Positions 1-63,196 of a DNA stretch of 63,196 bases are shown here, piece by piece; position 1 is the stretch's first letter, and every line of letters begins with the position of its first letter. Source of the DNA: Bacteroidota bacterium (GTDB lineage: Bacteria > Bacteroidota > Ignavibacteria > Ignavibacteriales > Ignavibacteriaceae); NCBI GenBank assembly GCA_022562275.1, contig JADFPP010000008.1:1-63196 (forward strand). The letters run 5' to 3'. The notes under the pieces were generated by a model. It searched no databases. It worked only from the letters and a program-made list of their open reading frames with translations, and had not been told where the DNA came from. The position numbers and the translations under genes were made by a program.

Positions 1-499
1 GAATATCAGAAGGAACCATTGAGTTACTCCTTATCCGTTTAACATCCTCAGTTACGCTCTGATTTTGATCGCTAATAGTTAACCACTGGCTAAACTTCCC
101 TTCTGTTGAACCGGGCCCTTCATTTGAATCATGCCAACCCGAAGCATCAACTTTTGCTGTTTTTAAACTACTAGCCAATAAATCACCCATGATTTCATTA
201 TTGAATGTTTCCATTCCACAGTCGGTGTGATGAATAACAAACCATTCTTTTGTACCGAGCAATTTGTAAGAAATGACCAATGAACGAATGGCATCATCAC
301 TCGCTCTACCGCCAGCATTCCGTATAACATGGGCATCACCCTCAGCTAAACCTGCGTATTTCGCCGGATCTAATCGTGCATCCATACAGGTGAGAATGGA
401 GAAATTCCTTCCTGGCGGCATTGGTAATTCGCCTTTGTCTCCAAAATCCTTAACATAATCAGCATTTGCTGCTAACACTTCATCAAGTACTTTACTCAT
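1..499 (-). CDS. beta-class carbonic anhydrase, C-terminus cut by window edge
   Basis: Interconverts CO2 and bicarbonate in the cytoplasm. The start is ATG at 499, preceded by AAGGAG eight bases upstream, and 166 codons are readable to the left edge. The zinc-site pattern of the beta class is plain: CMDARLD near residue 38 (Cys with the Asp-Arg dyad), and HHTDCGM near residue 91 (His and Cys). The sequence [15 protein letters not shown] between them is typical of the short Rv1284-like branch, whose members run to about 165-190 residues, so only a short tail should be missing. It ends at the edge in a VPSDI motif characteristic of that C-terminus. No signal peptide is seen. The family is clear; the physiological role is not visible from the context. 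Confidence 0.92.
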
Positions 500-510
500 G
501 ATAATTCTCC

Positions 511-678
511 TTAATTGTTTATATTATTATATAATTTAACCCCTGTTCCTTTATCACTGCGGTTTAGTTCAATAATAAAAGGAAACATATTTAGTTCTAC
601 TGCAGCTTTTATAAGATCAACCTCATTGTTTACAATCAAGATTTGATTGATTCTCAAAACATCTAATTTTCCATTCAA
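511..678 (-). CDS. possible small ORF (55 codons, TTG start) upstream of carbonic anhydrase
   Basis: An open frame runs from TTG at 678 to TAA at 511 and ends just before the ribosome binding site of the carbonic anhydrase gene. The translation (for example [17 protein letters not shown]) has a plausible mix of hydrophobic and charged residues, and the frame opens right after a stop codon. There is no ATG start near the 5' end and no good Shine-Dalgarno. It could be a small real gene, the 3' remnant of a larger one, or chance. I do not recognise a family. Confidence 0.2.
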
Positions 679-704
679 TTATTGAGCAGGTCAAAGTTTT
701 GAGC

Positions 705-740
705 AAAAAAAAAGTCTTTCCAATTGTGGAAAGGCTTTTT
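705..740 (-). terminator. rho-independent terminator, works on both strands
   Basis: The stem CTTTCC (716-721) pairs with GGAAAG (728-733), is extended by an outer G-C pair, and has a 6-base loop. It is flanked by nine A at 705-713 and five T at 736-740. On the minus strand the hairpin is followed by nine U, so it most likely ends the gldC transcript. On the plus strand it would also work. Confidence 0.75.
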
Positions 741-996
741 ATATATTATTATTTTGTTAAAATTATATATGACTATCCTTTCCTCGATTGCTTTTACAAC
801 AACAGGTGCAAGATAGATTTATATAGTTTTGATTATTCATAATTTCTATACTGTACAAGTATAAGAAAAAATATGAAAGAGTCAACAGACAAATTGATTT
901 TTTTCAAATTTAATTTCCAGATTCCTATATGAAATAAGGATAACGTTTAAGCCAACTGTCTGAATAATCTTTATTAACTAATTTTTTATCAGGAAG

Positions 997-1344
997 TTAA
1001 CTCCCAATCGCATTATTTTTCAAATCCAATTTCTTCGCAAAATCACTACTAAAATCCCTAATCATATTTGCTGCTTCTGAATTCCGTGTTGCGCGTTCAA
1101 ATGTATCTGCCATTTTAAGAAATATTTGATGGTAGTGTGCATTCATTTCTTCAACGGTCATCTCTTTTGTCCACAGATCAATTCCCAGAGTTACGTTTTC
1201 TTTCTCATCCCAGAGAGAAAGCATTAATGTTTTTGTAGGCTTTGTGCCTTTAAAATCAGCATCGTTAGCTCTCCACTCAATCTTTACAGGCATTTTTTGG
1301 TCGTCTAATTCAACAAATATTTTTATCTCTGATTTTTTATTCAT
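997..1344 (-). CDS. gldC: gliding-motility-associated protein GldC
   Basis: A 115-residue cytoplasmic protein recognised from the GldC family by SEIKIFVELDDQKMPVKIEW at the start, LSLWD in the middle, and DLWTKEMTVEEM and MADTFERATRN later. In Flavobacterium it is linked to gliding and type IX secretion, but its molecular job is unknown and orthologues also occur in non-gliding Bacteroidota. The open frame extends 11 codons further up (1377), but that extension contains the AAAAGGAAC ribosome binding site, so I place the start at ATG 1344. No other gld or por gene is in the window. It follows the thermonuclease-like gene on the same strand with a 70-base gap. Confidence 0.85.
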   Translation of the reverse strand: MNKKSEIKIFVELDDQKMPVKIEWRANDADFKGTKPTKTLMLSLWDEKENVTLGIDLWTKEMTVEEMNAHYHQIFLKMADTFERATRNSEAANMIRDFSSDFAKKLDLKNNAIGS

Positions 1345-1380
1345 TTTTGTTCTGTTCCTTTTAAAATAAATTAACAAATC

Positions 1381-1397
1381 GGCAGCGATTTACTGCC
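1381..1397 (-). terminator. short hairpin after the nuclease gene
   Basis: GGCAG and CTGCC pair across a 7-base loop, just 3' of the thermonuclease-like gene. On the minus strand it is followed only by an AT-rich stretch with a poor U-run, so it may be a weak terminator or a processing site. Confidence 0.3.
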
Positions 1398-1416
1398 GTG
1401 AATACGCGAATGTTTT

Positions 1417-1773
1417 CTAATATTCTTTATAGACTGCAAAACCCTTTTTCACCAACAAATCACTAATATTTATTTCTTTTCCCTTTTCATTCTTGAGCCA
1501 AATTTTACCAATGTATCTTCCATACTTTCCCTTTTTATCCTTCAGTGTTTCGATTGTAATTTCTTTACCGAGAATTTGTTCCCTTAAAAAATCTCTTGAT
1601 TTCAATCCCTTCGGTCTCTCTTTCCCTCTTATCTCAGGCGCATTAATTCCGTAAAGTCTGATTTTTTCTTTTCTCACCCAGGTATGTAAACCCAGATCAA
1701 TATCAACCGTGCATGTATCGCCATCATACACTGAGGTAACATTTGCTTTATAAGTATAAAGTGTATGCTTCAT
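1417..1773 (-). CDS. thermonuclease-like (SNase) domain protein
   Basis: A 118-residue single-domain protein of the staphylococcal nuclease superfamily, an OB-fold that cleaves DNA or RNA with Ca2+. The signature pieces are visible in order: VYDGDTCTVDIDLG near residue 16 (metal-binding Asp pair), RLYGINAPEIRG near 39 (catalytic Arg), ERPKGLKSRDFL (the region of the catalytic Glu), and GKYGRYIGKIW (second catalytic Arg region). There is no evident signal peptide, unlike secreted SNases, so a cytoplasmic role or non-classical export is possible. It starts 61 bases from the divergent gene at 1835. The family call is firm; the substrate is unknown. Confidence 0.88.
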   Translation of the reverse strand: MKHTLYTYKANVTSVYDGDTCTVDIDLGLHTWVRKEKIRLYGINAPEIRGKERPKGLKSRDFLREQILGKEITIETLKDKKGKYGRYIGKIWLKNEKGKEINISDLLVKKGFAVYKEY

Positions 1774-1834
1774 TTATTACCCTTATCTTTAAAATAATAA
1801 AAATAATTTAGTATAAACTCATTCCAAAAAATAT

Positions 1835-2392
1835 GTGAAAAATATTTATATACCAATCAATTTCCCATTAATTTTACTGTTTGTATTTTTTTTCTGTTTC
1901 ATTTCCTATGCTCAATTAAGAATTGGTTTTGGCGCATCGATAGGCGGCGGAACAATTAAAGGTGAATCACCATCAATCGGTGCATTCACCACTTCCATTT
2001 TTATTGAAACAAATACAGTTCTATTTCTTGAAGTTACCCCGCGACTAAGTTTCATCTATGCAAGGGATTTTAACGCCATTATTCCCAATTTTCGAAAGCC
2101 ATATTTTCCATTTGTTCAGGGATTTACACTTAAGGGAATAGCAACACAATATTTTGAAAATCAAATTTTTATTGAGGAAGGCGTTGGCTTGTTAGCACTC
2201 AACGACAGAACATTTAGTGACACAGATGTTTGGGGTTACGGTGTTGTACTTTCTATTTCGGCAGGTTGGGATTTGCGGGGTTTTAACCTGAGCGGTTTTA
2301 AGTTAGGGGCAGGAGTAGAATTCGGAATAACTTTTAATAGCACCCTTGCCCGGTATTCATCACTGTATTTGTATTTGAATTATACGTGGTAA
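1835..2392 (+). CDS. secreted protein with outer-membrane barrel character
   Basis: 185 residues. The N-terminus has a strong signal peptide (hydrophobic core FPLILLFVFFFCFISYAQ, cleavage after the Ala near residue 26). The rest is rich in Gly and alternating hydrophobic residues and ends in the aromatic-rich strand YLYLNYTW. A C-terminal Trp is common in proteins inserted by BamA, which suggests a small outer-membrane beta-barrel. The start is GTG at 1835; an ATG two bases earlier is out of frame and hits a stop. I do not recognise a named family. It converges on the S9 peptidase gene, with repeat copy A lying between them. Confidence 0.6.
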   Translation: MKNIYIPINFPLILLFVFFFCFISYAQLRIGFGASIGGGTIKGESPSIGAFTTSIFIETNTVLFLEVTPRLSFIYARDFNAIIPNFRKPYFPFVQGFTLKGIATQYFENQIFIEEGVGLLALNDRTFSDTDVWGYGVVLSISAGWDLRGFNLSGFKLGAGVEFGITFNSTLARYSSLYLYLNYTW

Positions 2393-2418
2393 TCAAAGAG
2401 TTTCTTACCTGAAAAGTT

Positions 2419-2558
2419 GAGGCTGCCTAAAATCCTGTCATTCCCGTGGAAACGGGAATCTAGAAACTTTATTACAATTTAGATTCCAACTTTTCCCGAT
2501 AAATCGGGACAGGCAGTGGGAATGACAAACAGATAAAAATTATCTTTGAGATAACCTC
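2419..2558 (+). repeat. non-autonomous repeat, copy A (140 bp)
   Basis: The ends are imperfect inverted repeats: GAGGCTGCC, then CTGTCATTCCCGTGG on the left, and GTGGGAATGACAAACAG then GAGATAACCTC on the right. Inside are the hairpins CCCGTGGAAACGGG and CCCGATAAATCGGGA. The same sequence, reversed and enlarged, occurs at 9151-9728. No ORF lies inside. It sits between two convergent genes, so it may also act as their shared terminator. Confidence 0.75.
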
Positions 2559-2587
2559 TTCTATCACAAAACATTATGAAGTGTATT

Positions 2588-4630
2588 CTATTTATTTTTT
2601 ATCTTCAAATACTTATCCGGCATTTTATTTTTCATATTATCACTTATTAAATAATACTCAAACCATCGCATGGTTCTTAAACTGTAATCCAATCTCGATG
2701 TGTTTTTCCGGTTACCGTGTCCTTCACCCGGGTATCTAACTAATCTTACCGGAGCTTTACTTTGCAATTTTAAAGCTCTGTACAGCTCCAAACTCTGTGA
2801 AGGATGAACCCGTGGATCATCCTTGCCTCCAAGAATTAGGATGGGTGTTTTGCTGTCTTTAGCATAAGTGATCGGGCTGCGTTCTCTTAAAAACTTAATA
2901 TTCTCATCCGGCAGGAATCCCCAATGAACATAGTAAGATTCAAAGGGAATATCCGTAGTAAATCTTTTTGAATAATGATCGCTAATACCAACAAACATTA
3001 CCGAAGCAGCAAAATAATCTGTGTATCTTGTTGCACCCAATGCTGCAAAGAATCCGCCATAAGAACCACCGCCGATACCAACGTGTTTTTTATCAATTAG
3101 CCCTCGTTTAATTAGGTAATCAATTCCGTCAAGGACATCTGTGAACTCTGCACCACCCGTATCGCCAAACCCTTTCATTGTAAAATCAACTCCTCTGCCG
3201 GAACTCGCTCTGTAATTTGGCATAAATACAAAAAAACCTTTACCGGCAGCAATTTGTCCCCAGCGGTGATAATAAGTTTGCCAACCATTTTGGAAAGCAC
3301 TTTCGGGACCCCCATGTATCATACTTATAAGCGGATATTTTTTTCCTTTTTTATAATCTACGGGATAGATAAGTGTAGCTTGAATTTCCAAACTATCTCT
3401 TGCATAGTATGTTATCTTTTCCTGCCTGCCTAATTGAACTTTTAAAAGCCATGGGTTTAAATCGGTTAGCTTTGATAGTTTTTCATCAGTAAGAGTAAAA
3501 GCATACACCTCCGATGGATGCTGCCATGTGTTACCAGCTAACGAAATTAAATCTCCACTAAGACTAAAATTAGTAAAAACAACCTTTCCGGGTTTGATCA
3601 ATATTCTTCTCTCAGAATCACCAATCCGTAGTTCACTTAACGTAATATCCACACCCTCTTCAGCCATAAATATAACTGTAGCCGAATCTTTCCACGCAAC
3701 TTTTCTAATTGAACCTTCAAAGTTTTCTGCATAATTTTTCAAATCTTTAAAGAATTTTGTGTTTGGAATATTTGTTATAAATAAACTTCCGGATACAGCA
3801 TCGTGTAACCCGGATGCAGCTATAAATGCGAGATGTTTGCTGTCCGGGCTCCACATCATTTGATCGATCTTACCCGGATTATCGAGATGGGGTTTTCTTT
3901 CACCTGATTTGGGATCAATTAAATAAACTCTTTTAAACATATATGAATAATCAACAAGATTTTTATCAGCAATGAATGCAGCGATCTGTTTACCATCGGG
4001 GCTCCACTTAAAATCAAATACAGAAACACCCTCAGTTAATTGTCTCGGATCCGTTGAACCAGTTTTAAGATGTAATACATACAGATTCCTATCCCTGTAT
4101 TCTTCTTCATAAATTTCAGCATCAAATCCTTTATCCAACAGTTCAACTTTCAAAGAAGCTTTAGGAGCTAAAGCAATATATGCAAGGTCATAACCGTTTT
4201 TGCTGAACTCATATTTAATAACAGAAGTTTCTAAACTTGTTAATCTGATAGGTTCAATATCTTCGGGTGATATTTGATAAACCTGAGTTTCTTCATCATC
4301 TTCTAATTTGGCACGAAATGTTATAAACTTTGAATCCGGTGTCCATGCAATAGAACTGACATTTATTTTATTTCCTAATACACCGTACGATGTGTTTTTA
4401 ATAATATCGTAAACTGATAAATAGCGGTAATCCGGTCCGGATTCATCAGATAAAGGTCTTGGTACAAAAATAGTATAGGCAATATAATTTCCATCGGGAG
4501 AGACTGCTGTTTCGACAGCATACTTCATTCTGAGTAAATCGTATGAAGTGAAAGTGTTTTCCTGTGCAGTAAGAGCTGCAGTTATAAAAAACATTAATGA
4601 AAGAAAAGAGTACGTGAATGACTTAAGCAT
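2588..4630 (-). CDS. S9-family serine peptidase (acylaminoacyl/dipeptidyl peptidase type)
   Basis: 680 residues: a signal peptide (to about residue 22, ending in ALTAQ), an N-terminal beta-propeller with repeated WSPDGK/WTPDSK motifs, and a C-terminal alpha/beta hydrolase domain from about residue 400. The triad is readable: Ser523 in GGGSYGGF, Asp605 in KDDPRV, His638 in GEGHGN. HGGPESAF near residue 439 gives the oxyanion region. Such enzymes trim short peptides in the periplasm or outside the cell. It lies 94 bases after the S46 peptidase gene on the same strand, which fits a joint role in peptide use. The exact cleavage preference cannot be read from the sequence. Confidence 0.92.
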   Translation of the reverse strand: MLKSFTYSFLSLMFFITAALTAQENTFTSYDLLRMKYAVETAVSPDGNYIAYTIFVPRPLSDESGPDYRYLSVYDIIKNTSYGVLGNKINVSSIAWTPDSKFITFRAKLEDDEETQVYQISPEDIEPIRLTSLETSVIKYEFSKNGYDLAYIALAPKASLKVELLDKGFDAEIYEEEYRDRNLYVLHLKTGSTDPRQLTEGVSVFDFKWSPDGKQIAAFIADKNLVDYSYMFKRVYLIDPKSGERKPHLDNPGKIDQMMWSPDSKHLAFIAASGLHDAVSGSLFITNIPNTKFFKDLKNYAENFEGSIRKVAWKDSATVIFMAEEGVDITLSELRIGDSERRILIKPGKVVFTNFSLSGDLISLAGNTWQHPSEVYAFTLTDEKLSKLTDLNPWLLKVQLGRQEKITYYARDSLEIQATLIYPVDYKKGKKYPLISMIHGGPESAFQNGWQTYYHRWGQIAAGKGFFVFMPNYRASSGRGVDFTMKGFGDTGGAEFTDVLDGIDYLIKRGLIDKKHVGIGGGSYGGFFAALGATRYTDYFAASVMFVGISDHYSKRFTTDIPFESYYVHWGFLPDENIKFLRERSPITYAKDSKTPILILGGKDDPRVHPSQSLELYRALKLQSKAPVRLVRYPGEGHGNRKNTSRLDYSLRTMRWFEYYLISDNMKNKMPDKYLKIKNK

Positions 4631-4724
4631 TTTGATGCTCCGTATAAATATGGTTAAATCGAATAAATTATTGGTTAAAAAAAAGCCGTTTAATTACAAC
4701 TTCAAATTAAATATTAAATTCTGA

Positions 4725-6854
4725 TTATTTAACTATCTTTCCGTTTTTCAATTCCTCTGCAAGACGAATGAATTTATAAATTTTCTCAATCGCTTCAATC
4801 ATTCCATCTGAATGCAGACCAACAGTTCTATTTTCTTCCGATCTAAAAATGAAGTTACCGGGTAAACTCTGAATGTTTCCATCGAATGATACACCGACAA
4901 TTTCTGCATCTTTATTTATCATCGGACTACCGGAGCTGCCTCCTGTAAGATCATTAGTTGTAACAAAATTAAATCGTGTTGAAAGATCAAAATCTTTAGG
5001 TGGATTTATCCATCTTATTGGTAAGCTCCAGGGATATTCTTTATCAAACGAGTTGTACCTGTCATACATCCCGAAGAATGTGGTAAAAGGCGGAGCAATT
5101 GTTCCGTTATAAGGGAAGCCGCGAACAACCCCATCGGAAATTCTTAAAGTGAATGTTGCGTCGGGCGGAATTGATGTGCCATAAACTTCGAATAGTGCCC
5201 GTCCTAACTCTTCATTATAAAAACTCTCATGCGTAATCAACTCATCCACTTTTTTATTTAACTCTTTGGTGATTTCTTCTGCAGAAAGAATAAAATATAT
5301 AAATGGATCATCACCGCTTAGTATGGCTTCGGGTCCTTTTGCAACAAGCTCTCTGATATCATATGCATTAGTTAACGAAGAATTTGAAAGGATATATTTT
5401 ACAGCCTCATCACCATGATATCCTCCTGCAATTTTTTTAACTAAATCATCATCTTTGCCCAGATATTTATAAAGAATATCTATCTTCTGCTTTAACAAAT
5501 GATTATTTGTCTTGTAATCAAAATCTTCGGGCATCATGGAATTAAATATGTATTCTAATTCGTCATCAATATAAGATTGATCTCTTTCATTTTCTGGCAA
5601 TTTGAGTTCATTCGCTATAATTATCAATTCATCAGCAATAAAAAAATATGTTGGAGTAGAAAATTCATTCAAGCTAAAAGCAAATTTTTTGTTAGAAATC
5701 TTCCTCAGTTCATTTCTAATATCTTCAATTTGATTCCAGAGATTACTGTAGTGTTTGCTTAAAATTTGATCTGATTGTACTGCTGATTTAAAATTCATTT
5801 CAAAATCTTTTTTTCTTTGCATTAATACAGGGTTCCTTAATCCCTTAAGCATTCCTTTGTATGCTTTTTGTGAATTCAGAAAATTCAGGAGCCTGTCTTT
5901 AAGTTCCAGCTCTCTGTCAGGATCATTTTCAAGAATTGTTTCATAAGTCTCAATTAAATCATCTAATAATTTCAATTTATTAGGATAGGATATATCTCTT
6001 AAGTATTCTAATTGAGCAATGGTTTTTAGCCTATTAGTAGTACCGGGATTTCCAATTACAAAAACCGGTTCATTAACTTCCGCACCATGATCGCTCCATT
6101 TAAAGTAATAATCAGTTTTTAACGGTTCACCATCTTCATAAACCCTAAAGAAAGAAAAGTCTAACACGTAGCGTGGATACGTAAAATTATCATGTTCACC
6201 ACCGAAAGAACCTAATTGCTCTTCAGGTGCAAAAACTAGTCTTACATCATTATATCTCTTATAGCCATATGCTGAATAACGTCCACCTTTATATAACGGC
6301 GTAATAGAAACTTCTAATCCTGTTTCCTCTGCAATCCCGGCTTCAATCTCATCAATCATTTTTGATTTTAGTGTCATTTTTTCTTCTTCGTTTTCTCCAT
6401 TTTCCATGGCAGTCTGGATTTCAGCAGTAACATCTTGTATTAATACTAACTGATCAACAAATAAACCGGGCACCGGTCTTTCATCATCAATAGTAAGTGC
6501 AATAAAACCATCAGCATGAAGATCTTCACCATCCCCTGTTACATCTGTAACACTTTTCCTGGCACAATGATGATTTGTCATAACAAGCCCATCCGTCGAG
6601 ATAAAAGATGCTGAACAATAAGTTGCAAATTTTAATGCAGCCATTCTCACATCATCAAACCATTCTTCATCCGGTTTGAATCCATACTCTTCTTCAAAAT
6701 AGTCTGTTGGGGGATATTCAAACGTCCACATTTTACCGGTATCAAATCTTCCGGCTTTAATTGTATCAAGATTAAACCAGTATTCATTTTCCTGAGCGAT
6801 AGTTATTGTGAAAAAACTAATCACAATTATCAGAAATGCGAAAGTCTTTTTCAT
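4725..6854 (-). CDS. S46-family dipeptidyl-peptidase (DPP7/DPP11 family)
   Basis: 709 residues with a signal peptide (MKKTFAFLIIVISFFTITIA) and no C-terminal sorting domain. It has a chymotrypsin fold split by a long helical domain. The catalytic residues seen are His96 in TNHHCAR, Asp222 in EHDNFTYPRY and Ser641 in GGSSGSPMI. S46 enzymes remove dipeptides from the N-terminus of peptides in the periplasm of Bacteroidota and some Proteobacteria. The residue 18 after the catalytic Ser is Gly (in SFDGN). In characterised enzymes Gly here marks DPP7-like hydrophobic specificity and Arg marks DPP11-like acidic specificity, so DPP7-type is inferred. It is probably co-transcribed with the S9 peptidase downstream. 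Confidence 0.92.
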   Translation of the reverse strand: MKKTFAFLIIVISFFTITIAQENEYWFNLDTIKAGRFDTGKMWTFEYPPTDYFEEEYGFKPDEEWFDDVRMAALKFATYCSASFISTDGLVMTNHHCARKSVTDVTGDGEDLHADGFIALTIDDERPVPGLFVDQLVLIQDVTAEIQTAMENGENEEEKMTLKSKMIDEIEAGIAEETGLEVSITPLYKGGRYSAYGYKRYNDVRLVFAPEEQLGSFGGEHDNFTYPRYVLDFSFFRVYEDGEPLKTDYYFKWSDHGAEVNEPVFVIGNPGTTNRLKTIAQLEYLRDISYPNKLKLLDDLIETYETILENDPDRELELKDRLLNFLNSQKAYKGMLKGLRNPVLMQRKKDFEMNFKSAVQSDQILSKHYSNLWNQIEDIRNELRKISNKKFAFSLNEFSTPTYFFIADELIIIANELKLPENERDQSYIDDELEYIFNSMMPEDFDYKTNNHLLKQKIDILYKYLGKDDDLVKKIAGGYHGDEAVKYILSNSSLTNAYDIRELVAKGPEAILSGDDPFIYFILSAEEITKELNKKVDELITHESFYNEELGRALFEVYGTSIPPDATFTLRISDGVVRGFPYNGTIAPPFTTFFGMYDRYNSFDKEYPWSLPIRWINPPKDFDLSTRFNFVTTNDLTGGSSGSPMINKDAEIVGVSFDGNIQSLPGNFIFRSEENRTVGLHSDGMIEAIEKIYKFIRLAEELKNGKIVK

Positions 6855-7252
6855 AAAAATATGCCTTTGCTGTTTTTAAATAATTAAGTCTTGATTGTTA
6901 TAATAGTGGAAATTTATAATCTAAAAAATCCACTATTACTACAGTATTAAAATAATAAGAATGGGTGAAAGAGTTGGCAGGTGTAAATTCTTGTTCAGCA
7001 ACTGATACTAAACAAAGATGGGATATCTTCAATATAAGGGGGCTTTGCAAAACCTGCTGAAATTATCAAATCAATTCTTTTATAAGGGCTAATTCTGTCG
7101 AATTCTAAGTAAATTGTTTTGCTTCGCCCACCTATATTAGTTCTTCAAAGGATTCTATAAATTAATCCTGCTGCCAAACTAATAGCAATTGGATATAACT
7201 ATCCTGAGGTTTAAAAACCCGGATTTAAATATTTTACTGAGGATGTTAAATC
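6855..7252. other. 398-bp intergenic region
   Basis: It lies between the start of the S46 gene and the end of the zinc-ribbon gene, both on the minus strand. I see no credible ORF. A small palindrome GGTTTAAAAACC lies near 7209-7220, just 5' of the zinc-ribbon stop on the plus map. The promoter of the peptidase pair should be near 6870-6950, but no convincing pair of boxes stands out. Confidence 0.4.
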
Positions 7253-7573
7253 CTAAATGTATGAATCAGGCTGATAAAGTGGTTCGATTTCCCATTCATC
7301 CTCAACTGTACCAATACAATGAGAACACTTTGGGACATTAAAAACCACCTTTTCCTCGTTAGGTGCTGCCCTTACAAAATTTAGTATTGTCCTGCAGCTT
7401 GAACATTGAACAACATGCGAGGTCAATGTTTTTGCGCTGCATCCCGGACAAATAAAACCTAACTCACCCGGTGTTTCCGTAGGATTAACCAGGAAGATTG
7501 AGTTACATTTAGAATTGTTACATTTAGCGAAGTGCCACTTAACAGTATCCGTAGTTCCGATATCTCTCTCCAC
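7253..7573 (-). CDS. small cysteine-rich zinc-ribbon protein of unknown function
   Basis: 106 residues with four cysteine pairs: CNNSKC near 18, CPGC near 42, CSSC near 57 and CSHC near 83, which fits two zinc ribbons. No signal peptide or membrane segment. Zinc-ribbon proteins of this size often bind nucleic acid or other proteins, but nothing here shows which. The start is GTG at 7573 without a clear Shine-Dalgarno. It is divergent from the phosphohexomutase gene at 7788. I do not recognise a named family. Confidence 0.6.
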   Translation of the reverse strand: MERDIGTTDTVKWHFAKCNNSKCNSIFLVNPTETPGELGFICPGCSAKTLTSHVVQCSSCRTILNFVRAAPNEEKVVFNVPKCSHCIGTVEDEWEIEPLYQPDSYI

Positions 7574-7787
7574 AGTTTAATTGTACGTGCAATGTAAAAA
7601 CTAATTAGTTAATAATCCATTGAAAAAAAAATATCTTATTCCTTTCTTTCCCAAGAAGGTATGATTATTTTTCATTTTTAAATATTCCAGACTACAAAAT
7701 ATATTAACCATCGTACTAAAGAAAAATACATTTCGCAGTACATGAATAATTTTTCTACAAAATTACCAGATATCAGGAGTTCTATTT

Positions 7788-9134
7788 ATGGCAAAAATTA
7801 ACGGGTTTAAGGCTTACGACATTAGAGGAAAGGTTCCGGGTGAATTTAATACTGACCTGGCATACAAAGTTGGGCGTGCATACTCGAGACTTATTAATGC
7901 ACATAAAGTAATTGTTGGTCGCGATGTACGAAAATCATCCGGTGAAATTTCAGAAGCATTGATAAAAGGATTAAATGAAAGTGGCGCTGATGTAATTGAT
8001 ATTGGTTTGTGCGGAACCGAAATGGTTTACTTTGCCACACCATATTTTGATGCGGATGGTGGAATAATGATAACTGCCAGCCACAACCCGCCGGAATATA
8101 ACGGGATGAAGTTTGTTAAGAGAGATTCAGTACCGGTAGGATACAACTCCGGTTTGAATGAAGTTGAGCAAATGATATTAGATAATGAACTCGGCAAAAT
8201 AAGTGAGAATAAAGGCTCCTCAAAAGAGGTGAATGTTATGAGCACTTTTATTGAAAACCTTAACCAATTTTACGATCCTGCAAAAATTAACCCTTTAAAA
8301 GTTGTAGTTAACGGAGGTAATGGCTGTGTAGGTGCTGCCTTGGATGCGATTGAAAACAAACTTCCAATTGAAATGATAAAAGTATTCACAGATCCTGATC
8401 CGGATTTTCCTAACGGTGTACCAAACCCGCTGCTTCCTGAAAACAGGAAACCGACTATCGAAGCAGTGAAAAAAAATGAAGCTGATCTCGGAGTTGCGTG
8501 GGATGGTGATTACGACCGCTGTTTCTTTTTTGATGAGAAAGGAAATTTTATCGAAGGATATTATATTGTTGGACTCCTTGCAAAGTCTATCCTTAAAAAT
8601 CATCCCGGGGAAAATATTGTACACGACCCGCGTCTTGTTTGGAACACTTTTGATGTGGTTAATAAAGCCGGAGGCATTGCAGTAGTTTCAAAAAGTGGAC
8701 ACGCCTACATTAAAGAAAAGATGAGAGAAGTGAATGCTGTTTACGGCGGTGAAATGTCTGCTCACCATTATTTTAGAGATAATGCCTATTCCGATAGCGG
8801 AATGATACCGTTTTTATTGGTTCTTCAGTTAATGAGCGAAGAAAAGAAGAAATTATCCGAACTGGTTGAAGAAATGATTTACGCATATCCCTGCTCAGGT
8901 GAGATAAATTTAACAATTGATGATCCTGTAGCAAAAATAAATGAGGTTGAAGAAATATATTCCGATGGAAAGATTGATAAACTTGATGGTTTATCCGTTG
9001 ACTATGAAAATTGGAGATTCAATTTAAGAATGTCTAACACAGAACCGGTAGTAAGATTAAATGTTGAAAGCAAAGGTGATGTGAAACAAATGAAGAAAAA
9101 AACAAAGGAGTTGTTGAAGATTATTAGGGATTAG
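7788..9134 (+). CDS. manB: phosphomannomutase/phosphoglucomutase
   Basis: 448 residues of the alpha-D-phosphohexomutase family, which moves phosphate between C1 and C6 of mannose or glucose phosphate to feed nucleotide-sugar, LPS and glycogen pathways. Landmarks in order: FKAYDIRG at residue 7; TASHNPPEYNGMK near 95, whose Ser carries the catalytic phosphate; the metal loop DGDYDRCFFFD near 240; the sugar-specificity loop GEMSAHHYFRD near 322; and the phosphate-binding loop RMSNTEPVVRLNVES near 410. The length is normal. AGGAG lies a few bases upstream of the ATG. It is a single gene, with repeat copy B starting 16 bases after its stop. Whether mannose or glucose phosphate is preferred cannot be told. 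Confidence 0.92.
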   Translation: MAKINGFKAYDIRGKVPGEFNTDLAYKVGRAYSRLINAHKVIVGRDVRKSSGEISEALIKGLNESGADVIDIGLCGTEMVYFATPYFDADGGIMITASHNPPEYNGMKFVKRDSVPVGYNSGLNEVEQMILDNELGKISENKGSSKEVNVMSTFIENLNQFYDPAKINPLKVVVNGGNGCVGAALDAIENKLPIEMIKVFTDPDPDFPNGVPNPLLPENRKPTIEAVKKNEADLGVAWDGDYDRCFFFDEKGNFIEGYYIVGLLAKSILKNHPGENIVHDPRLVWNTFDVVNKAGGIAVVSKSGHAYIKEKMREVNAVYGGEMSAHHYFRDNAYSDSGMIPFLLVLQLMSEEKKKLSELVEEMIYAYPCSGEINLTIDDPVAKINEVEEIYSDGKIDKLDGLSVDYENWRFNLRMSNTEPVVRLNVESKGDVKQMKKKTKELLKIIRD

Positions 9135-9150
9135 TTCCGAGAGAAAATTT

Positions 9151-9728
9151 GAGGGGCTGTCTCAAAAGTTATTTTTACTTGTTTGTCATTCCCACTACCT
9201 GTCCCGATTTATCAAATTGGCGTTAACTTAATGATTATTTCATCATAGCAGATTAAGAAAAAGTATACCGGCTGAGTCGGGATTGAATTGCCACGACCTT
9301 TAGAGACTGTGTTAAAATAAAAATATTTTATTAACCCACGATTTCAATCGTGGGAATCTAGGAGAAAAACAAACTGTGTTATTAACCGTTTCAACGGTTT
9401 TTATGATATTCACACAGTCTCTTTAGGTCATGGGTTAAATTAACAACCCGAATATTGGCTTTTCCGAAGGAATCCCTTGGATAGCCAAAACTGAAAGTTG
9501 AGATGTGGCTTCACAAAGTGATCCCTTTGGGAAAAGCCTTATTTTTCTAGTGCTTACAATTTCCCCGACTTACTCGTCTCGCTCCGCTCACCGGAGCGGA
9601 AAAGTCGGGGCAATTAAGTTGACGCGCTTGCGATTTATCTGGGAAAGTTAGGGTCTAACTTGTAATAAAGGTTTTGGATTCCCGTTTCCACGGGAATGAC
9701 AAAATTACAATACTAATGAGACAGCCTC
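9151..9728 (-). repeat. non-autonomous repeat, copy B (578 bp mosaic)
   Basis: Opposite in orientation to copy A and sharing both ends with it: GGGGCTGTCTCAAAAG then TTTGTCATTCCCAC at 9154-9212, and TTCCCGTTTCCACGGGAATG then GAGACAGCCTC at 9679-9728. The middle is larger than in A. It holds a palindrome around 9291-9298 and 9426-9433 that is split by the nested element at 9303-9421, a GGCTTTTCC...GGAAAAGCC hairpin (about 9449-9538), and a CCCCGACTT...AAGTCGGGG hairpin (about 9563-9611). No ORF is supported anywhere inside. It fills the gap between two convergent genes. Confidence 0.75.
9303..9421. mobile_element. nested 119-bp MITE-like element with 4-bp target duplication
   Basis: Perfect 10-bp terminal inverted repeats GAGACTGTGT (9303-9312) and ACACAGTCTC (9412-9421) are flanked by TTTA on both sides (9299-9302 and 9422-9425). 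Removing the element and one TTTA restores a near-perfect palindrome, CCACGACC-TTTA-GGTCATGG. Internal hairpins are CCCACGATTTCAATCGTGGG and AACCGTTTCAACGGTT. It codes for nothing, so it must have been moved by a transposase encoded elsewhere. Confidence 0.75.
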
Positions 9729-9733
9729 TTGTT

Positions 9734-10288
9734 TTATTTCGTCGAAATATCAATTATAAAAGGAACCTTTAATTTTTCCCATTCAAGTTTTACAACTGCA
9801 GAATTATCTGATGTTTTAATTATTGTATAAGCCAGCCATTCCTGCATATTTCCCGCTTCAGGGGTTACTTCAATTCGTAGTGCATCTTCTGATTCGTTAT
9901 ATTCAAATGCGCCCCACTGGTCTGCCACATAATTAAATATTAAAGTCCATTTGTTTTTTGTGGGGATTGTAAAAAAACTATAGCTCCCTGCTTTTAATGT
10001 TTTGCCATTAATTTTAACATCATTTGCAAAAGTAATTTTTGTGGCTTCGTCAGCACCTGCACGCCATACTTTATTGTACGGAACCAATCCACCCCATATC
10101 ACTCTTCCTTTTACACCCGGTCTGCTGTAATCAATTCTCACATCAGTAAGCCCAACAGTTTGCATTACAGTGGCTTTGGGACTAATACGAACTTTATTGT
10201 TGTTTTGTGCAATGCTTTGATTGCTTATCATAACAAACGAAATCAGCAAAATAAGATTACAGGATTTGAAGTGTGAAAAAATACTCAT
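9734..10288 (-). CDS. DUF2911 family secreted protein
   Basis: 184 residues. A signal peptide (to about residue 28, ending SNQSIAQ) is followed by the DUF2911 domain, recognised by VRIDYSRPGVKGRVIWGGLV, KVWRAGADEATKITF and GKTLKAGSYSFFTIPT. The family is common in Bacteroidota and related phyla, is exported, and has no known biochemical role. The length is normal for a single-domain member. It stands alone between repeat copy B and a 390-bp gap. Confidence 0.88.
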   Translation of the reverse strand: MSIFSHFKSCNLILLISFVMISNQSIAQNNNKVRISPKATVMQTVGLTDVRIDYSRPGVKGRVIWGGLVPYNKVWRAGADEATKITFANDVKINGKTLKAGSYSFFTIPTKNKWTLIFNYVADQWGAFEYNESEDALRIEVTPEAGNMQEWLAYTIIKTSDNSAVVKLEWEKLKVPFIIDISTK

Positions 10289-10679
10289 TGTGTTCCTTTA
10301 ATAATTATAAATAGTTATGATTTAATGGGTCGAATCTAAAACAGTATTTTTAGCAAAAATGTGTTTCCATTGTTATCTAATTTCAAATGATAACACTAAT
10401 AAATTTACCTTTTTATATTCGCCTAATAAATATTCAAATAATTTCTCAGTTCATCAACTACTTTATCTGTCCCAACATTAAATTTATCAAAAAAGTTTTT
10501 CGTTTAAAATTACAATCTGCAGATTATCATATTTAAGTACTTGACAATTTTCTGAGAATTAAACTCTACAAATTTTACTTCTTTGCTATTAGCTTGAATA
10601 ATATTTACATTTTTGTAACTGATAATTGAATGATTTATAATTAAATATACTAACCCGATTAATTTATCAAAGGTAAGAA
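10289..10679. other. 391-bp intergenic region between divergent genes
   Basis: It contains the upstream regions of the DUF2911 gene (-) and of the Lon-like gene (+). A TTGACA lies near 10540 but without a well-spaced -10 box. Broken minus-strand frames here look like the remains of a gene; see the entry at 10423-10692. Confidence 0.4.
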
Positions 10680-10692
10680 ATGAATCGCACAA
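10423..10692 (-). pseudogene. possible decayed gene remnant
   Basis: Three minus-strand frames give protein-like segments in consecutive order. One covers about 10510-10692 (with KEVKFVEFNSQKIVKYLN), a second gives YDNLQIVILNEKLF, and the last ends at TAG 10423-10425 with NVGTDKVVDELRNYLNIY. Joined, they would read as the C-terminal part of one soluble protein with two frame changes. No start, no Shine-Dalgarno and no family recognised. This may be chance. Confidence 0.22.
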
Positions 10693-13133
10693 AAACCAAA
10701 AGACATAAAGAACTAAAACCCAACGAATTAAGATGGAAATGTAATCCTAATGTTTTTGAATTTACTTCAACAAGCGATATAGAACCACTTAAGGGAATTT
10801 TAGGACAAAAAAGAGCATTAAAAGCACTTCGGTTAGGTGTTGAATTAAAAGCGCCGGGTTATAACATTTATATTGCAGGACTCTCCGGCTCAGGTAAAGC
10901 AACAACTGTAAAGGAAATTCTGAAAACTATGGCATCAAGCTGCCCCGAAGTTTTTGATTATGCTTATGTTAATAATTTTCAGGATTCTAACAGACCGACT
11001 TTGCTTGTTTTTCCAAAAGGAGTAGTTAAATTTTTTGTAAGAGCTCTGCACTCTGCCATAGAAGTATTACGCCACAAAATAATGTTGGCGCTTGAAAGTG
11101 ATAGCTATATTGGGAAGAAAAAAAGCATTGTTATTAAATACAATAAAAAAGAAGAAAAATTAATGAGAACCTTTGATGCAAAACTGAGAAAAGAAGGATT
11201 ATCTCTTGGGCAGGTAAAGATCGGCGATGTTGCAAGACCCGATATAATCCCGCTTATTGGTGATGAACAAGTACCAATAATTCAGCTTGAACAAAAGGTA
11301 AAAGATAAAGAGATTACTAAAAAACGAGCAAAACAAATAACAAAAATGTATAACGAGTATCAGGAAGAATTAAAACAATTATTTAAGAGGGGGTTAAAAA
11401 TTAGTCAGGAATTTCAGATAAAACTTGAAGAACTGGAAGTAGAATGTACAGTGGATGTTGTAAAAGCTGTTATGGAAAACTTAAGAGAAAATTTCCCGCA
11501 GCCAAAAGTGAAATTTTACTTAAGCCAGGTTGAAGAGAATATTCTTGATAACATTCAGATATTTAAAGGATCAAAGCCACAGGGTGAAACTACACAAGAA
11601 GGATATGTAATTGATTACTTTAGAGATTACGAAGTGAATATTATCCTGGATAATACTGCAACTAATGAGTGCCCCATTATAGTTGAAACATCTCCTACAT
11701 TTACAAATTTGTTTGGCTCTGTTGAAAGAGTTAGCGATGGGAAAGGAAATTTTTATAGCGATTTTACAAATATTAAAGCAGGATCGATTTTAAGAGCTAA
11801 CGGCGGCTACCTGGTTCTAAATGTTATGCATCTGTTTGAAGAAACAAGTGTCTGGAAAACATTAAAAAGAGTTCTTACTTATCACACCTTGGAAATTCAG
11901 GACTCACCAAACTTGTTTCATTTCACATCGTCAACCGTTAAACCGGAACCAATAGAGCTTGATGTAAAAGTAATACTTATCGGAAGTCAGGCAGTATATT
12001 CCTATTTATCTGAATATGAGTACGATTTTAAAAAGATGTTTAAAGTGAAAGCAGATTTTGATTATGAAATGACACAGACTGATACTGTTTTAAGAGAGTA
12101 TGCGCAGCTAATTAAGAAATTAATAAAAGATGATAAACTAAAAGAATTTGATAAAAATGCTATCGCACATCTGCTGGAAATTGCAGCAATATATGCGGGA
12201 CAGAAAAATAAATTAACAGCAAGGTTCTCAAAAATTGCTGATCTTGCAAGGGAGGCAAACTTTTGGGCCAATGACGATAAGGCTGATATTGTAACGGCAA
12301 AACACATAGAGATGGCTTATCAAAATGCAATGGAGAGACATGGAATGCTTGAATCTAAAATATCCGAAATGTATGAAGATAAAACATTTTTGATGGATGT
12401 TACGGGAGAACGTTGCGGACAAATTAATGGATTAGCAATTTACTCGGCTGATTATTACTCATTTGGAAGACCAACAAGAATTACTGCAACTGTTTCGTTG
12501 GGAAGTGGAAATATTATTAATGTAGAGCGTGAAGCCGGAATGAGCGGACGTCATTATAATAAAGGTGTGTTAATTATTTCGGGTTATTTTAAAGAAACTT
12601 TTGGACAGGAACTGCCTTTATCATTTAACGCAAATCTTGTGTTCGAACAATCATACGGAACTGTTGATGGGGATAGTGCATCGAGTGCAGAAATATTTGC
12701 CTTACTTTCCACACTCTCCGGTTTGCCAATTAAACAATCTATTGCTGTAACAGGCTCGCTAAATCAAAAAGGTGATGTACAACCGATTGGTGGTGTTAAT
12801 GAAAAGATTGAAGGATTTTTTGATGTTTGCAAATCTATGGGCTTAAACAAAAAGCAGGGTGTTATTATTCCTGCACAAAATGTAAAGGATCTTATGTTAA
12901 GAGAAGATGTAATAGAAGCTGTTGCAAAAAAAGAATTTCATATTTATACCATTAAACGTGTTGAAGAAGGAATTGAAATACTAACAGGTGTTGGCGCAGG
13001 CACAAAAACTGCAAAGGGCTACACGAAAGGTTCTGTATTTGATCTTGTTGAAAAGAAAATAAAAGATATGTATGCAATAGCTAGAGCTATGAAGAAACAA
13101 AGTACTGCAGGCGGAAAAAAGAAAAAGAAATGA
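10680..13133 (+). CDS. Lon-family ATP-dependent protease (LonB-like, AAA plus S16 domain)
   Basis: 817 residues, cytoplasmic. The N-terminal AAA module has Walker A at GLSGSGKAT (about residue 67) and is interrupted by a long charged helical insertion (about 150-270), as in the YcbZ/LonB-like branch rather than classical Lon. The C-terminal S16 protease domain has the catalytic Ser in TVDGDSASSAEIFALL (about 664) and the catalytic Lys in PIGGVNEKIEGF (about 707). The tail is Lys-rich (GGKKKKK). The function is regulated or quality-control proteolysis; substrates are unknown. Its stop overlaps the ATG of pyruvate kinase by four bases, so the two are translationally coupled. Confidence 0.9.
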   Translation: MNRTKTKRHKELKPNELRWKCNPNVFEFTSTSDIEPLKGILGQKRALKALRLGVELKAPGYNIYIAGLSGSGKATTVKEILKTMASSCPEVFDYAYVNNFQDSNRPTLLVFPKGVVKFFVRALHSAIEVLRHKIMLALESDSYIGKKKSIVIKYNKKEEKLMRTFDAKLRKEGLSLGQVKIGDVARPDIIPLIGDEQVPIIQLEQKVKDKEITKKRAKQITKMYNEYQEELKQLFKRGLKISQEFQIKLEELEVECTVDVVKAVMENLRENFPQPKVKFYLSQVEENILDNIQIFKGSKPQGETTQEGYVIDYFRDYEVNIILDNTATNECPIIVETSPTFTNLFGSVERVSDGKGNFYSDFTNIKAGSILRANGGYLVLNVMHLFEETSVWKTLKRVLTYHTLEIQDSPNLFHFTSSTVKPEPIELDVKVILIGSQAVYSYLSEYEYDFKKMFKVKADFDYEMTQTDTVLREYAQLIKKLIKDDKLKEFDKNAIAHLLEIAAIYAGQKNKLTARFSKIADLAREANFWANDDKADIVTAKHIEMAYQNAMERHGMLESKISEMYEDKTFLMDVTGERCGQINGLAIYSADYYSFGRPTRITATVSLGSGNIINVEREAGMSGRHYNKGVLIISGYFKETFGQELPLSFNANLVFEQSYGTVDGDSASSAEIFALLSTLSGLPIKQSIAVTGSLNQKGDVQPIGGVNEKIEGFFDVCKSMGLNKKQGVIIPAQNVKDLMLREDVIEAVAKKEFHIYTIKRVEEGIEILTGVGAGTKTAKGYTKGSVFDLVEKKIKDMYAIARAMKKQSTAGGKKKKK

Positions 13134-14566
13134 AAAACTCCGTTACCAACAGCGCACGAACAAAAATACTTGCAACGCTTGGACCTCAATCATCATCATC
13201 AAAATTAATAAAAGAACTTATAAGAGCCGGGGTTGATGGTGTGAGGCTAAATATGTCCCACGGAAATTATGAATTTTTCACAGGATTGTTTGAAAACATA
13301 CATACTGCTTGCAAGGAACTAAATTCACCCTTAGCAATATTAGTTGATTTACAAGGACCAAAAATTAGAATTGGTGACTTGATTCGACCCGAAATCTATA
13401 TTGAAACAGGTAATCAAATTGAAATTACAGTCGATGATATTGCGGGAGACGAAAAGATTATCTCTACTTCTTACAATCAATTAGTTGATGATGCTCAAAT
13501 AGGTGCACCTATTTTAATAAATGATGGACTTATCAGGCTAAGAATTAAGGAAAAGAAAAATAATTCTTTGATATGCGATATAGAAAACGGCGGTACTTTA
13601 TCTCCCAGAAAAGGGATGAATCTGCCGGGCATGAAACTTTCCACACCTTCTATTACAGAGAAAGATTACCGTGACCTTGGATTTATTATTCAGTATCGTG
13701 TTGATTTTATTGCACTTTCGTTTGTTCGCACCTCGAATGATATAAAAAAGTTAAAGGAATGGCTGAAAGAAAAAAAGCAAAACATTCGGGTTATAGCTAA
13801 ATTAGAAAAGAAAGAAGCCATTGACGATCTCGACTCAATAATTAAAGTATCCGAGGGCATAATGATCGCACGAGGTGATCTAGGTGTGGAGTTAGCACCC
13901 CAGGAAGTACCGGTTATTCAAAAGCAAATAATTAAAAAGTGTAATGAAGAAGGTAAGCTTGTAATTACCGCCACACAAATGCTTGAATCAATGATCGATT
14001 CACCTATACCAACCCGTGCAGAAGCATCGGATGTTGCTAATGCAGTATGGGATGGTTCAGATGTTGTTATGTTAAGTGGAGAAACTTCTATAGGAAAATT
14101 CCCTGTTCAAACAGTCACTATGATGAATGAAATTATTCTTAATTCAGAAAAACATCATCAAGATAAAGCAAAATTAAATTTTGTTATTCCTGATAATCTT
14201 GAAGAAAATTTGTTTGATTCAGTATTTCGCGGTATCTCAGAAATAAGTAAGCAAATTAATGCTCAGGCAATTGTTGTATTTACTAATAAAGGCAGGGCTG
14301 CCAGACGAATTTCAAAATATAAACCTGATGCAAAGATAATAGCAATCTCCGATAGCTTCGCAACAATGAATTCTTTGTGCTTGCGTTGGGGTGTTACTTC
14401 TCTTTTTATTGAAGAATTTGATAAGAAAAATATTAAAATTGATAAAGCAAAAGAGATAATACTAAATACAGGACTTGTAAATGATGGAGAAATGGTTATA
14501 TTTATGGCCGGGACTCCATTTTCGGATAAAAGTAAAGACAACTGGCTAAGATTTGAAGTGATGTAA
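13130..14566 (+). CDS. pyk: pyruvate kinase
   Basis: 478 residues. Makes pyruvate and ATP from phosphoenolpyruvate and ADP, the last step of glycolysis. Seen in order: RTKILATLGPQSSS at the start, RLNMSHG near 40, DLQGPKIRIGD near 77, AKLEKKEAIDDLD and the ESMIDSPIPTRAEASDVANA signature near 290, and VMLSGETSIGKFPVQTV. The C-terminal allosteric domain is present and the length is normal for the bacterial enzyme. It overlaps the protease gene by 4 bases, and the next ATG follows its stop directly, so a three-gene operon is likely. Confidence 0.95.
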   Translation: MKNSVTNSARTKILATLGPQSSSSKLIKELIRAGVDGVRLNMSHGNYEFFTGLFENIHTACKELNSPLAILVDLQGPKIRIGDLIRPEIYIETGNQIEITVDDIAGDEKIISTSYNQLVDDAQIGAPILINDGLIRLRIKEKKNNSLICDIENGGTLSPRKGMNLPGMKLSTPSITEKDYRDLGFIIQYRVDFIALSFVRTSNDIKKLKEWLKEKKQNIRVIAKLEKKEAIDDLDSIIKVSEGIMIARGDLGVELAPQEVPVIQKQIIKKCNEEGKLVITATQMLESMIDSPIPTRAEASDVANAVWDGSDVVMLSGETSIGKFPVQTVTMMNEIILNSEKHHQDKAKLNFVIPDNLEENLFDSVFRGISEISKQINAQAIVVFTNKGRAARRISKYKPDAKIIAISDSFATMNSLCLRWGVTSLFIEEFDKKNIKIDKAKEIILNTGLVNDGEMVIFMAGTPFSDKSKDNWLRFEVM

Positions 14567-15604
14567 ATGAACACATTAATAGATAAAATAGAGATGGTTG
14601 AAGCAAAATGGTGGGAGCCTGCTGATAATGAAAAAATACTTTGCACACTTTGTCCACGTTATTGTAAAATTGGCGATGGGCAACCAGGTTTCTGCTATAT
14701 CAGACAAAACCACAATGGGAAACTATACACACTTGGTTATGCAAGACCAACCGGTTTTGCAATAGATCCTATTGAAAAAAAACCACTAAATCATTTTCTC
14801 CCCGGTACAACGGTACTCAGTTTCGGAACAGCGGGATGTAATTTGGGTTGTAAGTTCTGCCAAAACTGGTCTATGAGCAAAGCTAAAATTGATGAGTTAA
14901 ATTCGCTTAATGTAACGCCGCAAGAGGTTGTTGCCTTGGCAGTAAAAAAAGGTACACCTTCTATTGCTTATACATACAACGATCCAACAATTTTCGGAGA
15001 GTATGTAATAGATATTTCAATGTTAGCGCGAGAGGCAGATATTAAATCTGTTATGGTAACCGCTGGGTACATAGATAAAGAAGCGCGGAAAGATGTTTAT
15101 AAATATATTGATGCTGCTAATGTTGATTTGAAAGGATTTACCGAAAAATTTTATTGGAAAACTACTAGCTCTCATTTAGAGGATGTGTTAGAGACTTTGG
15201 TATGGTTAAAAAACGAAACCGATGTATGGTTTGAAATAACTACTTTATTAATTCCGGATGAGAACGATTCAGAGGAAGAAATAAAATCCGAGTGTGATTG
15301 GATTCTAAATAATCTTGGAGATACCATACCTCTTCACTTTACAGCGTTTCATCCGGACTTTAGAATGTTAGATAAAGAAAATACACCGGAACACACATTA
15401 ACAAAAGCAAGGGGAATAGCTTTATCTATGGGAATGAAATACTGTTATGTTGGTAATGTTCATAATGCTGAAGGGCAGACTACTTTTTGCCCGAACTGTG
15501 GGGAGACACTAATTCGCAGAGATTGGCATACTGTAATATCTGATAGTTTAATTGCTGGTCGCTGTAACAATTGTAGCTACGTAATACACGGCGTGTTTAA
15601 ATAA
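14567..15604 (+). CDS. amrS: AmmeMemoRadiSam-type radical SAM enzyme (AmrS family)
   Basis: 345 residues. The radical SAM cluster motif is CNLGCKFC (about residue 92), within the family hallmark FGTAGCNLGCKFCQNW. An N-terminal pair CTLCPRYC (about 27) and a C-terminal CPNCG with CNNC (about 308 and 333) suggest additional metal binding. The family is related to pyruvate formate-lyase activating enzyme but is usually found with Memo and AMMECR1 proteins; neither of those is in this window. The start ATG follows the pyk stop with no gap. The family is secure. The reaction is unproven: it could be glycyl-radical activation or an RNA/protein modification. Confidence 0.88.
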   Translation: MNTLIDKIEMVEAKWWEPADNEKILCTLCPRYCKIGDGQPGFCYIRQNHNGKLYTLGYARPTGFAIDPIEKKPLNHFLPGTTVLSFGTAGCNLGCKFCQNWSMSKAKIDELNSLNVTPQEVVALAVKKGTPSIAYTYNDPTIFGEYVIDISMLAREADIKSVMVTAGYIDKEARKDVYKYIDAANVDLKGFTEKFYWKTTSSHLEDVLETLVWLKNETDVWFEITTLLIPDENDSEEEIKSECDWILNNLGDTIPLHFTAFHPDFRMLDKENTPEHTLTKARGIALSMGMKYCYVGNVHNAEGQTTFCPNCGETLIRRDWHTVISDSLIAGRCNNCSYVIHGVFK

Positions 15605-15680
15605 CATACTGATTACGTTAGGTTCATTTCCCTCAATAAATTTTCTTAACTTTCTACATTATATTTTATAAGTAATATAA

Positions 15681-16292
15681 TTAAACAAATAAACTTACGT
15701 CACCAGCTCCTTTACGAATCACAACCGGTTCATCATCGCTTAAATCAATAACACTTGATGGTATCCCCGAAAGATTTCCTGAAGCCAGCATCAAATCTAC
15801 TTGTGAATTAAATATCGATCTTATTTCATTTGGATCAAAGAGTATTTCACCATTACTCCTAGTCGTTGAGGTACTAATAATTGGATTCCCAAGCTCTTCA
15901 ACCAATTTTAATGCAACCTTATAATTCGGAATTCTAATACCAACAGTTTTTCTTTTTGTCCATAATTTTTTAGGGACCTGCTTTGCAGCAGGTAATATGA
16001 AAGTATAGGGACCGGGTAAAAGATATTTCATCAACCTATATGCAGAATCCGATATTTTTGCATAGTTTGAAATATCCTTAAAACTGTGGCAGATAAAACT
16101 AAGCAATTTAATATCAGGATTGTTTTTAATGGATTGAACCCTTTCCAACGCTGATTTATTAAATATATCGCACCCGATTCCATACACCGTATCAGTAGGG
16201 TAAATAATGATTCCACCTTTCTTAAGGACATAAACAGCTTTATTAATATATCTTAATTGGGGATTTTCAGGATGAAGTTCATAATATTCCAT
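15681..16292 (-). CDS. tsaC: threonylcarbamoyl-AMP synthase (TsaC/Sua5/YwlC family)
   Basis: 203 residues. Forms threonylcarbamoyl-AMP from threonine, bicarbonate and ATP, the first step of the t6A37 modification of tRNAs reading ANN codons. Recognised by GGIIIYPTDTVYGIGCDIFN near residue 27, the KNNPDIKLLSFICHSF region (normally KxR near the ATP site), LLPGPYTFILPA, and TVGIRIPN followed by PIISTSTTRSNGE. It lacks the extra C-terminal Sua5 domain, so it is the short TsaC type. It stands alone and converges on amrS across an AT-rich 76-base gap holding an ATTATATT/AATATAAT hairpin. Confidence 0.92.
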   Translation of the reverse strand: MEYYELHPENPQLRYINKAVYVLKKGGIIIYPTDTVYGIGCDIFNKSALERVQSIKNNPDIKLLSFICHSFKDISNYAKISDSAYRLMKYLLPGPYTFILPAAKQVPKKLWTKRKTVGIRIPNYKVALKLVEELGNPIISTSTTRSNGEILFDPNEIRSIFNSQVDLMLASGNLSGIPSSVIDLSDDEPVVIRKGAGDVSLFV

Positions 16293-16663
16293 GATTATTT
16301 TCCAAAGATCTTTATTACGCTCAGTTATATATTATACTGAATTTAAACGAATTTTACTTTATTGATTAAATCAGTAACATTAATATAGGTGATATTATTA
16401 CTCACCTTAAACAAAATTGTCATTCTGAAGAATCTCAAGGTTCACGATTTGCACTATTTGGAGATATTTCTCCCGATGAATCGGGATCAATATGACAAAA
16501 ATCATTCCTTTGTGTAACATGCATTATTAATAAATTTTTATAAAAATAACTTTCTATTTGGAGATTTATTTATTTTTATGAAATATGTATTGTACATTTT
16601 TCTTAAAATATATGTATATTTATTATTCAATTTTTTGAAATGATTAGTTATTAAGGAGATTTA
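16293..16663. other. 371-bp region between divergent tsaC and rpmB
   Basis: It holds the repeat at 16413-16502 and the upstream regions of both genes. A TATAAT lies upstream of tsaC on the minus strand near 16330-16340, but without a clear -35 box. Upstream of rpmB, TTGTAC (about 16590) and TATATT (about 16615) are spaced 19 bases, longer than ideal. No ORF is supported. Confidence 0.4.
16413..16502. repeat. short palindromic repeat unit (about 90 bp)
   Basis: The ends are short imperfect inverted repeats, AAAATTGTCATTCTG and ATATGACAAAAAT. Near the right end is the hairpin CCCGATGAATCGGGA (16472-16486), which also occurs at 24029-24043 and, with one change, at 2495-2509. Non-coding. Confidence 0.55.
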
Positions 16664-16903
16664 ATGTCGAGAAAATGTCAAGTATCGGGTGTTGGACCCA
16701 TAGCCGGGAACAGCATTTCGCATGCACATAATAAGACTAAAAGAAGATTTCTTCCTAACCTTCAAAAGAAGAAAATTTTTGTACAGGAATTAAACCGATT
16801 TGTCAGTCTAAAACTTTCAGCAAGTGAGATAAAAACCATTTCAAAAATTGGAACTGCACATATAGCAAAGCTTATAAAGGATGGTCAGATAAAAGTTAGA
16901 TAA
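16664..16903 (+). CDS. rpmB: 50S ribosomal protein L28
   Basis: 79 residues, the usual size for L28. The family start [16 protein letters not shown] (normally CxxTGK-PxxGNxxSHA) is followed by [16 protein letters not shown] and the C-terminal GTAHIAKLI. The first cysteine is present but the ribbon is incomplete, as in the zinc-free form. AAGGAG lies 6-7 bases before the ATG. It is a single gene, ended by the strong hairpin at 16924-16950. Confidence 0.95.
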
Positions 16904-16923
16904 GCCAAATAGTTTTAAAATGA

Positions 16924-16950
16924 AAAGGGAAGCAAACATTGCTTCCCTTT
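16924..16950. terminator. bidirectional rho-independent terminator between rpmB and rplI
   Basis: AAAGGGAAGCAA and TTGCTTCCCTTT form a 12-bp perfect stem with a 3-base loop (ACA). It is flanked by A-rich sequence on the left and by TTTATTTGT on the right. It lies 20 bases after the rpmB stop and 21 before the end of rplI, so it serves both convergent transcripts. Confidence 0.9.
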
Positions 16951-16971
16951 ATTTGTGTTCCACATCAATTA

Positions 16972-17415
16972 CTACTCACGAACAACCCAAACTTTTATTA
17001 TTGCACTCACTTTTGAATGTAATTTTATATTCATACTGTAGATACCTAAGGTTTTTATTGTTTCTTCAACTTCAATTTTTCGCTTATCTATTTCAAAACT
17101 CTTCTCCTTCAACGCATCACTTATCATTTGCGCAGTTACCGAACCGAAAATTTTATCCTCTTCACCAACCTGAACCGGAATTGTAACAGACACCTTTTCA
17201 AGTTCAACTGCCATGGTTTCTGCTGCTTGAAATTCATGCTTACTTTTTCTATCCATGTTCTTCTTTTCTTCTTCTAAAGCTTTCAAATTTCCGGGAAGAG
17301 CATTATATACAATTTTTCGAGGAATGAGGAAATTTCTTGCAAAACCTTCTTTCACCTCAACAATATCGCCAATATGCCCAAGAGATTCGAAGTCTCTTCT
17401 TAGTATTACTTTCAT
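16972..17415 (-). CDS. rplI: 50S ribosomal protein L9
   Basis: 147 residues, normal length. MKVILRRDFESLGHIGDIVEVKEGFARNFLIPR is the L9 N-terminal domain, broken here by residue: the motif GDIVEVKEGFARNFLIP starts near 17. A long charged connecting helix (LEEEKKNMDRKSKHEFQAAE) leads to the C-terminal domain with KIFGSVTAQMI. Last gene of the rpsF-ssb-rpsR-rplI operon and followed by the shared terminator. Confidence 0.96.
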   Translation of the reverse strand: MKVILRRDFESLGHIGDIVEVKEGFARNFLIPRKIVYNALPGNLKALEEEKKNMDRKSKHEFQAAETMAVELEKVSVTIPVQVGEEDKIFGSVTAQMISDALKEKSFEIDKRKIEVEETIKTLGIYSMNIKLHSKVSAIIKVWVVRE

Positions 17416-17437
17416 ATTATCTCCAAAAACTAATTAG

Positions 17438-17662
17438 TCACCGAAGAGAGTCGGATACATAAGGCATAAGAGCCATATGCCTTGCTCGTTTAATTGCGAC
17501 GGCTAATTCCCGCTGATATTTAGCCTTTGTACCGGTAATTCTTTTAGGAATTATCTTACCCTGTTCCGTCACATATCTTTGCAGCAATTTCACATCTTTA
17601 TAATCAATATACTTGATATTGTCTTGTGTGAATTTGCAAATTTTTTGATTTCTCATTGCCAT
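17438..17662 (-). CDS. rpsR: 30S ribosomal protein S18
   Basis: 74 residues. The pattern [36 protein letters not shown] and [19 protein letters not shown] is standard S18, with the single Cys of the reduced ribbon form. It partners S6 on the 30S platform and lies in the usual place between ssb and rplI, with 22- and 20-base gaps. Confidence 0.97.
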
Positions 17663-17682
17663 TTAGAAAATCCTAATTATTC

Positions 17683-18204
17683 CTATTTAATTAAATCGGA
17701 TTCTTCACTCGATAAAAATTTATCGAATGAATCCTCAGTGTAATCTAAGTTGTTCGATTCAACATTTGTATCATTAGTTACCCGAATGGTACTTTCAATT
17801 TCAGACTCATTTTTTTCTTCTACTATTTTTTTATCGATTTCATTTTCATCTTTCATCGCTCTCTTGTTGAGGAACTGAATCCTTCTGGCTTTTATTTCAA
17901 CAATACTTCTGTTGTATCCCTCATCTGTTTTCCAGTTTCGGCTCTGGAGTTCTCCATCAACCAGAACTGCCGATCCTTTTTTTAGTCTTTCCTTACAACT
18001 CTCAGCAAGTTTATTCCATGCCACAATTCCAATATAACATACATCTTCCTGCCACTGATTTGAACTGTCTTTATATCTTCTGTTAGACGCCAGTGAAAAA
18101 TTAACCACCGGTGTTTGATTTGTGGTTTGTCTGAAGATGGGATCTTTTGTTAAATTTCCAGCAACTATTACATAATTAATTTCCGGCATTTTCAGTTCAG
18201 CCAT
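17683..18204 (-). CDS. ssb: single-stranded DNA-binding protein
   Basis: 173 residues. The OB-fold at about 8-110 is typical: YVIVAGNLTKDPIFRQT, VVNFSLASNRRYKD, WNKLAESCKERLKKGS, VDGELQSRNW. It binds ssDNA in replication, repair and recombination. The C-terminal tail is acidic (EDSFDKFLSSEESDLIK) but lacks the usual DDDIPF-type tip with terminal Phe that docks partner proteins. The position between rpsF and rpsR is the classic bacterial arrangement, so this is the main housekeeping SSB. Confidence 0.95.
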   Translation of the reverse strand: MAELKMPEINYVIVAGNLTKDPIFRQTTNQTPVVNFSLASNRRYKDSSNQWQEDVCYIGIVAWNKLAESCKERLKKGSAVLVDGELQSRNWKTDEGYNRSIVEIKARRIQFLNKRAMKDENEIDKKIVEEKNESEIESTIRVTNDTNVESNNLDYTEDSFDKFLSSEESDLIK

Positions 18205-18232
18205 AGTTTATACCTCCATGGTAAATCATAGT

Positions 18233-18658
18233 TTAAGAATTTTCCTCTGTTTCAATCGATTCATCAAATTTTTCTTCCGCCATTTGAAGATTACTAATAT
18301 CATCACTTACTGGTTTCTCTATCACTGAAGTTTCTGGTTTGTTTTTCTCAATCTGTTCTAATGCAGTTTCTGAAAGTTTTATAGTAAGATATCGCAGGAT
18401 ATTTTCATCCAGCTTGTAAAATCTCTCGAGTTTCGAATTTACACTGGGCAGGGCATTGAATCTAAAGATGACATAGTAACCAATCTTGCTCTTTTTAATC
18501 ACGTATGCCAATCTCTTTCTTCCCCAATCTTCAATATCTATTATTTTACCATCAGAGTTTAGAATAATCTCTTTGATATGGGAAACAATTGACTGAATTT
18601 GTTCATCTTTCAACGCAGCATTAATTAGAACAGCACTCTCGTATACTTTTTTACTCAT
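18233..18658 (-). CDS. rpsF: 30S ribosomal protein S6
   Basis: 141 residues. The ferredoxin-like core YESAVLINAALKDEQIQSI, GRKRLAYVIKKSKIGYYVIF and LERFYKLDENILRYLTIKL is canonical. An extra acidic tail of about 35 residues (KPETSVIEKPVSDD to the end) follows; acidic C-terminal extensions are frequent in S6. First gene of the S6-SSB-S18-L9 group, with a GGGAGG Shine-Dalgarno directly preceded by a hairpin. Confidence 0.96.
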   Translation of the reverse strand: MSKKVYESAVLINAALKDEQIQSIVSHIKEIILNSDGKIIDIEDWGRKRLAYVIKKSKIGYYVIFRFNALPSVNSKLERFYKLDENILRYLTIKLSETALEQIEKNKPETSVIEKPVSDDISNLQMAEEKFDESIETEENS

Positions 18659-18670
18659 AGAGTTTTTGCT

Positions 18671-18696
18671 ACCTCCCTATGGTCTAATGACCCATA
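18671..18696 (-). promoter_or_regulatory. hairpin next to the rpsF ribosome binding site
   Basis: On the minus strand TATGGGTC pairs with GACCATA (one bulged G) across ATTA and ends next to the AGGGAGG Shine-Dalgarno of rpsF. S6-S18 complexes are known to bind leader hairpins and repress rpsF operons in several phyla. The position fits, but the conserved bulge sequence of that motif is not clear, so this is only a candidate. Confidence 0.3.
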
Positions 18697-18752
18697 TCTT
18701 TAGAGATAAAATATGAGCAGGGTTGATAAAATATTAGATTGACGTTATAAAT

Positions 18753-20939
18753 TTATTTAATTAATGGTGCAATTACAAGTGAAACAACAGCCATTAATTT
18801 TATTAATATATTTAGTGAGGGACCTGATGTATCCTTAAATGGATCTCCCACAGTGTCACCAACTACAGCCGCCTTATGGGGGTCAGAACCCTTACCATAT
18901 TTTACTCCTTCAATCTCTACACCTTCTTCAATCATTTTTTTAGCATTGTCCCAGGCACCTCCGGCATTTGCCTGGAAAATTGCCATCAGTACACCTGAAA
19001 CAGTAACACCTGCGAGCAAACCGCCAAGCATTTCCGCACCTCCAAGTAAGCCAACCAGCACTGGGGATCCTACAGCTAATAATCCAGGTACAACCATTTT
19101 ACGAATTGCTGCCTGAGTTGAAATCTCAACACATTTGCTGTAATCTGCTGCTCCATCGGCTTTTTCAAAAGTAATTTGATCTTCTTCTGCCCATTCTGAT
19201 TTTTCTTTGCCCGAATATTTTTTCATGATTTTCAGTGCAGCGGTCAATTCCGGAATTGATTCAAATTGCCTCCTAACTTCCTGTATCATAGCCATTGCGG
19301 CTTTTCCAACAGCATTCATTGCTAAAGCTGAAAACAAATAGGGAAGCATCGCACCGACGAAAAGTCCTGCCATCACATTCGCTTTTGAAATATCAATCAC
19401 GTTAATATTAGCTGCAGTCATAAATGCACCAAAAAGTGCTAAAGCCGTTAATGCTGCAGATCCAATTGCAAATCCCTTTCCAATCGCTGCTGTAGTATTG
19501 CCTACTGCATCAAGTTTATCTGTTCTTTGTCTAACTTCTTTAGGTAATTCTGCCATTTCCGCAATTCCGCCTGCATTATCAGCAATCGGACCGTATGCAT
19601 CCACAGCTAACTGTATACCAGTATTGGATAGCATACCAACTGCGGCAATTGCAATACCGTATAATCCACCAAGTTGAAATGCTACTACTATGGTAGTGGC
19701 TAATATAAGTATTGGAATTGCAGTAGAAATCATTCCATTACCTATTCCGGCAATAATATTTGTTGCTGCTCCTGTAACAGATTGATTTACAATGTTGATA
19801 ACGGGTTTCTTATCAGTGCCTGTAAAATATTCTGTTACCAATCCGATAAGTACACCGGAAACCAGACCAATTACTGTTGCAAAAAATATGTTCAAAGAGG
19901 TAATAATATATGTTTCACCAAATAATTTATCATTAAAAACCCACTCATTCGGTAGTAGATAATCAATAATAAAATAGATCGCAATTATCATTAAGAACGA
20001 CGAACCAAATTCCCCCATGTTCAAAGCCTTTTGAGGATTTCCTCCCTCCTTGATTCTTACAAAGAAAGTTCCCAGTATAGACATTACGATTCCAACTCCG
20101 GCAATAACTAACGGAAGCATAACCGCACCTAAACCATTAAAATTATCTGCAAATTCGGCAATTCCAAAAAACGAAGCACCAAGAACCATCGTAGCAACGA
20201 TTGAACCAACATAAGACTCAAACAGATCTGCACCCATCCCGGCAACATCACCAACATTATCACCAACATTATCTGCTATTGTTGCTGGATTAAGCGGATG
20301 ATCTTCGGGAATACCAGCTTCGATTTTTCCAACCAAATCTGCACCTACATCAGCAGCTTTTGTGTATATGCCGCCACCAACACGAGCAAACAGGGCAATT
20401 GATGAAGCCCCAAATGAGAAGCCGGTAATAATTGTTATAACCCTATTTAAATCAGCAACCTGTTCTACCCCAAAAATATTAGTGTAAATAATAAATAAAA
20501 TACTCAAACCTAAAACACCTAATCCAACTACTCCCATTCCCATTACTGAACCACCTATAAAAGCAACCTTTAAAGCATTAGCCAATCCGGTACGGGCAGC
20601 ATTGGTAGTTCTAACATTTGCTTTAGTGGCTACTCTCATTCCGATAAAGCCGGCAAGCGCTGAACAAGATGCACCAACTAAAAATGAAACGGCAATAATG
20701 GGTGAAGAATCTTTATTATTTGCTGAAACTGCTAAAAGTATTGCAATAACTACAACAAATATGGATAAAATTTTGTATTCTGATCTGAGGAATGCCATTG
20801 CTCCATCATAAATATGACTGGCAATTTTTTGCATCTTTTCGGTGCCCGGATCCTGTTTCTGTACCCAAGCAGATTTCCACAACGTGTACAATAATCCTAT
20901 TACACCAAGAATAGGGACGGTATAAATTATTTCACTCAT
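18753..20939 (-). CDS. hppA: membrane-bound ion-pumping pyrophosphatase
   Basis: 728 residues with about 16 membrane segments. It hydrolyses pyrophosphate and pumps H+ and/or Na+ across the inner membrane. The PPi site is seen in [19 protein letters not shown] and [20 protein letters not shown] (about 198-245), with the second acidic site in [16 protein letters not shown] and the C-terminal [27 protein letters not shown] has Ala where K+-independent enzymes have Lys, so the K+-dependent subfamily is inferred; the pumped ion cannot be decided from what I read. It sits between pth and rpsF on the same strand (30- and 94-base gaps). Coupling it to translation genes makes sense, as translation and nucleotide synthesis release pyrophosphate. 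Confidence 0.95.
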
Positions 20940-20969
20940 TTGAACTCCTAAATACTTTTTAAAATTATC

Positions 20970-21563
20970 TTAATTAATTTTTGTGGATGAATGATTGTTA
21001 AAAAGTTTACTGTTTGCAATCATCATTGCTTCAAATCCTCCTTCGATAAATTCATTAATTAGAAAATTCGACTTTTTATTTATTTCAGATAAAAGGTTAT
21101 CCTCGTCATCACTAAAATCAGTTAGCACATAAGATGAAAGTTGTCCATCAGTAAAATCATTTCCCACTCCAATTCGCAATCTGGGAAACTTATCAGAATT
21201 AAAATGATAAATAATAGAAGCAAGACCATTGTGACCGCCATCTCCCCCACTAAGCCTCAGTCTTAATTTGCCTGTTTGTAAATTAACATCATCGCAAACA
21301 ACCAGAAAATCATTCAACTGAATACTATATTTTTCGATAAACTGATGCGCGGCGATACCTGAATTATTTACAAAAGTTGTTGGTTTGATAAGACAATAAG
21401 AACCTTGTTTTCCCTTTCCACAAGCGATATAATATTCTCCACTGCCTGGTTTATATTCTACTGATTTTTTTTCGGCAAAAGAATTTAATATTAAAAAACC
21501 AGCGTTGTGCCTGTTACGCTGGTAACGTATACCTGGATTTCCTATACCCAATATTCCGCGCAC
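20970..21563 (-). CDS. pth: peptidyl-tRNA hydrolase
   Basis: 197 residues. Releases tRNA from stalled peptidyl-tRNA. GIGNPGIRYQRNRHNAGF holds the catalytic His near residue 20; CDDVNLQTGKLRLRLSGGDGGHNGL holds the conserved Asp and the GGHNG loop (motif split at about 91 and 107); FPRLRIGVG follows. The start is GTG at 21563. It follows rplY by 12 bases, the common prs-rplY-pth order. Confidence 0.95.
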   Translation of the reverse strand: MRGILGIGNPGIRYQRNRHNAGFLILNSFAEKKSVEYKPGSGEYYIACGKGKQGSYCLIKPTTFVNNSGIAAHQFIEKYSIQLNDFLVVCDDVNLQTGKLRLRLSGGDGGHNGLASIIYHFNSDKFPRLRIGVGNDFTDGQLSSYVLTDFSDDEDNLLSEINKKSNFLINEFIEGGFEAMMIANSKLFNNHSSTKIN

Positions 21564-21575
21564 TTGGTTTAAGAA

Positions 21576-22235
21576 TTAGTCTTTTATCTCATCTTCAGTT
21601 TCTTTACCCTTACCAATAACCTCGGGCTCAGCACTTTCTTCCTCTTCGGTAATCTCTTCACCTTCTTCAACTGCAACTTCCGCTTCAACTTTTGGATGAT
21701 TAACAGAAACTACAATTGATTCCGGGACACTAAGAATAGTAATATTATCATAAGATAAATCACTAACGTGAATAGAATCACCAAGTGCCAAGTCTGAAAT
21801 TACTATATCTAAATACTGAGGGATATTTTTTGGAAGACATTCAACATCAATTTTATAAAGGCTTTGCTGCAATATTCCACCATCTTTAATACCAATTGCA
21901 TTACCTATTAATTGTAATGGAATTTCCAATTGGATTTTTTCACCTTTTGTAATTCCCATCAGATCAAAATGCACTACTTTATCACTCACGGGATCAAACT
22001 GAACGTTTTTAATAACACACTCATATTTATCGTGATCCTTTAATTTAAGTGAAATTAAGTTTGTCTTTGAAGTGAACACTAAAGGGTGAATTGACTGGCG
22101 GGACACATCAATAGATATTGGTTTAACATGTTTATAATAAAAAGTACCGAGCACTCTACCTTGATTTCTTAAACTATTTCTAGTTTGTTTATTCGTGTTT
22201 TTTCTTTCGTTTGCTTCTAAAATTATATTTTCCAT
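21576..22235 (-). CDS. rplY: 50S ribosomal protein L25 (Ctc form)
   Basis: 219 residues: the 5S rRNA-binding L25 domain at the N-terminus (RNSLRNQGRVLGTFYYKHVK, FDPVSDKVVHFDLMGI) and the TL5/Ctc beta domain (EIPLQLIGNAIGIKDGGIL, LPKNIPQYLDIVISDLALGD), then an acidic Glu-rich tail (VAVEEGEEITEEEES). It is the long general-stress type, not the short enteric L25. It lies 18 bases after prs. Confidence 0.94.
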   Translation of the reverse strand: MENIILEANERKNTNKQTRNSLRNQGRVLGTFYYKHVKPISIDVSRQSIHPLVFTSKTNLISLKLKDHDKYECVIKNVQFDPVSDKVVHFDLMGITKGEKIQLEIPLQLIGNAIGIKDGGILQQSLYKIDVECLPKNIPQYLDIVISDLALGDSIHVSDLSYDNITILSVPESIVVSVNHPKVEAEVAVEEGEEITEEEESAEPEVIGKGKETEDEIKD

Positions 22236-22253
22236 TTTTTCTCCGGGTATATA

Positions 22254-23201
22254 TTATCCTTTATCAATATTAAAAAGTGAACTAATCGACTCATTATTAA
22301 ATGTTCTGCGTATTGCTTCGGCAAACAGACCGGCAGCAGAAACAATTGTTATTTTTTTAGACCGGGTCTTATTGTTAAAATCAATTGTATCGGTTACAAA
22401 TAATTTATTCAGTTCCGAATTTTCAATTCTTTCAATTGCTTCACCCGACAGTAACGCATGAGTTACTGCGCCAAATATTTTTTTTGCACCTTTTTCCTTC
22501 AAAGCATTTACAGCTCCAGTAAATGTTCCTGCTGTGTCAATTAAATCATCAACTATCAAAACATTTTTATTTTCAACATCCCCAATAATATTTACAACTT
22601 CCGTTATGTTTTGCTTCGGGCGTCGTTTATCAATCACAACCAAACTACAGTTAAGAAGTTTGGCATAGGCTCTAGCCAATTTAATGCCGCCCACATCTGG
22701 CGATACAATAACAAGATCCTCTTTAAAGCGATTAAATTTACCACGAAAAACCGAAGAGCCATATAAATGATCAAAAGGAATATCAAAAAACCCTTGAATT
22801 TGTGCTGCATGCAAATCCATTGTCATCACTCTGTCGGCACCTGAAACTGTAATTAAGTTAGCAAGTAATTTTGCAGTAATTGCAACCCTTGGTTGATCTT
22901 TTCTATCCTGCCGTGCATAACCAAAATATGGAATCACCGCCGTTATTCTTTTAGCAGATGCTCTTTTTGCAGCATCTATCATTATCAGCAATTCCATAAT
23001 ATTATCTGCCGGTGGGTTTATGGATTGAATAATGAAAACTTCTAAACCACGAATGTTTTCAAGATATTTAACCCAAATTTCACCATCGCTAAACCTATTT
23101 AATTCGATAGCCCCTAAATTTTTACCAACACTTCTCGCTATCCTTTTCGAAAGAGGCACGTTCGCACTTCCTGAGAAAATCATGTAATCGTTGGCGGGCA
23201 T
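22254..23201 (-). CDS. prs: ribose-phosphate pyrophosphokinase (PRPP synthetase)
   Basis: 315 residues. Makes PRPP from ribose 5-phosphate and ATP for nucleotide, His and Trp synthesis. Landmarks: FSDGEIWVKYLENIRG near 38, PYFGYARQDRK near 95 (ATP site), TMDLHAAQIQGFFDIP near 124 (catalytic His), the flexible loop VVIDKRRPK near 190, and the PRPP loop VLIVDDLIDTAGT near 215. Full length. It heads the prs-rplY-pth run and has its own promoter at 23246-23274. Confidence 0.96.
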   Translation of the reverse strand: MPANDYMIFSGSANVPLSKRIARSVGKNLGAIELNRFSDGEIWVKYLENIRGLEVFIIQSINPPADNIMELLIMIDAAKRASAKRITAVIPYFGYARQDRKDQPRVAITAKLLANLITVSGADRVMTMDLHAAQIQGFFDIPFDHLYGSSVFRGKFNRFKEDLVIVSPDVGGIKLARAYAKLLNCSLVVIDKRRPKQNITEVVNIIGDVENKNVLIVDDLIDTAGTFTGAVNALKEKGAKKIFGAVTHALLSGEAIERIENSELNKLFVTDTIDFNNKTRSKKITIVSAAGLFAEAIRRTFNNESISSLFNIDKG

Positions 23202-23245
23202 TCTGCTAACTAATTGTACTATTTATATTTAAAAAATAGAAAATA

Positions 23246-23274
23246 AATATAATAAAAAGGTTAAGTTTTTTCAA
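23246..23274 (-). promoter_or_regulatory. sigma-70-like promoter of the prs operon
   Basis: On the minus strand TTGAAA (23274-23269), a 17-base spacer, and TATATT (23251-23246) lie about 45 bases before the prs start codon. Both boxes and the spacing match the classical -35/-10 pattern. The downstream genes to rplI have only short gaps, so it could drive about 6 kb. Confidence 0.65.
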
Positions 23275-23297
23275 CAATCGATATTAAGTTAAAGGTT

Positions 23298-23963
23298 TTA
23301 GCTCTTTTTTTTTCTGAAAAGGAAGAATATTACCAGCGTTAATACTGCTCCTGTCAGCATATATATCCAGTCAGGTGTTTTTTTAAGTTTATGCGGTCTG
23401 AACAAAACTGAAATCGTTTTACCACCACCAATATCCGATAAAGTGTAATTCCAAATAAGTGTCCTATTATTCACGCTGTGTGCATTATGAGAGATTATCG
23501 AACCGGAAAATGTATATTTATAAATTACGTTATATTCACTTGCATCTATTCCAAAACCAGTTGTTATCGGCAGAATGAACTGACTGAACATTATCTCACC
23601 AGACTGTTCCTTTTTAAATGAAAATCTGGAATCGGCGAAAGCTTTCGTTAGATTCAAAGAGTCAATATGAATAAATGAAAAATCGACTATCGCATGAGTA
23701 GTGCTATCCGTAGAATCAGTATAGACGGTTATATTATTTATTTTACTATACGCTGAGATAAATTCATTTCTAATTGAATCCGGATTAAATATTCCAATTT
23801 TATTAGCAACATTTCTACTATCTTTGTCAGGCAGTTTCATCCAATAATCAATATGCATTTCACCCGAACCGTCAGGATAAAGGATTACTTCCTGAATGTA
23901 GTTGAGACATCCTGAAAAGAAAAGTAAGACTGCACAAAAAATTAGTACAACTAACAGTTTCAT
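23298..23963 (-). CDS. predicted lipoprotein with a C-terminal membrane anchor
   Basis: 221 residues. The N-terminus is a lipoprotein signal with lipobox LFFSGC (Cys19). The body is a beta-rich extracytoplasmic domain with an opening EVILYPDGSGEMHIDYWMKL, reminiscent of LppM/DUF3153-like domains. Near the end WIYMLTGAVLTLVIFFLF is a transmembrane helix followed by a basic tail RKKKS. A lipid anchor plus a C-terminal helix puts it on the outer face of the inner membrane. It has its own promoter region and is unrelated to prs downstream. Function unknown. Confidence 0.65.
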   Translation of the reverse strand: MKLLVVLIFCAVLLFFSGCLNYIQEVILYPDGSGEMHIDYWMKLPDKDSRNVANKIGIFNPDSIRNEFISAYSKINNITVYTDSTDSTTHAIVDFSFIHIDSLNLTKAFADSRFSFKKEQSGEIMFSQFILPITTGFGIDASEYNVIYKYTFSGSIISHNAHSVNNRTLIWNYTLSDIGGGKTISVLFRPHKLKKTPDWIYMLTGAVLTLVIFFLFRKKKS

Positions 23964-23976
23964 ATGTTTATATTAG

Positions 23977-24045
23977 TCCGCCTCTGGCGGAATTTCTGGT
24001 ATTGGTCCCGACGTGTCGGGAAACTCGTCCCGATGAATCGGGACT
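23977..24045. repeat. three tandem hairpins
   Basis: Three palindromes in a row: TCCGCCTCTGGCGGA (23977-23991), TCCCGACGTGTCGGGA (24007-24022) and GTCCCGATGAATCGGGAC (24028-24044). They lie just 5' of the lipoprotein gene and upstream of the divergent zinc-ribbon gene. The last shares its core with repeats at 2495 and 16472. Non-coding. Confidence 0.6.
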
Positions 24046-24168
24046 CGTTTCATCCTATAAATAAAAAATCCATATCAAATAGCTATTTGAATCCAATTAT
24101 CGGGGAACACATCAAATTTATAGAAATATTAGTATTTTTTATGTTCAATTATAAAGATAAGGAAAGTT

Positions 24169-24456
24169 ATGCCCACATATGATTATAAATGTTTAAGCTG
24201 TGAACACCATTTTGAAGTGTTTCAATCTATGACAGCAGAGTTAGTATCTAATTGCCCGAAGTGCAACGGAAAAGTTAAAAGACTTATAGGAACCGGTGCA
24301 GGACCGATTTTTAAAGGAAGCGGATTTTATCAAACCGATTACAAAAACTCATCTACCGGTACTCCCAATAATAACAGGAATAAAACTAAGGAAACTAAGG
24401 AAGTAAAGGATTCATCTAAAAAGAGTGAAGATAAAACAAAAAAACCCTCGAAGTAA
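24169..24456 (+). CDS. FmdB-family zinc-ribbon protein
   Basis: 95 residues. The start MPTYDYKCLSCEHHFEVFQS and the second half-ribbon CPKCNGKVKRLIG are the FmdB/CxxC_CXXC_SSSS signature, followed by the usual GSGFYQTDY and a Lys/Ser-rich tail of low complexity. Named after a putative regulator of formamidase, but the role of most members is unknown. A single gene with a plausible GGAAAG Shine-Dalgarno. Confidence 0.9.
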   Translation: MPTYDYKCLSCEHHFEVFQSMTAELVSNCPKCNGKVKRLIGTGAGPIFKGSGFYQTDYKNSSTGTPNNNRNKTKETKEVKDSSKKSEDKTKKPSK

Positions 24457-24486
24457 AACTCTGATTTTATAAGGATTAATATAAAA

Positions 24487-24523
24487 ATTCCCTGATACAT
24501 TTTATTTATTTCAGGCAATTTTT
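24487..24523. terminator. probable terminator shared by two convergent genes
   Basis: CCTGA and TCAGG pair across an AT-rich loop, with AAAAATT on the left and TTTTTT on the right, between the ends of the FmdB-like gene (+) and the 1067-residue barrel gene (-). The stem is short and the loop long, so confidence is moderate. Confidence 0.5.
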
Positions 24524-24544
24524 TATTCTATGATCATTTCATAA

Positions 24545-27500
24545 CTAAAAATCTGCTCCCAGAGAGAAATAAAACTTTGGTTTAGAGAATCCATCAATGT
24601 TATAAGCCCAGGCAACATCAAACCTTAATAAAAAATAAAGAAAGAAAACCCTTGCACCAACACCTGTGCCCATCAATAGATCATCCGTAACCAGGTTACC
24701 CAGATTATTTCTTTTAAATAAACTCAACTCCTTGTTCCTATTCCATGCAGTACCAACATCAAAAAATACAGCTCCCTGAATGTTACGAAGTAATAGTGGA
24801 AGACCACCTGTAATAAGATACCGGATTAACGGAAATCTTAATTCAATATTCATTAAAGCATATTTTGTCCCAATTTGTTCAGCATAATCAAAACCTCTAA
24901 GTGGCAAAGCCGCAGTTAGAAATGCGAAGTCTGAAGCAGATCTAATGGGTACTTCGGTTGTTGCAAAGGTACGGTTTATCCAGTTATTTACTCCCCCTAT
25001 AAAAAACCGTTGTGGATTATTTCCTTCGGAAAATCCACCGGAAAATCTAACAGCTAACGAGTGATCAAAAAAGAATCTGAAATATGTTCTGTAATCAAAT
25101 AAAAACGAAACGAAACTCTTTTCCGGATCAGCAAAGCCAGCATTGCCAAATGCCTCAAGTCTATACCGGGTACCTTCAATAGGAGCGGTATAACCCCAAA
25201 GGATATTATCATGGACAAAACTAATAGAAGGAATTACAAATCCTACATTTTCCGGCTCTTCACGAATGTCATCTAAATTCTCACTTTTAATATTTATCCA
25301 ACTAATACCAAAATCAATCCTGTTAAATCTATTCAACGGATAACTTGCCGTACCTATTAAACCAAAATTCCTGAACCGGAACAAATCTATTGAAGCCCCT
25401 CCGAAAGGGTTAACTCTCAAGAGCCTAACAAATCTGGCAGTATGAAATCCTTGAATCCCCCAATTAATTCTTTTTGCAAGATAGTAATACGCTAATCCGT
25501 AATCGCTGTTTTTAAGATCAATTTGTAAACCTGTAACACCTATTAATCGATGATTACCTAATACATCGCTAAAGCTAATAATAGTTGAGCCAATAAAGCC
25601 ATAAAGTGTGCTGTAGCCGGCATTAGCAAAAATAATATCGGGCCCAAATGTAACCTTGTATTTATTAACTTTGTAATTACTATTCTCATCCAAGTTATCG
25701 GAAGGATTAAAAGCCAAATTAACACTATCCTTGCTTGAGCCGGCAGGCTCATTTTCTCCACCAAAAATATAATTGCCATAATCTATTTGAAGTGAATCTT
25801 CACTTGTATATGTAGTATCTATAAAATTACCCGTAAAGAAAGGCGAGTCGTTGGTGACGTTTAATTGGTTTTCATCTTTCTTCTTCTCAATTGATTCATC
25901 CGAGATTATCTCTGTGGGCGCAGTAAGATTAAGTAATCCCTTTTTATATTTAGTAAGTGGTAAAGTGTCAATATCCACTTCGGGTTCAAATGGGTTATTT
26001 ATAAGAAATATATTATAAGATCCTTTATATAGAGAAGTAAACACTAATTTTTTGCCATCTTGTGTAACAGAGAGTTGATATATACCACTTTGTGAATTTG
26101 TAACTGGTACAGACTTAATATCTACAATGCTACTTATGTTTTCATCTTCTGAAGTAAACAAAATCCGCTTTTTATAAATGTTATTGATTCCACTCATATC
26201 TGAAATAAATAATATTTCCGAATCATCCTCATTAATAATGGGCGAGAATTCATTACTGCCAGGGTAATTAGTTATTTTTTTAATGTTGCCGTTAACAACA
26301 TCAACGGAAAATAAATCTTTCTGTTTATAATTATGATTATAAATTTTAAAATTCTTTGGAATAGATTGCTCGGTTAAATATCCGCCACGATCCGATGCAA
26401 AATATATTCTACTGCCACTATGATTCCATTCGGGGTCGCTGTCGCTGAATATATCATTCGTTAAATTCTTAAGTTCTTTAGATTGAAAATCATAAATATA
26501 AATATCCGATTGACGAGCTGTTTGACCTACAAAAGCAAGATAGTTACCATCCCACGACCAGCTTAAACCATTAATGGAATTTAATTTAAGCGAAATTGAA
26601 TTGTACTCTCCCTCTTCTACATCAATAAGATAAATTAAATCATATCCATAGCTGAGAGCTGAAATAGCAATTTTTTTACCATCGGGTGACCAGGTTACAC
26701 CGGGAGTGATAATGTTTAGTTCTTCAAACTCAGGTGAAATATTACCTTCAGCTAACTCTTTTATTATTTCACCAGTATTAGCATCCATCAGGTATAGGTT
26801 AAAAAAGAAATCGCGGTTGGTGATGAATGCAACTTTATCACCTTTGGGTGAGATTGCCGGACCTGTGTTATATGAACCATCGTCCTCTTCCGGATCTGTT
26901 AATCTTTTAGCATATTCATCAGGATCAAACATTACTTCAATATCTGGCCAATAAGTTCTTTTAATATCTTTCTTCCATCTCTCATTTAATTCTTTTATAG
27001 ATAAACCAATTGTTTGCTTGAAAGCTTCATTAATATTTCCGGTACCTTTTAGATTATGGATCAATTCGCCAATTTTCTCTTTACCATATTTTTTTGCAAT
27101 GTAATAAAAAATTGCCTGCCCCCCGCGGTAAGCAAAAAATCCACTTAACTTTTGAATATCAGGAAGGTATTCACCTAAGGCTGCATCTCTTATAAACATA
27201 TCTTCTTCAATGTTCCAGCCAAGAGCCTGATACTCTGCCATTCCTTCGTTAAACCAAAGAGGTAACTGTAAAGTTATTTTATTCGAAATTATATTTTGAA
27301 GGGATCCGCCATAATATAAATCATTAATAACAGCGTGAGATAGTTCATGGTGAATTAAATGCCGGAGTGCTTTGTAGGAACCGGTAAATTGAACAACGAC
27401 TCTGTTTTTAAAGAGTTCTGTAAATCCCTGAATGCCTTCACTAAGGTAAGAATCTGTAACATTTGTTTCTTGAAAATCATTCTGAGAATTATAAACAATT

Positions 27501-27748
27501 AAAGTTATTCTGTTATTTATTTCATAATTAAAACTTTCTTGAATTTTTACTAAGGCGTCTTCGGCTGCTTGTGCAGCAAATTCCGCCAGCATGTCACCGC
27601 CTTTACTAAAATAAATATCAAAATGTTTTGTTTGAATATAATACCAATCGAAGGTTTTGTACTGCACTTTATTCTGTCCAAACTGGGCAAAGATGCTGCC
27701 CTGCATTATGAAAAGGGTTAGAGTAATATATAATATTTTTTTTTGCAT
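24545..27748 (-). CDS. zinc-peptidase-like / PD40 propeller / BamA-like barrel fusion protein
   Basis: 1067 residues with a signal peptide (to about 21). Residues 30-280 resemble a gluzincin (peptidase MA-like) domain with HELSH at 134-138 and a likely third ligand Glu168 in WFNEGMAEY. Residues about 280-600 carry TolB-like PD40 repeats (SPKGDKVAFITNRD, SPDGKKIAISALSYG, NHSGSRIYFASDRGG). The C-terminal third is an outer-membrane barrel of the surface antigen type (FGGASIDLFRFRNFGL, GFDYAEQIGTKYALMNIELR, GAVFFDVGTAWNR), ending in an F-x-F strand. So a periplasmic or surface enzyme is tethered to its own barrel. Its gene lies 13 bases after rnr and two genes after tamB. It may be a peptidase or, if the propeller binds partners, part of an assembly machine. 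Confidence 0.8.
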   Translation of the reverse strand: MQKKILYITLTLFIMQGSIFAQFGQNKVQYKTFDWYYIQTKHFDIYFSKGGDMLAEFAAQAAEDALVKIQESFNYEINNRITLIVYNSQNDFQETNVTDSYLSEGIQGFTELFKNRVVVQFTGSYKALRHLIHHELSHAVINDLYYGGSLQNIISNKITLQLPLWFNEGMAEYQALGWNIEEDMFIRDAALGEYLPDIQKLSGFFAYRGGQAIFYYIAKKYGKEKIGELIHNLKGTGNINEAFKQTIGLSIKELNERWKKDIKRTYWPDIEVMFDPDEYAKRLTDPEEDDGSYNTGPAISPKGDKVAFITNRDFFFNLYLMDANTGEIIKELAEGNISPEFEELNIITPGVTWSPDGKKIAISALSYGYDLIYLIDVEEGEYNSISLKLNSINGLSWSWDGNYLAFVGQTARQSDIYIYDFQSKELKNLTNDIFSDSDPEWNHSGSRIYFASDRGGYLTEQSIPKNFKIYNHNYKQKDLFSVDVVNGNIKKITNYPGSNEFSPIINEDDSEILFISDMSGINNIYKKRILFTSEDENISSIVDIKSVPVTNSQSGIYQLSVTQDGKKLVFTSLYKGSYNIFLINNPFEPEVDIDTLPLTKYKKGLLNLTAPTEIISDESIEKKKDENQLNVTNDSPFFTGNFIDTTYTSEDSLQIDYGNYIFGGENEPAGSSKDSVNLAFNPSDNLDENSNYKVNKYKVTFGPDIIFANAGYSTLYGFIGSTIISFSDVLGNHRLIGVTGLQIDLKNSDYGLAYYYLAKRINWGIQGFHTARFVRLLRVNPFGGASIDLFRFRNFGLIGTASYPLNRFNRIDFGISWINIKSENLDDIREEPENVGFVIPSISFVHDNILWGYTAPIEGTRYRLEAFGNAGFADPEKSFVSFLFDYRTYFRFFFDHSLAVRFSGGFSEGNNPQRFFIGGVNNWINRTFATTEVPIRSASDFAFLTAALPLRGFDYAEQIGTKYALMNIELRFPLIRYLITGGLPLLLRNIQGAVFFDVGTAWNRNKELSLFKRNNLGNLVTDDLLMGTGVGARVFFLYFLLRFDVAWAYNIDGFSKPKFYFSLGADF

Positions 27749-27761
27749 GATTAAATTGTGC

Positions 27762-29858
27762 TTATCCGACTGTTATAAAATCCAATTCAAGTTTATCGGC
27801 ATCAACCCGAATAAGTTTAACAAATAATTTATCTCCTAATCTATAACTTTTATTATTATGCTTACCAATTAAAGAATATTTTTTTTCATCATAAACGTAA
27901 AAATCTCCCTCCAAATCTCTTACTCTGATTAATCCATCGGCTAAAATACTGGATATTTGAATGAAAATACCATAATATGTTACTCCGGATACAACCGCGT
28001 GGAATTCCTCGCCAATTTTATTCTTCAAATAATCAACCTGCTTTATTTTTACAGAGCGCCTCTCCGCCTCCACAGCATTACGTTCACAAGTGGATATATG
28101 ATCGCATATTTTACTCAAATCTTCAAGTGAATAATCCGTTCCGGAATTATTTTGACCATAAGTATAAACTAAACGGTGGACTATTAGATCAGCGTATCTT
28201 CGAATGGGCGAAGTGAAATGAGTATAGTATTTAAAACCTAATCCGAAATGACCGATGTTATTATTTGAATAAACTGCTTTTGCCATCGAACGAATAGCCA
28301 GTTCATTTATTACCGCATTTTCTTCTAAATCTTTTACTTGCGATATTAAGCGCTGAATTTCTTTTGAATCCTTAAAAGAATCTTTATTAAAAGTGAATCC
28401 GAGTGAATTTACAAATCTTGAAAATTCTTCGATCTTTTCCTGATCAGGTTTATCATGAACTCGATAAACAAAAGATTTTCTATTTGATTTTTTTTTCTGA
28501 AATAAATGACGGGCAATAGTTTTATTTGCCAGGAGCATAAATTCTTCTACAAGCATGTTACTTTCTTTAATCTCTTTTCGGATAATTGCTATAGCATTGC
28601 CATCTTCATCCAATTCAAATACAACTTCCGGCTTAGAGAATTCGATACTACCCATAGCTATTCTTTTTTGCCTTAGCGTTTTTGCAAAATTATTTAATTG
28701 AATAACTTCTTTATAGAAATCACCTTTCCCCGTTTCAATAATTTCCTGTACTTCCTCGTATGTAAAACGTCTTTTGCTATTAATTATGGATTTTACAATA
28801 TCATACTTAACAATTTTTCCATGTTGAGTAATTTCAAATATAACCGAGTAAGTAAATCTATCCTCATATGGAATAAGAGAGCAAACACCGTTCGAAATCT
28901 TTTCCGGCAGCATCGGTATAACTTTTCCAACAAGATAAACGCTATTGCCACGCAACCTTGCCTGATTATCCAGTGCTGAACCTTTAGGTACAAAATGGCT
29001 AACATCGGCAATATGAACACCTAAATTAAAATTCCCATTCTCTAAAACTTTAATAGACAAAGCATCGTCATAATCCTTTGCATCTTCTGGATCTATAGTA
29101 AAGATAATGTCTTTTCTAAGGTCCATTCTTTTTTTTACTTCTTCCTTTGAAATATTAAATTTAATTGCCTCAGTCTCACGCAATACTTTGGCAGGAAAAT
29201 TAGTTCTTAAATTGTACCGCCTGGCAATTGCAGTAAATTCAACGTCGGCAGAACCTTCTTTGCCCAATACTTCTAATACCACACCTTCCGGATTAAGCAT
29301 AGAAGTATCCCACTCTATATTACCTACAATTACTTTATCACCCTCCTTTGCTTCATTTAAATTTGCTTTATCAATGTAAATATCCCGTTGAAGATAAAAA
29401 TCATCCGGAATGATAAAATAGAACGATTTTGTTTTGTGAAGAGTACCTAATATTTCTTTTCTCTTTCTCTCAATAATATTTATTATTTGCCCCTCAAGAT
29501 TTTTCCCTTTCGATTTTGCAAATAACACTACCTCAACCGTGTCGCCATCAAAAGAAGGCCCAATATTTCTTTCAGAAATAAAAATATCACCCAATTTTTT
29601 TTTCTTGGGTATTACAAAGCCATATCCGTCAGGATGATTCTGTAAAGTTCCCTGAAGCTTGCTGCTATCGGGAAAAAGATTTATTTGAAATCGTTTACCT
29701 TTCCTCAGAAGAAAATCTTCTTTGTATAATTTATGTAGAATTGATTTTAATTGAGTGTAATCTGCAGGGTCTATCAGATTAAGCCGCTTTGCAATTTCTT
29801 TACTTTTAAAGGCTGTTCCGTTGTTCTTCTTAAAAAAATTTTCAATCTTCCTTTTCAT
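27762..29858 (-). CDS. rnr: ribonuclease R
   Basis: 698 residues. A 3'-5' exoribonuclease for structured RNA. N-terminal winged helix (KNNGTAFKSKEIAKRLNL), cold-shock domains (LQGTLQNHPDGYGFVIPKKK), and the RNB catalytic domain with the acidic cluster in FTIDPEDAKDYDDALSI near 255, then NSVYLVGKVIPMLPEKISNG and YTHFTSPIRRYADLIVHR. A C-terminal S1 domain follows (VSGVTYYGIFIQI). Its ATG shares one base with the stop of tamB (TGATG), so it is coupled to that gene. Confidence 0.95.
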   Translation of the reverse strand: MKRKIENFFKKNNGTAFKSKEIAKRLNLIDPADYTQLKSILHKLYKEDFLLRKGKRFQINLFPDSSKLQGTLQNHPDGYGFVIPKKKKLGDIFISERNIGPSFDGDTVEVVLFAKSKGKNLEGQIINIIERKRKEILGTLHKTKSFYFIIPDDFYLQRDIYIDKANLNEAKEGDKVIVGNIEWDTSMLNPEGVVLEVLGKEGSADVEFTAIARRYNLRTNFPAKVLRETEAIKFNISKEEVKKRMDLRKDIIFTIDPEDAKDYDDALSIKVLENGNFNLGVHIADVSHFVPKGSALDNQARLRGNSVYLVGKVIPMLPEKISNGVCSLIPYEDRFTYSVIFEITQHGKIVKYDIVKSIINSKRRFTYEEVQEIIETGKGDFYKEVIQLNNFAKTLRQKRIAMGSIEFSKPEVVFELDEDGNAIAIIRKEIKESNMLVEEFMLLANKTIARHLFQKKKSNRKSFVYRVHDKPDQEKIEEFSRFVNSLGFTFNKDSFKDSKEIQRLISQVKDLEENAVINELAIRSMAKAVYSNNNIGHFGLGFKYYTHFTSPIRRYADLIVHRLVYTYGQNNSGTDYSLEDLSKICDHISTCERNAVEAERRSVKIKQVDYLKNKIGEEFHAVVSGVTYYGIFIQISSILADGLIRVRDLEGDFYVYDEKKYSLIGKHNNKSYRLGDKLFVKLIRVDADKLELDFITVG

Positions 29859-32800
29859 CAGAATTCAAATCTATACTTTACACCTACTTCGTTCACCATT
29901 TCGGTGTATGTTGTGGAATTTTGTACCTGATCTCTTCTTTGAAGCCTTAATACCAGATTTCTTAATGAGCTAATCGGCGGATACTCGATTTTTATATTTG
30001 CACGGCTAAAATCCTGAAATACCTGGGAAGTACCCCCTATCTCATATCTAACCGGGCCAGCTTTACCAATAAGACTAAATTTTGTTTGCGATCCAACCTG
30101 CTGAACTCGAACGCTTCTAATAATGTCTCCAAAATTTTCATTTAAGAAGCTTCCTATTAATGAGCCGGCAAATGATGCTGCAGTTAAAGCAGCCACATTT
30201 CGATCCTGACTTGAAGCATCATCTGTAAACTTTCCAACAATAATAAACATTATTGCGTCTGATGATGTTTTTGTTGCATCTAACTGATAATCTGCCAAAT
30301 TATTATCACGGATATAGACACTAATATTGTTTTCTTCCTGTATGAAATTTCTGTTTAACTCATTCAAAGGACCCTCTAACCTGATTCTTATTTCAACTTC
30401 TTTTTCAGTATTTGCAGCCCGTGTAGTATCAGAAGATGTATAATAATCCTGGTATGCAGCTGTTATGTCTAAATATGGATTATCCAGCTCGTCAATAAAT
30501 TTCACAGTTCCTGAAGCAGCAAAGGGTTTTATAAATTCTAATTTGGAGCCATCCAATAATACAAGCTCTCCGGTTACTACTGTTTTATTATTTACAAAAT
30601 TGTATTCGAAGTTTCCTCCAATGTATGCCGTAAGGTTTTGCTTAAATTCAGGTGAGAGAATAAATACAATTTTTGCTTCATCTTCAACACCAATTTTTAT
30701 TTTTAGATTCAATGTAGCCGGACTGGAAGGCTTGATTTCTTTTTGCCGACTAATAAGATGACTAATAAAAATAAGACTGTCTATAAGAGCCTCACCATCA
30801 CCAGAAATTGCATATTTCTTGTACTCATATATATATTTATCTGTTGTATTTGAAAATGCTGAGTGAGCAGGTAAAATAGTTATTTCTGCACCTCCGCTAA
30901 TAATTAAATCAGCCGTCAGAGTATTTTCATCATTATTTTTTACAAAAGTTAAATTTTCTCCCGTTGCAATTGTTAAATCCCCAAAAATTGTTGGATTAAC
31001 AGCACGAGTTTCTTTCCCAAGAATTTTTAACTTCCCATTTGCCTGAAAGTTATAATCACCAATATCAAAATTACTATGAGCAATCTTTCCACTTCCGGAA
31101 AGAATACCACCTCCCTTTGTGTCTTCTAAGTTTTTAAGAAAAAAACTTTCGAAATTTAAAAATTCATTGTCTAAATTCATCTTAGCATATGCTTCGTATT
31201 TAAGATTATTTTGTAAGGATATAAAAGATAAATTATTTAATGTGGCACCGCCTGAAAAATCCAAATTATTCATTGTCCCCGCAATGTTAACTTTTGCAAC
31301 CAGGCTGCCCTGCAATTCTTTAACAAACGGAATGAGACTGGAAATTGTACGCAGATCAAAATCATTTGCTTCTAAAGCTAACAAAACATTTGAATCTTTT
31401 TTTTCTTTTTCCTTCATCGCTTCCACATCATTTTGTATTGAAAGATCAATGGGCAGCAATCCTTTAATTACAAGCTTTGGTTTTTTTAGATTGAATAATG
31501 TATCTAAGAAATTGATTTCAAAACTAAGCTCGCCATTATTATAATTTCCGGTGCTAAACAAAGTGCCAACCTTCATATTCTTTATGCTGATACTGTCAAT
31601 TGAAAAATTCATGTTGAGCATTGGCGATTGTGCCGTTCCCTGTAAGAATGCTGTAAAATTAATACTAGACTCAAACCCTGTTTCTGCCGGTAAACGAAAA
31701 ATCTGGGTGCTTATATCTTTTCCGGGTAAATTATTTATATGCAAACTAAGTCTTTGATCAGCATTAAGAGAAAACGAACCGTCTAATTCAATATCTCCGG
31801 GATAATGAGTTAAGATAAATTTATTAAAACTGAACGTATCATTATAGTAGTTAACATCAATCTTATCTTTATTCCAAAGGCTAAAATCATTATACTTAAC
31901 TAATAATGAATCGAGGACTATATTTACAGCATTCCCACCAAGTGCAATATTACCGTTTAAGCTTGCTGCCAGGTAATCTTCTAATCTGCCGCTAAAACGA
32001 ACTGAGATATTATTATGATTAATATTTGCATTTAGGTTTATATCATGAAATTTTTCATTAAGAAAAAGTTTATTAACAGAAAGGTCAATACTCAATTGAA
32101 TAGCTTCGGGGAACTCAACTGAAAAATCATTTAAAATTTCAATGTTCATTACCATGTCTGAAACAAAATATAGCTCATCAGCTTTTAAATATTTAAAATA
32201 ATTAACATCCATAGCAATTGAAACACTTAAGGAATCACCATTGCGTTTTATAATTCCGTTAATGTCACCATCAATCTCAAGATCGATGTTACCCAACAAT
32301 AAGGAGAGTAATTCAAAATCCTTAAACTCTATTGAATAATCAATATCTAACATTCTTCCTGGCAAATTAAATGAATGGAGATCTTCATCTAACGAATAGC
32401 TATTGGAAGGATTTATTTTATCAATGTTGTAATTAATAAAATCCGTTATCATATTTACTTCAGTATCAATCAGCGTTACAATATCTAAAATTGAAAAATT
32501 CCCAGCCAAAGTAATATCCGCTAGATTAGAAACAAGATTTATTACTCTGCCCTCTTCATGATCTTTTCTTATATCAATAATTGATTGCAAATTATTTATA
32601 TTGATCCCTCCAATTTTTGTGCTATCAACCGAAATAACTGCAAATAATTCCAGACTGTCGGGATCAAAACTATTTCCTTCAGCAGAGATGTTAATATTGA
32701 TATTACTTACCAATTCATCACTGGATATTAGTTCTGAAAGATTAATATTATTCAAGGATGCATCCATACTATAAATTGGATCGTCCAGATTCGTAAAATC

Positions 32801-34351
32801 AATTTGCCCTGTAATTCTTCCTGAAGTAGTATCAGATTTAAAAATAATATCATAATTAACGTTTGCATCGAAAGCTGCTATATCAATTTTTAATTTCTGA
32901 TATTTTTTGCTTTGAATTTCAGACCAATTGGCATTAACCATTAAGTTAGTTTTCATCCTATCGGGTGATGTGCCTTCCCCTTTTAAAACAATGTTACTAT
33001 TTAAATTTGTAGAGATATTTATTACCGGAAATAAATCCAAATTTTGTGTATTCATAATAATATCGTATTTCATTTCCTCTGATGCCAAATCAAGTGACAC
33101 AAGCGCATCAAATTCACCCCGATCTGTCACAACATTCATACCTGCACTAAACTGAAGCGGAGTACCTTTAAAATAAAGTGTGTCGAATCTTAATAACCCG
33201 TATTTATCATAAACCGGAAGATCAATTGTTCTTAACAGCTTATCAGGATCGGCAGAATGAAATTGTGTGTCTGAAAATTTTAAATCAATTAACATCTTCT
33301 CGCCGGCTGTAATATTTTTAATATGACCGCTTAGATTCATTCGGGTATTATGGAAAGCAAGGTAAAGATTGTTTAAGTGAAGATCGTTCAACGTACCCTT
33401 TACACTTATATTTGTATTTATTGTGCCCTGAAGCAATTCGATGGCGGGGACAAAATTAGTTAAATCATCAAATTCAATTCCATCAGCTGTTAAGTCTAAA
33501 ACAAATGGAGCTTCTTCAATATTAATTTTTTCAGTACCTAATAAAGGGAACTTATCTACATTGGCATTTAACAATAAATTTGATCTGTCTGTAATAATAT
33601 GAAATCCATTTATAGTCAGTTTTTCATTTTCAATAGCCAGATACCCGGATAGATTTTTGAGATGAAATCCATTTATATTTGGTTTAACAGAAAAATTATT
33701 AATGTTTAGTGTAACTACTTCTGCAGCAATATCAGCAAAGACACTTAACGAAAGATTTAATCCAGTTAATCTTAAATCATCAGTATTAATATTATCATAG
33801 AACTGCATACTGTTTTTGTTATCATAAGTTTGAAAACTAAGATCAACATTGTTCAGTGAAAAATTTTCAACCTGAAACTTAAATGCAAACTCAGAAGAGG
33901 TTGAGTCTTCAGTTGTTGGTTCACTTGAAGGTATTAGAAGTTTGGAAATATTTAACTTTCCTGTGTTATCCTTTAATATTGAAATTCTTGCATTTGTTAT
34001 TCTAAATTCTCTAAGATATATAGACTTAATTAATAATCTTAGCGGACTGGTACGCACTTCTATTTTTTCTGCAAAAAGTAAAGTATCCCCTTCCTGAACC
34101 AGAGAAGTATTAGTGAGTATAATAGATGTGAATATAGTTCCATCTAATCTTTCAATAGAAATTTCTCCATTAATTGAACCATTTATCGTTGTTACTACTT
34201 TTTCACGAAGCCAATCACGAAATGTAAAAGTTTGAGAAATGCCAAAAAGAATTAAAAGTGCTACAATCACACCAATGTTAAAATAGATAAAAGCGTTAAC
34301 TATCTTTCTAAATACCGGCTTCTTTATTTTTGATTTTTTTCGAAAGAGCAA
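29858..34351 (-). CDS. tamB: TamB-like translocation and assembly module protein
   Basis: 1497 residues. A single N-terminal membrane anchor (FNIGVIVALLILFGISQTFTF, about 25-45) is followed by more than 1200 residues of repeating beta-strands with many ISG/LNG-type turns, and by the C-terminal DUF490 domain (LDGSKLEFIKPFAASGTVKF onward). TamB proteins form a long hydrophobic groove spanning the periplasm, used for lipid transport and outer-membrane protein assembly, often with a BamA-family partner. Here no typical TamA/TamL is adjacent; the nearest barrel is the fusion protein two genes downstream. It follows hldC by 15 bases. Confidence 0.9.
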   Translation of the reverse strand: MLFRKKSKIKKPVFRKIVNAFIYFNIGVIVALLILFGISQTFTFRDWLREKVVTTINGSINGEISIERLDGTIFTSIILTNTSLVQEGDTLLFAEKIEVRTSPLRLLIKSIYLREFRITNARISILKDNTGKLNISKLLIPSSEPTTEDSTSSEFAFKFQVENFSLNNVDLSFQTYDNKNSMQFYDNINTDDLRLTGLNLSLSVFADIAAEVVTLNINNFSVKPNINGFHLKNLSGYLAIENEKLTINGFHIITDRSNLLLNANVDKFPLLGTEKINIEEAPFVLDLTADGIEFDDLTNFVPAIELLQGTINTNISVKGTLNDLHLNNLYLAFHNTRMNLSGHIKNITAGEKMLIDLKFSDTQFHSADPDKLLRTIDLPVYDKYGLLRFDTLYFKGTPLQFSAGMNVVTDRGEFDALVSLDLASEEMKYDIIMNTQNLDLFPVINISTNLNSNIVLKGEGTSPDRMKTNLMVNANWSEIQSKKYQKLKIDIAAFDANVNYDIIFKSDTTSGRITGQIDFTNLDDPIYSMDASLNNINLSELISSDELVSNININISAEGNSFDPDSLELFAVISVDSTKIGGININNLQSIIDIRKDHEEGRVINLVSNLADITLAGNFSILDIVTLIDTEVNMITDFINYNIDKINPSNSYSLDEDLHSFNLPGRMLDIDYSIEFKDFELLSLLLGNIDLEIDGDINGIIKRNGDSLSVSIAMDVNYFKYLKADELYFVSDMVMNIEILNDFSVEFPEAIQLSIDLSVNKLFLNEKFHDINLNANINHNNISVRFSGRLEDYLAASLNGNIALGGNAVNIVLDSLLVKYNDFSLWNKDKIDVNYYNDTFSFNKFILTHYPGDIELDGSFSLNADQRLSLHINNLPGKDISTQIFRLPAETGFESSINFTAFLQGTAQSPMLNMNFSIDSISIKNMKVGTLFSTGNYNNGELSFEINFLDTLFNLKKPKLVIKGLLPIDLSIQNDVEAMKEKEKKDSNVLLALEANDFDLRTISSLIPFVKELQGSLVAKVNIAGTMNNLDFSGGATLNNLSFISLQNNLKYEAYAKMNLDNEFLNFESFFLKNLEDTKGGGILSGSGKIAHSNFDIGDYNFQANGKLKILGKETRAVNPTIFGDLTIATGENLTFVKNNDENTLTADLIISGGAEITILPAHSAFSNTTDKYIYEYKKYAISGDGEALIDSLIFISHLISRQKEIKPSSPATLNLKIKIGVEDEAKIVFILSPEFKQNLTAYIGGNFEYNFVNNKTVVTGELVLLDGSKLEFIKPFAASGTVKFIDELDNPYLDITAAYQDYYTSSDTTRAANTEKEVEIRIRLEGPLNELNRNFIQEENNISVYIRDNNLADYQLDATKTSSDAIMFIIVGKFTDDASSQDRNVAALTAASFAGSLIGSFLNENFGDIIRSVRVQQVGSQTKFSLIGKAGPVRYEIGGTSQVFQDFSRANIKIEYPPISSLRNLVLRLQRRDQVQNSTTYTEMVNEVGVKYRFEF

Positions 34352-34366
34352 TTTATTACCTAAACA

Positions 34367-34846
34367 CTAATCTTTATACCGTTCAAGAATTATATCAATA
34401 ATTTTTGAAGTAGACTGTTCATTTACAAACGTAATTGTTTTAACCTCGCCACCATTTGCAAGTACAATGTCTTTTCCAACAATATCTTCTATATTCCAAT
34501 CAGCACCTTTTACTAATATATCAGGAATTAGTTTCGCAATAAGTTGTTCGGGAGTATCCTGATCGAAAATCACAACATAGTCAACGTGTTCAATATTCGT
34601 GAGGATAAACGCACGTTCGGATTCTTTTAGGATTGGTCGCTTTTTACCCTTAATTATTTGTACAGAATCATCACTGTTCAAACCAACTATCATAACATCG
34701 CCTAATGTTTTGGCTTTTGAAAGATAATCAATATGACCAGCGTGAATTATATCGAAACAGCCGTTTGTAAATACCACCTTTTTATTTTGATCCTGCAATT
34801 GCTTTCGAATAACTATAATTTCATCCAGAGTTTTAATACCGTTCAT
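34367..34846 (-). CDS. hldC: heptose 1-phosphate adenylyltransferase (HldE C-domain equivalent)
   Basis: 159 residues. Transfers AMP to heptose 1-phosphate to give ADP-heptose for LPS core. The nucleotidyltransferase motifs are VFTNGCFDIIHAGHIDYL near residue 26 (HxGH) and LKESERAFILTNIEHVD near 75, with DILVKGADWN near 120. As in many non-enteric bacteria it is separate from the kinase rather than fused as HldE. It overlaps the upstream kinase gene by four bases (ATGA). Confidence 0.93.
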   Translation of the reverse strand: MNGIKTLDEIIVIRKQLQDQNKKVVFTNGCFDIIHAGHIDYLSKAKTLGDVMIVGLNSDDSVQIIKGKKRPILKESERAFILTNIEHVDYVVIFDQDTPEQLIAKLIPDILVKGADWNIEDIVGKDIVLANGGEVKTITFVNEQSTSKIIDIILERYKD

Positions 34847-35841
34847 TTGTTTTCTTTTGATATGGTTGAAAATAATTTCTCTTTATCAATTGGAACAATT
34901 CCAACTTCTTCACACACCAGACCGCCGGCGTAATTTGCTAAATAAGATGCTTCAAGTATATTTGCTCCTGCGGCAAGCGATAATGTTAAAGTTGAAATTA
35001 CAGTATCACCGGCACCTGAAACATCTGCAACATTTCTGGCTTTTGTAGGCATTCGTTTTTCTTTTTTACCCTTCTCGAACACAGCTATTCCTTCTTCACC
35101 CAGGGTTAACAACAAATATTTCGCTTCTAATTTTTCCAGAAGTTTGCTCCCGGCATAACTCACATCTTTAGAAGAAATTATTTTAATACCAAATTTTTCT
35201 TCTGCTTCTTTTCGATTTGGTTTAAATACTGTAACATTTTTATAAGCAAAGAAATTATCAAATTTAGGATCGACTGTAATCAAAACATTTTTCTCATTGG
35301 CAATATCAATAATCTTTTTAATTAATTCTTCACTGAGAACACCCTTATTGTAATCCTGAAGAATTATTGCATCAAGAGTAGCAACTATACTCTCAAAATA
35401 TCCAAGTAACTGGTTCTGTATATTTTCATTCAGATAATCCTTACATTCTTTATCAATCCTTACAACATGCTGACTGCCGGCTATTACACGAGTCTTTGTT
35501 GTTGTCGGACGCGAATCATCAGTTATAATACCATTATTATTTATGTTAAATTCCTTTAATAAAGCTTTGAACACAGATCCACTGTTATCATAGCCAATCA
35601 CTCCGATAGGGAAAGGGATACTGCCGAGTGTGGAAATATTTAGTGCTACATTTGCAGCTCCGCCGAACCGGAAAAATTCTTCTTCAACTTCCAAAACCGG
35701 AACCGGTGCTTCGGGGGAGACTCTTTTTACATCTCCCCAAAAATATCCGTCCAGCATCATATCGCCTATAACACCAATTTTTTTTCCATCAAAATTATGT
35801 TTTAATTCATTAATCCGTTTTCCGGATAGTTTTAACATCAT
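34843..35841 (-). CDS. hldA: heptose 7-phosphate kinase (HldE N-domain equivalent)
   Basis: About 332 residues of the ribokinase family; phosphorylates heptose 7-phosphate at C1. Seen are VIGDMMLDGYFWGDVKRVSPEAPVPV at the start (in pieces VIGDMMLDGYFWG and SPEAPVPVLEV), FRFGGAANVALNISTLG, and the GAGDTVISTLTLSLAAG catalytic loop near the end. The open frame runs back to 35988, but the extra 49 residues are hydrophobic and unlike the family, so I start at the tandem ATG ATG (35841 or 35838). First gene of the hldA-hldC-tamB-rnr run. Confidence 0.92.
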   Translation of the reverse strand: MMLKLSGKRINELKHNFDGKKIGVIGDMMLDGYFWGDVKRVSPEAPVPVLEVEEEFFRFGGAANVALNISTLGSIPFPIGVIGYDNSGSVFKALLKEFNINNNGIITDDSRPTTTKTRVIAGSQHVVRIDKECKDYLNENIQNQLLGYFESIVATLDAIILQDYNKGVLSEELIKKIIDIANEKNVLITVDPKFDNFFAYKNVTVFKPNRKEAEEKFGIKIISSKDVSYAGSKLLEKLEAKYLLLTLGEEGIAVFEKGKKEKRMPTKARNVADVSGAGDTVISTLTLSLAAGANILEASYLANYAGGLVCEEVGIVPIDKEKLFSTISKENK

Positions 35842-36015
35842 GTAACCCGTTTTAAATAAACATAACACTAAAAATAGTGATAATATGAATGTTGTTAAAG
35901 TGTGAATTGCATTACCTAATATATTAACATTAATAGAAAAGGATATATTAATGAGATTAACTTGCAAATAATAATTGAGTAAATACAATTTATCTACACG
36001 AAGGAATAGTAAGAT

Positions 36016-37113
36016 TTAACCCTGATTGGAAGATTTGTTACCTTCCCATTTTGCAAGCGGGTTAGTAATACGAATTCTTAACAATCCGGCATTGCTGCCA
36101 ACCCACATATTTTTCCCATCAAAATGAAATGTTAGGAATGTAGCAGAACTTATTCTTAGTTGATCCAGATTAACCTTAGTAACTTCCAACGTTATGCGAT
36201 TGATTAAAAACAGCCCTTTACCTTGTTCAAAGTTTTCCTTTTTTTCAAAAGAATATACTCCCGCCCATATATAATTGCCGGTTTTCTCTAAAGCATATAT
36301 TCCGTTGTCAGCCAAGCCATCAATCTGGGAGATCCTTTCCCAATCCAGCTGCCGGTCAAAAATGTAAATACCTCCAACATTAAAATCCGGATCAGAGGAA
36401 GTAGTAAATTCATCTGTTCCGAACCAAATTCTGCCGCCCTCAAACAGCATAGAAGAAACAGATACTGATTGTCCTTCTTCGTTAAAACCGCGCTTCTTGT
36501 TAGTAATATATTTCCAGGCAGACCTATCCTTTAACATTTTTTTTTTCTCATAACGATGAACACCTGATTCAGTTCCAAACCAAACAAGGCTATCGCTGTC
36601 AAGTGCAATTGATTTTATGTTATTTGATTTTTGATCTTTCCCCTGCATCATGTTAATATCAACATATCTTCGGTGGATAACATCTAAATGTGTTATGTTC
36701 CGGAACCTACCAATCCATAGAATATTTTCTGTTGAATCATACTTTAAAGATCTTATCCAATTACCAAATTGCCCACCCTGAGCAAACTTACGTTTGCTCC
36801 ATTTTTTTCTTGCTTTATTAAAAATAAATAATCCCTCCGCAGAACCGGCCCACACATAATCTTTATTTGTCTCAACCGTGTAGAACAGATCATTTTCAAG
36901 ATTTCCGCTTTTGGTAGAATAATTAATCCACTTTTTATCCCCCATTGAATATCTATAAATACCCTGCCCGTATGTAGAAATCCAAAGATAACCACCTGAC
37001 TGAGCAATACCGGTAATGGTAGCACCCTCCAGGAAAATTTCAGAATCCAATTGAGCAAAGATTGTTGAATAAAACAGAGAAGATAAAACAAACAAGAAAC
37101 AAAATAATCGCAT
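36016..37113 (-). CDS. secreted two-component-regulator-propeller-like protein
   Basis: 365 residues with a signal peptide (to about 20, YSTIFAQ). It is built of repeats like YLWISTYGQGIYRY, YVWAGSAEGLFIFNKA, ILWIGRFRNITHL and LVWFGTESGVHRYEKK, which form a Reg_prop-type beta-propeller. No kinase, no transmembrane helix and no catalytic motif follow, so it is a free periplasmic or exported propeller. It follows panB by 27 bases within the envelope block. The ligand is unknown. Confidence 0.72.
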   Translation of the reverse strand: MRLFCFLFVLSSLFYSTIFAQLDSEIFLEGATITGIAQSGGYLWISTYGQGIYRYSMGDKKWINYSTKSGNLENDLFYTVETNKDYVWAGSAEGLFIFNKARKKWSKRKFAQGGQFGNWIRSLKYDSTENILWIGRFRNITHLDVIHRRYVDINMMQGKDQKSNNIKSIALDSDSLVWFGTESGVHRYEKKKMLKDRSAWKYITNKKRGFNEEGQSVSVSSMLFEGGRIWFGTDEFTTSSDPDFNVGGIYIFDRQLDWERISQIDGLADNGIYALEKTGNYIWAGVYSFEKKENFEQGKGLFLINRITLEVTKVNLDQLRISSATFLTFHFDGKNMWVGSNAGLLRIRITNPLAKWEGNKSSNQG

Positions 37114-37140
37114 ATTCAGATGATTTTTAACTGTACTTCT

Positions 37141-37956
37141 TTAATAACTTTCTTTATCGGTGGGGAATAATCCATTCTTTACATCTTCAATATAATCTTT
37201 AACAGCTTCGTTAATTTCTTTTGCAAGAGAAGAATAATGTCTTACAAAACGCGGATGAAAATCCGTGGTCAGACCAAGCATATCCGGCGTAACTAATATT
37301 TGTCCATCGCAGTCAACACCGGCACCAATACCAATTGTTGGAATTTTAATAGATGTCGTAATTTCTTTCGCAAGAGTGGCAGGAATTTTTTCAAGTACTA
37401 AAGCAAATGCACCAGCTTCCTCAATAATTTTAGCATCTTCCATAATTTCCAGTGCTTCCTCATCAGTTTTACCCCGTTCGCCATAACCTCCGTATTTATG
37501 TATGCTTTGCGGCATTAAGCCTATATGCCCCATTATCGGTAATCCATGTTCGGTAATTTTACTTATTGTATCTGCAATCCGTCTTCCCCCCTCAAGTTTT
37601 ACAGCACCTGCAGGCGTTTCCTTCATAATTCTTCCGGCGTTTCTAAATGCCTCATCAATATTAAGCTGATACGACATGAAAGGCATGTCAACAACTAACA
37701 TAGCCCGGTTTACACCTTTGGATACAGCTTTCGTGTGATAAATCATTTCATCCATCGTAACAGGTAAAGTCGTTTCATTACCCTGGAATACGTTGCTTAA
37801 TGAATCGCCAACTAATAAAACATCAATTCCCGCTTCATCTAAAAGTTTTGCAGTTATAAAATCATAAGCGGTTAGTGCTGATATCTTTATCCCTTTCTTT
37901 TTAAGAAGAGAAAGTGATTTAGTTGTAACTCTCTTTATTTCTTTTTCAAAGCTCAT
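37141..37956 (-). CDS. panB: 3-methyl-2-oxobutanoate hydroxymethyltransferase
   Basis: 271 residues. First committed step of pantothenate (coenzyme A) synthesis. [63 protein letters not shown] and [17 protein letters not shown] cover the metal- and substrate-binding loops of the TIM barrel. Full length. The gap to the LipM-like gene upstream is six bases. Confidence 0.95.
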
Positions 37957-37962
37957 ACTTTT

Positions 37963-38727
37963 TCAAACAAACGATAATGCCAAATTGGATTTTTGTTCTA
38001 AATTTTCAAAAGCAAAATTAAAGTGTATTTCAAAACCTCTTTTTATGCAAGATATTAATCTTTCAATGTTAATATTTTCCTTAAGAATTTCATTTAGATC
38101 CGTAGTGTTATAATTCATTTCAGTACGGATTTCCATTAAAGATTCTTCCGGCAGATTTAAATATTCTGTAATTTCTTTATGCTTGCCTCCACACAATATT
38201 GAGCCGTGCTGTAGAATAACATTTCTCATTTTGCGCTGGGCACTTCCAACAATTTTCTTTCCCTCAAAATTAATTTCATTCTTAGAAGATACAGCAAAAC
38301 AAACAGTACTTTTATCTTTTTTATAAAACGATGGGAAGTTCGGTTGCACATATTCAAGTTTAATATTTTCTAATATACTATTAAACATTATCAAACCTTT
38401 TTTCAACGCAAGATTAATTTCTCTGTAAAGTTCTTTGGGAAAGAATCTTTTACCAATAGGATAAATAACTGAATAAGTTAATTCTTCAGAATGGAGTATT
38501 GCTCTTCCACCTGTTGGTCTCTTAACTACATCAATATTATTAGTTATAATTTTGTCAAATTTTAATGAACCTTCCGATTGGTTCGTACCAATAGAAATAC
38601 AATATGGATTCCACTGATACAATCTTAAAATAGCTTCATTATTAATTAGTGATTTCGCAAGCATCATATCAAAATCCATATTATACGATCCACTGTTAAT
38701 TCCGCTGCTAATAAATTTCCAATTCAT
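37963..38727 (-). CDS. lipoyl/octanoyl transferase-like protein (LipM/LplA superfamily)
   Basis: 254 residues of the biotin/lipoate ligase fold. KRPTGGRAILHSEELTYSV near 65 is the RRxxGGGxV(F)H loop; KKIVGSAQRKMRNVILQHGS near 150 carries the conserved Lys. A Cys in STVCFAVSS, just before that stretch, matches the place of the acyl-carrying Cys of LipM octanoyltransferases, so octanoyl transfer to lipoyl domains is more likely than ATP-dependent ligation. Length is near 250-280 for the family. It overlaps lpxA by four bases. Confidence 0.82.
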   Translation of the reverse strand: MNWKFISSGINSGSYNMDFDMMLAKSLINNEAILRLYQWNPYCISIGTNQSEGSLKFDKIITNNIDVVKRPTGGRAILHSEELTYSVIYPIGKRFFPKELYREINLALKKGLIMFNSILENIKLEYVQPNFPSFYKKDKSTVCFAVSSKNEINFEGKKIVGSAQRKMRNVILQHGSILCGGKHKEITEYLNLPEESLMEIRTEMNYNTTDLNEILKENINIERLISCIKRGFEIHFNFAFENLEQKSNLALSFV

Positions 38728-39500
38728 TTTCTTATTATCCCCCTGTCACTATCATCAAGAAACTTCAAAATGTTTTTAACTAGATTGTTATGTTTATATT
38801 CTTCTTGCATTTTCAATTTTGCTTGCGTTATATTCAATCCTGACTCAAATAATATATGGTAAGCTTTTTTTAATGTTTCAATATCTTCGTTTGAATACCC
38901 ACGTCTTCTCAACCCAACTGTGTTTAGTCCTGAATATCTTAATGGATCATTTCCAGCAAGTACGTAAGGAGGAATATCTTTGCTAATACGCAAGCCTCCA
39001 CCTGCCATAGCATGGTCACCAATTTTGCTAAACTGGTGCACGGAAGTATTCCCACCAATTACTACATAATCTCCAATTGTTACAAAGCCGCCTATCTGAA
39101 CTAAGTTAGAAACTATACAATTATTACCCAAGACAACATCGTGAGCTACATGTGCATAAGCCATTATAAGGCAATTCTTTCCAACTCTAGAAAATCCGGT
39201 TTCAGCGGTACCTCTATGAAGTGTAACAAATTCACGTATTACTGTACCATCACCAACATAAAAGAAAGATTCTTCATTCGCATATTTTAAATCTTGCGGG
39301 ATATTTGAAACAGAAGCGCCCTGCATAATCTTAACTTGTTCACCAATTCTTGCACCATCATAAATAACTGCATGAGGACCTATCATACTATCTTGGGCTA
39401 TCTCAACATCATCCTCAATAATTGCATAAGCACTAACTGTTATATTCTTGCCAAGCCTGGCTTTTCCAGATACAATTGCAGTAGGATGAATAATATTCAT
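38724..39500 (-). CDS. lpxA: acyl-ACP--UDP-N-acetylglucosamine O-acyltransferase
   Basis: 258 residues. First step of lipid A synthesis. Left-handed beta-helix of hexapeptide repeats (HPTAIVSGKARLGKNITVS and on), the catalytic His in MAYAHVAHDVVLGNNCIVSN (about 120), GLRRRGYSNEDIETLKKAY and a helical C-terminal tail. The open frame begins further up at 39569 inside lpxC-fabZ, but homologues start at MNIIHPTA, so I use ATG 39500, which leaves a 10-base gap after fabZ. Confidence 0.95.
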   Translation of the reverse strand: MNIIHPTAIVSGKARLGKNITVSAYAIIEDDVEIAQDSMIGPHAVIYDGARIGEQVKIMQGASVSNIPQDLKYANEESFFYVGDGTVIREFVTLHRGTAETGFSRVGKNCLIMAYAHVAHDVVLGNNCIVSNLVQIGGFVTIGDYVVIGGNTSVHQFSKIGDHAMAGGGLRISKDIPPYVLAGNDPLRYSGLNTVGLRRRGYSNEDIETLKKAYHILFESGLNITQAKLKMQEEYKHNNLVKNILKFLDDSDRGIIRK

Positions 39501-39510
39501 GATGTACAAT

Positions 39511-40923
39511 TTAACTTTCGGTCTTCTTTGGTTTATCAACAACACCAGCCATAAATTCTGCTTCAGCAACTAACACATTATCTACATACGCTTTACCTTT
39601 CATTGTAACAAATTTACTTCTCTTGTTCACCAATTCCAGTTCCATATATAGCTGATCGCCGGGAACAACCGGTTTTCTGAACTTAGCATTGTTTATTTGC
39701 ATAAAGTAAACAAGTTTTTCGTTAGGATCAGATACTGAATTTAATATCAGTACACCTCCTGTTTGCGCCATTGCTTCAAGTATTAAAACTCCAGGCATAA
39801 TGGGATTGCCAGGAAAGTGTCCGGGGAAAAATGGTTCATTAGCCGTTACGGATTTTACACCAACCACCCTATTATCAAAATCTAATTCTATAATTTTATC
39901 TACAAGTAAAAATGGATAACGATGCGGTAAAATTCTTTCAATTGCTGCCGTATCAAAAACTACACCTTCTTTTTTTACTAACTGATATTTCTTGACTAAT
40001 TTTTTCTGTTGATAAAGTTTTCTAACCTTTTTAGCAAATTCAACATTTGCACGATGTCCGGGGCGGGCAGCCAAAATCTGAGCTTTAATCGGGGCACCTA
40101 TTAGAGCAAGATCTCCTATTAAATCTAAAAGCTTATGTCTTACAGGTTCATTTTTGTAACGGAGGTCTTTATTATTTAGTATTCCGTTTTTCCCAAGTTT
40201 AAATTCTTCTTTAATACCAATTTTCTTTCCTAATGCTTTAAGATCTTTTTCATCTACCTGACGATCAACTATAACCACGGCATTATCGAGATCGCCGCCT
40301 TTAATCAACCCCTGATCAGCAAGTTCTTCAACTTCACTTAAAAAACAAAAAGTACGTGCCGAAGCAAAATCATCGACAAATTCTTTTTCAATATCAAATA
40401 GTCCTGTATGCTGGCTTCCTAATGCGGGATTTTGATAATCAACCATCACGGTCAATCTATAGTCGTCAAGTGGCAATGCCACAATATCAATGTCTTTATC
40501 TTCATCATGAAACATTACTGTTTTATCAATTATGAGATAATCTTTGGGTGAATTCTGTGTCTCAAATCCAGCACTCTGTAAAACTTTTACATAAGGCATT
40601 GCACTGCCGTCACCAACAGGAGGTTCAATTCCATCAATATCTATTTTTATATTATCTATTTGCAGACCAGCTATGGCTGCAAGAACATGTTCTACTGTAT
40701 GTACTTTTACATCGCCAATTCCTAATGTTGTACCTCTTGATACGTCAATTACATTATCAGCAATCGCCACAATTTCAGGATTGCCACCTAAATCACCACG
40801 AATAAATCTGATACCATAATTTTCAGGAGCGGGTTTAAAGGTCATTGTACATTCTGCGCCTGTATGTAATCCAATTCCAGACATCGAAACAGATTTTTTT
40901 ATAGTTCTTTGTTGTTCAAGCAT
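39511..40923 (-). CDS. lpxC-fabZ: bifunctional LpxC deacetylase / FabZ dehydratase
   Basis: 470 residues in one frame. Residues 1-310 are UDP-3-O-acyl-GlcNAc deacetylase: SGIGLHTGAECTMTFKPA, the zinc His in HTVEHVLAAIAGLQ, DGSAMPYV, and RHKLLDLIGDLALIG. Residues about 325-470 are 3-hydroxyacyl-ACP dehydratase: LPHRYPFLLVDKIIEL and the hot-dog active site NEPFFPGHFPGNPIMPGVL. The fusion pairs the committed lipid A step with a fatty-acid step that uses the same hydroxyacyl-ACP pool, and is typical of Bacteroidota/Chlorobiota. It lies between lpxD and lpxA. Confidence 0.96.
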   Translation of the reverse strand: MLEQQRTIKKSVSMSGIGLHTGAECTMTFKPAPENYGIRFIRGDLGGNPEIVAIADNVIDVSRGTTLGIGDVKVHTVEHVLAAIAGLQIDNIKIDIDGIEPPVGDGSAMPYVKVLQSAGFETQNSPKDYLIIDKTVMFHDEDKDIDIVALPLDDYRLTVMVDYQNPALGSQHTGLFDIEKEFVDDFASARTFCFLSEVEELADQGLIKGGDLDNAVVIVDRQVDEKDLKALGKKIGIKEEFKLGKNGILNNKDLRYKNEPVRHKLLDLIGDLALIGAPIKAQILAARPGHRANVEFAKKVRKLYQQKKLVKKYQLVKKEGVVFDTAAIERILPHRYPFLLVDKIIELDFDNRVVGVKSVTANEPFFPGHFPGNPIMPGVLILEAMAQTGGVLILNSVSDPNEKLVYFMQINNAKFRKPVVPGDQLYMELELVNKRSKFVTMKGKAYVDNVLVAEAEFMAGVVDKPKKTES

Positions 40924-41042
40924 AGGTTGGATATTTAAGTGATTGAAATTTTACTTCTAAAATATGATTGAAAAGATAATGAGATGATGTTAGAATTACA
41001 ATATAGAACATATTTATGAAGTATGAGATTAGAATTAATTAA

Positions 41043-42089
41043 TCAGGATTTATTCTCCGATTGTTTTTTTAAAACATTAATTTCATTCTCTAAGTTCCTT
41101 ATACGCTCAGCATAATCCGGAAGGTTCCTAATGTGTGCTTCAAGTCTGTGAGAAGTTTTCAGTTCCTTTGCCGGACACCCAAAATATAATCCCGGCTTCT
41201 TTAAAGATTTTGATACTCCAGACTGAGCCAGCAAAACAATATTATCGCCTATTTCCACATGCCCGGCAACACCAACCTGACCAGCGAGTATGCAATGGTT
41301 ACCAATTTTCGTGGAACCGGATATTCCTGTTTGAGCTGCAATAACAGAATCTTCACCTATAACAACATTATGACCCAATTGAACAAGGTTATCAATTTTA
41401 GCTCCACGCTTAATAATTGTTGAGCCAAGTGCGGCTCTATCAATAGTAACATTAGCACCAATATCTACATCATCTTCTAAAATTACATTACCCATTTGCG
41501 GTACTTTATGGTAAACACCCTTATCATCGGGGTTAAATCCAAACCCGTCTGAACCAATTACTGAACCAGCATGAATAATAACTGACATCCCGATTTTACA
41601 GTTTTCTCTAATAGTTACATTTGGAAATATTACTGTGTCATTCCCTATTTCAACATTTTCCAATAATACAACATTATGATATATCTTAACATTGCTGCCA
41701 ATTTTACCTCCGCCAGCTATAACAACATTTTTACCGAGAGCTACATTTTTACCAATCTTAGTACTTTCGTCAACAGAGGCAGATTTATCGATACCGGTAA
41801 GTGACAGATTAGAGGAGAAATATTTAACAATAATTTTCGCAAATGCTTTATCGGGTTCATCAAGTTCAAGATAGGTAATATTATTTCTGGATTTGGTAAA
41901 ATCAGGTTTAACAATAATAGCGGAAGCATTTGTTGAAGAAAAGTATTTTTCGTATTTAGGAAGATATAGGAAAGTTAGATCACCTTTCTGTGCTTCCTCT
42001 ATTTTTGATACACGGGTAATAATAAGATCTTCATTCCCCGTAATTTTTCCGCCAACCAGTTGGGCAATCTCTTTAAGAATAATATTCAC
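41043..42089 (-). CDS. lpxD: UDP-3-O-acylglucosamine N-acyltransferase
   Basis: 348 residues. Third lipid A step. The N-terminal uridine-binding domain (LTFLYLPKYEKYFSSTNASA) is followed by hexapeptide repeats with GHNVVIGEDSVIAAQTGISG (catalytic His near 240) and GQVGVAGHVEIGDN, then KKPGLYFGCPAKE and a C-terminal helix. Normal length. Four bases from the preceding ompH gene; 119 bases separate it from lpxC-fabZ. Confidence 0.95.
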   Translation of the reverse strand: MNIILKEIAQLVGGKITGNEDLIITRVSKIEEAQKGDLTFLYLPKYEKYFSSTNASAIIVKPDFTKSRNNITYLELDEPDKAFAKIIVKYFSSNLSLTGIDKSASVDESTKIGKNVALGKNVVIAGGGKIGSNVKIYHNVVLLENVEIGNDTVIFPNVTIRENCKIGMSVIIHAGSVIGSDGFGFNPDDKGVYHKVPQMGNVILEDDVDIGANVTIDRAALGSTIIKRGAKIDNLVQLGHNVVIGEDSVIAAQTGISGSTKIGNHCILAGQVGVAGHVEIGDNIVLLAQSGVSKSLKKPGLYFGCPAKELKTSHRLEAHIRNLPDYAERIRNLENEINVLKKQSENKS

Positions 42090-42093
42090 TGTT

Positions 42094-42612
42094 CTACTCC
42101 AATTGAAGCTTTTCTAATACTTTTGCTGTTATATCATACTCATTTTTTGCATATAAAAGCAATATATCTCCGCTTCTGTCAAAAACAAAATCAAGATCTT
42201 CATCCGCAGCAATTTCCTGAATTGCATTAAAAATTCTATTCTGAACCGGCTTCATCAATTCATCCTGTTTCTGGAATAACTCGCCATTGGGTCCAAATTT
42301 CTTATCACGAAACTCAGAGATTTTATTTCCCAATTCCGACAATTTTTTTTGTGCTTCTGCTCTTGTCTGATCAGTCATTATCAGACTGCTCTTGTCGAAA
42401 TCATCTTTCTGTTTTTTATAATCAGATTCCATTCCTCTTAATTCGTTTTGCCAATCACGTATCATCTGGTCTAACTTTTGTCTTGTATCTTGTACATCCG
42501 GCAGGTTATCCATGATAGTATCGGAATCGACAAAACCAATTTTCAACTGGGCAAATAAAGAAAAGGATGAGAAGAGAAAAACAAAGGAAAGAATTAAATG
42601 TAATTTTTTCAT
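42094..42612 (-). CDS. periplasmic chaperone, OmpH/Skp family (copy 2)
   Basis: 172 residues with a signal peptide (to about 21). LKIGFVDSDTIMDNLPDVQD opens the domain; a long charged coiled coil (about 45-125, KLDQMIRDWQNELRGMESD, LSELGNKISEFRDKKFG) forms the tentacles; it closes with EDLDFVFDRSGDILLLYAK. Holds unfolded outer-membrane proteins. It is a diverged tandem duplicate of the next gene upstream, as is common in Bacteroidota. Confidence 0.88.
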   Translation of the reverse strand: MKKLHLILSFVFLFSSFSLFAQLKIGFVDSDTIMDNLPDVQDTRQKLDQMIRDWQNELRGMESDYKKQKDDFDKSSLIMTDQTRAEAQKKLSELGNKISEFRDKKFGPNGELFQKQDELMKPVQNRIFNAIQEIAADEDLDFVFDRSGDILLLYAKNEYDITAKVLEKLQLE

Positions 42613-42704
42613 AACGAAATGGGGCTGTATTAATAATATAAATTAAAAAAAGTTCCTTTCTATAAAAAGGAACTTATAAAAATTCCGGAAGAATTTCCTT
42701 AGAA

Positions 42705-43232
42705 TTACTTTCCTCTTTTAAGATGATCGAGCACTTTATATGTTATATCATAAGCAGAATCGGCATAAAGAAGAAGTATATCTCCACTTTTGTCAAAAAT
42801 AAATTTCATTCCTTCTTCTTTTGCAACAGATTCAATAGCATTATATATACTAGTTTTTACCGGAGAAAATAGTTCGTCTTGTATTCTGAATATTTCCCCC
42901 TCTTGCTGAGAAAATTTTACTCTTCTGAAATCAACAATTTTTTGCTCTAGCTGAACGATATTTTTCTGTGCAGCCAGCTGTTGATCCTCGGGCATAATGT
43001 TAGCTTGTTTTTGATAATCGGTTAACAATTGCTGATAAGACAGCGTCATTGAATCTAACTGTGCTGACCATAAATTTGTTGTTGCATCCAGATCTCCTTG
43101 TGCCTTGATTGCAGGAGGAAATTGTGTTAAAATTATTTGTGAATCTACGTAACCGATTTTTTCTCCCTGAGCAAAAATCAAATTCACAGTTACAAACAAA
43201 ATTACCCCAATAAAAAATAATTTCCTTTTCAC
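42705..43232 (-). CDS. periplasmic chaperone, OmpH/Skp family (copy 1)
   Basis: 175 residues with a signal peptide (to about 21). EKIGYVDSQIILTQFPPAIK, the coiled-coil middle (KQANIMPEDQQLAAQKNIVQ) and the end MKFIFDKSGDILLLYADSAY parallel copy 2 line by line. It lies between bamA (40-base gap) and copy 2 (92-base gap), the usual place for Skp. Confidence 0.88.
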   Translation of the reverse strand: MKRKLFFIGVILFVTVNLIFAQGEKIGYVDSQIILTQFPPAIKAQGDLDATTNLWSAQLDSMTLSYQQLLTDYQKQANIMPEDQQLAAQKNIVQLEQKIVDFRRVKFSQQEGEIFRIQDELFSPVKTSIYNAIESVAKEEGMKFIFDKSGDILLLYADSAYDITYKVLDHLKRGK

Positions 43233-43272
43233 TAATTTAATCCTCTATTTAATTTATTGATATTCTTAACTA

Positions 43273-45768
43273 CTAAAATCCCCGTCCAAATTGGAAATGG
43301 AACAGCCACTCAGGATCTCTTCCATCTGTAATTTTTCTGTCGAACCCATAACCAAAGTCAAATCCCAGTAACCCGATAGGATTTATAAGAATTCTTGCAC
43401 CGAAACCAACAGATCTTCTAAGATCAAAAATATCTGTTTTTTCGAAATCTTCAAAGACATTACCTGCTTCAGCAAATGTTAGTAGATATAATGGTATTGG
43501 CTCGAGAGCAACAGCAAATCTAATTTCTGCACCGAATTTGGTCATTACCCTTCCTCCAATAATCTGTCTAAATATATTCCGGGGTCCAACTGTACGATCT
43601 TCATAACCACGTAATGGCACTGTAGCAATAACTAATCCATTACCACCCATAAAGAAAAATTCAAACGGTTGGATAGGAGTTCCTTTAACTATCTCATCAA
43701 TATACCCGAAATCTGCTATTGTATAAAAAACCAGTCTTTTGGAATTGAAAAGCCTCTTATACCATTCTGCTTTAAAACCCATCTTCAAATAATCAACATC
43801 ACCCGGCAGAAAAGGACCACCCGATATTTCAGCGCTAAGAGTAAAGCTTGAACCGGCTGAAGGGAATATTGGATTATCGATATTTCTTCGGCTTAATGTA
43901 ACGCCCAATGTAAATTGATTTGTAATACCTTCAGTATAAAAATTTTGCCCTTCAATTACATCGTTAAACTGGTACCTGAACAATCCCTGAACGTAAAAGA
44001 AATCATCCGGAAATTTCAACCTTCTTCCAACTCGTAATGTGCCGCCTAATTGTCTTAAGTCATAAACGAATCGCTGGCGTGTATCAAACAACTCAATACC
44101 AACAGAAGTTGGAGTATCATTAAACCAAGGCTCTGTAAATCCTATAGTAAAAGTTCGGAATACATTTCCAACACCAAACTGCCAGTTAAAATTAAGGACC
44201 TGCCCAGCGCCTAAAGAAAATGGCTCAAGTATTGAGAAATTAGTTAATGTAACACCAACCGAGCCGCTGAATCCAAAACTACCACTGTATCCAACGGAAG
44301 CATTTAAATAATCACTGGATTTCTCTTGAACATTGAACGAAACTGCAACTGTACTGTCACTTTCAATCTTAGTGCCTATTCCATCAGGACCATAGAGTTT
44401 TTCTACACTGAAATATTGAAGATTTGCAAGCTGCTGAATACTGCGGAAAAGCAGAGCCCTGTTAAAGTAATCGCCTGGGATTGTATAAAGTTCTCTTCTA
44501 ATTACTTTATCCTTAGTTTTTGTATTACCTAAAATACTAACCTTTGATATACGAAACTGCTTTCTTTCTTCAACTCTTATTATCAAGTCTACTGAATCTT
44601 CAGCTACTTTTATTTCTTCGGGTGTAATACTAAATGTAAGATACCCGTTATCCAAATAAAGAGCAGATACGTCCGATTGAGATTCATTGCCTCTTAAATT
44701 CATTTGGAATTTTTGATAATTGTAAACGTCGCCTTTTTTAAATCCCAACCGCTGTGAAAGAATTTGATCAGGATATACTGTATTACCTTCCCAAATAATA
44801 TTTCTAATCTTATATTGAGGGCCTTCATTAATATAGAGCACAATTTCCACATCCTTGTTTTCGTTATCATAAATTAAAGAATCCTTTAATATCTCAGCAT
44901 CCCCGTAACCCTGGCTTTTGTAGTAATCAATAATCAGTTGTTTATCCTTTTTAAACAATTCGGGATTAAAATCGGAACTCGACCAGAACTGCCACCAAGA
45001 ACTCACACCGGTTTCATCCATTTCGCTGGCTAATTCATCATCATCAAAGGCATTGTTTCCAATAAAACTAATTTTTCTAACAGTAACCTCATCACCTTCT
45101 TCAATTTCTAATTTAAGGATGATACGATCTTTAATTCTTTCTATCAGATTTGAATATGTTCTATCACCGGAAAAATATTCAACAGGCAGTTCATCCGATA
45201 GATCCTTTTCATTTCTCCAAATTACCGTTATGTCATCATCTAAAGTATCTGCAGTAAAATAATTAAATCGCTTAACATCCAAAGTAGCATTTAGGAATCC
45301 CTCATCAGAGTATAGTTTTAGAATTCTATTCTTTAGCTTAGAGATATCCTGCGGTTTTAGAATCGATCCTCTTAGAAAAGTAATTTTTTCTTCTATATCA
45401 TCCGTATCTATCTTATCATTACCTTCAACTACTACTCTTTCAAATCTTGGGTATTCTTGTACTTTAATCAGAAGGAAAACACCATCTGATATTTTTTTAT
45501 CTACAACAATTTGTATGTCAGAGAAAATATTAAGAGACCAAAGTTGCCTGATAGCATTAAGAGTTTGATCGCCGGGTACTAGAATTTCATCCCCAACGTT
45601 TAAGCCGCTGTTTAGAATTACTGTTGCCTGATCTGCAGTTTTGTTCCCCTCTACTGAAATACCTAAAATTTTGTAGGTTTTAGTCTGCTGGGCAAATACT
45701 AATGATGTTACACAGAAAAATAAAAGTATAATAAATTTATAAAATTTCTGTGGGGAGGTTCCTAACAT
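43273..45768 (-). CDS. bamA: outer membrane protein assembly factor BamA
   Basis: 831 residues. A signal peptide is followed by five POTRA domains (about 30-430; for example ILGISVEGNKTADQATVIL, RKISFIGNNAFDDDELASEM, ISKVSILGNTKTKDKVIRRE) and a 16-strand barrel with the lid-loop region RGYEDR and the terminal strand FHFQFGRGF ending in Phe. It inserts barrels in the outer membrane. A GTG nine bases further up (45777) would overlap uppS; ATG 45768, with AAGG eight bases before it and a 2-base gap to uppS, is the better start. Confidence 0.95.
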   Translation of the reverse strand: MLGTSPQKFYKFIILLFFCVTSLVFAQQTKTYKILGISVEGNKTADQATVILNSGLNVGDEILVPGDQTLNAIRQLWSLNIFSDIQIVVDKKISDGVFLLIKVQEYPRFERVVVEGNDKIDTDDIEEKITFLRGSILKPQDISKLKNRILKLYSDEGFLNATLDVKRFNYFTADTLDDDITVIWRNEKDLSDELPVEYFSGDRTYSNLIERIKDRIILKLEIEEGDEVTVRKISFIGNNAFDDDELASEMDETGVSSWWQFWSSSDFNPELFKKDKQLIIDYYKSQGYGDAEILKDSLIYDNENKDVEIVLYINEGPQYKIRNIIWEGNTVYPDQILSQRLGFKKGDVYNYQKFQMNLRGNESQSDVSALYLDNGYLTFSITPEEIKVAEDSVDLIIRVEERKQFRISKVSILGNTKTKDKVIRRELYTIPGDYFNRALLFRSIQQLANLQYFSVEKLYGPDGIGTKIESDSTVAVSFNVQEKSSDYLNASVGYSGSFGFSGSVGVTLTNFSILEPFSLGAGQVLNFNWQFGVGNVFRTFTIGFTEPWFNDTPTSVGIELFDTRQRFVYDLRQLGGTLRVGRRLKFPDDFFYVQGLFRYQFNDVIEGQNFYTEGITNQFTLGVTLSRRNIDNPIFPSAGSSFTLSAEISGGPFLPGDVDYLKMGFKAEWYKRLFNSKRLVFYTIADFGYIDEIVKGTPIQPFEFFFMGGNGLVIATVPLRGYEDRTVGPRNIFRQIIGGRVMTKFGAEIRFAVALEPIPLYLLTFAEAGNVFEDFEKTDIFDLRRSVGFGARILINPIGLLGFDFGYGFDRKITDGRDPEWLFHFQFGRGF

Positions 45769-45770
45769 CC

Positions 45771-46556
45771 TCAACACCTTATATTATGCTGAATTTGTTC
45801 ACTAACTTTTCCAAACCTTCTTTCTCTTTTCTGAAACTCTTTGATTGAATAATATAAATGTTCTTCACTAAAATCTGGCCACAAAACATCTAATATAACA
45901 AACTCGCTGTAAGCAATTTGCCATAAAAGAAAATTACTTACTCTAAACTCTCCACTTGTTCTTATCAACAAGTCCGGATCTGGTAAATTCCTAGTTGTTA
46001 AATGATTAGATATGAGATTTTCGTCGATATCATTTACTTTAAGAGAGTTACCGGCAACCTGCATTGATATACTTTTTATGGCCTCAATTAGTTCCCATCT
46101 TCCACTATAGCTTAAGGCGAGGTTTAAAGTCATCCTTTTATTATGTTTCGTTTTTTCTATATCAGTTTGTAATTGCTTCTGAACTCCTACAGGAAGTGAA
46201 TCTATGTCTCCAATAGTTGTAAGTTTAATATCATTTTTGCCCAATTCGTCTAACCTGGCTTTAAGACTATTTAACAATAATCTCATTAAAGTTGAGACTT
46301 CCTCTTTTGGTCTATTCCAATTTTCTGTAGAAAAGGTATAAAGTGTTAAGTATTTTACACCTAACTGGGCACATTCTTCAACAATATCTCGTACAGTATC
46401 CACACCTCTTTTGTGCCCTGCTATTCTTGGTAAGCCTCTTTTTTCTGCCCATCTTCCGTTCCCATCCATAATAATAGCTATATGAGCAGGAATATTACCA
46501 GAATTCTTGATTTCTTCCCTCAACATCTCAGTAGATTGAGAATGTTTTACATCCAA
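45771..46556 (-). CDS. uppS: isoprenyl transferase (undecaprenyl diphosphate synthase)
   Basis: 261 residues. Makes the C55 carrier lipid for peptidoglycan and LPS. HIAIIMDGNGRWAEKRGLPR near 24 holds the catalytic Asp; TLYTFSTENWNRPKEEV, SGRWELIEAI, and RTSGEFRVSNFLLWQIAYSE complete the cis-prenyltransferase set. The start appears to be TTG at 46556 with GAGGT six bases upstream; ATG at 46526 is the alternative. Head gene of the envelope block. Confidence 0.94.
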   Translation of the reverse strand: MDVKHSQSTEMLREEIKNSGNIPAHIAIIMDGNGRWAEKRGLPRIAGHKRGVDTVRDIVEECAQLGVKYLTLYTFSTENWNRPKEEVSTLMRLLLNSLKARLDELGKNDIKLTTIGDIDSLPVGVQKQLQTDIEKTKHNKRMTLNLALSYSGRWELIEAIKSISMQVAGNSLKVNDIDENLISNHLTTRNLPDPDLLIRTSGEFRVSNFLLWQIAYSEFVILDVLWPDFSEEHLYYSIKEFQKRERRFGKVSEQIQHNIRC

Positions 46557-46694
46557 ATTAATACCTCAAAAAAATATTTCAGCCGGAAAAATTAATTCAA
46601 CATTTGTATAAAGTAAAGCTAACTACTTTTCCCGGGAATTGTAAATTATTTGAATAGTAATAATATGCAGTTTAATGCAGTTATAAAAGTCAAA

Positions 46695-46746
46695 AAAAAA
46701 GGATGGGGCAATTTATTTACGCTTAGAGCTGACATAAATAAATTGC
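46695..46746 (-). terminator. terminator of the lexA operon
   Basis: GCAATTTATTTA (46708-46719) and TAAATAAATTGC (46735-46746) form a 12-bp perfect stem with a 15-base loop. On the minus strand it is followed, after CCCATCC, by nine T (46692-46700). It ends transcription of the lexA cassette before the uppS promoter region. Confidence 0.75.
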
Positions 46747-46761
46747 TAGCGTAATGATGCA

Positions 46762-47193
46762 TTAAGAAAATAGCGGCAAGGATTTTTTATGCTTCTGCTT
46801 TCTGGTGTGAGAGAGATCTCTTTCAACAATCTGGAATAGCTTAATGTTTTTTTGCACTTCAGTATTTAATTTATCAAGTATAATTTTGGCTTGTTTAAAG
46901 TAATTGGCTGGAATTCCAACAAAGAGTTTCACTTTTTTATTAGTGTATTTTGTATGTCTGGAAGCCAGATATTCTAATTTGGCTGCTAATTTTTCATCTG
47001 CAAAATCTGTTTGAGAAAGATTTATACCGATAGCATAATCTTTCTTGTGCCTGGCTACAATATCAACATCAAATTTACCAATTCTTTCCGGTTCCGGTAA
47101 GTAGGTTCCAAATTTTCTGCTTACAGTTAAATATCCTCTTTTCCAAAATTCCTCCAGCAAAAGATCAATTCTTTCTCTTGTATTCTCATTCAT
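46762..47193 (-). CDS. unknown protein with degenerate nuclease-like core
   Basis: 143 residues, soluble, basic tail (SHTRKQKHKKSLPLFS). The middle, GKFDVDIVARHKKDYAIGIN, has the beta-strand/Asp/turn/strand layout of PD-(D/E)XK or NERD-like nuclease cores, but where an active enzyme has Glu-x-Lys it reads Gly-Ile-Asn, so catalysis by that motif is unlikely. Later KKVKLFVGIPANYFKQAKII resembles the following strand and helix of such folds. This assignment is pattern-based and uncertain. It is the last gene of the lexA operon, 18 bases after the WYL-like gene, which suggests a damage-related or regulatory role. Confidence 0.5.
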   Translation of the reverse strand: MNENTRERIDLLLEEFWKRGYLTVSRKFGTYLPEPERIGKFDVDIVARHKKDYAIGINLSQTDFADEKLAAKLEYLASRHTKYTNKKVKLFVGIPANYFKQAKIILDKLNTEVQKNIKLFQIVERDLSHTRKQKHKKSLPLFS

Positions 47194-47211
47194 AATTGTT
47201 TTACCTGCCTT

Positions 47212-47460
47212 TTAAGATGCCTGTGGAATGATAGGGATTACAGGTGAAAATCTAAAGTTATTTAGTACTCGAATATTAGAAATTCTCTCGTAGTTAAATT
47301 TTCTCACTTCGTTTGAATGTTTCACTTTGCCATAAATAACCTTTTTGCCCATTTTATCTATTGCTAAGTAGTAGGGTTCTATAAATGTTTCCTGTAAATC
47401 GTATAGAAATTTTAATTTATTTCTATTACGTATTGCGGTTAAGAAAATATATGTTTTCAT
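47212..47460 (-). CDS. minimal WYL-domain protein
   Basis: 82 residues. AIRNRNKLKFLYDLQETFIEPYYLAIDKMGKKVIYGK followed by RKFNYERISNIRVL fits the WYL fold (broken here: RNKLKFLYD near 14, EPYYLAI near 27, RKFNYERISNIRV near 53), with Tyr-Gly replacing the Trp-Tyr-Leu triplet. WYL domains normally sit behind a DNA-binding helix-turn-helix and sense nucleic acid or other ligands; here the domain stands alone. It follows lexA by 12 bases, so it is SOS-regulated if the operon reading is right. The WYL call is by eye and should be tested by profile search. Confidence 0.55.
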   Translation of the reverse strand: MKTYIFLTAIRNRNKLKFLYDLQETFIEPYYLAIDKMGKKVIYGKVKHSNEVRKFNYERISNIRVLNNFRFSPVIPIIPQAS

Positions 47461-47472
47461 TTTTCTCCTTTC

Positions 47473-48123
47473 TTAGTTTAGCCATCTAACAACCCCTTTA
47501 ACTTTCCCGATTATAGAAAAACTATTTTTATCTTCAATTGTTATAGGATCATAATTATCATTCTCAGGTAATAATACTATCTTATTTTTTTTCACATTCA
47601 ATGTTTTTACAGTTACTTCATCATCCAGCATCGCAACAATTACATCACCGCTCTTTCCTTTATTATCGGGTGATACAATAACCAGATCACCTTCAAATAT
47701 TCCGGCATTTATCATGCTATCACCCCGAACTCTAAGAGCAAAAGCTCCCTCAGCTTTTTTTACAAATGTTGGGTCGATAATAATTGACCCTTCAATATTC
47801 TCCATGGCAAGAATAGGAGATCCTGCAGCAACTCTTCCAACGATCGGTATTTTATTAAAGAACTCATCACCAACCCGGGTTGTATCTCCATCAAAGTAAT
47901 CATCATGCTGAATGATACGTATGCCTCTGCTTGCGTTGCGTTCAATAACAACATATCCTTTTTTTTCCAGGGCATTAAGATGTCTTTTTACTCCAAATGT
48001 AGAAGAAATCTGAAATCTACCTCCGATTTCTCTTAGTGTAGGCGGAAATCCGTTTTCTCTGCGGTAATCCTTAATAAAATTTAAAATTTCATTCTGTCTT
48101 TCGGTTAGTTTCTCTTTCATCAT
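47473..48123 (-). CDS. lexA: LexA repressor
   Basis: 216 residues. N-terminal winged helix (LTERQNEILNFIKDYRRENG, PPTLREIGGRFQISS), the self-cleavage site AAG in IVGRVAAGSPILA (about residue 103), the catalytic Ser in VRGDSMINAGIFEGD and the Lys in DDEVTVKTLNV. It represses DNA-damage genes until RecA-ssDNA triggers self-cleavage. The open frame begins at a TTG (48132), but ATG 48123 or 48120 fits homologues; ATG 48123 abuts the downstream operator. Head of a three-gene operon. Confidence 0.95.
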   Translation of the reverse strand: MMKEKLTERQNEILNFIKDYRRENGFPPTLREIGGRFQISSTFGVKRHLNALEKKGYVVIERNASRGIRIIQHDDYFDGDTTRVGDEFFNKIPIVGRVAAGSPILAMENIEGSIIIDPTFVKKAEGAFALRVRGDSMINAGIFEGDLVIVSPDNKGKSGDVIVAMLDDEVTVKTLNVKKNKIVLLPENDNYDPITIEDKNSFSIIGKVKGVVRWLN

Positions 48124-48141
48124 AGTGCTCAATTGTTCACT
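48124..48141 (-). promoter_or_regulatory. candidate LexA operator O2, over the lexA start
   Basis: AGTGAACAATTGAGCACT, an imperfect palindrome AGTG-N2-CAATTG-N2-CACT, ends directly before the ATG at 48123. It shares its plan with O1, 26 bp upstream centre to centre. Confidence 0.6.
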
Positions 48142-48144
48142 ATC

Positions 48145-48173
48145 AATATAGTAAACAAATGAACACTTGTCAA
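48145..48173 (-). promoter_or_regulatory. promoter of lexA
   Basis: TTGACA (48173-48168), spacer of 17 (48167-48151), TATATT (48150-48145) on the minus strand. This is a near-consensus sigma-70 promoter. The predicted start of transcription is near 48138, giving a leader of only about 15 bases. Confidence 0.8.
48150..48167 (-). promoter_or_regulatory. candidate LexA operator O1, in the promoter spacer
   Basis: AGTGTTCATTTGTTTACT lies between the -35 and -10 boxes. Compared with O2 the shared pattern is AGTG-N2-CA-W-TTG-N2-YACT. Binding there would block RNA polymerase, as expected for autorepression. Confidence 0.6.
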
Positions 48174-48220
48174 TAGCAAAATGAAGAAAAATGAATTTTT
48201 ATATTTTTACGGTAAGATTA

Positions 48221-49321
48221 TTAATTAAAAGGGTATTCGAGGGAATCATCCAGCAAGAAAAATATTTTGCGTCCAATCATGTAATTATCATATATCCCCT
48301 TAAAAAGATCTTCTCCTGGCCCTGCGGCAAATACTCCAACAAGACCGGCAGTGTGGTGAGTATTAACAAATTCTATTTTTAAACTGTCTGCAGTATAGGT
48401 GCCGTCTGTAATTGTCATCCCGCCTGTTTCATGATCCGCAGTTACAATAACTAAAGTGTTTTTATCCTTTTGAGCAAATTCCAGGGCGGTGTTAACAGCA
48501 GTAGAAAAATCTTCAAGTTCTGATAAAAGATAAACGTAATTTGTATCATGCCCTGCCCAATCAATTTGAGATCCTTCCACCATCAAAATAAATCCATCTT
48601 CGTTAGTATTTAAATGATTTAGAGCAATGGATGTTAAGTTGCCCAAAGTATACTCTCTTTTTGATGCTGCTGGTAAGCTCTCCTTTGCCAGCAAGCCAAA
48701 TATCTTTTCCGATGACAATGATTTGGAAAGATTTATAAAGTCATAATAAAATCCATATCCTTTAGAAACCAATGCTCTCATAATATTTACTTCGCCAGGT
48801 CTGTTACCGCCACTGCTAAATTGAAGAAAATTTTTTGCTCCTCCACCAATCACAACATCAAGATTACTATTAATAAACTGTTTTGCAATATCAAACCTTT
48901 CATAACGGCTGTTAATATGTGCGAAAAATGGGGCAGGTGTTGCACCGGTAACATCGTCTGTTACAACTATGCCGGTTGATAAACCTTTTTTCCGTGCAAG
49001 TTCAAAAATCGTATAAAGTTTATTGTAGCTCGTATCCACTGAGATATAGCGATTTTTTGTGCGATAACCTGTAGCAATAGCCGTGGCTCCTGCAGCTGAA
49101 TCTGTAATAAGCTCATCTATTGATTTTGTGATTGATAATCCAACTGTTGTAAATTTTTTGAACGGACTATTTTGATCATTCAAAATATTTGCCGCAACAT
49201 AATTCAACCCCATTCCATCCCCAATTAAAAGAATAATATTTTTAGGACGACGGATTTCCTGAGCATTTATTTCAAAAGATAGAAAGCACAGAACAAGAAC
49301 AAACCAAATAAGGCGAATCAA
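48221..49321 (-). CDS. phoA: alkaline phosphatase (PhoA superfamily)
   Basis: 366 residues with a signal peptide (to about 20). Metal site Asp35 in LLIGDGMGLNYV; nucleophile Ser75 in ITDSAAGATAIATG; further ligands in VTDDVTGATPAPFFAH, EGSQIDWAGHDTN and TADHETGGM. It releases phosphate from organic esters in the periplasm. Shorter than the E. coli enzyme (about 450) but complete in motifs. It overlaps the ilvE stop by four bases (ATGA), an unexpected partner. Confidence 0.93.
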   Translation of the reverse strand: MIRLIWFVLVLCFLSFEINAQEIRRPKNIILLIGDGMGLNYVAANILNDQNSPFKKFTTVGLSITKSIDELITDSAAGATAIATGYRTKNRYISVDTSYNKLYTIFELARKKGLSTGIVVTDDVTGATPAPFFAHINSRYERFDIAKQFINSNLDVVIGGGAKNFLQFSSGGNRPGEVNIMRALVSKGYGFYYDFINLSKSLSSEKIFGLLAKESLPAASKREYTLGNLTSIALNHLNTNEDGFILMVEGSQIDWAGHDTNYVYLLSELEDFSTAVNTALEFAQKDKNTLVIVTADHETGGMTITDGTYTADSLKIEFVNTHHTAGLVGVFAAGPGEDLFKGIYDNYMIGRKIFFLLDDSLEYPFN

Positions 49322-50406
49322 TTAACTTCTACCTCTTTATTATCAATATTAAGAATCCAGTCGTGATCATCAGCCTGAATTCCATATTGAATTGAGGTGA
49401 TCTTATCAAATAATTTAATTGCAAGTTTTCCCGGTTCGCCTTTATTAATAACCATATTTTTATCTTTATAAGTAAGCCATCCAATTGATGATATAACTGC
49501 AGCGGTTCCGCTGCCAAAAATACCCAGTATATCACCGGAGTCATATTTTTCCATAACTTCGTTTATAGTAATATCTCTTTCTACAATATTCATATTCCAT
49601 TCTTTAAGCAATTGGATCACAGTTTTTCTTGTAATCCCCGGCAGAATACTTCCATTAAGCTTAGGAGCTACAATTTCATCCTTCAAATTTATGAAGATGT
49701 TCATTGTGCCCACCTCTTCAATATATCTTTGAGTAACTCCATCTAACCAAAGGACCTGAGTAAAACCTTTCTGCATTGCTTCATGCCCGGCTAATAAACT
49801 CGCAGCATAATTAGCCGGAGTTTTACACTCTCCTAAACCCTTACGAACAGAGCGAACATATTCATCCTGAACAAGAATCTTGATTGGTCTGAATCCTTCT
49901 GGGTAGTAAGCACCAACGGGTGAAAGAAGAATTATTAATTTGTATGAGCTGGCAGGATTAACACCAAGGAAAGGGTCGCTTCCATATATGAAAGGTCTGA
50001 TATATAAAGATTCGCCTTGAGTTTCCGGTATCCAATCGCGTTCTATATTAACCAATTCCTTTAATGCATTAATCATAAATTTTACATCAATTTCGGGGAT
50101 GCATATTCTTTTCGCTGATATATTTAATCTTTTAAAATGATCTTCAGGTCTGAAAATAACTACATCACCGTTAACGGTTTTATATGCTTTTAGTCCTTCA
50201 AAGATTGCCTGACCATAATGAATGAACATGGTTGCCGGATGCATTGCTATATTTTCTAATGGTTTTATTACAGGATTATTCCAGCCTTTTTCTTTGCTAT
50301 AATCCATTTCTAACACATGATCTGTAAAGATATTACCAAAACCAAGATTAGTTGGAAGTTGAATTTTCCTGGTTCTTTCTTTTATTCTATATTCAATTTG
50401 CTCCAT
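49318..50406 (-). CDS. ilvE: branched-chain amino acid aminotransferase
   Basis: 362 residues of the fold-type IV PLP family, long (BCAT type II) form. FIHYGQAIFEGLKAYKT near 70, YIRPFIYGSDPFLGVNP, and VRKGLGECKTPANYAASLLA with the PLP Lys in the last part, then EVGTMNIFINL and GSILPGITRKTVIQL. It interconverts Leu, Ile and Val with their 2-oxo acids. Its stop overlaps phoA. Confidence 0.94.
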   Translation of the reverse strand: MEQIEYRIKERTRKIQLPTNLGFGNIFTDHVLEMDYSKEKGWNNPVIKPLENIAMHPATMFIHYGQAIFEGLKAYKTVNGDVVIFRPEDHFKRLNISAKRICIPEIDVKFMINALKELVNIERDWIPETQGESLYIRPFIYGSDPFLGVNPASSYKLIILLSPVGAYYPEGFRPIKILVQDEYVRSVRKGLGECKTPANYAASLLAGHEAMQKGFTQVLWLDGVTQRYIEEVGTMNIFINLKDEIVAPKLNGSILPGITRKTVIQLLKEWNMNIVERDITINEVMEKYDSGDILGIFGSGTAAVISSIGWLTYKDKNMVINKGEPGKLAIKLFDKITSIQYGIQADDHDWILNIDNKEVEVN

Positions 50407-50534
50407 TTGTAACCCTCTAATTAGATTTGAATCAGCATATATATTTTTTAAATATTAAGCAAAAATTTAAGTTAAATCAAGTTGAAGAAACTGAGATACC
50501 ATCACAATCAAATAAGCTTCACAACATTTATATT

Positions 50535-51308
50535 CTAGAACAAGAGCATCCAAAGAAAATAATCCAATATGAGGATCATAATAGCAGATAATACGAATGA
50601 ACGAATTGTTGCCTGCCCAACTCCTTCTGCTCCACCTGATGTATGAAAACCAATATGGCACCCTAAAAATGCTGTAACACCTCCAAAAACAACAGCTTTT
50701 ATTAAGCCTGCCGTAAAATCTGAAAAAATAAAAAACTTTTTAACAGAATTAAAAAATACAGCAAATGAAACGCCAATAAAATAGTTAGAAACTAAAAACG
50801 CACCCAAAATTGCTATGACATTAGCGAATACTACTATAACCGGCATCATTGTAATTGAAGCCACTACACGGGGCATAGCCAAAAATCTAACGGGCTGGAT
50901 TGCCATAATCTCCAACGCATCAATTTGTTCAGTAACTTTCATTGTTCCAATCTCTGCGGCAATTGAAGCACCAATTCTACCGGCAATAACAATACCTGTG
51001 AGCACAGGACCCAATTCTGTAATTATAGCGCGACTTGTAGTGCCGCCAAGTATAGACATTGGCGCAATACCTTTAAGTAGATATGCTGCCTGCCAGGCTG
51101 CAACTGCCCCTGTAAATACCGCAATTATCAGGACAAGTGGGAGAGATCCTACTCCAATGTGCTCCATCTGATGTAATACACTGCGTCTGTACTTTGCCAA
51201 ATACCGCAAACCTTTAATAATACCAATTAGTAAAATTGAAATCTGTCCAAGTTCTCTCAGGATGTTTATAACACGGAGTCCGACTTTTTCAAAAAATCTT
51301 GTTAGCAT
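50535..51308 (-). CDS. mlaE: MlaE-type ABC transporter permease
   Basis: 257 residues, about six membrane segments. SLPLVLIIAVFTGAVAAWQ, ELGPVLTGIVIAGRIGASIA with AEIGTMKVTEQIDALE (the EQ-loop) and the C-terminal AVFGGVTAFLGCHIGFHTSG are the MlaE/YrbE hallmarks. It moves phospholipids between the inner and outer membrane with an ATPase and an MCE protein, neither of which is downstream within the window. It therefore stands apart from the rest of the system here. Confidence 0.9.
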   Translation of the reverse strand: MLTRFFEKVGLRVINILRELGQISILLIGIIKGLRYLAKYRRSVLHQMEHIGVGSLPLVLIIAVFTGAVAAWQAAYLLKGIAPMSILGGTTSRAIITELGPVLTGIVIAGRIGASIAAEIGTMKVTEQIDALEIMAIQPVRFLAMPRVVASITMMPVIVVFANVIAILGAFLVSNYFIGVSFAVFFNSVKKFFIFSDFTAGLIKAVVFGGVTAFLGCHIGFHTSGGAEGVGQATIRSFVLSAIMILILDYFLWMLLF

Positions 51309-51747
51309 ACAGATTAATCTTAGTGAGTATTATGTAAATTTACCAAAAAATCTACATTGTTTTTAATTAAAAAAGACGAAATGTATAATATTTAGAATTA
51401 TCAATTTGTTACATTTAGGGACTAATCTTGTTCTAAAACAGCAAATAAAGTTCAAAATGAGACATTGAGTATTCCAATAGAGATACGGATTAAAGGATGG
51501 ACTTGGTCGAACCGTACAATGCTCTATTAAACAAATAAAAGATCGATTTCATAAACTATTGATTTGTAATATCTTAGGAAGATTACAATTATTTTGACTT
51601 TATATCTGATACTTTCTTCCTGATTAATCCAACTGTTAAATATTTTAGCACCATTATTGTTAATACCATTAAAACTATAGCTTAATTCTAGGGCGTTAAA
51701 TCCGGTGGGATAGAGCAGAATGAGTCTATCAGGTCTGTTCGTAATAT
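51309..51747. other. 439-bp region between divergent mlaE and hybrid kinase genes
   Basis: A plus-strand start ATG at 51497 reads MDLVEPYNALLNK then a stop, and a minus-strand frame (51527-51802) contains protein-like text (ILLYPTGFNALELSYSFNG) but overlaps the kinase start. Neither is convincing. They may be scraps of a rearranged gene. No clear promoter or hairpin stands out. Confidence 0.35.
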
Positions 51748-54700
51748 ATGCAAGAACGATCAAATAAAATAATAGAGCAAGCTCCTGTAGGGATAATAAC
51801 ATTTTCTACTACCGGAGAGATTGATTATTTAAATCAAAACTTCAAAAAGTTTGGTATTCTATACAACTTTGAAACTACATCTCTAATTGGTGTAAATGCT
51901 TTGAATGTTGATATATTTCCTAACATCAACATTACAAAAGAAATACAACAGCTCCTTAGCGGCTTCCCGTTCGAAAAAGAAATTAAAGAAATAACTACAA
52001 CTGATGGCAGACAAATTAACCTTATTGTTAAAGGCTCACCGATGTATGATAAACATGATGTTATTGGTGGAATTCTTCTTATTGAAGACATTAAAGTATT
52101 GATCGAATCAAAAGAAGATCTGAAACTTCGTTCTGAATATTTTGAAAAAGCAATCCATTATGTAAACGATATATTGATGGTAACGAATGTAAATTACGAG
52201 GTTCAATTTGCAACAGGCTCATTGCTAAAAATCTTAAACATTGATATCCCGAAAGTTGTTGGGACCAACATCATTGACCTGTTTGACGGGGAAAGTAAGT
52301 CTTTATTATCTGACAATATTAATAACGTCATCATCAACGAAGAACCGGTTAAATTCGAGCTAACTGTTGATAGGGATGAACATAAATTAACATTCAATTG
52401 CAAAATAGAACCTATTTTAAATAAACGCGGCACACTTAATTTTTTATTTTTCTTTCTTAATAATATTACAGTAGATGTAACAGAGAAAAATAAATTAACA
52501 AAGCAGGTAGATGAATTATATTATTACAAAGCAATTACTGACAACCTGAATAATGCTTTGTTTACTCTTGATAATGATGGAAAAATAATTTATTGGAACG
52601 ACCAATCTGAAAAATTATTTGGTTTGTCGAAGCAGGAACTTATGGGAAAATTCTTTGGAAGTGCCCTCGAGTTATTTGATAAAAAATTTTTTGATACTAT
52701 TAAAAAAGATTTACAGAAAGAAAAAATCTGGAAAGTAAATCTTAATATATTTGGCAAGGAACACAAAAAGGATGTTTTCGAGGCAAAATTCTCTTATCTC
52801 GATGATAATCAAGATACAATTGTTGTTCTTTGCACAAATATAACTCGAAGAGTGAAGGAAGATGAAATATTAAAATCTACGGAAACAGTTTATAGGAATC
52901 TCCTAACCAATACAAAAGAGTTAATATGCAAGCTGGATCGTAAGGGAAACATTAATTATGTAAATAAAACATTCCTGGACATTCTTGGCTACACAGAAGA
53001 TGAAATGCAAAACAAGCAGTTTAAACAACTAATAGACCCGTCATATTTTGAAAAAAATATTTTAGATTTCAGATCTTTCAACAAAAATGAACCCACCGGA
53101 ATTGTGCTGCCCCTTTTAAAGAAACAAGGGACGCTGTTTTCTTCTAACGTTACATTCGTTCCGAGTAGTGAGCGGGAGAGAAAATTAAATTTTTTATGCT
53201 ACATTACGGAAATTCCGAAGAAGGAGGAAGATGAAGAAATCAATTCCTTATATCCGGCACTATTTAATGCTTCTCAAGATGGAATTGCGGTTGAGATTGA
53301 TGGCAGAATAATAATAGCCAATGATTCTTTCGCCAAAATTTTCGGATACAATGATGGTGAAAGTTTAATCGATAAAGATATACTTGATTTCGTCTCCAAT
53401 GATGATATTTTAAAAGTTGCTGAATATTTTCGATTAAAGGAGAGGGGTAAAAATGCACCGGATAGATTTGAGTTCTTAGGAAAAAAAAGAGACAACACTT
53501 ATTTCTATACAGAGCTATCAATTTCTTCTTTTGAATCAAATGAGAAAAATTATGTTGTTATGGTTACACGTGATATCACTGAAAGGAAAAGGGCTCAAAA
53601 AGTAATTCGGGAATCAGAAGAAAAGTACAGAAACATTACAGAAAATATCGACGACTTCTTGTACACCTTTGAGAGAGCAGAAAAATTTATGCGACCATTG
53701 TTTTATACCAGCTCTGTTGAAAAAATAACCGGTTATAAACAGACTGACTTTCTTGGTGACTCCAGATTATTTTTAAAGATAATCCATCCGGACGACTTTG
53801 CCGATGTGAAGAAAAAACTATCCGAATTAATGAAAAGTAAAGTCCAGAATTCCGGAGAAATGGAATTTAGGATTATTAATAAACAGGGAAATATTGTTTG
53901 GGTAAGAAATAAAGTCAACTTCGTTAAAAATCCTCTGGGTGAAATTAATAAAGTCTATGGACTTGTGAGCGATATAACTATCAGCAGACGAGCGGAAGAG
54001 GAGATGAGAAAATCTACCGAGGATCTTCTAAAATTAAATGAAACAAAAGACCGATTTATTTCAATAATTTCACACGATTTACGAACACCATTTAGTTCAA
54101 TTTTAGGATTCACCGACCTGTTAGCAAACGATGAGGATCTTACAGGTGAAGAAAGAAAGCAATATATTAAATATATTCAGGAATCCTCCCGATCAATGCT
54201 CTCGCTTGTTAACTCATTACTTGATTGGACAAGGCTGCAAACAGGAAGAATAAAATTCGAACCCGAGAGACTTGATGCCGCCTCATTGATTGAAAAATCG
54301 ATTCATTCAATTACCGGGGATGCAATACGAAAAGGTGTAGAAATTTCTTCAACAGTTGAAAAGGGAAACTATATATTTGTAGATAAAAATCTGATTACCC
54401 AGGTATTTAATAATCTTCTCTCCAACGCAAGTAAATTTACAACCGCCGGTGATACAATAATTATTTCAGTAAAACCTGCGGCGGAAGTAAATTATCTGGA
54501 ATTTTCTGTGAAGGACACCGGACAGGGAATAAAGCAAGTTAATCTTGAAAAACTTTTTAGTGTTGATACTAAATTTACTACAGAGGGTACAGGAGGAGAA
54601 AAAGGAAGCGGTCTTGGGCTTTCATTGGTAAAAGAGATAGTTACTAAACATGGAGGTTTAATCTGGGCTGAAAGTGAGTACGGGAAAGGTTCGGATTTCA

Positions 54701-55125
54701 AGTTTACCCTTCCTGTTGCTTCTGCAAATATTCTTCTTGTTGACGATAACAGAACAGATGGACTTCTTTATTCAAAAATACTTAAAAATATTACGCCTGA
54801 TTATAGTGTAGATGTTGCATCAAACGGATTAGAAGCACTTGAAAAAATAAAAATATCAAAACCGGCTCTTGTTATTACAGATCATTCAATGCCAAAAATG
54901 AATGGGTATGAATTAGTTAAAGAGTTAATCAACCTGGGAATATTGGGAAAACCTCCTGTTATTGTTTTGAGCCTTGAACTGGATAGAAACATCATACAGA
55001 ATTATAATGAACTTGGTATAGAATATGTGTTTCAGAAACCTGTAAACCTACGAAGTTTTAAACAGGCAGTAGAAAAGTCATTAAGAAAGTCGCTTACAAC
55101 AAATAATCATATTACATCGCCCTGA
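51748..55125 (+). CDS. soluble multi-PAS hybrid histidine kinase with receiver domain
   Basis: 1125 residues without signal peptide or membrane helix. Six PAS-like domains run from residue 1 to about 750 (for example IIEQAPVGIITFSTTGEIDY, YRNLLTNTKELICKLDRKG, ALFNASQDGIAVEIDG, YRNITENIDDFLYTFERAEK). The kinase core has His775 in IISHDLRTPFSSILGF, the N box NNLLSNASKFT and the G boxes KDTGQGIKQ and KGSGLGLSLVKEI. A C-terminal receiver (VDDNRTDG, Asp1045 in ITDHSMPKMNG, Lys in FQKPVN) follows. PAS stacks sense cytoplasmic ligands such as redox state. The start directly follows a stop codon and lacks a ribosome binding site, so the N-terminus may be truncated. It overlaps the next gene tail to tail by 14 bases. 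Confidence 0.88.
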   Translation: MQERSNKIIEQAPVGIITFSTTGEIDYLNQNFKKFGILYNFETTSLIGVNALNVDIFPNINITKEIQQLLSGFPFEKEIKEITTTDGRQINLIVKGSPMYDKHDVIGGILLIEDIKVLIESKEDLKLRSEYFEKAIHYVNDILMVTNVNYEVQFATGSLLKILNIDIPKVVGTNIIDLFDGESKSLLSDNINNVIINEEPVKFELTVDRDEHKLTFNCKIEPILNKRGTLNFLFFFLNNITVDVTEKNKLTKQVDELYYYKAITDNLNNALFTLDNDGKIIYWNDQSEKLFGLSKQELMGKFFGSALELFDKKFFDTIKKDLQKEKIWKVNLNIFGKEHKKDVFEAKFSYLDDNQDTIVVLCTNITRRVKEDEILKSTETVYRNLLTNTKELICKLDRKGNINYVNKTFLDILGYTEDEMQNKQFKQLIDPSYFEKNILDFRSFNKNEPTGIVLPLLKKQGTLFSSNVTFVPSSERERKLNFLCYITEIPKKEEDEEINSLYPALFNASQDGIAVEIDGRIIIANDSFAKIFGYNDGESLIDKDILDFVSNDDILKVAEYFRLKERGKNAPDRFEFLGKKRDNTYFYTELSISSFESNEKNYVVMVTRDITERKRAQKVIRESEEKYRNITENIDDFLYTFERAEKFMRPLFYTSSVEKITGYKQTDFLGDSRLFLKIIHPDDFADVKKKLSELMKSKVQNSGEMEFRIINKQGNIVWVRNKVNFVKNPLGEINKVYGLVSDITISRRAEEEMRKSTEDLLKLNETKDRFISIISHDLRTPFSSILGFTDLLANDEDLTGEERKQYIKYIQESSRSMLSLVNSLLDWTRLQTGRIKFEPERLDAASLIEKSIHSITGDAIRKGVEISSTVEKGNYIFVDKNLITQVFNNLLSNASKFTTAGDTIIISVKPAAEVNYLEFSVKDTGQGIKQVNLEKLFSVDTKFTTEGTGGEKGSGLGLSLVKEIVTKHGGLIWAESEYGKGSDFKFTLPVASANILLVDDNRTDGLLYSKILKNITPDYSVDVASNGLEALEKIKISKPALVITDHSMPKMNGYELVKELINLGILGKPPVIVLSLELDRNIIQNYNELGIEYVFQKPVNLRSFKQAVEKSLRKSLTTNNHITSP

Positions 55126-55888
55126 ATACATACCAGTTAAGCAAAACCTCTTCAATATAAATATATCTGCCCGGAGTTATTTTGGGTAAAGCAGAATTGT
55201 TTTTTGAATATATAAATCCAACTTCTATCCTGTTAAATTTTCCCGGCAAAATAAAAATGCACCTCGGATATAAATCATCGATAAATATATAATCCAGGTT
55301 AAGTTTACTCATATGAAACTTTAAAATATCAGTTTCATTATTTTTGAATGCACTTACGATTTTGTAAAAATTATTTATGTTCTCACTGAGAAATGTTTTA
55401 AGATTTTCATCCGTACCGGTCATTAACTTTAATGAACCAAGTAATAAAGATACTGAATCAGGAAGGTTTTCGATTCTGGAAAGTGAATCGGTTGAAGTGT
55501 AAATAAAATCAGGGAATTCAAATTTCCGTACTGCCTCAATTTTCCAATTGCCGGATACATTCTGCAAATAACAATAGAAGTTTACATTGCTCTTATTATC
55601 TTTAATATCAATAGAGTAAACAGCATTCTGATCATTAAAATCAATTACTCTGAACGATACATTCCCCCTGCCATCTAATTCCTCTCCTATTGTAGGATAG
55701 TTTACATCCTGAAGCATATCACCTATAAAGTATAATTCTTTATCAGGGAAATAAGTTTTATTGAAGAACATATCTACTAACCATTCCGGTGAGTTTTTGG
55801 GATAGATAATATCCTGCGCAGATATATTAACAAATAAGCTTAAAGAGAGCAAAAAAGTTAAAAGAAAATAATTAATTTTTATCTTCAT
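55112..55888 (-). CDS. secreted protein of unknown function
   Basis: 258 residues with a signal peptide (to about 24, ending VNISAQ). The rest is a mixed alpha/beta exported domain with EWLVDMFFNKTYFPDKELYF near the start and ELDGRGNVSFRVIDFND in the middle, and many aromatic residues. No known motif recognised. It sits eight bases after the GH13 gene, so the two are probably co-transcribed. Confidence 0.6.
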   Translation of the reverse strand: MKIKINYFLLTFLLSLSLFVNISAQDIIYPKNSPEWLVDMFFNKTYFPDKELYFIGDMLQDVNYPTIGEELDGRGNVSFRVIDFNDQNAVYSIDIKDNKSNVNFYCYLQNVSGNWKIEAVRKFEFPDFIYTSTDSLSRIENLPDSVSLLLGSLKLMTGTDENLKTFLSENINNFYKIVSAFKNNETDILKFHMSKLNLDYIFIDDLYPRCIFILPGKFNRIEVGFIYSKNNSALPKITPGRYIYIEEVLLNWYVFRAM

Positions 55889-55896
55889 TTAATTGT

Positions 55897-57993
55897 TTAT
55901 CTTTTCTTTAAAATAGTTCCGGTAGATGACTTCAGATTAATTTTTGAAGTGATTGTGCCAAGCGATTTTACTCCGGAAATATCATCATTAACTAAAATAT
56001 CCCATTCTCCCTCCGGAAGTATAAACTCTTCTTTCAGTTCCGGATTAGCATTAAATAACACAATAAAACTATCATCTTTATATTCCAGTAGATAACCTAA
56101 AGCAAAGGAATTATCTTTTATATCAAAAAAATGAACTTGCTCATATTTCGCTCTGCGAAATGCCTCGTATTTATTCCTTAATTCTATCAGACCCTTATAA
56201 TAATTAAGTAAGTCTTCATTTATTATTGCATGATCATAGTTAATATAATTAGTTTCGTTATCCTTATCGTAACTGTTGTGATCGATCATCCCTTTATGAG
56301 GATCGTTAATATTATTGTTCATTGCTATGACTTTACTCCGGGCAAATTCTTGTCCTTCGGATATCATGGTTATGCCACGTGAGGTAAACAAGAATAATGC
56401 ACCAAGCTTATTAAGTTTTAGTTGATGACCGGTTAGTTTAACATGTTTATCCAGATCTTTAATTACTTGATCTTTACTGATATCACCTAATCCTAACCGT
56501 ATAAAATCTCCAAGAGTATACCCATCGTGTGATTCCAGGTAATTAACTGAATGCTGCGGCAGTTGGAATAAACCTTGCTGATCTTTAATAAGCGTTCCAT
56601 TCACATAACTTTTAATTCTGCCCGGATTGTTATTACCGTACCATCTACCGAAGATCCATCCCGGTCCATCGTATGGATTTTCGCCCTTTACACCATTTCT
56701 TATTTGATCATTCCAGGCAGCCCAGCCCCTTACTGAGAAACCGGATGGATCATATCCGCCACCCCACGGTTCGCAAACAAAAATAACATGCGGGTTGATT
56801 TTCTGTGCTTCAAAAATTATTTCTTCAATTGTTTCCCAATCAAGCAGCTTTCCAAGATCAAATCGGAAACCATCTACATGATATTCCTTCATCCAATATA
56901 GAATACTATCAATTATTAATCGTCTTGCCATCGGACGTTCAGTTTTAAAATCATTTCCAACGTAACTTTGAGAAACGTAATCACCCTGTTCATCTAAACG
57001 AAAATAGTATTGTTTATCTATCTCCTTTAAATTGCCAAGTTCGTACTCTGATATATGATTATAAACCACATCCATTATCACAGCTATATCCTCACGATGA
57101 AATGCTTTTACCATATCTTTAAAATCATTCACTGCTTTTGCATGCTTCCCGCTCCAATGGTTAAACTCAATTTCCCTTATATTTTCACTATAATATGCTT
57201 CGGGTGCAAAGTATGCAGCGGTCATGTATCCCCAATAATTGAGTTCGTATGGATTCCAGGTATTAAATTTTCCATTTAGAGAATCTTTAAAAGGAATCTC
57301 AATATTAGCGAATTCCTGTGCAGGTAATAATTCAACGGCATTTACACCTAGATTTTTTATATAGTCTATTCCCCCGGTTTTTCCTTCTTCAATCAATCCC
57401 TGATAAGTTCCTCTCTGCACAGCACCGGAGGAAATGTGCTCTGTCATACCACGTATATGCATTTCGTAAATAATAAGATCCCGCCAATCCATCTTAACCC
57501 AATCATCTTCTTCCCAATCGTAATTATCGTCTTTAATTACTATTGCTCTGCGCGGATTAAAGTACGTGTTAAAAGTTGTAACAGCTTTCGCATACGGATC
57601 AAGGCAAATTATATTTTCAATTCCCGGAACATCAGTATGTTTTACTCTAAAGCCATAGTATAAACCATATAACTCTCCTTCCAGAGATGCTTCCCAAACC
57701 CCGTTCTCATCCCTTATCATGTCAAATTTTTTCCCTCGTACCTGTTCCGGGTAATTAAAGGTTTTGAGCCAGACTTTCTCTGCCGAAGGAGCAAATAACC
57801 GAAAATAGGTTTTTCCATTCTGAACAAATGAACCGAGTCGTTTATCTGAATAAAGCTCGTTCAAACTCTTTTGTTGGACAATGTTTTTGTCTGCTTTTTC
57901 TATAGTGTTTTCAGTAATGACCAATTTACTACCTAATATTGTAAATGTTATGGTGATTATTAAAATAACGATTCTTTTAATTTCAATCTTCAT
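55897..57993 (-). CDS. GH13 pullulanase-type glycogen/starch debranching enzyme
   Basis: 698 residues. An N-terminal hydrophobic segment (IVILIITITFTILGS) anchors or exports it. A CBM48-like domain (YFRLFAPSAEKVWLKTF, about 58-165) precedes the GH13 barrel: IIYEMHIRGMTEH, AVIMDVVYNHIS (region I), DGFRFDLGKLL (nucleophile Asp), FVCEPWGGG (acid Glu), and ESHDGYTLGD (region IV). This is the type I pullulanase/isoamylase layout, cleaving alpha-1,6 bonds. I prefer ATG 57993 to 58014 because the signal-like segment starts there. Neighbouring genes do not form a sugar-use locus. Confidence 0.88.
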   Translation of the reverse strand: MKIEIKRIVILIITITFTILGSKLVITENTIEKADKNIVQQKSLNELYSDKRLGSFVQNGKTYFRLFAPSAEKVWLKTFNYPEQVRGKKFDMIRDENGVWEASLEGELYGLYYGFRVKHTDVPGIENIICLDPYAKAVTTFNTYFNPRRAIVIKDDNYDWEEDDWVKMDWRDLIIYEMHIRGMTEHISSGAVQRGTYQGLIEEGKTGGIDYIKNLGVNAVELLPAQEFANIEIPFKDSLNGKFNTWNPYELNYWGYMTAAYFAPEAYYSENIREIEFNHWSGKHAKAVNDFKDMVKAFHREDIAVIMDVVYNHISEYELGNLKEIDKQYYFRLDEQGDYVSQSYVGNDFKTERPMARRLIIDSILYWMKEYHVDGFRFDLGKLLDWETIEEIIFEAQKINPHVIFVCEPWGGGYDPSGFSVRGWAAWNDQIRNGVKGENPYDGPGWIFGRWYGNNNPGRIKSYVNGTLIKDQQGLFQLPQHSVNYLESHDGYTLGDFIRLGLGDISKDQVIKDLDKHVKLTGHQLKLNKLGALFLFTSRGITMISEGQEFARSKVIAMNNNINDPHKGMIDHNSYDKDNETNYINYDHAIINEDLLNYYKGLIELRNKYEAFRRAKYEQVHFFDIKDNSFALGYLLEYKDDSFIVLFNANPELKEEFILPEGEWDILVNDDISGVKSLGTITSKINLKSSTGTILKKR

Positions 57994-58058
57994 GCCATTA
58001 AAAATTAAAAACAATTTTAGACTTTTATTAACGATTTATTAAATTCGTAGTTAAAATA

Positions 58059-58391
58059 CTACTCACCTGAGTAAATTTCACCATCAACGACCGGTGTTAC
58101 ACAAATTAAAGGGTGTTCCGGAACATTAAACTTCGAAAAGATTTCCTCAAACAATTGAAAATGCATTCCTCTTTTTTCAAACTTGTGAAATCTTTTATAG
58201 CTCATAAATTTTTCTTTTTCGTCCTTTGGAGCATCAAAATGGTAGGAATTTTTATAATCTTTTTTTACCCTGCTTTTAAGAAATTTAATTTTATTATCAT
58301 CACCACCTTCCTTTTCGTACGCTACTGCACGAAATTCATCTACCAATCCGTTATTAATTATCAGATATATATTCAGGATTATCTCGTTCAT
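58059..58391 (-). CDS. small unknown protein coupled to the membrane-protein gene
   Basis: 110 residues, charged and soluble (for example KDEKEKFMSYKRFHKFEKRG), ending in PLICVTPVVDGEIYSGE. The open frame extends upstream to 58472, but that part overlaps the membrane-protein gene. ATG 58391 has AAGGC in front and overlaps the upstream stop by 38 bases, which suggests translational coupling. No family recognised. Confidence 0.5.
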   Translation of the reverse strand: MNEIILNIYLIINNGLVDEFRAVAYEKEGGDDNKIKFLKSRVKKDYKNSYHFDAPKDEKEKFMSYKRFHKFEKRGMHFQLFEEIFSKFNVPEHPLICVTPVVDGEIYSGE

Positions 58392-59061
58392 CTTTGCCTT
58401 TAGAATTATAAAGCACTGCAATTGATAAACAAACAACATAAATAAATGCAAATTTACACATAATGCTTTCAATCATTTCAATTAAATAGTAGCTGCCCGT
58501 AAATCTCATTACAAATGCAATAATAACGGGAATGCTAATAATAATATTTCCAAATAATAGAATCTTAGAAATTTTAAGGATCTTATCATCAGTTTCAGTT
58601 GAGATTTTTTTTATAAGAATTATAGTGGTGATGATGATCGGTAAATAATAAAAAGCTCCGTACAGATCTCCCAATGGATATGAATAAGTTGCATAGAGAA
58701 CCGTGCAGCTTGTTACCGCGAACTTATCAATTACAATAGTGTAATAAATTATGAATACTATTGCCGGTAAAAAAACTATATTCAGAAATTTATTTTCATA
58801 ATTATATAACCTCGAAATAAGGACGATAATTAATGGAGGAAGAAAAATTATATCAACAAATGCAAGGTAAGGCATAAACGGAAAGTCTAATCCTATCTGG
58901 CACATAAAAAATTCGAGTGTTTGGTAAACCATTAATACAAATATTAACAGCATCGCTGTTTTGTTAAACCTATTCTTATCGGCAAATATCAATAGATTTA
59001 TTAGAATAATTAATTCAACACAGGCAATAAGAAGTGACCCTATTCCGTTCCAGTTATCCAT
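58354..59061 (-). CDS. seven-helix membrane protein of unknown function
   Basis: 235 residues with about seven hydrophobic helices (LLIACVELIILINLLIFAD, AMLLIFVLMVYQTLEFF, FLPPLIIVLISRL, FLNIVFLPAIVFIIYYTIV, YLPIIITTIILIK, ILLFGNIIISIPVIIAFV, CKFAFIYVVCLSIAVLY). The layout resembles the 7TM sensory modules placed before histidine kinases, but no kinase follows. It is paired with the small soluble gene downstream. Function unknown. Confidence 0.6.
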   Translation of the reverse strand: MDNWNGIGSLLIACVELIILINLLIFADKNRFNKTAMLLIFVLMVYQTLEFFMCQIGLDFPFMPYLAFVDIIFLPPLIIVLISRLYNYENKFLNIVFLPAIVFIIYYTIVIDKFAVTSCTVLYATYSYPLGDLYGAFYYLPIIITTIILIKKISTETDDKILKISKILLFGNIIISIPVIIAFVMRFTGSYYLIEMIESIMCKFAFIYVVCLSIAVLYNSKGKDERDNPEYISDN

Positions 59062-59108
59062 AAGCTATTCGTTAGAAATTCAATAAAGGAATGAATTTAC
59101 TATTCTCG

Positions 59109-59465
59109 TTACTTTTCTCTCTTTATTTTTAAAATAGTTTCGATATCATTTTGATTTTGCGGCAGATATTTTGTTACAATTTCCCAAATAATTTCATAAT
59201 CTATTCCAAAGTATTCGTGCGTTGCTTTATTGCGTGAACGATACATTTCTTCCCAAGGCAAATTTGAATATTTTTTCTTTATATCAACAGGTATGTTCTT
59301 GGAAGCTTCTCCTATTATCTCAAAGTTTCTTATAACTGCGTCAACTGTTTTATTATCCTTTATAAAATCCAAGAACGTTTGATCACTAATGTACTCCTGT
59401 ACTTTTTCCATCGACGAAAGAATATCTTCAAGATAATGAATGTAATCTCGTTTTCCTTTTTTCAC
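59109..59465 (-). CDS. hepT: HepT-family toxin (HEPN ribonuclease)
   Basis: 118 residues, all-alpha. The active motif R-x4-H-x-Y is intact in SRNKATHEYFG (about 82-90). RDYIHYLEDILSSMEKVQEY and VIRNFEIIGEASKNIP are typical of the DUF86/HepT family. HepT cuts RNA, and is silenced when MntA attaches AMP to the Tyr. The GTG start at 59465 overlaps the mntA stop by four bases (GTGA). Complete and probably active. Confidence 0.88.
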   Translation of the reverse strand: MKKGKRDYIHYLEDILSSMEKVQEYISDQTFLDFIKDNKTVDAVIRNFEIIGEASKNIPVDIKKKYSNLPWEEMYRSRNKATHEYFGIDYEIIWEIVTKYLPQNQNDIETILKIKREK

Positions 59466-59753
59466 ACGAATACAACCTGATCTAGAATTTTTCTTTTAAG
59501 ATGTTTCTTAATTGCATTCTTTCTCACCAAGTCCACTTTCAATTCTAATGCTTCTTCCAGGAATTTTTCAAGAGAAAAGAATTCCCATCCAATCGGCTTT
59601 GAAAATTCAACGAGTATATCAAGATCGCTATCTTCATTTTGCTCATTATCTGCAAAGGAACCAAAGTAACCAATCTTTTTAACAAAAAATTTTGCCGCTA
59701 ATGTTGGCTTTAAGTCTTTTAATTTTTTTTTCTATTTCTATTGTATCGTACAT
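59462..59753 (-). pseudogene. mntA: MntA-type antitoxin nucleotidyltransferase, frameshifted in an A9 run
   Basis: From ATG 59753 the frame ends after 24 codons at a TAA. If one A is removed from the run of nine A (59723-59731, plus-strand T), an intact 96-residue protein appears. It has the minimal nucleotidyltransferase motif GSFADNEQNEDSDLDILVEF (GSx10DxD) preceded by KKIGYFG, and its TGA overlaps hepT. So the gene is whole except for a +1 in a homopolymer near codon 9. It may be a sequencing error, a recent null mutation, or on/off slippage. The partner hepT has an intact active site. Confidence 0.82.
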
Positions 59754-59889
59754 TTAAATTTGCTATTAAAGCATTATTTTTTAGAAGTTAAAATTAACTC
59801 GTCAATTAATCTATTGAACTCAATCTAAATATAAATTTAAAATCGAGAACCGACAAGTGACACTTATAAATTTACAAACGGCTTGCAAC

Positions 59890-59941
59890 TATAATATAAA
59901 AGAAGAATAGGAACTCACCGAATAGATGAGTCTCTTTTAAG
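59890..59941 (-). terminator. possible terminator after fumC
   Basis: GACTCA and TGAGTT (minus strand) form a 6-bp stem with a 9-base loop just past the fumC stop, within A/T-rich flanks. The U-run is broken by C residues, so the call is weak. Confidence 0.35.
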
Positions 59942-59949
59942 GAAAAAAA

Positions 59950-61341
59950 TTATGCTTTCGGTCCAATCATATCCTCAGGACGAACAAACTTATCAAATTT
60001 TTCTTCGGTTAGCAGACCTAATTCAATTGCAGCTTCTTTTAATGTTTTACCTTCCGCATGTGCCTTCTTTGCAATTTTTGCCGCGTTATCATAACCTATA
60101 TGAGGGTTCAAAGCAGTTACAAGCATCAAAGATTCGGTTAAGTGCTTATTAATATTTTTTTCATTTGCTTCAATACCAACTACACAGTTATCTGTAAAAC
60201 TTTCACAAGCATCAGCAATTAATCTTATGGATTGAAGTACGTTGTAAATAATAACAGGTTTGAATACGTTCAATTCAAAATGCCCTGTTGCTCCGCCAAT
60301 ATTAACAGCAACATCGTTGCCCATAACCTGTGCGCAAACCATAGTCATTGCTTCTGCTTGAGTTGGATTAACTTTTCCCGGCATAATTGAGCTTCCGGGT
60401 TCGTTTGCAGGAAGATTTAATTCTCCAATTCCACAGCGAGGACCGGAACCGAGCATTCTTATATCGTTTGCAATTTTCATTAATGAGACAGCTAATGTCT
60501 TTAGTACACCGCTTAATTCAACTAATGCATCGTGTGCTGCTAAACCTTCAAATTTATTTCTACCAGTTATAAACGGTTTGCCTGTAATCTCTGAAATGTT
60601 TTTTACAGCTTTAATTGCAAATTCAGGATGGGTGTTTAATCCTGTGCCTACGGCTGTTCCGCCAAGTGCTAACTCGTATAATCTTGGAAGTGCCGTATCA
60701 ATTCTTTCCAGCCCGTTTGTTAATTGCTGAACATAGCCGGAAAATTCTTGTCCCAGAGTTAACGGAGTTGCATCCATTAAATGAGTTCTTCCAATTTTTA
60801 TAATATTTTTAAATCCATCTGATTTGTTTTTGAGAGCATCACGAAGTTTTGTAACCATAGGGATTAATCTTCGATGAATTTCTTCAACAGCAGCAATGTG
60901 CATTGCAGTTGGAAAAGTATCATTTGAAGACTGGGCTTTATTTACATCATCATTCGGGTGAACAGGTTTTTTACTGCCCATCTTACCGCCAGCCATTTCA
61001 ATTGCCCTGTTCGAAATTACTTCGTTTGCGTTCATGTTTGTCTGGGTTCCGCTTCCTGTTTGCCAAACAACCAGCGGAAAATGCTCGTCGAGCTTCCCTT
61101 CAATTACTTCATCGGCAGCTTTTACAATAAACTTCGCTTTATCATCAGCTAAAGTGCTTAACTCTTTATTTGTAAGAGCAGCAGCTTTTTTAAGAATGCC
61201 AAGCGCACGGATTATCTCCCTGGGAAATTTTTCTCCGCCAATTTTAAAATTCATTAACGATCTTGCCGTTTGTGCACCGTAATATTTATTGGAAGGCACT
61301 TTTATTTCGCCCATCGAATCCGTTTCTATCCTGTATTTCAT
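59950..61341 (-). CDS. fumC: class II fumarate hydratase
   Basis: 463 residues. Interconverts fumarate and malate. [80 protein letters not shown] and the catalytic signature [15 protein letters not shown] near 316 are all present. Full length, oxygen-stable homotetramer type. Single gene. Confidence 0.97.
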
Positions 61342-61469
61342 TTTATTATCACCCTGTTAGAGTTAATAGTAAATAATCTAAATAATTGTTAACTGAAATT
61401 TACGATAATTTTGTGAGAGAAATTAAAATAGACATATAATTGGAAGAACACTTTCAATATGAAAGAACA

Positions 61470-61982
61470 CTACGCAATAAGTGTCTCCACATAATAATTG
61501 TAAGTTTGCTCATCAAATGCAGCAAAAATAACTTTTTCAATTTCAATATTTTCATTCAGGAATTTTGTTACTTCATCTATTACTATTTTTGCTGCTCTCT
61601 CTAACGGGAATCTATAAACTCCTGTACTTATTGCGGGAAATGCAATTGATTTAATTCCATTTTCAACAGCAATTTTTAAAGAATTGTGATAGCAGCTTGC
61701 AAGCAACTTATCTTCATTAGAATTTCCCCCGCTCCAAACGGGACCAACTGTATGGATAACATATTTTGCCGGCAGGTTATAACCTTTTGTTATTTTTGCT
61801 TCACCCGTTTTACATCCGTTAAGTGTTTTGCACTCCTCCAAAAGTTCTTTTCCTGCAGCACGATGAATGGCACCATCCACTCCCCCGCCGCCAAGCAATG
61901 ATGTATTTGCTGCGTTAACTATCGCATCAACTTTAAGTTTGGTTATGTCGCTTTTGTGTATTTCTATTTTGTTAATCATCAT
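61470..61982 (-). CDS. macro-domain O-acetyl-ADP-ribose deacetylase
   Basis: 170 residues. A single macro domain of the YmdB type: [27 protein letters not shown] near 17 (the NAAN and GGGGVDGAI loops; split here as [11 protein letters not shown] and [14 protein letters not shown]) and the phosphate loop [14 protein letters not shown] near 127. Removes acetyl or ADP-ribose groups from its substrates. The ribosome binding site GGGGAGG lies inside the left end of the DUF559 element, eight bases before the start codon; ATG 61982 and 61979 are both possible. Confidence 0.93.
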
Positions 61983-61988
61983 TTCTCA

Positions 61989-62493
61989 ACCTCCCCTAAA
62001 TCCCCTCCTTATAAAGGAGGGGACTTGAGTTTATTAAAAATATTATTGATATTAAATTAAAGAGTATATAGGAATATCTCAATATGACATTGCATTATAA
62101 TAGAACAAAAGAAAAATGGCGGAGAAAAGACTTACGCAAAAAATCAACCAAAGCAGAAAAAATTTTATGGGAGTATTTAAGGAATAGGAACTTAGCAGGA
62201 TTTAAATTCAAACAGCAGTACAGTGTTGATTCGTTTATAATTGATTTTTACTGTCCAAAAGTTAAGTTAGGAATTGAAGTTGATGGCGAAGTTCATTTTA
62301 CTGAAGAAGCAAAAGATTATGATGAAAATCGTTCGGGATTTCTATCTGATTTTGGAATTGAAATAATCAGGTTTCACAATGATGAAATATATAATAACCT
62401 TAAAGTCGTTTTAAATACTATTGAAGAAAAACTAAAAATATTAGAAAAATTAATACAAAAAGCCCCTCCTTACTAAGGAGGGGTTTGGGGAGG
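61989..62493 (+). mobile_element. 505-bp DUF559 element with palindromic inverted ends
   Basis: Left end 61989-62022: ACCTCCCC, a short linker, then the hairpin CCCCTCCTT-ATA-AAGGAGGGG. Right end 62463-62493: hairpin CCCCTCCTT-ACT-AAGGAGGGG, linker, then GGGGAGGT. The two ends are inverted copies of each other of about 30 bp. The single gene inside is the DUF559 endonuclease-like ORF. Its last codons and those of kbl both lie within the right end. No clear target duplication is seen. Confidence 0.7.
62084..62476 (+). CDS. DUF559 (Vsr-like) endonuclease-domain protein
   Basis: 130 residues. [20 protein letters not shown] near 18, [20 protein letters not shown] near 46 with the conserved Asp, and [10 protein letters not shown] near 68 with Glu and Asp are the DUF559 core, related to very-short-patch repair nucleases and other PD-(D/E)XK enzymes. 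[15 protein letters not shown] closes the domain. The C-terminal KAPPY is encoded by the palindromic element end. A catalytic core is intact, so it may cut DNA and help spread the element. That function is inferred. Confidence 0.85.
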
Positions 62494-63196
62494 TCGAATG
62501 GACATTTCTTGTTTCACTTCTTTAAACTTCTCAATTGCAAAATCAAGATCTTCTTTTGTGTGAGCTGCTGATATCTGCACTCTTATTCGTGCCGTATTTT
62601 TTGGAACGACCGGGAAGAAAAAACCAATTACATATACACCTTTCTCCAATAATTTTGCTGCCATCTTTTGTGAGAGCACCGCATCGCCTAACATAATAGG
62701 TACGATTGGATGAATACCATCTTTAATTTCAAACCCGGCTTCTTTTATTTTCTCACGAAAGTATTTGGTATTCTCTTCAAGTCTGTCTCTCAAATCAGTT
62801 GTGGAACTAAGCAGATCCAACACCTTAAGTGATGCAGCCACAATACTTGGAGCAACTGTATTTGAGAAAAGATACGGGCGGGATCTTTGTCTTAATAGAT
62901 CTACAATTTCTTTTCCGGCGCTGGTGTAGCCGCCGCTTGCTCCACCGAGTGCTTTGCCCAAAGTCCCTGTGATGATATCGATTCTTCCCATCACATCGTT
63001 GTATTCATGTGTGCCTTTGCCGTGCTTGCCCATAAATCCTACTGCGTGTGAATCATCAACCATTACCATCGCGTCATACTTATCCGCAAGATCGCAAATA
63101 CCTTTTAGGTTTGCAACATATCCATCCATCGAAAAAACACCATCGGTTGCAATAAGGATTTGCTTTGCGTTGTTTGCTTTTGCTTCTTTCAATTTT
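62473..63196 (-). CDS. kbl: glycine C-acetyltransferase (2-amino-3-ketobutyrate CoA ligase), N-terminus cut by window edge
   Basis: The last 241 codons are in the window and the reading frame runs off the right edge. Fold-type I PLP enzyme of the alpha-oxoamine synthase family: [20 protein letters not shown], the PLP Lys in [18 protein letters not shown], and [20 protein letters not shown]. With threonine dehydrogenase it breaks threonine to glycine and acetyl-CoA. The tail SIRPPQTPP and the stop lie in the right end of the DUF559 element, so the natural C-terminus has been replaced. Confidence 0.92.

Follow-up and report, generated by a model that had tools for sequence, protein, structure and literature searches.

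A gene for a Vsr-like DUF559 nuclease, enclosed by two inverted ends that each carry a triplex motif, forms a real unit that occurs at many sites and is widespread among bacteria. In the Ignavibacteriaceae genome studied here it lies between kbl and a macro-domain gene, and it is probably a minimal mobile element, in which the nuclease gene stands between two intrastrand-triplex repeats of the BoxC/PIT/TM class. It is best read as a mobile unit resembling a REPtron, with a nuclease akin to Vsr and to an EDxHD homing endonuclease. If this is true, the unit represents a type of mobile element that combines a PD-(D/E)XK nuclease with triplex-forming ends, and DUF559, a widespread family, gains a testable role. 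Furthermore, the association of a nuclease gene with BoxC/PIT/TM repeats in many phyla, including ycjD of Escherichia coli K-12, makes the spread of these repeats accessible at the bench.

Organization of the unit

The window, by which the whole analysed stretch of 63,196 nucleotides is meant, contains the following features.

61470..61982, - strand: macro-domain gene (PF01661), from its ORF and profile match; it adjoins kbl also in relatives without the unit
61988..62023, - strand: left end, with third strand 61988-61997 and hairpin 62001-62023; 10 of 10 triplets on the - strand
61989..62494, no strand: whole unit of 506 bp, inverted triplex-motif ends around one DUF559 gene, from the hairpin search and the relatives' loci
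62084..62476, + strand: DUF559 (PF04480) PD-(D/E)XK/Vsr-like nuclease of 130 aa, from its ORF, profile match and conserved residues
62463..62494, + strand: right end, with hairpin 62463-62483 and third strand from 62487 (GGGGAGGT); 8 of 9 triplets
62473..63196, - strand: 3' part of kbl, the host gene, from its ORF and comparison with genome G003

The exact hairpin arms span 62002-62022 on the left and 62463-62483 on the right, and the tails are ACCTCCCC at 61989-61996 and GGGGAGGT at 62487-62494. The left end consists of ACCTCCCC, a spacer and the hairpin CCCCTCCTT-ATA-AAGGAGGGG, and the right end of the hairpin CCCCTCCTT-ACT-AAGGAGGGG, TTT and GGGGAGGT. This hairpin pattern occurs twice in the window, compared with a mean of 0.00 in 100 shuffles of it. 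An earlier note on this DNA had described inverted hairpin ends around one Vsr-like nuclease gene, and both hairpins are indeed in place, while the reading frame between them, free-standing according to the ORF list, belongs to DUF559. The same note had the right end encode the last residues of the nuclease as well as of Kbl, which is correct: within the loop of this end's hairpin, TAA on the + strand terminates the nuclease and overlaps with TAG on the - strand, which terminates Kbl, and the right end supplies Kbl with seven extra residues (RPPQTPP). The first ATG of the macro-domain gene follows GGGGAGGT at a distance of six bases, and GGGGAGG of the left end, just upstream, is a plausible ribosome binding site of that gene. 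The arm AAGGAGG/CCTCCTT (window 62463-62483) is identical to the Shine-Dalgarno/anti-Shine-Dalgarno sequence; this likeness has no counterpart in the other repeat types and may be a coincidence.

The ends as intrastrand-triplex motifs

Each end is made up of a pyrimidine arm, a purine arm and a mirrored purine tail, which together constitute an intrastrand-triplex motif; the mirrored tails had escaped the earlier note. The purine arm AAGGAGGGG reads GGGGAGGAA when reversed, and is mirrored in the tails GGGGAGGTT and GGGGAGGTC. Under the purine-motif code (G on G-C; A or T on A-T), all ten triplets fit in the left end and eight of nine in the right end, and these are the sole triplex motifs of the 63-kb window (8 triplets, at most one mismatch). 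The ends also have the features of the BoxC/TM class, namely a pyrimidine (Y) arm, a purine (R) arm and a mirrored R third strand, with stems of 6-15 and loops of 1-6, the limits set in the available sections of Holder et al. (PMC4666352). The window ends are accordingly classed as predicted triplex formers of the BoxC/PIT/TM class described there. Repeats of this class have been known since the 1990s, were present in more than 260 genomes in one survey and have been linked to genome instability; TM loci are unstable in E. coli, and PIT elements lack terminator activity (PMC4666352). Triplex formation was shown in vitro for TM_ECO, and the same sections report no stable triplex in vivo by footprinting and no mobility gene for these repeats (PMC4666352).

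The third strand is a general property of the hairpins that accompany DUF559. Strict hairpins were defined by perfect arms of 7 or more with 4 or more G/C and a loop no longer than 5. Of 317 such hairpins near DUF559, 217 have a complete third strand, compared with 11% (maximum 15%, 200 shuffles) when flanks were swapped; one locus without upstream sequence (L037) was excluded from this count. In hairpins with at least 60% fit, the third strand has G facing G in 1481 of 1547 cases, and T (501) or A (347) facing A in 848 of 892. Among hairpins more than 1 kb from DUF559, 32 are of this kind and 25 of these have a complete third strand; lone copies therefore share the structure of the ends, since these distant hairpins are triplex motifs too.

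The nuclease

The window protein matches PF04480 with 108.3 bits (cut-off 20.6, E=2.3e-31) over residues 11-117. DUF559 and MTES_1575 were the sole profile matches of the nuclease, HUH Y1 transposase not being among them; PADLOC gave partial matches (DpdF, mREase_II, Hhe), and the NCBIfam match of the window protein is an unnamed DUF559 model, below the cut-off of that model. In an alignment of 69 sequences, E25, W29, F42, Q45, D54, F55, G68, H71 and D80 are invariant and E65 and D67 nearly so (D67 in at least 90%), and the Vsr-type catalytic residues E, D, D/H, H and D are present in the window protein. The residues E73/D102/D115/H119/D124 of Caulobacter VsrA, as given in the accessible part of PMC12907096, could be matched to these by order and motif only, the last being the least sure. 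VsrA and E. coli YcjD have the same DUF559 domain, and the catalytic residues of the window protein are those proposed for VsrA (PMC12907096). DUF559 has been tied to Vsr, and mismatch repair was proposed as the role of VsrA (PMC12907096, PMC1189080); in the portions available, these accounts and that of YcjD (PMC12817139) draw no connection to repeats or mobility. In Foldseek, the predicted structure of the window protein (pLDDT 85.8) resembles 3hrl (E=1.2e-7) as well as 3r3p, which is the homing endonuclease I-Bth0305I (E=5.2e-4), and a five-sequence profile agrees with this fold (3r3p, E=0.0018), I-Bth0305I being the second PDB match.

The kbl-macro site with and without the unit

kbl and the macro-domain gene are adjacent in several relatives. 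In G004, which is of the same genus and has a 96% identical Kbl, the kbl stop is followed closely by the macro-domain gene with no unit and no motif between them, and in G003, also of the same genus, the unit occupies the same place in the same orientation. These loci bear out the discrete unit of nuclease and palindromic ends that the earlier note had postulated, with an unoccupied site in G004 and a filled site common to G003 and the window. The unit was not present at the kbl-macro junction of G004, G001, G005, G020, G030 or G034, and no triplex motif was detected at kbl in the seven loci scanned (G001, G005, G034, G023, G030, G020 and G004; the G005 locus ends 106 bp past kbl, and kbl of G023 is not next to the macro-domain gene). 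The kbl site of G006 contains a single degenerate motif, and that of G030 a plain pyrimidine/purine hairpin, which is not a triplex motif. No target-site duplication was evident at kbl.

The earlier note further supposed that stop codons are repaired by the element. In G003, kbl ends with TGA directly next to the unit, and the same codon is CGA in the window; the read-through to TAG in the hairpin is therefore a later point change that followed insertion, and stop-codon repair by the unit is not supported. The comparison of kbl 3' ends that the note had proposed thus revealed the states with and without the unit, but not a stop supplied at insertion. What remains of its minimal selfish element is the discrete unit and the recurrent architecture, without the repair of stop codons.

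Distribution of the nuclease and its motifs

DUF559 was found in 41 of 59 relatives. Near their stand-alone DUF559 genes, 124 strict hairpins occur in 51.1 kb, compared with 18 in 398.7 kb at distances above 1 kb (2.43/kb versus 0.045/kb), and purine-arm-first hairpins were absent. With two of 63 stand-alone loci dropped for short flanks, at least one strict hairpin is present at 55 of 61 loci, and 27 have them on both sides. In other genomes, the best 80 of 244 confirmed loci come, by record title, from Bacteroidota, Ignavibacteria, Planctomycetes, Nitrospirae, Calditrichaeota, Cloacimonadota, Patescibacteria and others. A strict hairpin accompanies 68 of these 80, on both sides in 51, with 174 hairpins in 64.0 kb near DUF559 versus 15 in 282.5 kb away (densities of 2.72 and 0.053); purine-arm-first hairpins numbered 0 near and 1 away.

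The full triplex motif was sought with a scanner requiring 8 triplets with at most one mismatch, for which two of 75 relatives' loci and seven of the 80 other loci were dropped; the 75 include 12 in-frame copies, and L001 and L002 (the place of L006) were excluded throughout. A motif lies within 450 bp of DUF559 at 62 of 73 loci in relatives and at 43 of 73 in other genomes (best 80 of 244), leaving 11 and 30 loci, respectively, at which this scanner found no motif. Shuffled flanks gave 0, and 450-bp control windows gave 14/888 and 5/532. In addition, among the matches listed per family, the motif was near 0 of 30 Y1_Tnp and 0 of 30 ParE genes of the relatives. The earlier note had taken a lack of hairpins in DUF559 homologues as the result that would speak against it, and such a lack is confined to a minority. 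Its suggested search of relatives for further copies and empty sites uncovered the same architecture in most homologues, together with the unit-free kbl junctions. The pairing of nuclease and triplex repeat is general across many bacterial groups. In phages, tblastn gave two matches only. Insertion at gene ends, which the note also claimed, is frequent: facing ORF edges at units are stops in 82 of 133 cases (p=0.009), with a median distance of 28 bp.

Repeat type, nuclease kinship and insertion sites

For the comparison of arms and nucleases, L037, L063, L070 and L072 (truncated or short match) were removed from the 75 relatives' loci, and 6 of the 80 other loci were removed for a stop in the matched stretch; of the 145 left, 17 lacked strict hairpins, which gave a set of 128 loci. 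Pairs of one genome, of one site, above 90% identity or with both members fused were skipped in the arm comparison. Arm distance correlates with nuclease identity at r=-0.60 (permuted 0.00, sd 0.03; 0/1000 permutations), and 42% of loci have the same arm as their nearest neighbour by protein, versus 10% when permuted. Furthermore, the arm is shared by 6% of 65 same-genome pairs and by 43% of 1710 different-genome pairs of at least 50% identity. By these sequence comparisons, the repeat type tracks the nuclease and not the genome. The co-variation is explained by linked inheritance without recognition, physical linkage being sufficient.

Stand-alone nucleases of at least 58% identity form 151 pairs, of which 139 share no flanking gene and 12 do (about 1.3 kb on each side); related units with related ends therefore recur at new sites. 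L029 and L057 (80%) are a different-site pair within one genome. For in-frame pairs of at least 58% identity, the host is common to 33 of 33. As read from the loci compared, the gene and its ends were acquired as one and reappear jointly at new sites. The ends vary in step with the nuclease, and further ends, single or in pairs, lie elsewhere in the genomes.

Some DUF559 loci are flanked by long direct repeats. At L007 (G000:C67, gene 1501-1815), 144 bp that include the end of the upstream gene are repeated across the DUF559 unit with 88% identity, which resembles a long target duplication. L228 (G000:C73:1243-2467) has 334 bp (405-738) that match the L008 unit at its flank and end with 80.5% identity and lack the gene, and is perhaps a gene-less copy carrying host flank.

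In-frame copies in metH and hsdR

All 12 relatives' loci in which DUF559 (E<=1e-15) lies in an ORF of more than 250 aa have the unit read in frame. Eight of these copies are in MetH, between ...MKKAVAYLEPFI and ATVKGDVHDIG..., and four are in HsdR, just before WHTQGSGKS. The sixth DUF559 copy of the window's own genome, L004 (G000:C33:1125-1442), lies in frame in a type I restriction subunit gene. A strict hairpin is present upstream in all 12 copies and also downstream in eight. In Pfam searches of one locus each, the metH insert (L013) separates the B12-binding_2 and B12-binding domains of methionine synthase, and the hsdR insert (L004) precedes the SWI2_SNF2 ATPase of the restriction subunit. 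The unit is presumably tolerated in reading frames because pure purine or pyrimidine tracts hold no stop codon; arms and tails of this kind would be open in any frame, so that the unit would fit at gene ends or within genes.

Among 30 metH loci, sampled from 56 genomes with metH, 20 have a linker of 33-38 residues, nine have an insert (one cut by the contig), and one (G030) has a 55-residue, scar-like linker with a hairpin-like remnant. No triplex motif was seen by eye in the 20 canonical linkers. The metH hosts with an insert are not one clade: the tree of the C-part implies six changes, at least three of them forced by starred branches, and that of the N-part seven, at least two of them forced. 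The eight metH inserts form one exclusive clade and the four hsdR inserts another. Identities of metH inserts and hosts show no positive correlation (r=-0.33, 28 pairs). The MetH hosts of G009 and G016 are 81% identical and their inserts 56%, and the tree joins the inserts of G009 and G023. The AU test rejects a G009+G016 grouping of inserts (p=0.023), a grouping chosen after seeing the data, and does not reject G009+G016+G023 (p=0.38). This discord between insert and host hints, if thinly, at homing.

Solo repeats

The window's own genome has 12 places of the CCCCTTCTCTT type, two of them beside DUF559. A wide occurrence of the hairpins without the gene had been named in the earlier note as evidence against the element; to the letter this is what the genome contains, but the lone hairpins can be read as isolated repeats of the same kind. 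Solo repeats turned up in all three pattern searches, also in genomes without DUF559. Hairpins of the three types are present in 27 of 41 genomes with DUF559 versus 5 of 18 without (p=0.010), and after subtraction of two per DUF559 gene the remaining hairpin counts are statistically indistinguishable between these two groups of relatives (MWU p=0.71). Genomes with a type-A nuclease have a type-A hairpin in 6 of 8 cases versus 13 of 51 for the rest of the 59 genomes (p=0.010), or 5 of 8 versus 13 of 51 for solos only (p=0.049); both associations are weak, with the genome lists assigned by hand and L037 left aside.

By eye, 7 of 10 type-A solos of the window's genome (G000) lie inside larger repeats with inverted ends of their own, as do all seven multi-copy solos examined from G035. 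Such hairpins are therefore carried as passengers by MITE-like elements, and another transposase may have multiplied the solos of G000 and G035. Solo copy number does not serve as proof of nuclease-driven spread, given the null cis-corrected count and the location of multi-copy solos in other repeats. The larger dispersed repeats of G000 (L227, L229-L233, L235), G035 (L219-L225) and G038 (L238) contain paired or single hairpins and have the inverted ends GAGACTGTGT... and TCACCTTACGCA.... G030 has tandem arrays of about 200-bp units with two triplex-type hairpins each, one adjoining a DUF559 gene and one without it (L064, G030:C1 near 3354000; L237, G030:C1:198551-200769).

Proposed mechanism and alternative explanations

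By analogy with REPtrons (PMC8266576) and homing endonucleases (PMC3943268), as far as the accessible text of these papers describes them, the nuclease most likely acts on the ends. It would recognise its own end folded on single-stranded DNA, as hairpin and third strand, and would nick at the folded end or at the empty target, whereupon repair or replication would copy the unit or its ends to a new site, as has been proposed for TnpA_REP and REPs. Some lineages, those in metH and hsdR, keep to a single site, where homing may be their mode of spread. The unit shares with REPtrons (TnpA_REP/RAYT with REP/REPIN; PMC8266576) a small nuclease gene, palindromic flanks, solo and paired copies and co-variation, although REPtrons combine a HUH Y1 transposase with simple hairpins, whereas here a PD-(D/E)XK Vsr-like nuclease is combined with a triplex motif. 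A nuclease that is flanked by and co-varies with palindromic repeats, the mark of a REPtron, was found here as well, and its co-variation may be linkage only. With BoxC/PIT/TM_ECO repeats (PMC4666352) the ends have in common the pyrimidine/purine hairpin, the mirrored third strand, short loops and inverted pairs; those repeats are described there without a mobility gene, whereas here they are tied to a nuclease gene.

Homing in the strict sense, in which DUF559 cuts a specific empty allele and repair copies the gene in, with the repeats as remnants or carrier sequence, is unlikely to account for the unit as a whole. It draws on the fold shared with the EDxHD enzyme I-Bth0305I (PDB 3r3p; PMC3943268) and on metH and hsdR, where each set of copies is an exclusive in-frame clade at one site, the metH hosts are not one clade, and the G009/G016 inserts diverge more than their hosts, with the post hoc AU rejection (p=0.023) set against a three-genome grouping that is not rejected. 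Yet in 139 of 151 related stand-alone pairs the two members have no flanking gene in common, and the 130-aa protein lacks the long DNA-binding extension of EDxHD enzymes (PMC3943268), while it has repeat ends and occupies many unrelated sites. There is only a slim chance that BoxC-like repeats came first as insertion targets, with DUF559 inserting into them or being kept for the repair of structure-induced breaks. The solo repeats in all pattern searches and in genomes without DUF559, the lone degenerate motif of G006, the plain hairpin of G030 and the instability of TM loci in E. coli (PMC4666352) would fit such an origin, but the seven scanned kbl loci without the unit (G023 with another neighbour, G005 short) have no motif, nor was one seen by eye in the 20 canonical metH linkers, and repeats that pre-existed locally should follow the genome, whereas across sites and genomes the repeat type goes with the nuclease. 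It is harder still to regard the hairpins as bidirectional terminators or as mRNA ends of a small nuclease gene, a very improbable reading despite the right end with TTTTT, which resembles an intrinsic terminator for kbl. PIT elements lack terminator activity in the accessible account (PMC4666352), motifs lie within the metH and hsdR reading frames, and the co-variation of the third strand together with 0 of 60 control genes led to rejection of a regulatory hairpin as a sufficient explanation.

E. coli ycjD, BoxC and plasmid loci

Extended to other bacteria, the preferred reading of a mobile unit leads to a broader proposal: DUF559 proteins, including E. coli YcjD, could be the missing mobility enzymes of BoxC/triplex repeats across bacteria, in that the Vsr-like nuclease would recognise the folded triplex end, spread it with or without its own gene, and be the source of homing lineages that lie in frame within metH and hsdR. 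This is quite possible, short of being likely. In K-12, ycjD is flanked by sapF and fabI, and downstream of it is a type-A (TTA) motif. The 37-mer beside ycjD (from L240) is dispersed, occurring in 5365 of 5426 E. coli genomes at a median of 15 places, and is taken for BoxC/TM_ECO on the basis of its length, structure and TTA loop, as the available description of that repeat gives them (PMC4666352). Among 60 E. coli records spread over the ranking, the 37 with ycjD have 11-23 BoxC-like places (mean 18.1, the ycjD place included) and the 23 without it have 1-13 (mean 6.8), a contrast (MWU p=3e-10) that ignores phylogeny and is confounded with phylogroup. According to the accessible part of PMC12817139, absence of ycjD follows phylogroups, and the contrast therefore reflects few independent events. 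The sapF-fabI interval is not a clean empty site, an efflux operon being there in other strains (PMC12817139). No link of DUF559 or ycjD with BoxC or triplex repeats was found among the papers listed in one open-licence library. The pairing of nuclease and repeat may account for BoxC in E. coli.

Plasmid and E. coli records, for which 13 of 37 plasmid-record DUF559 matches were taken in, have a motif (at most two mismatches) at 11 of 14 DUF559 loci, three loci being the same gene, ycjD, and none was found at L245, L247 and L249. The motif-bearing loci include two Synechocystis plasmids, Azospirillum, Sphingomonas, Sinorhizobium, Deinococcus and Photobacterium. On the Photobacterium plasmid pGJ3-1 (L250, 1902-3231), 16 triplex motifs in alternating orientation follow the DUF559 gene. 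On the Pseudanabaena galeata plasmid pPg_02 (L254), a single annotated reading frame of 4.9 kb contains DUF559 and triplex motifs, and may be another case of in-frame insertion.
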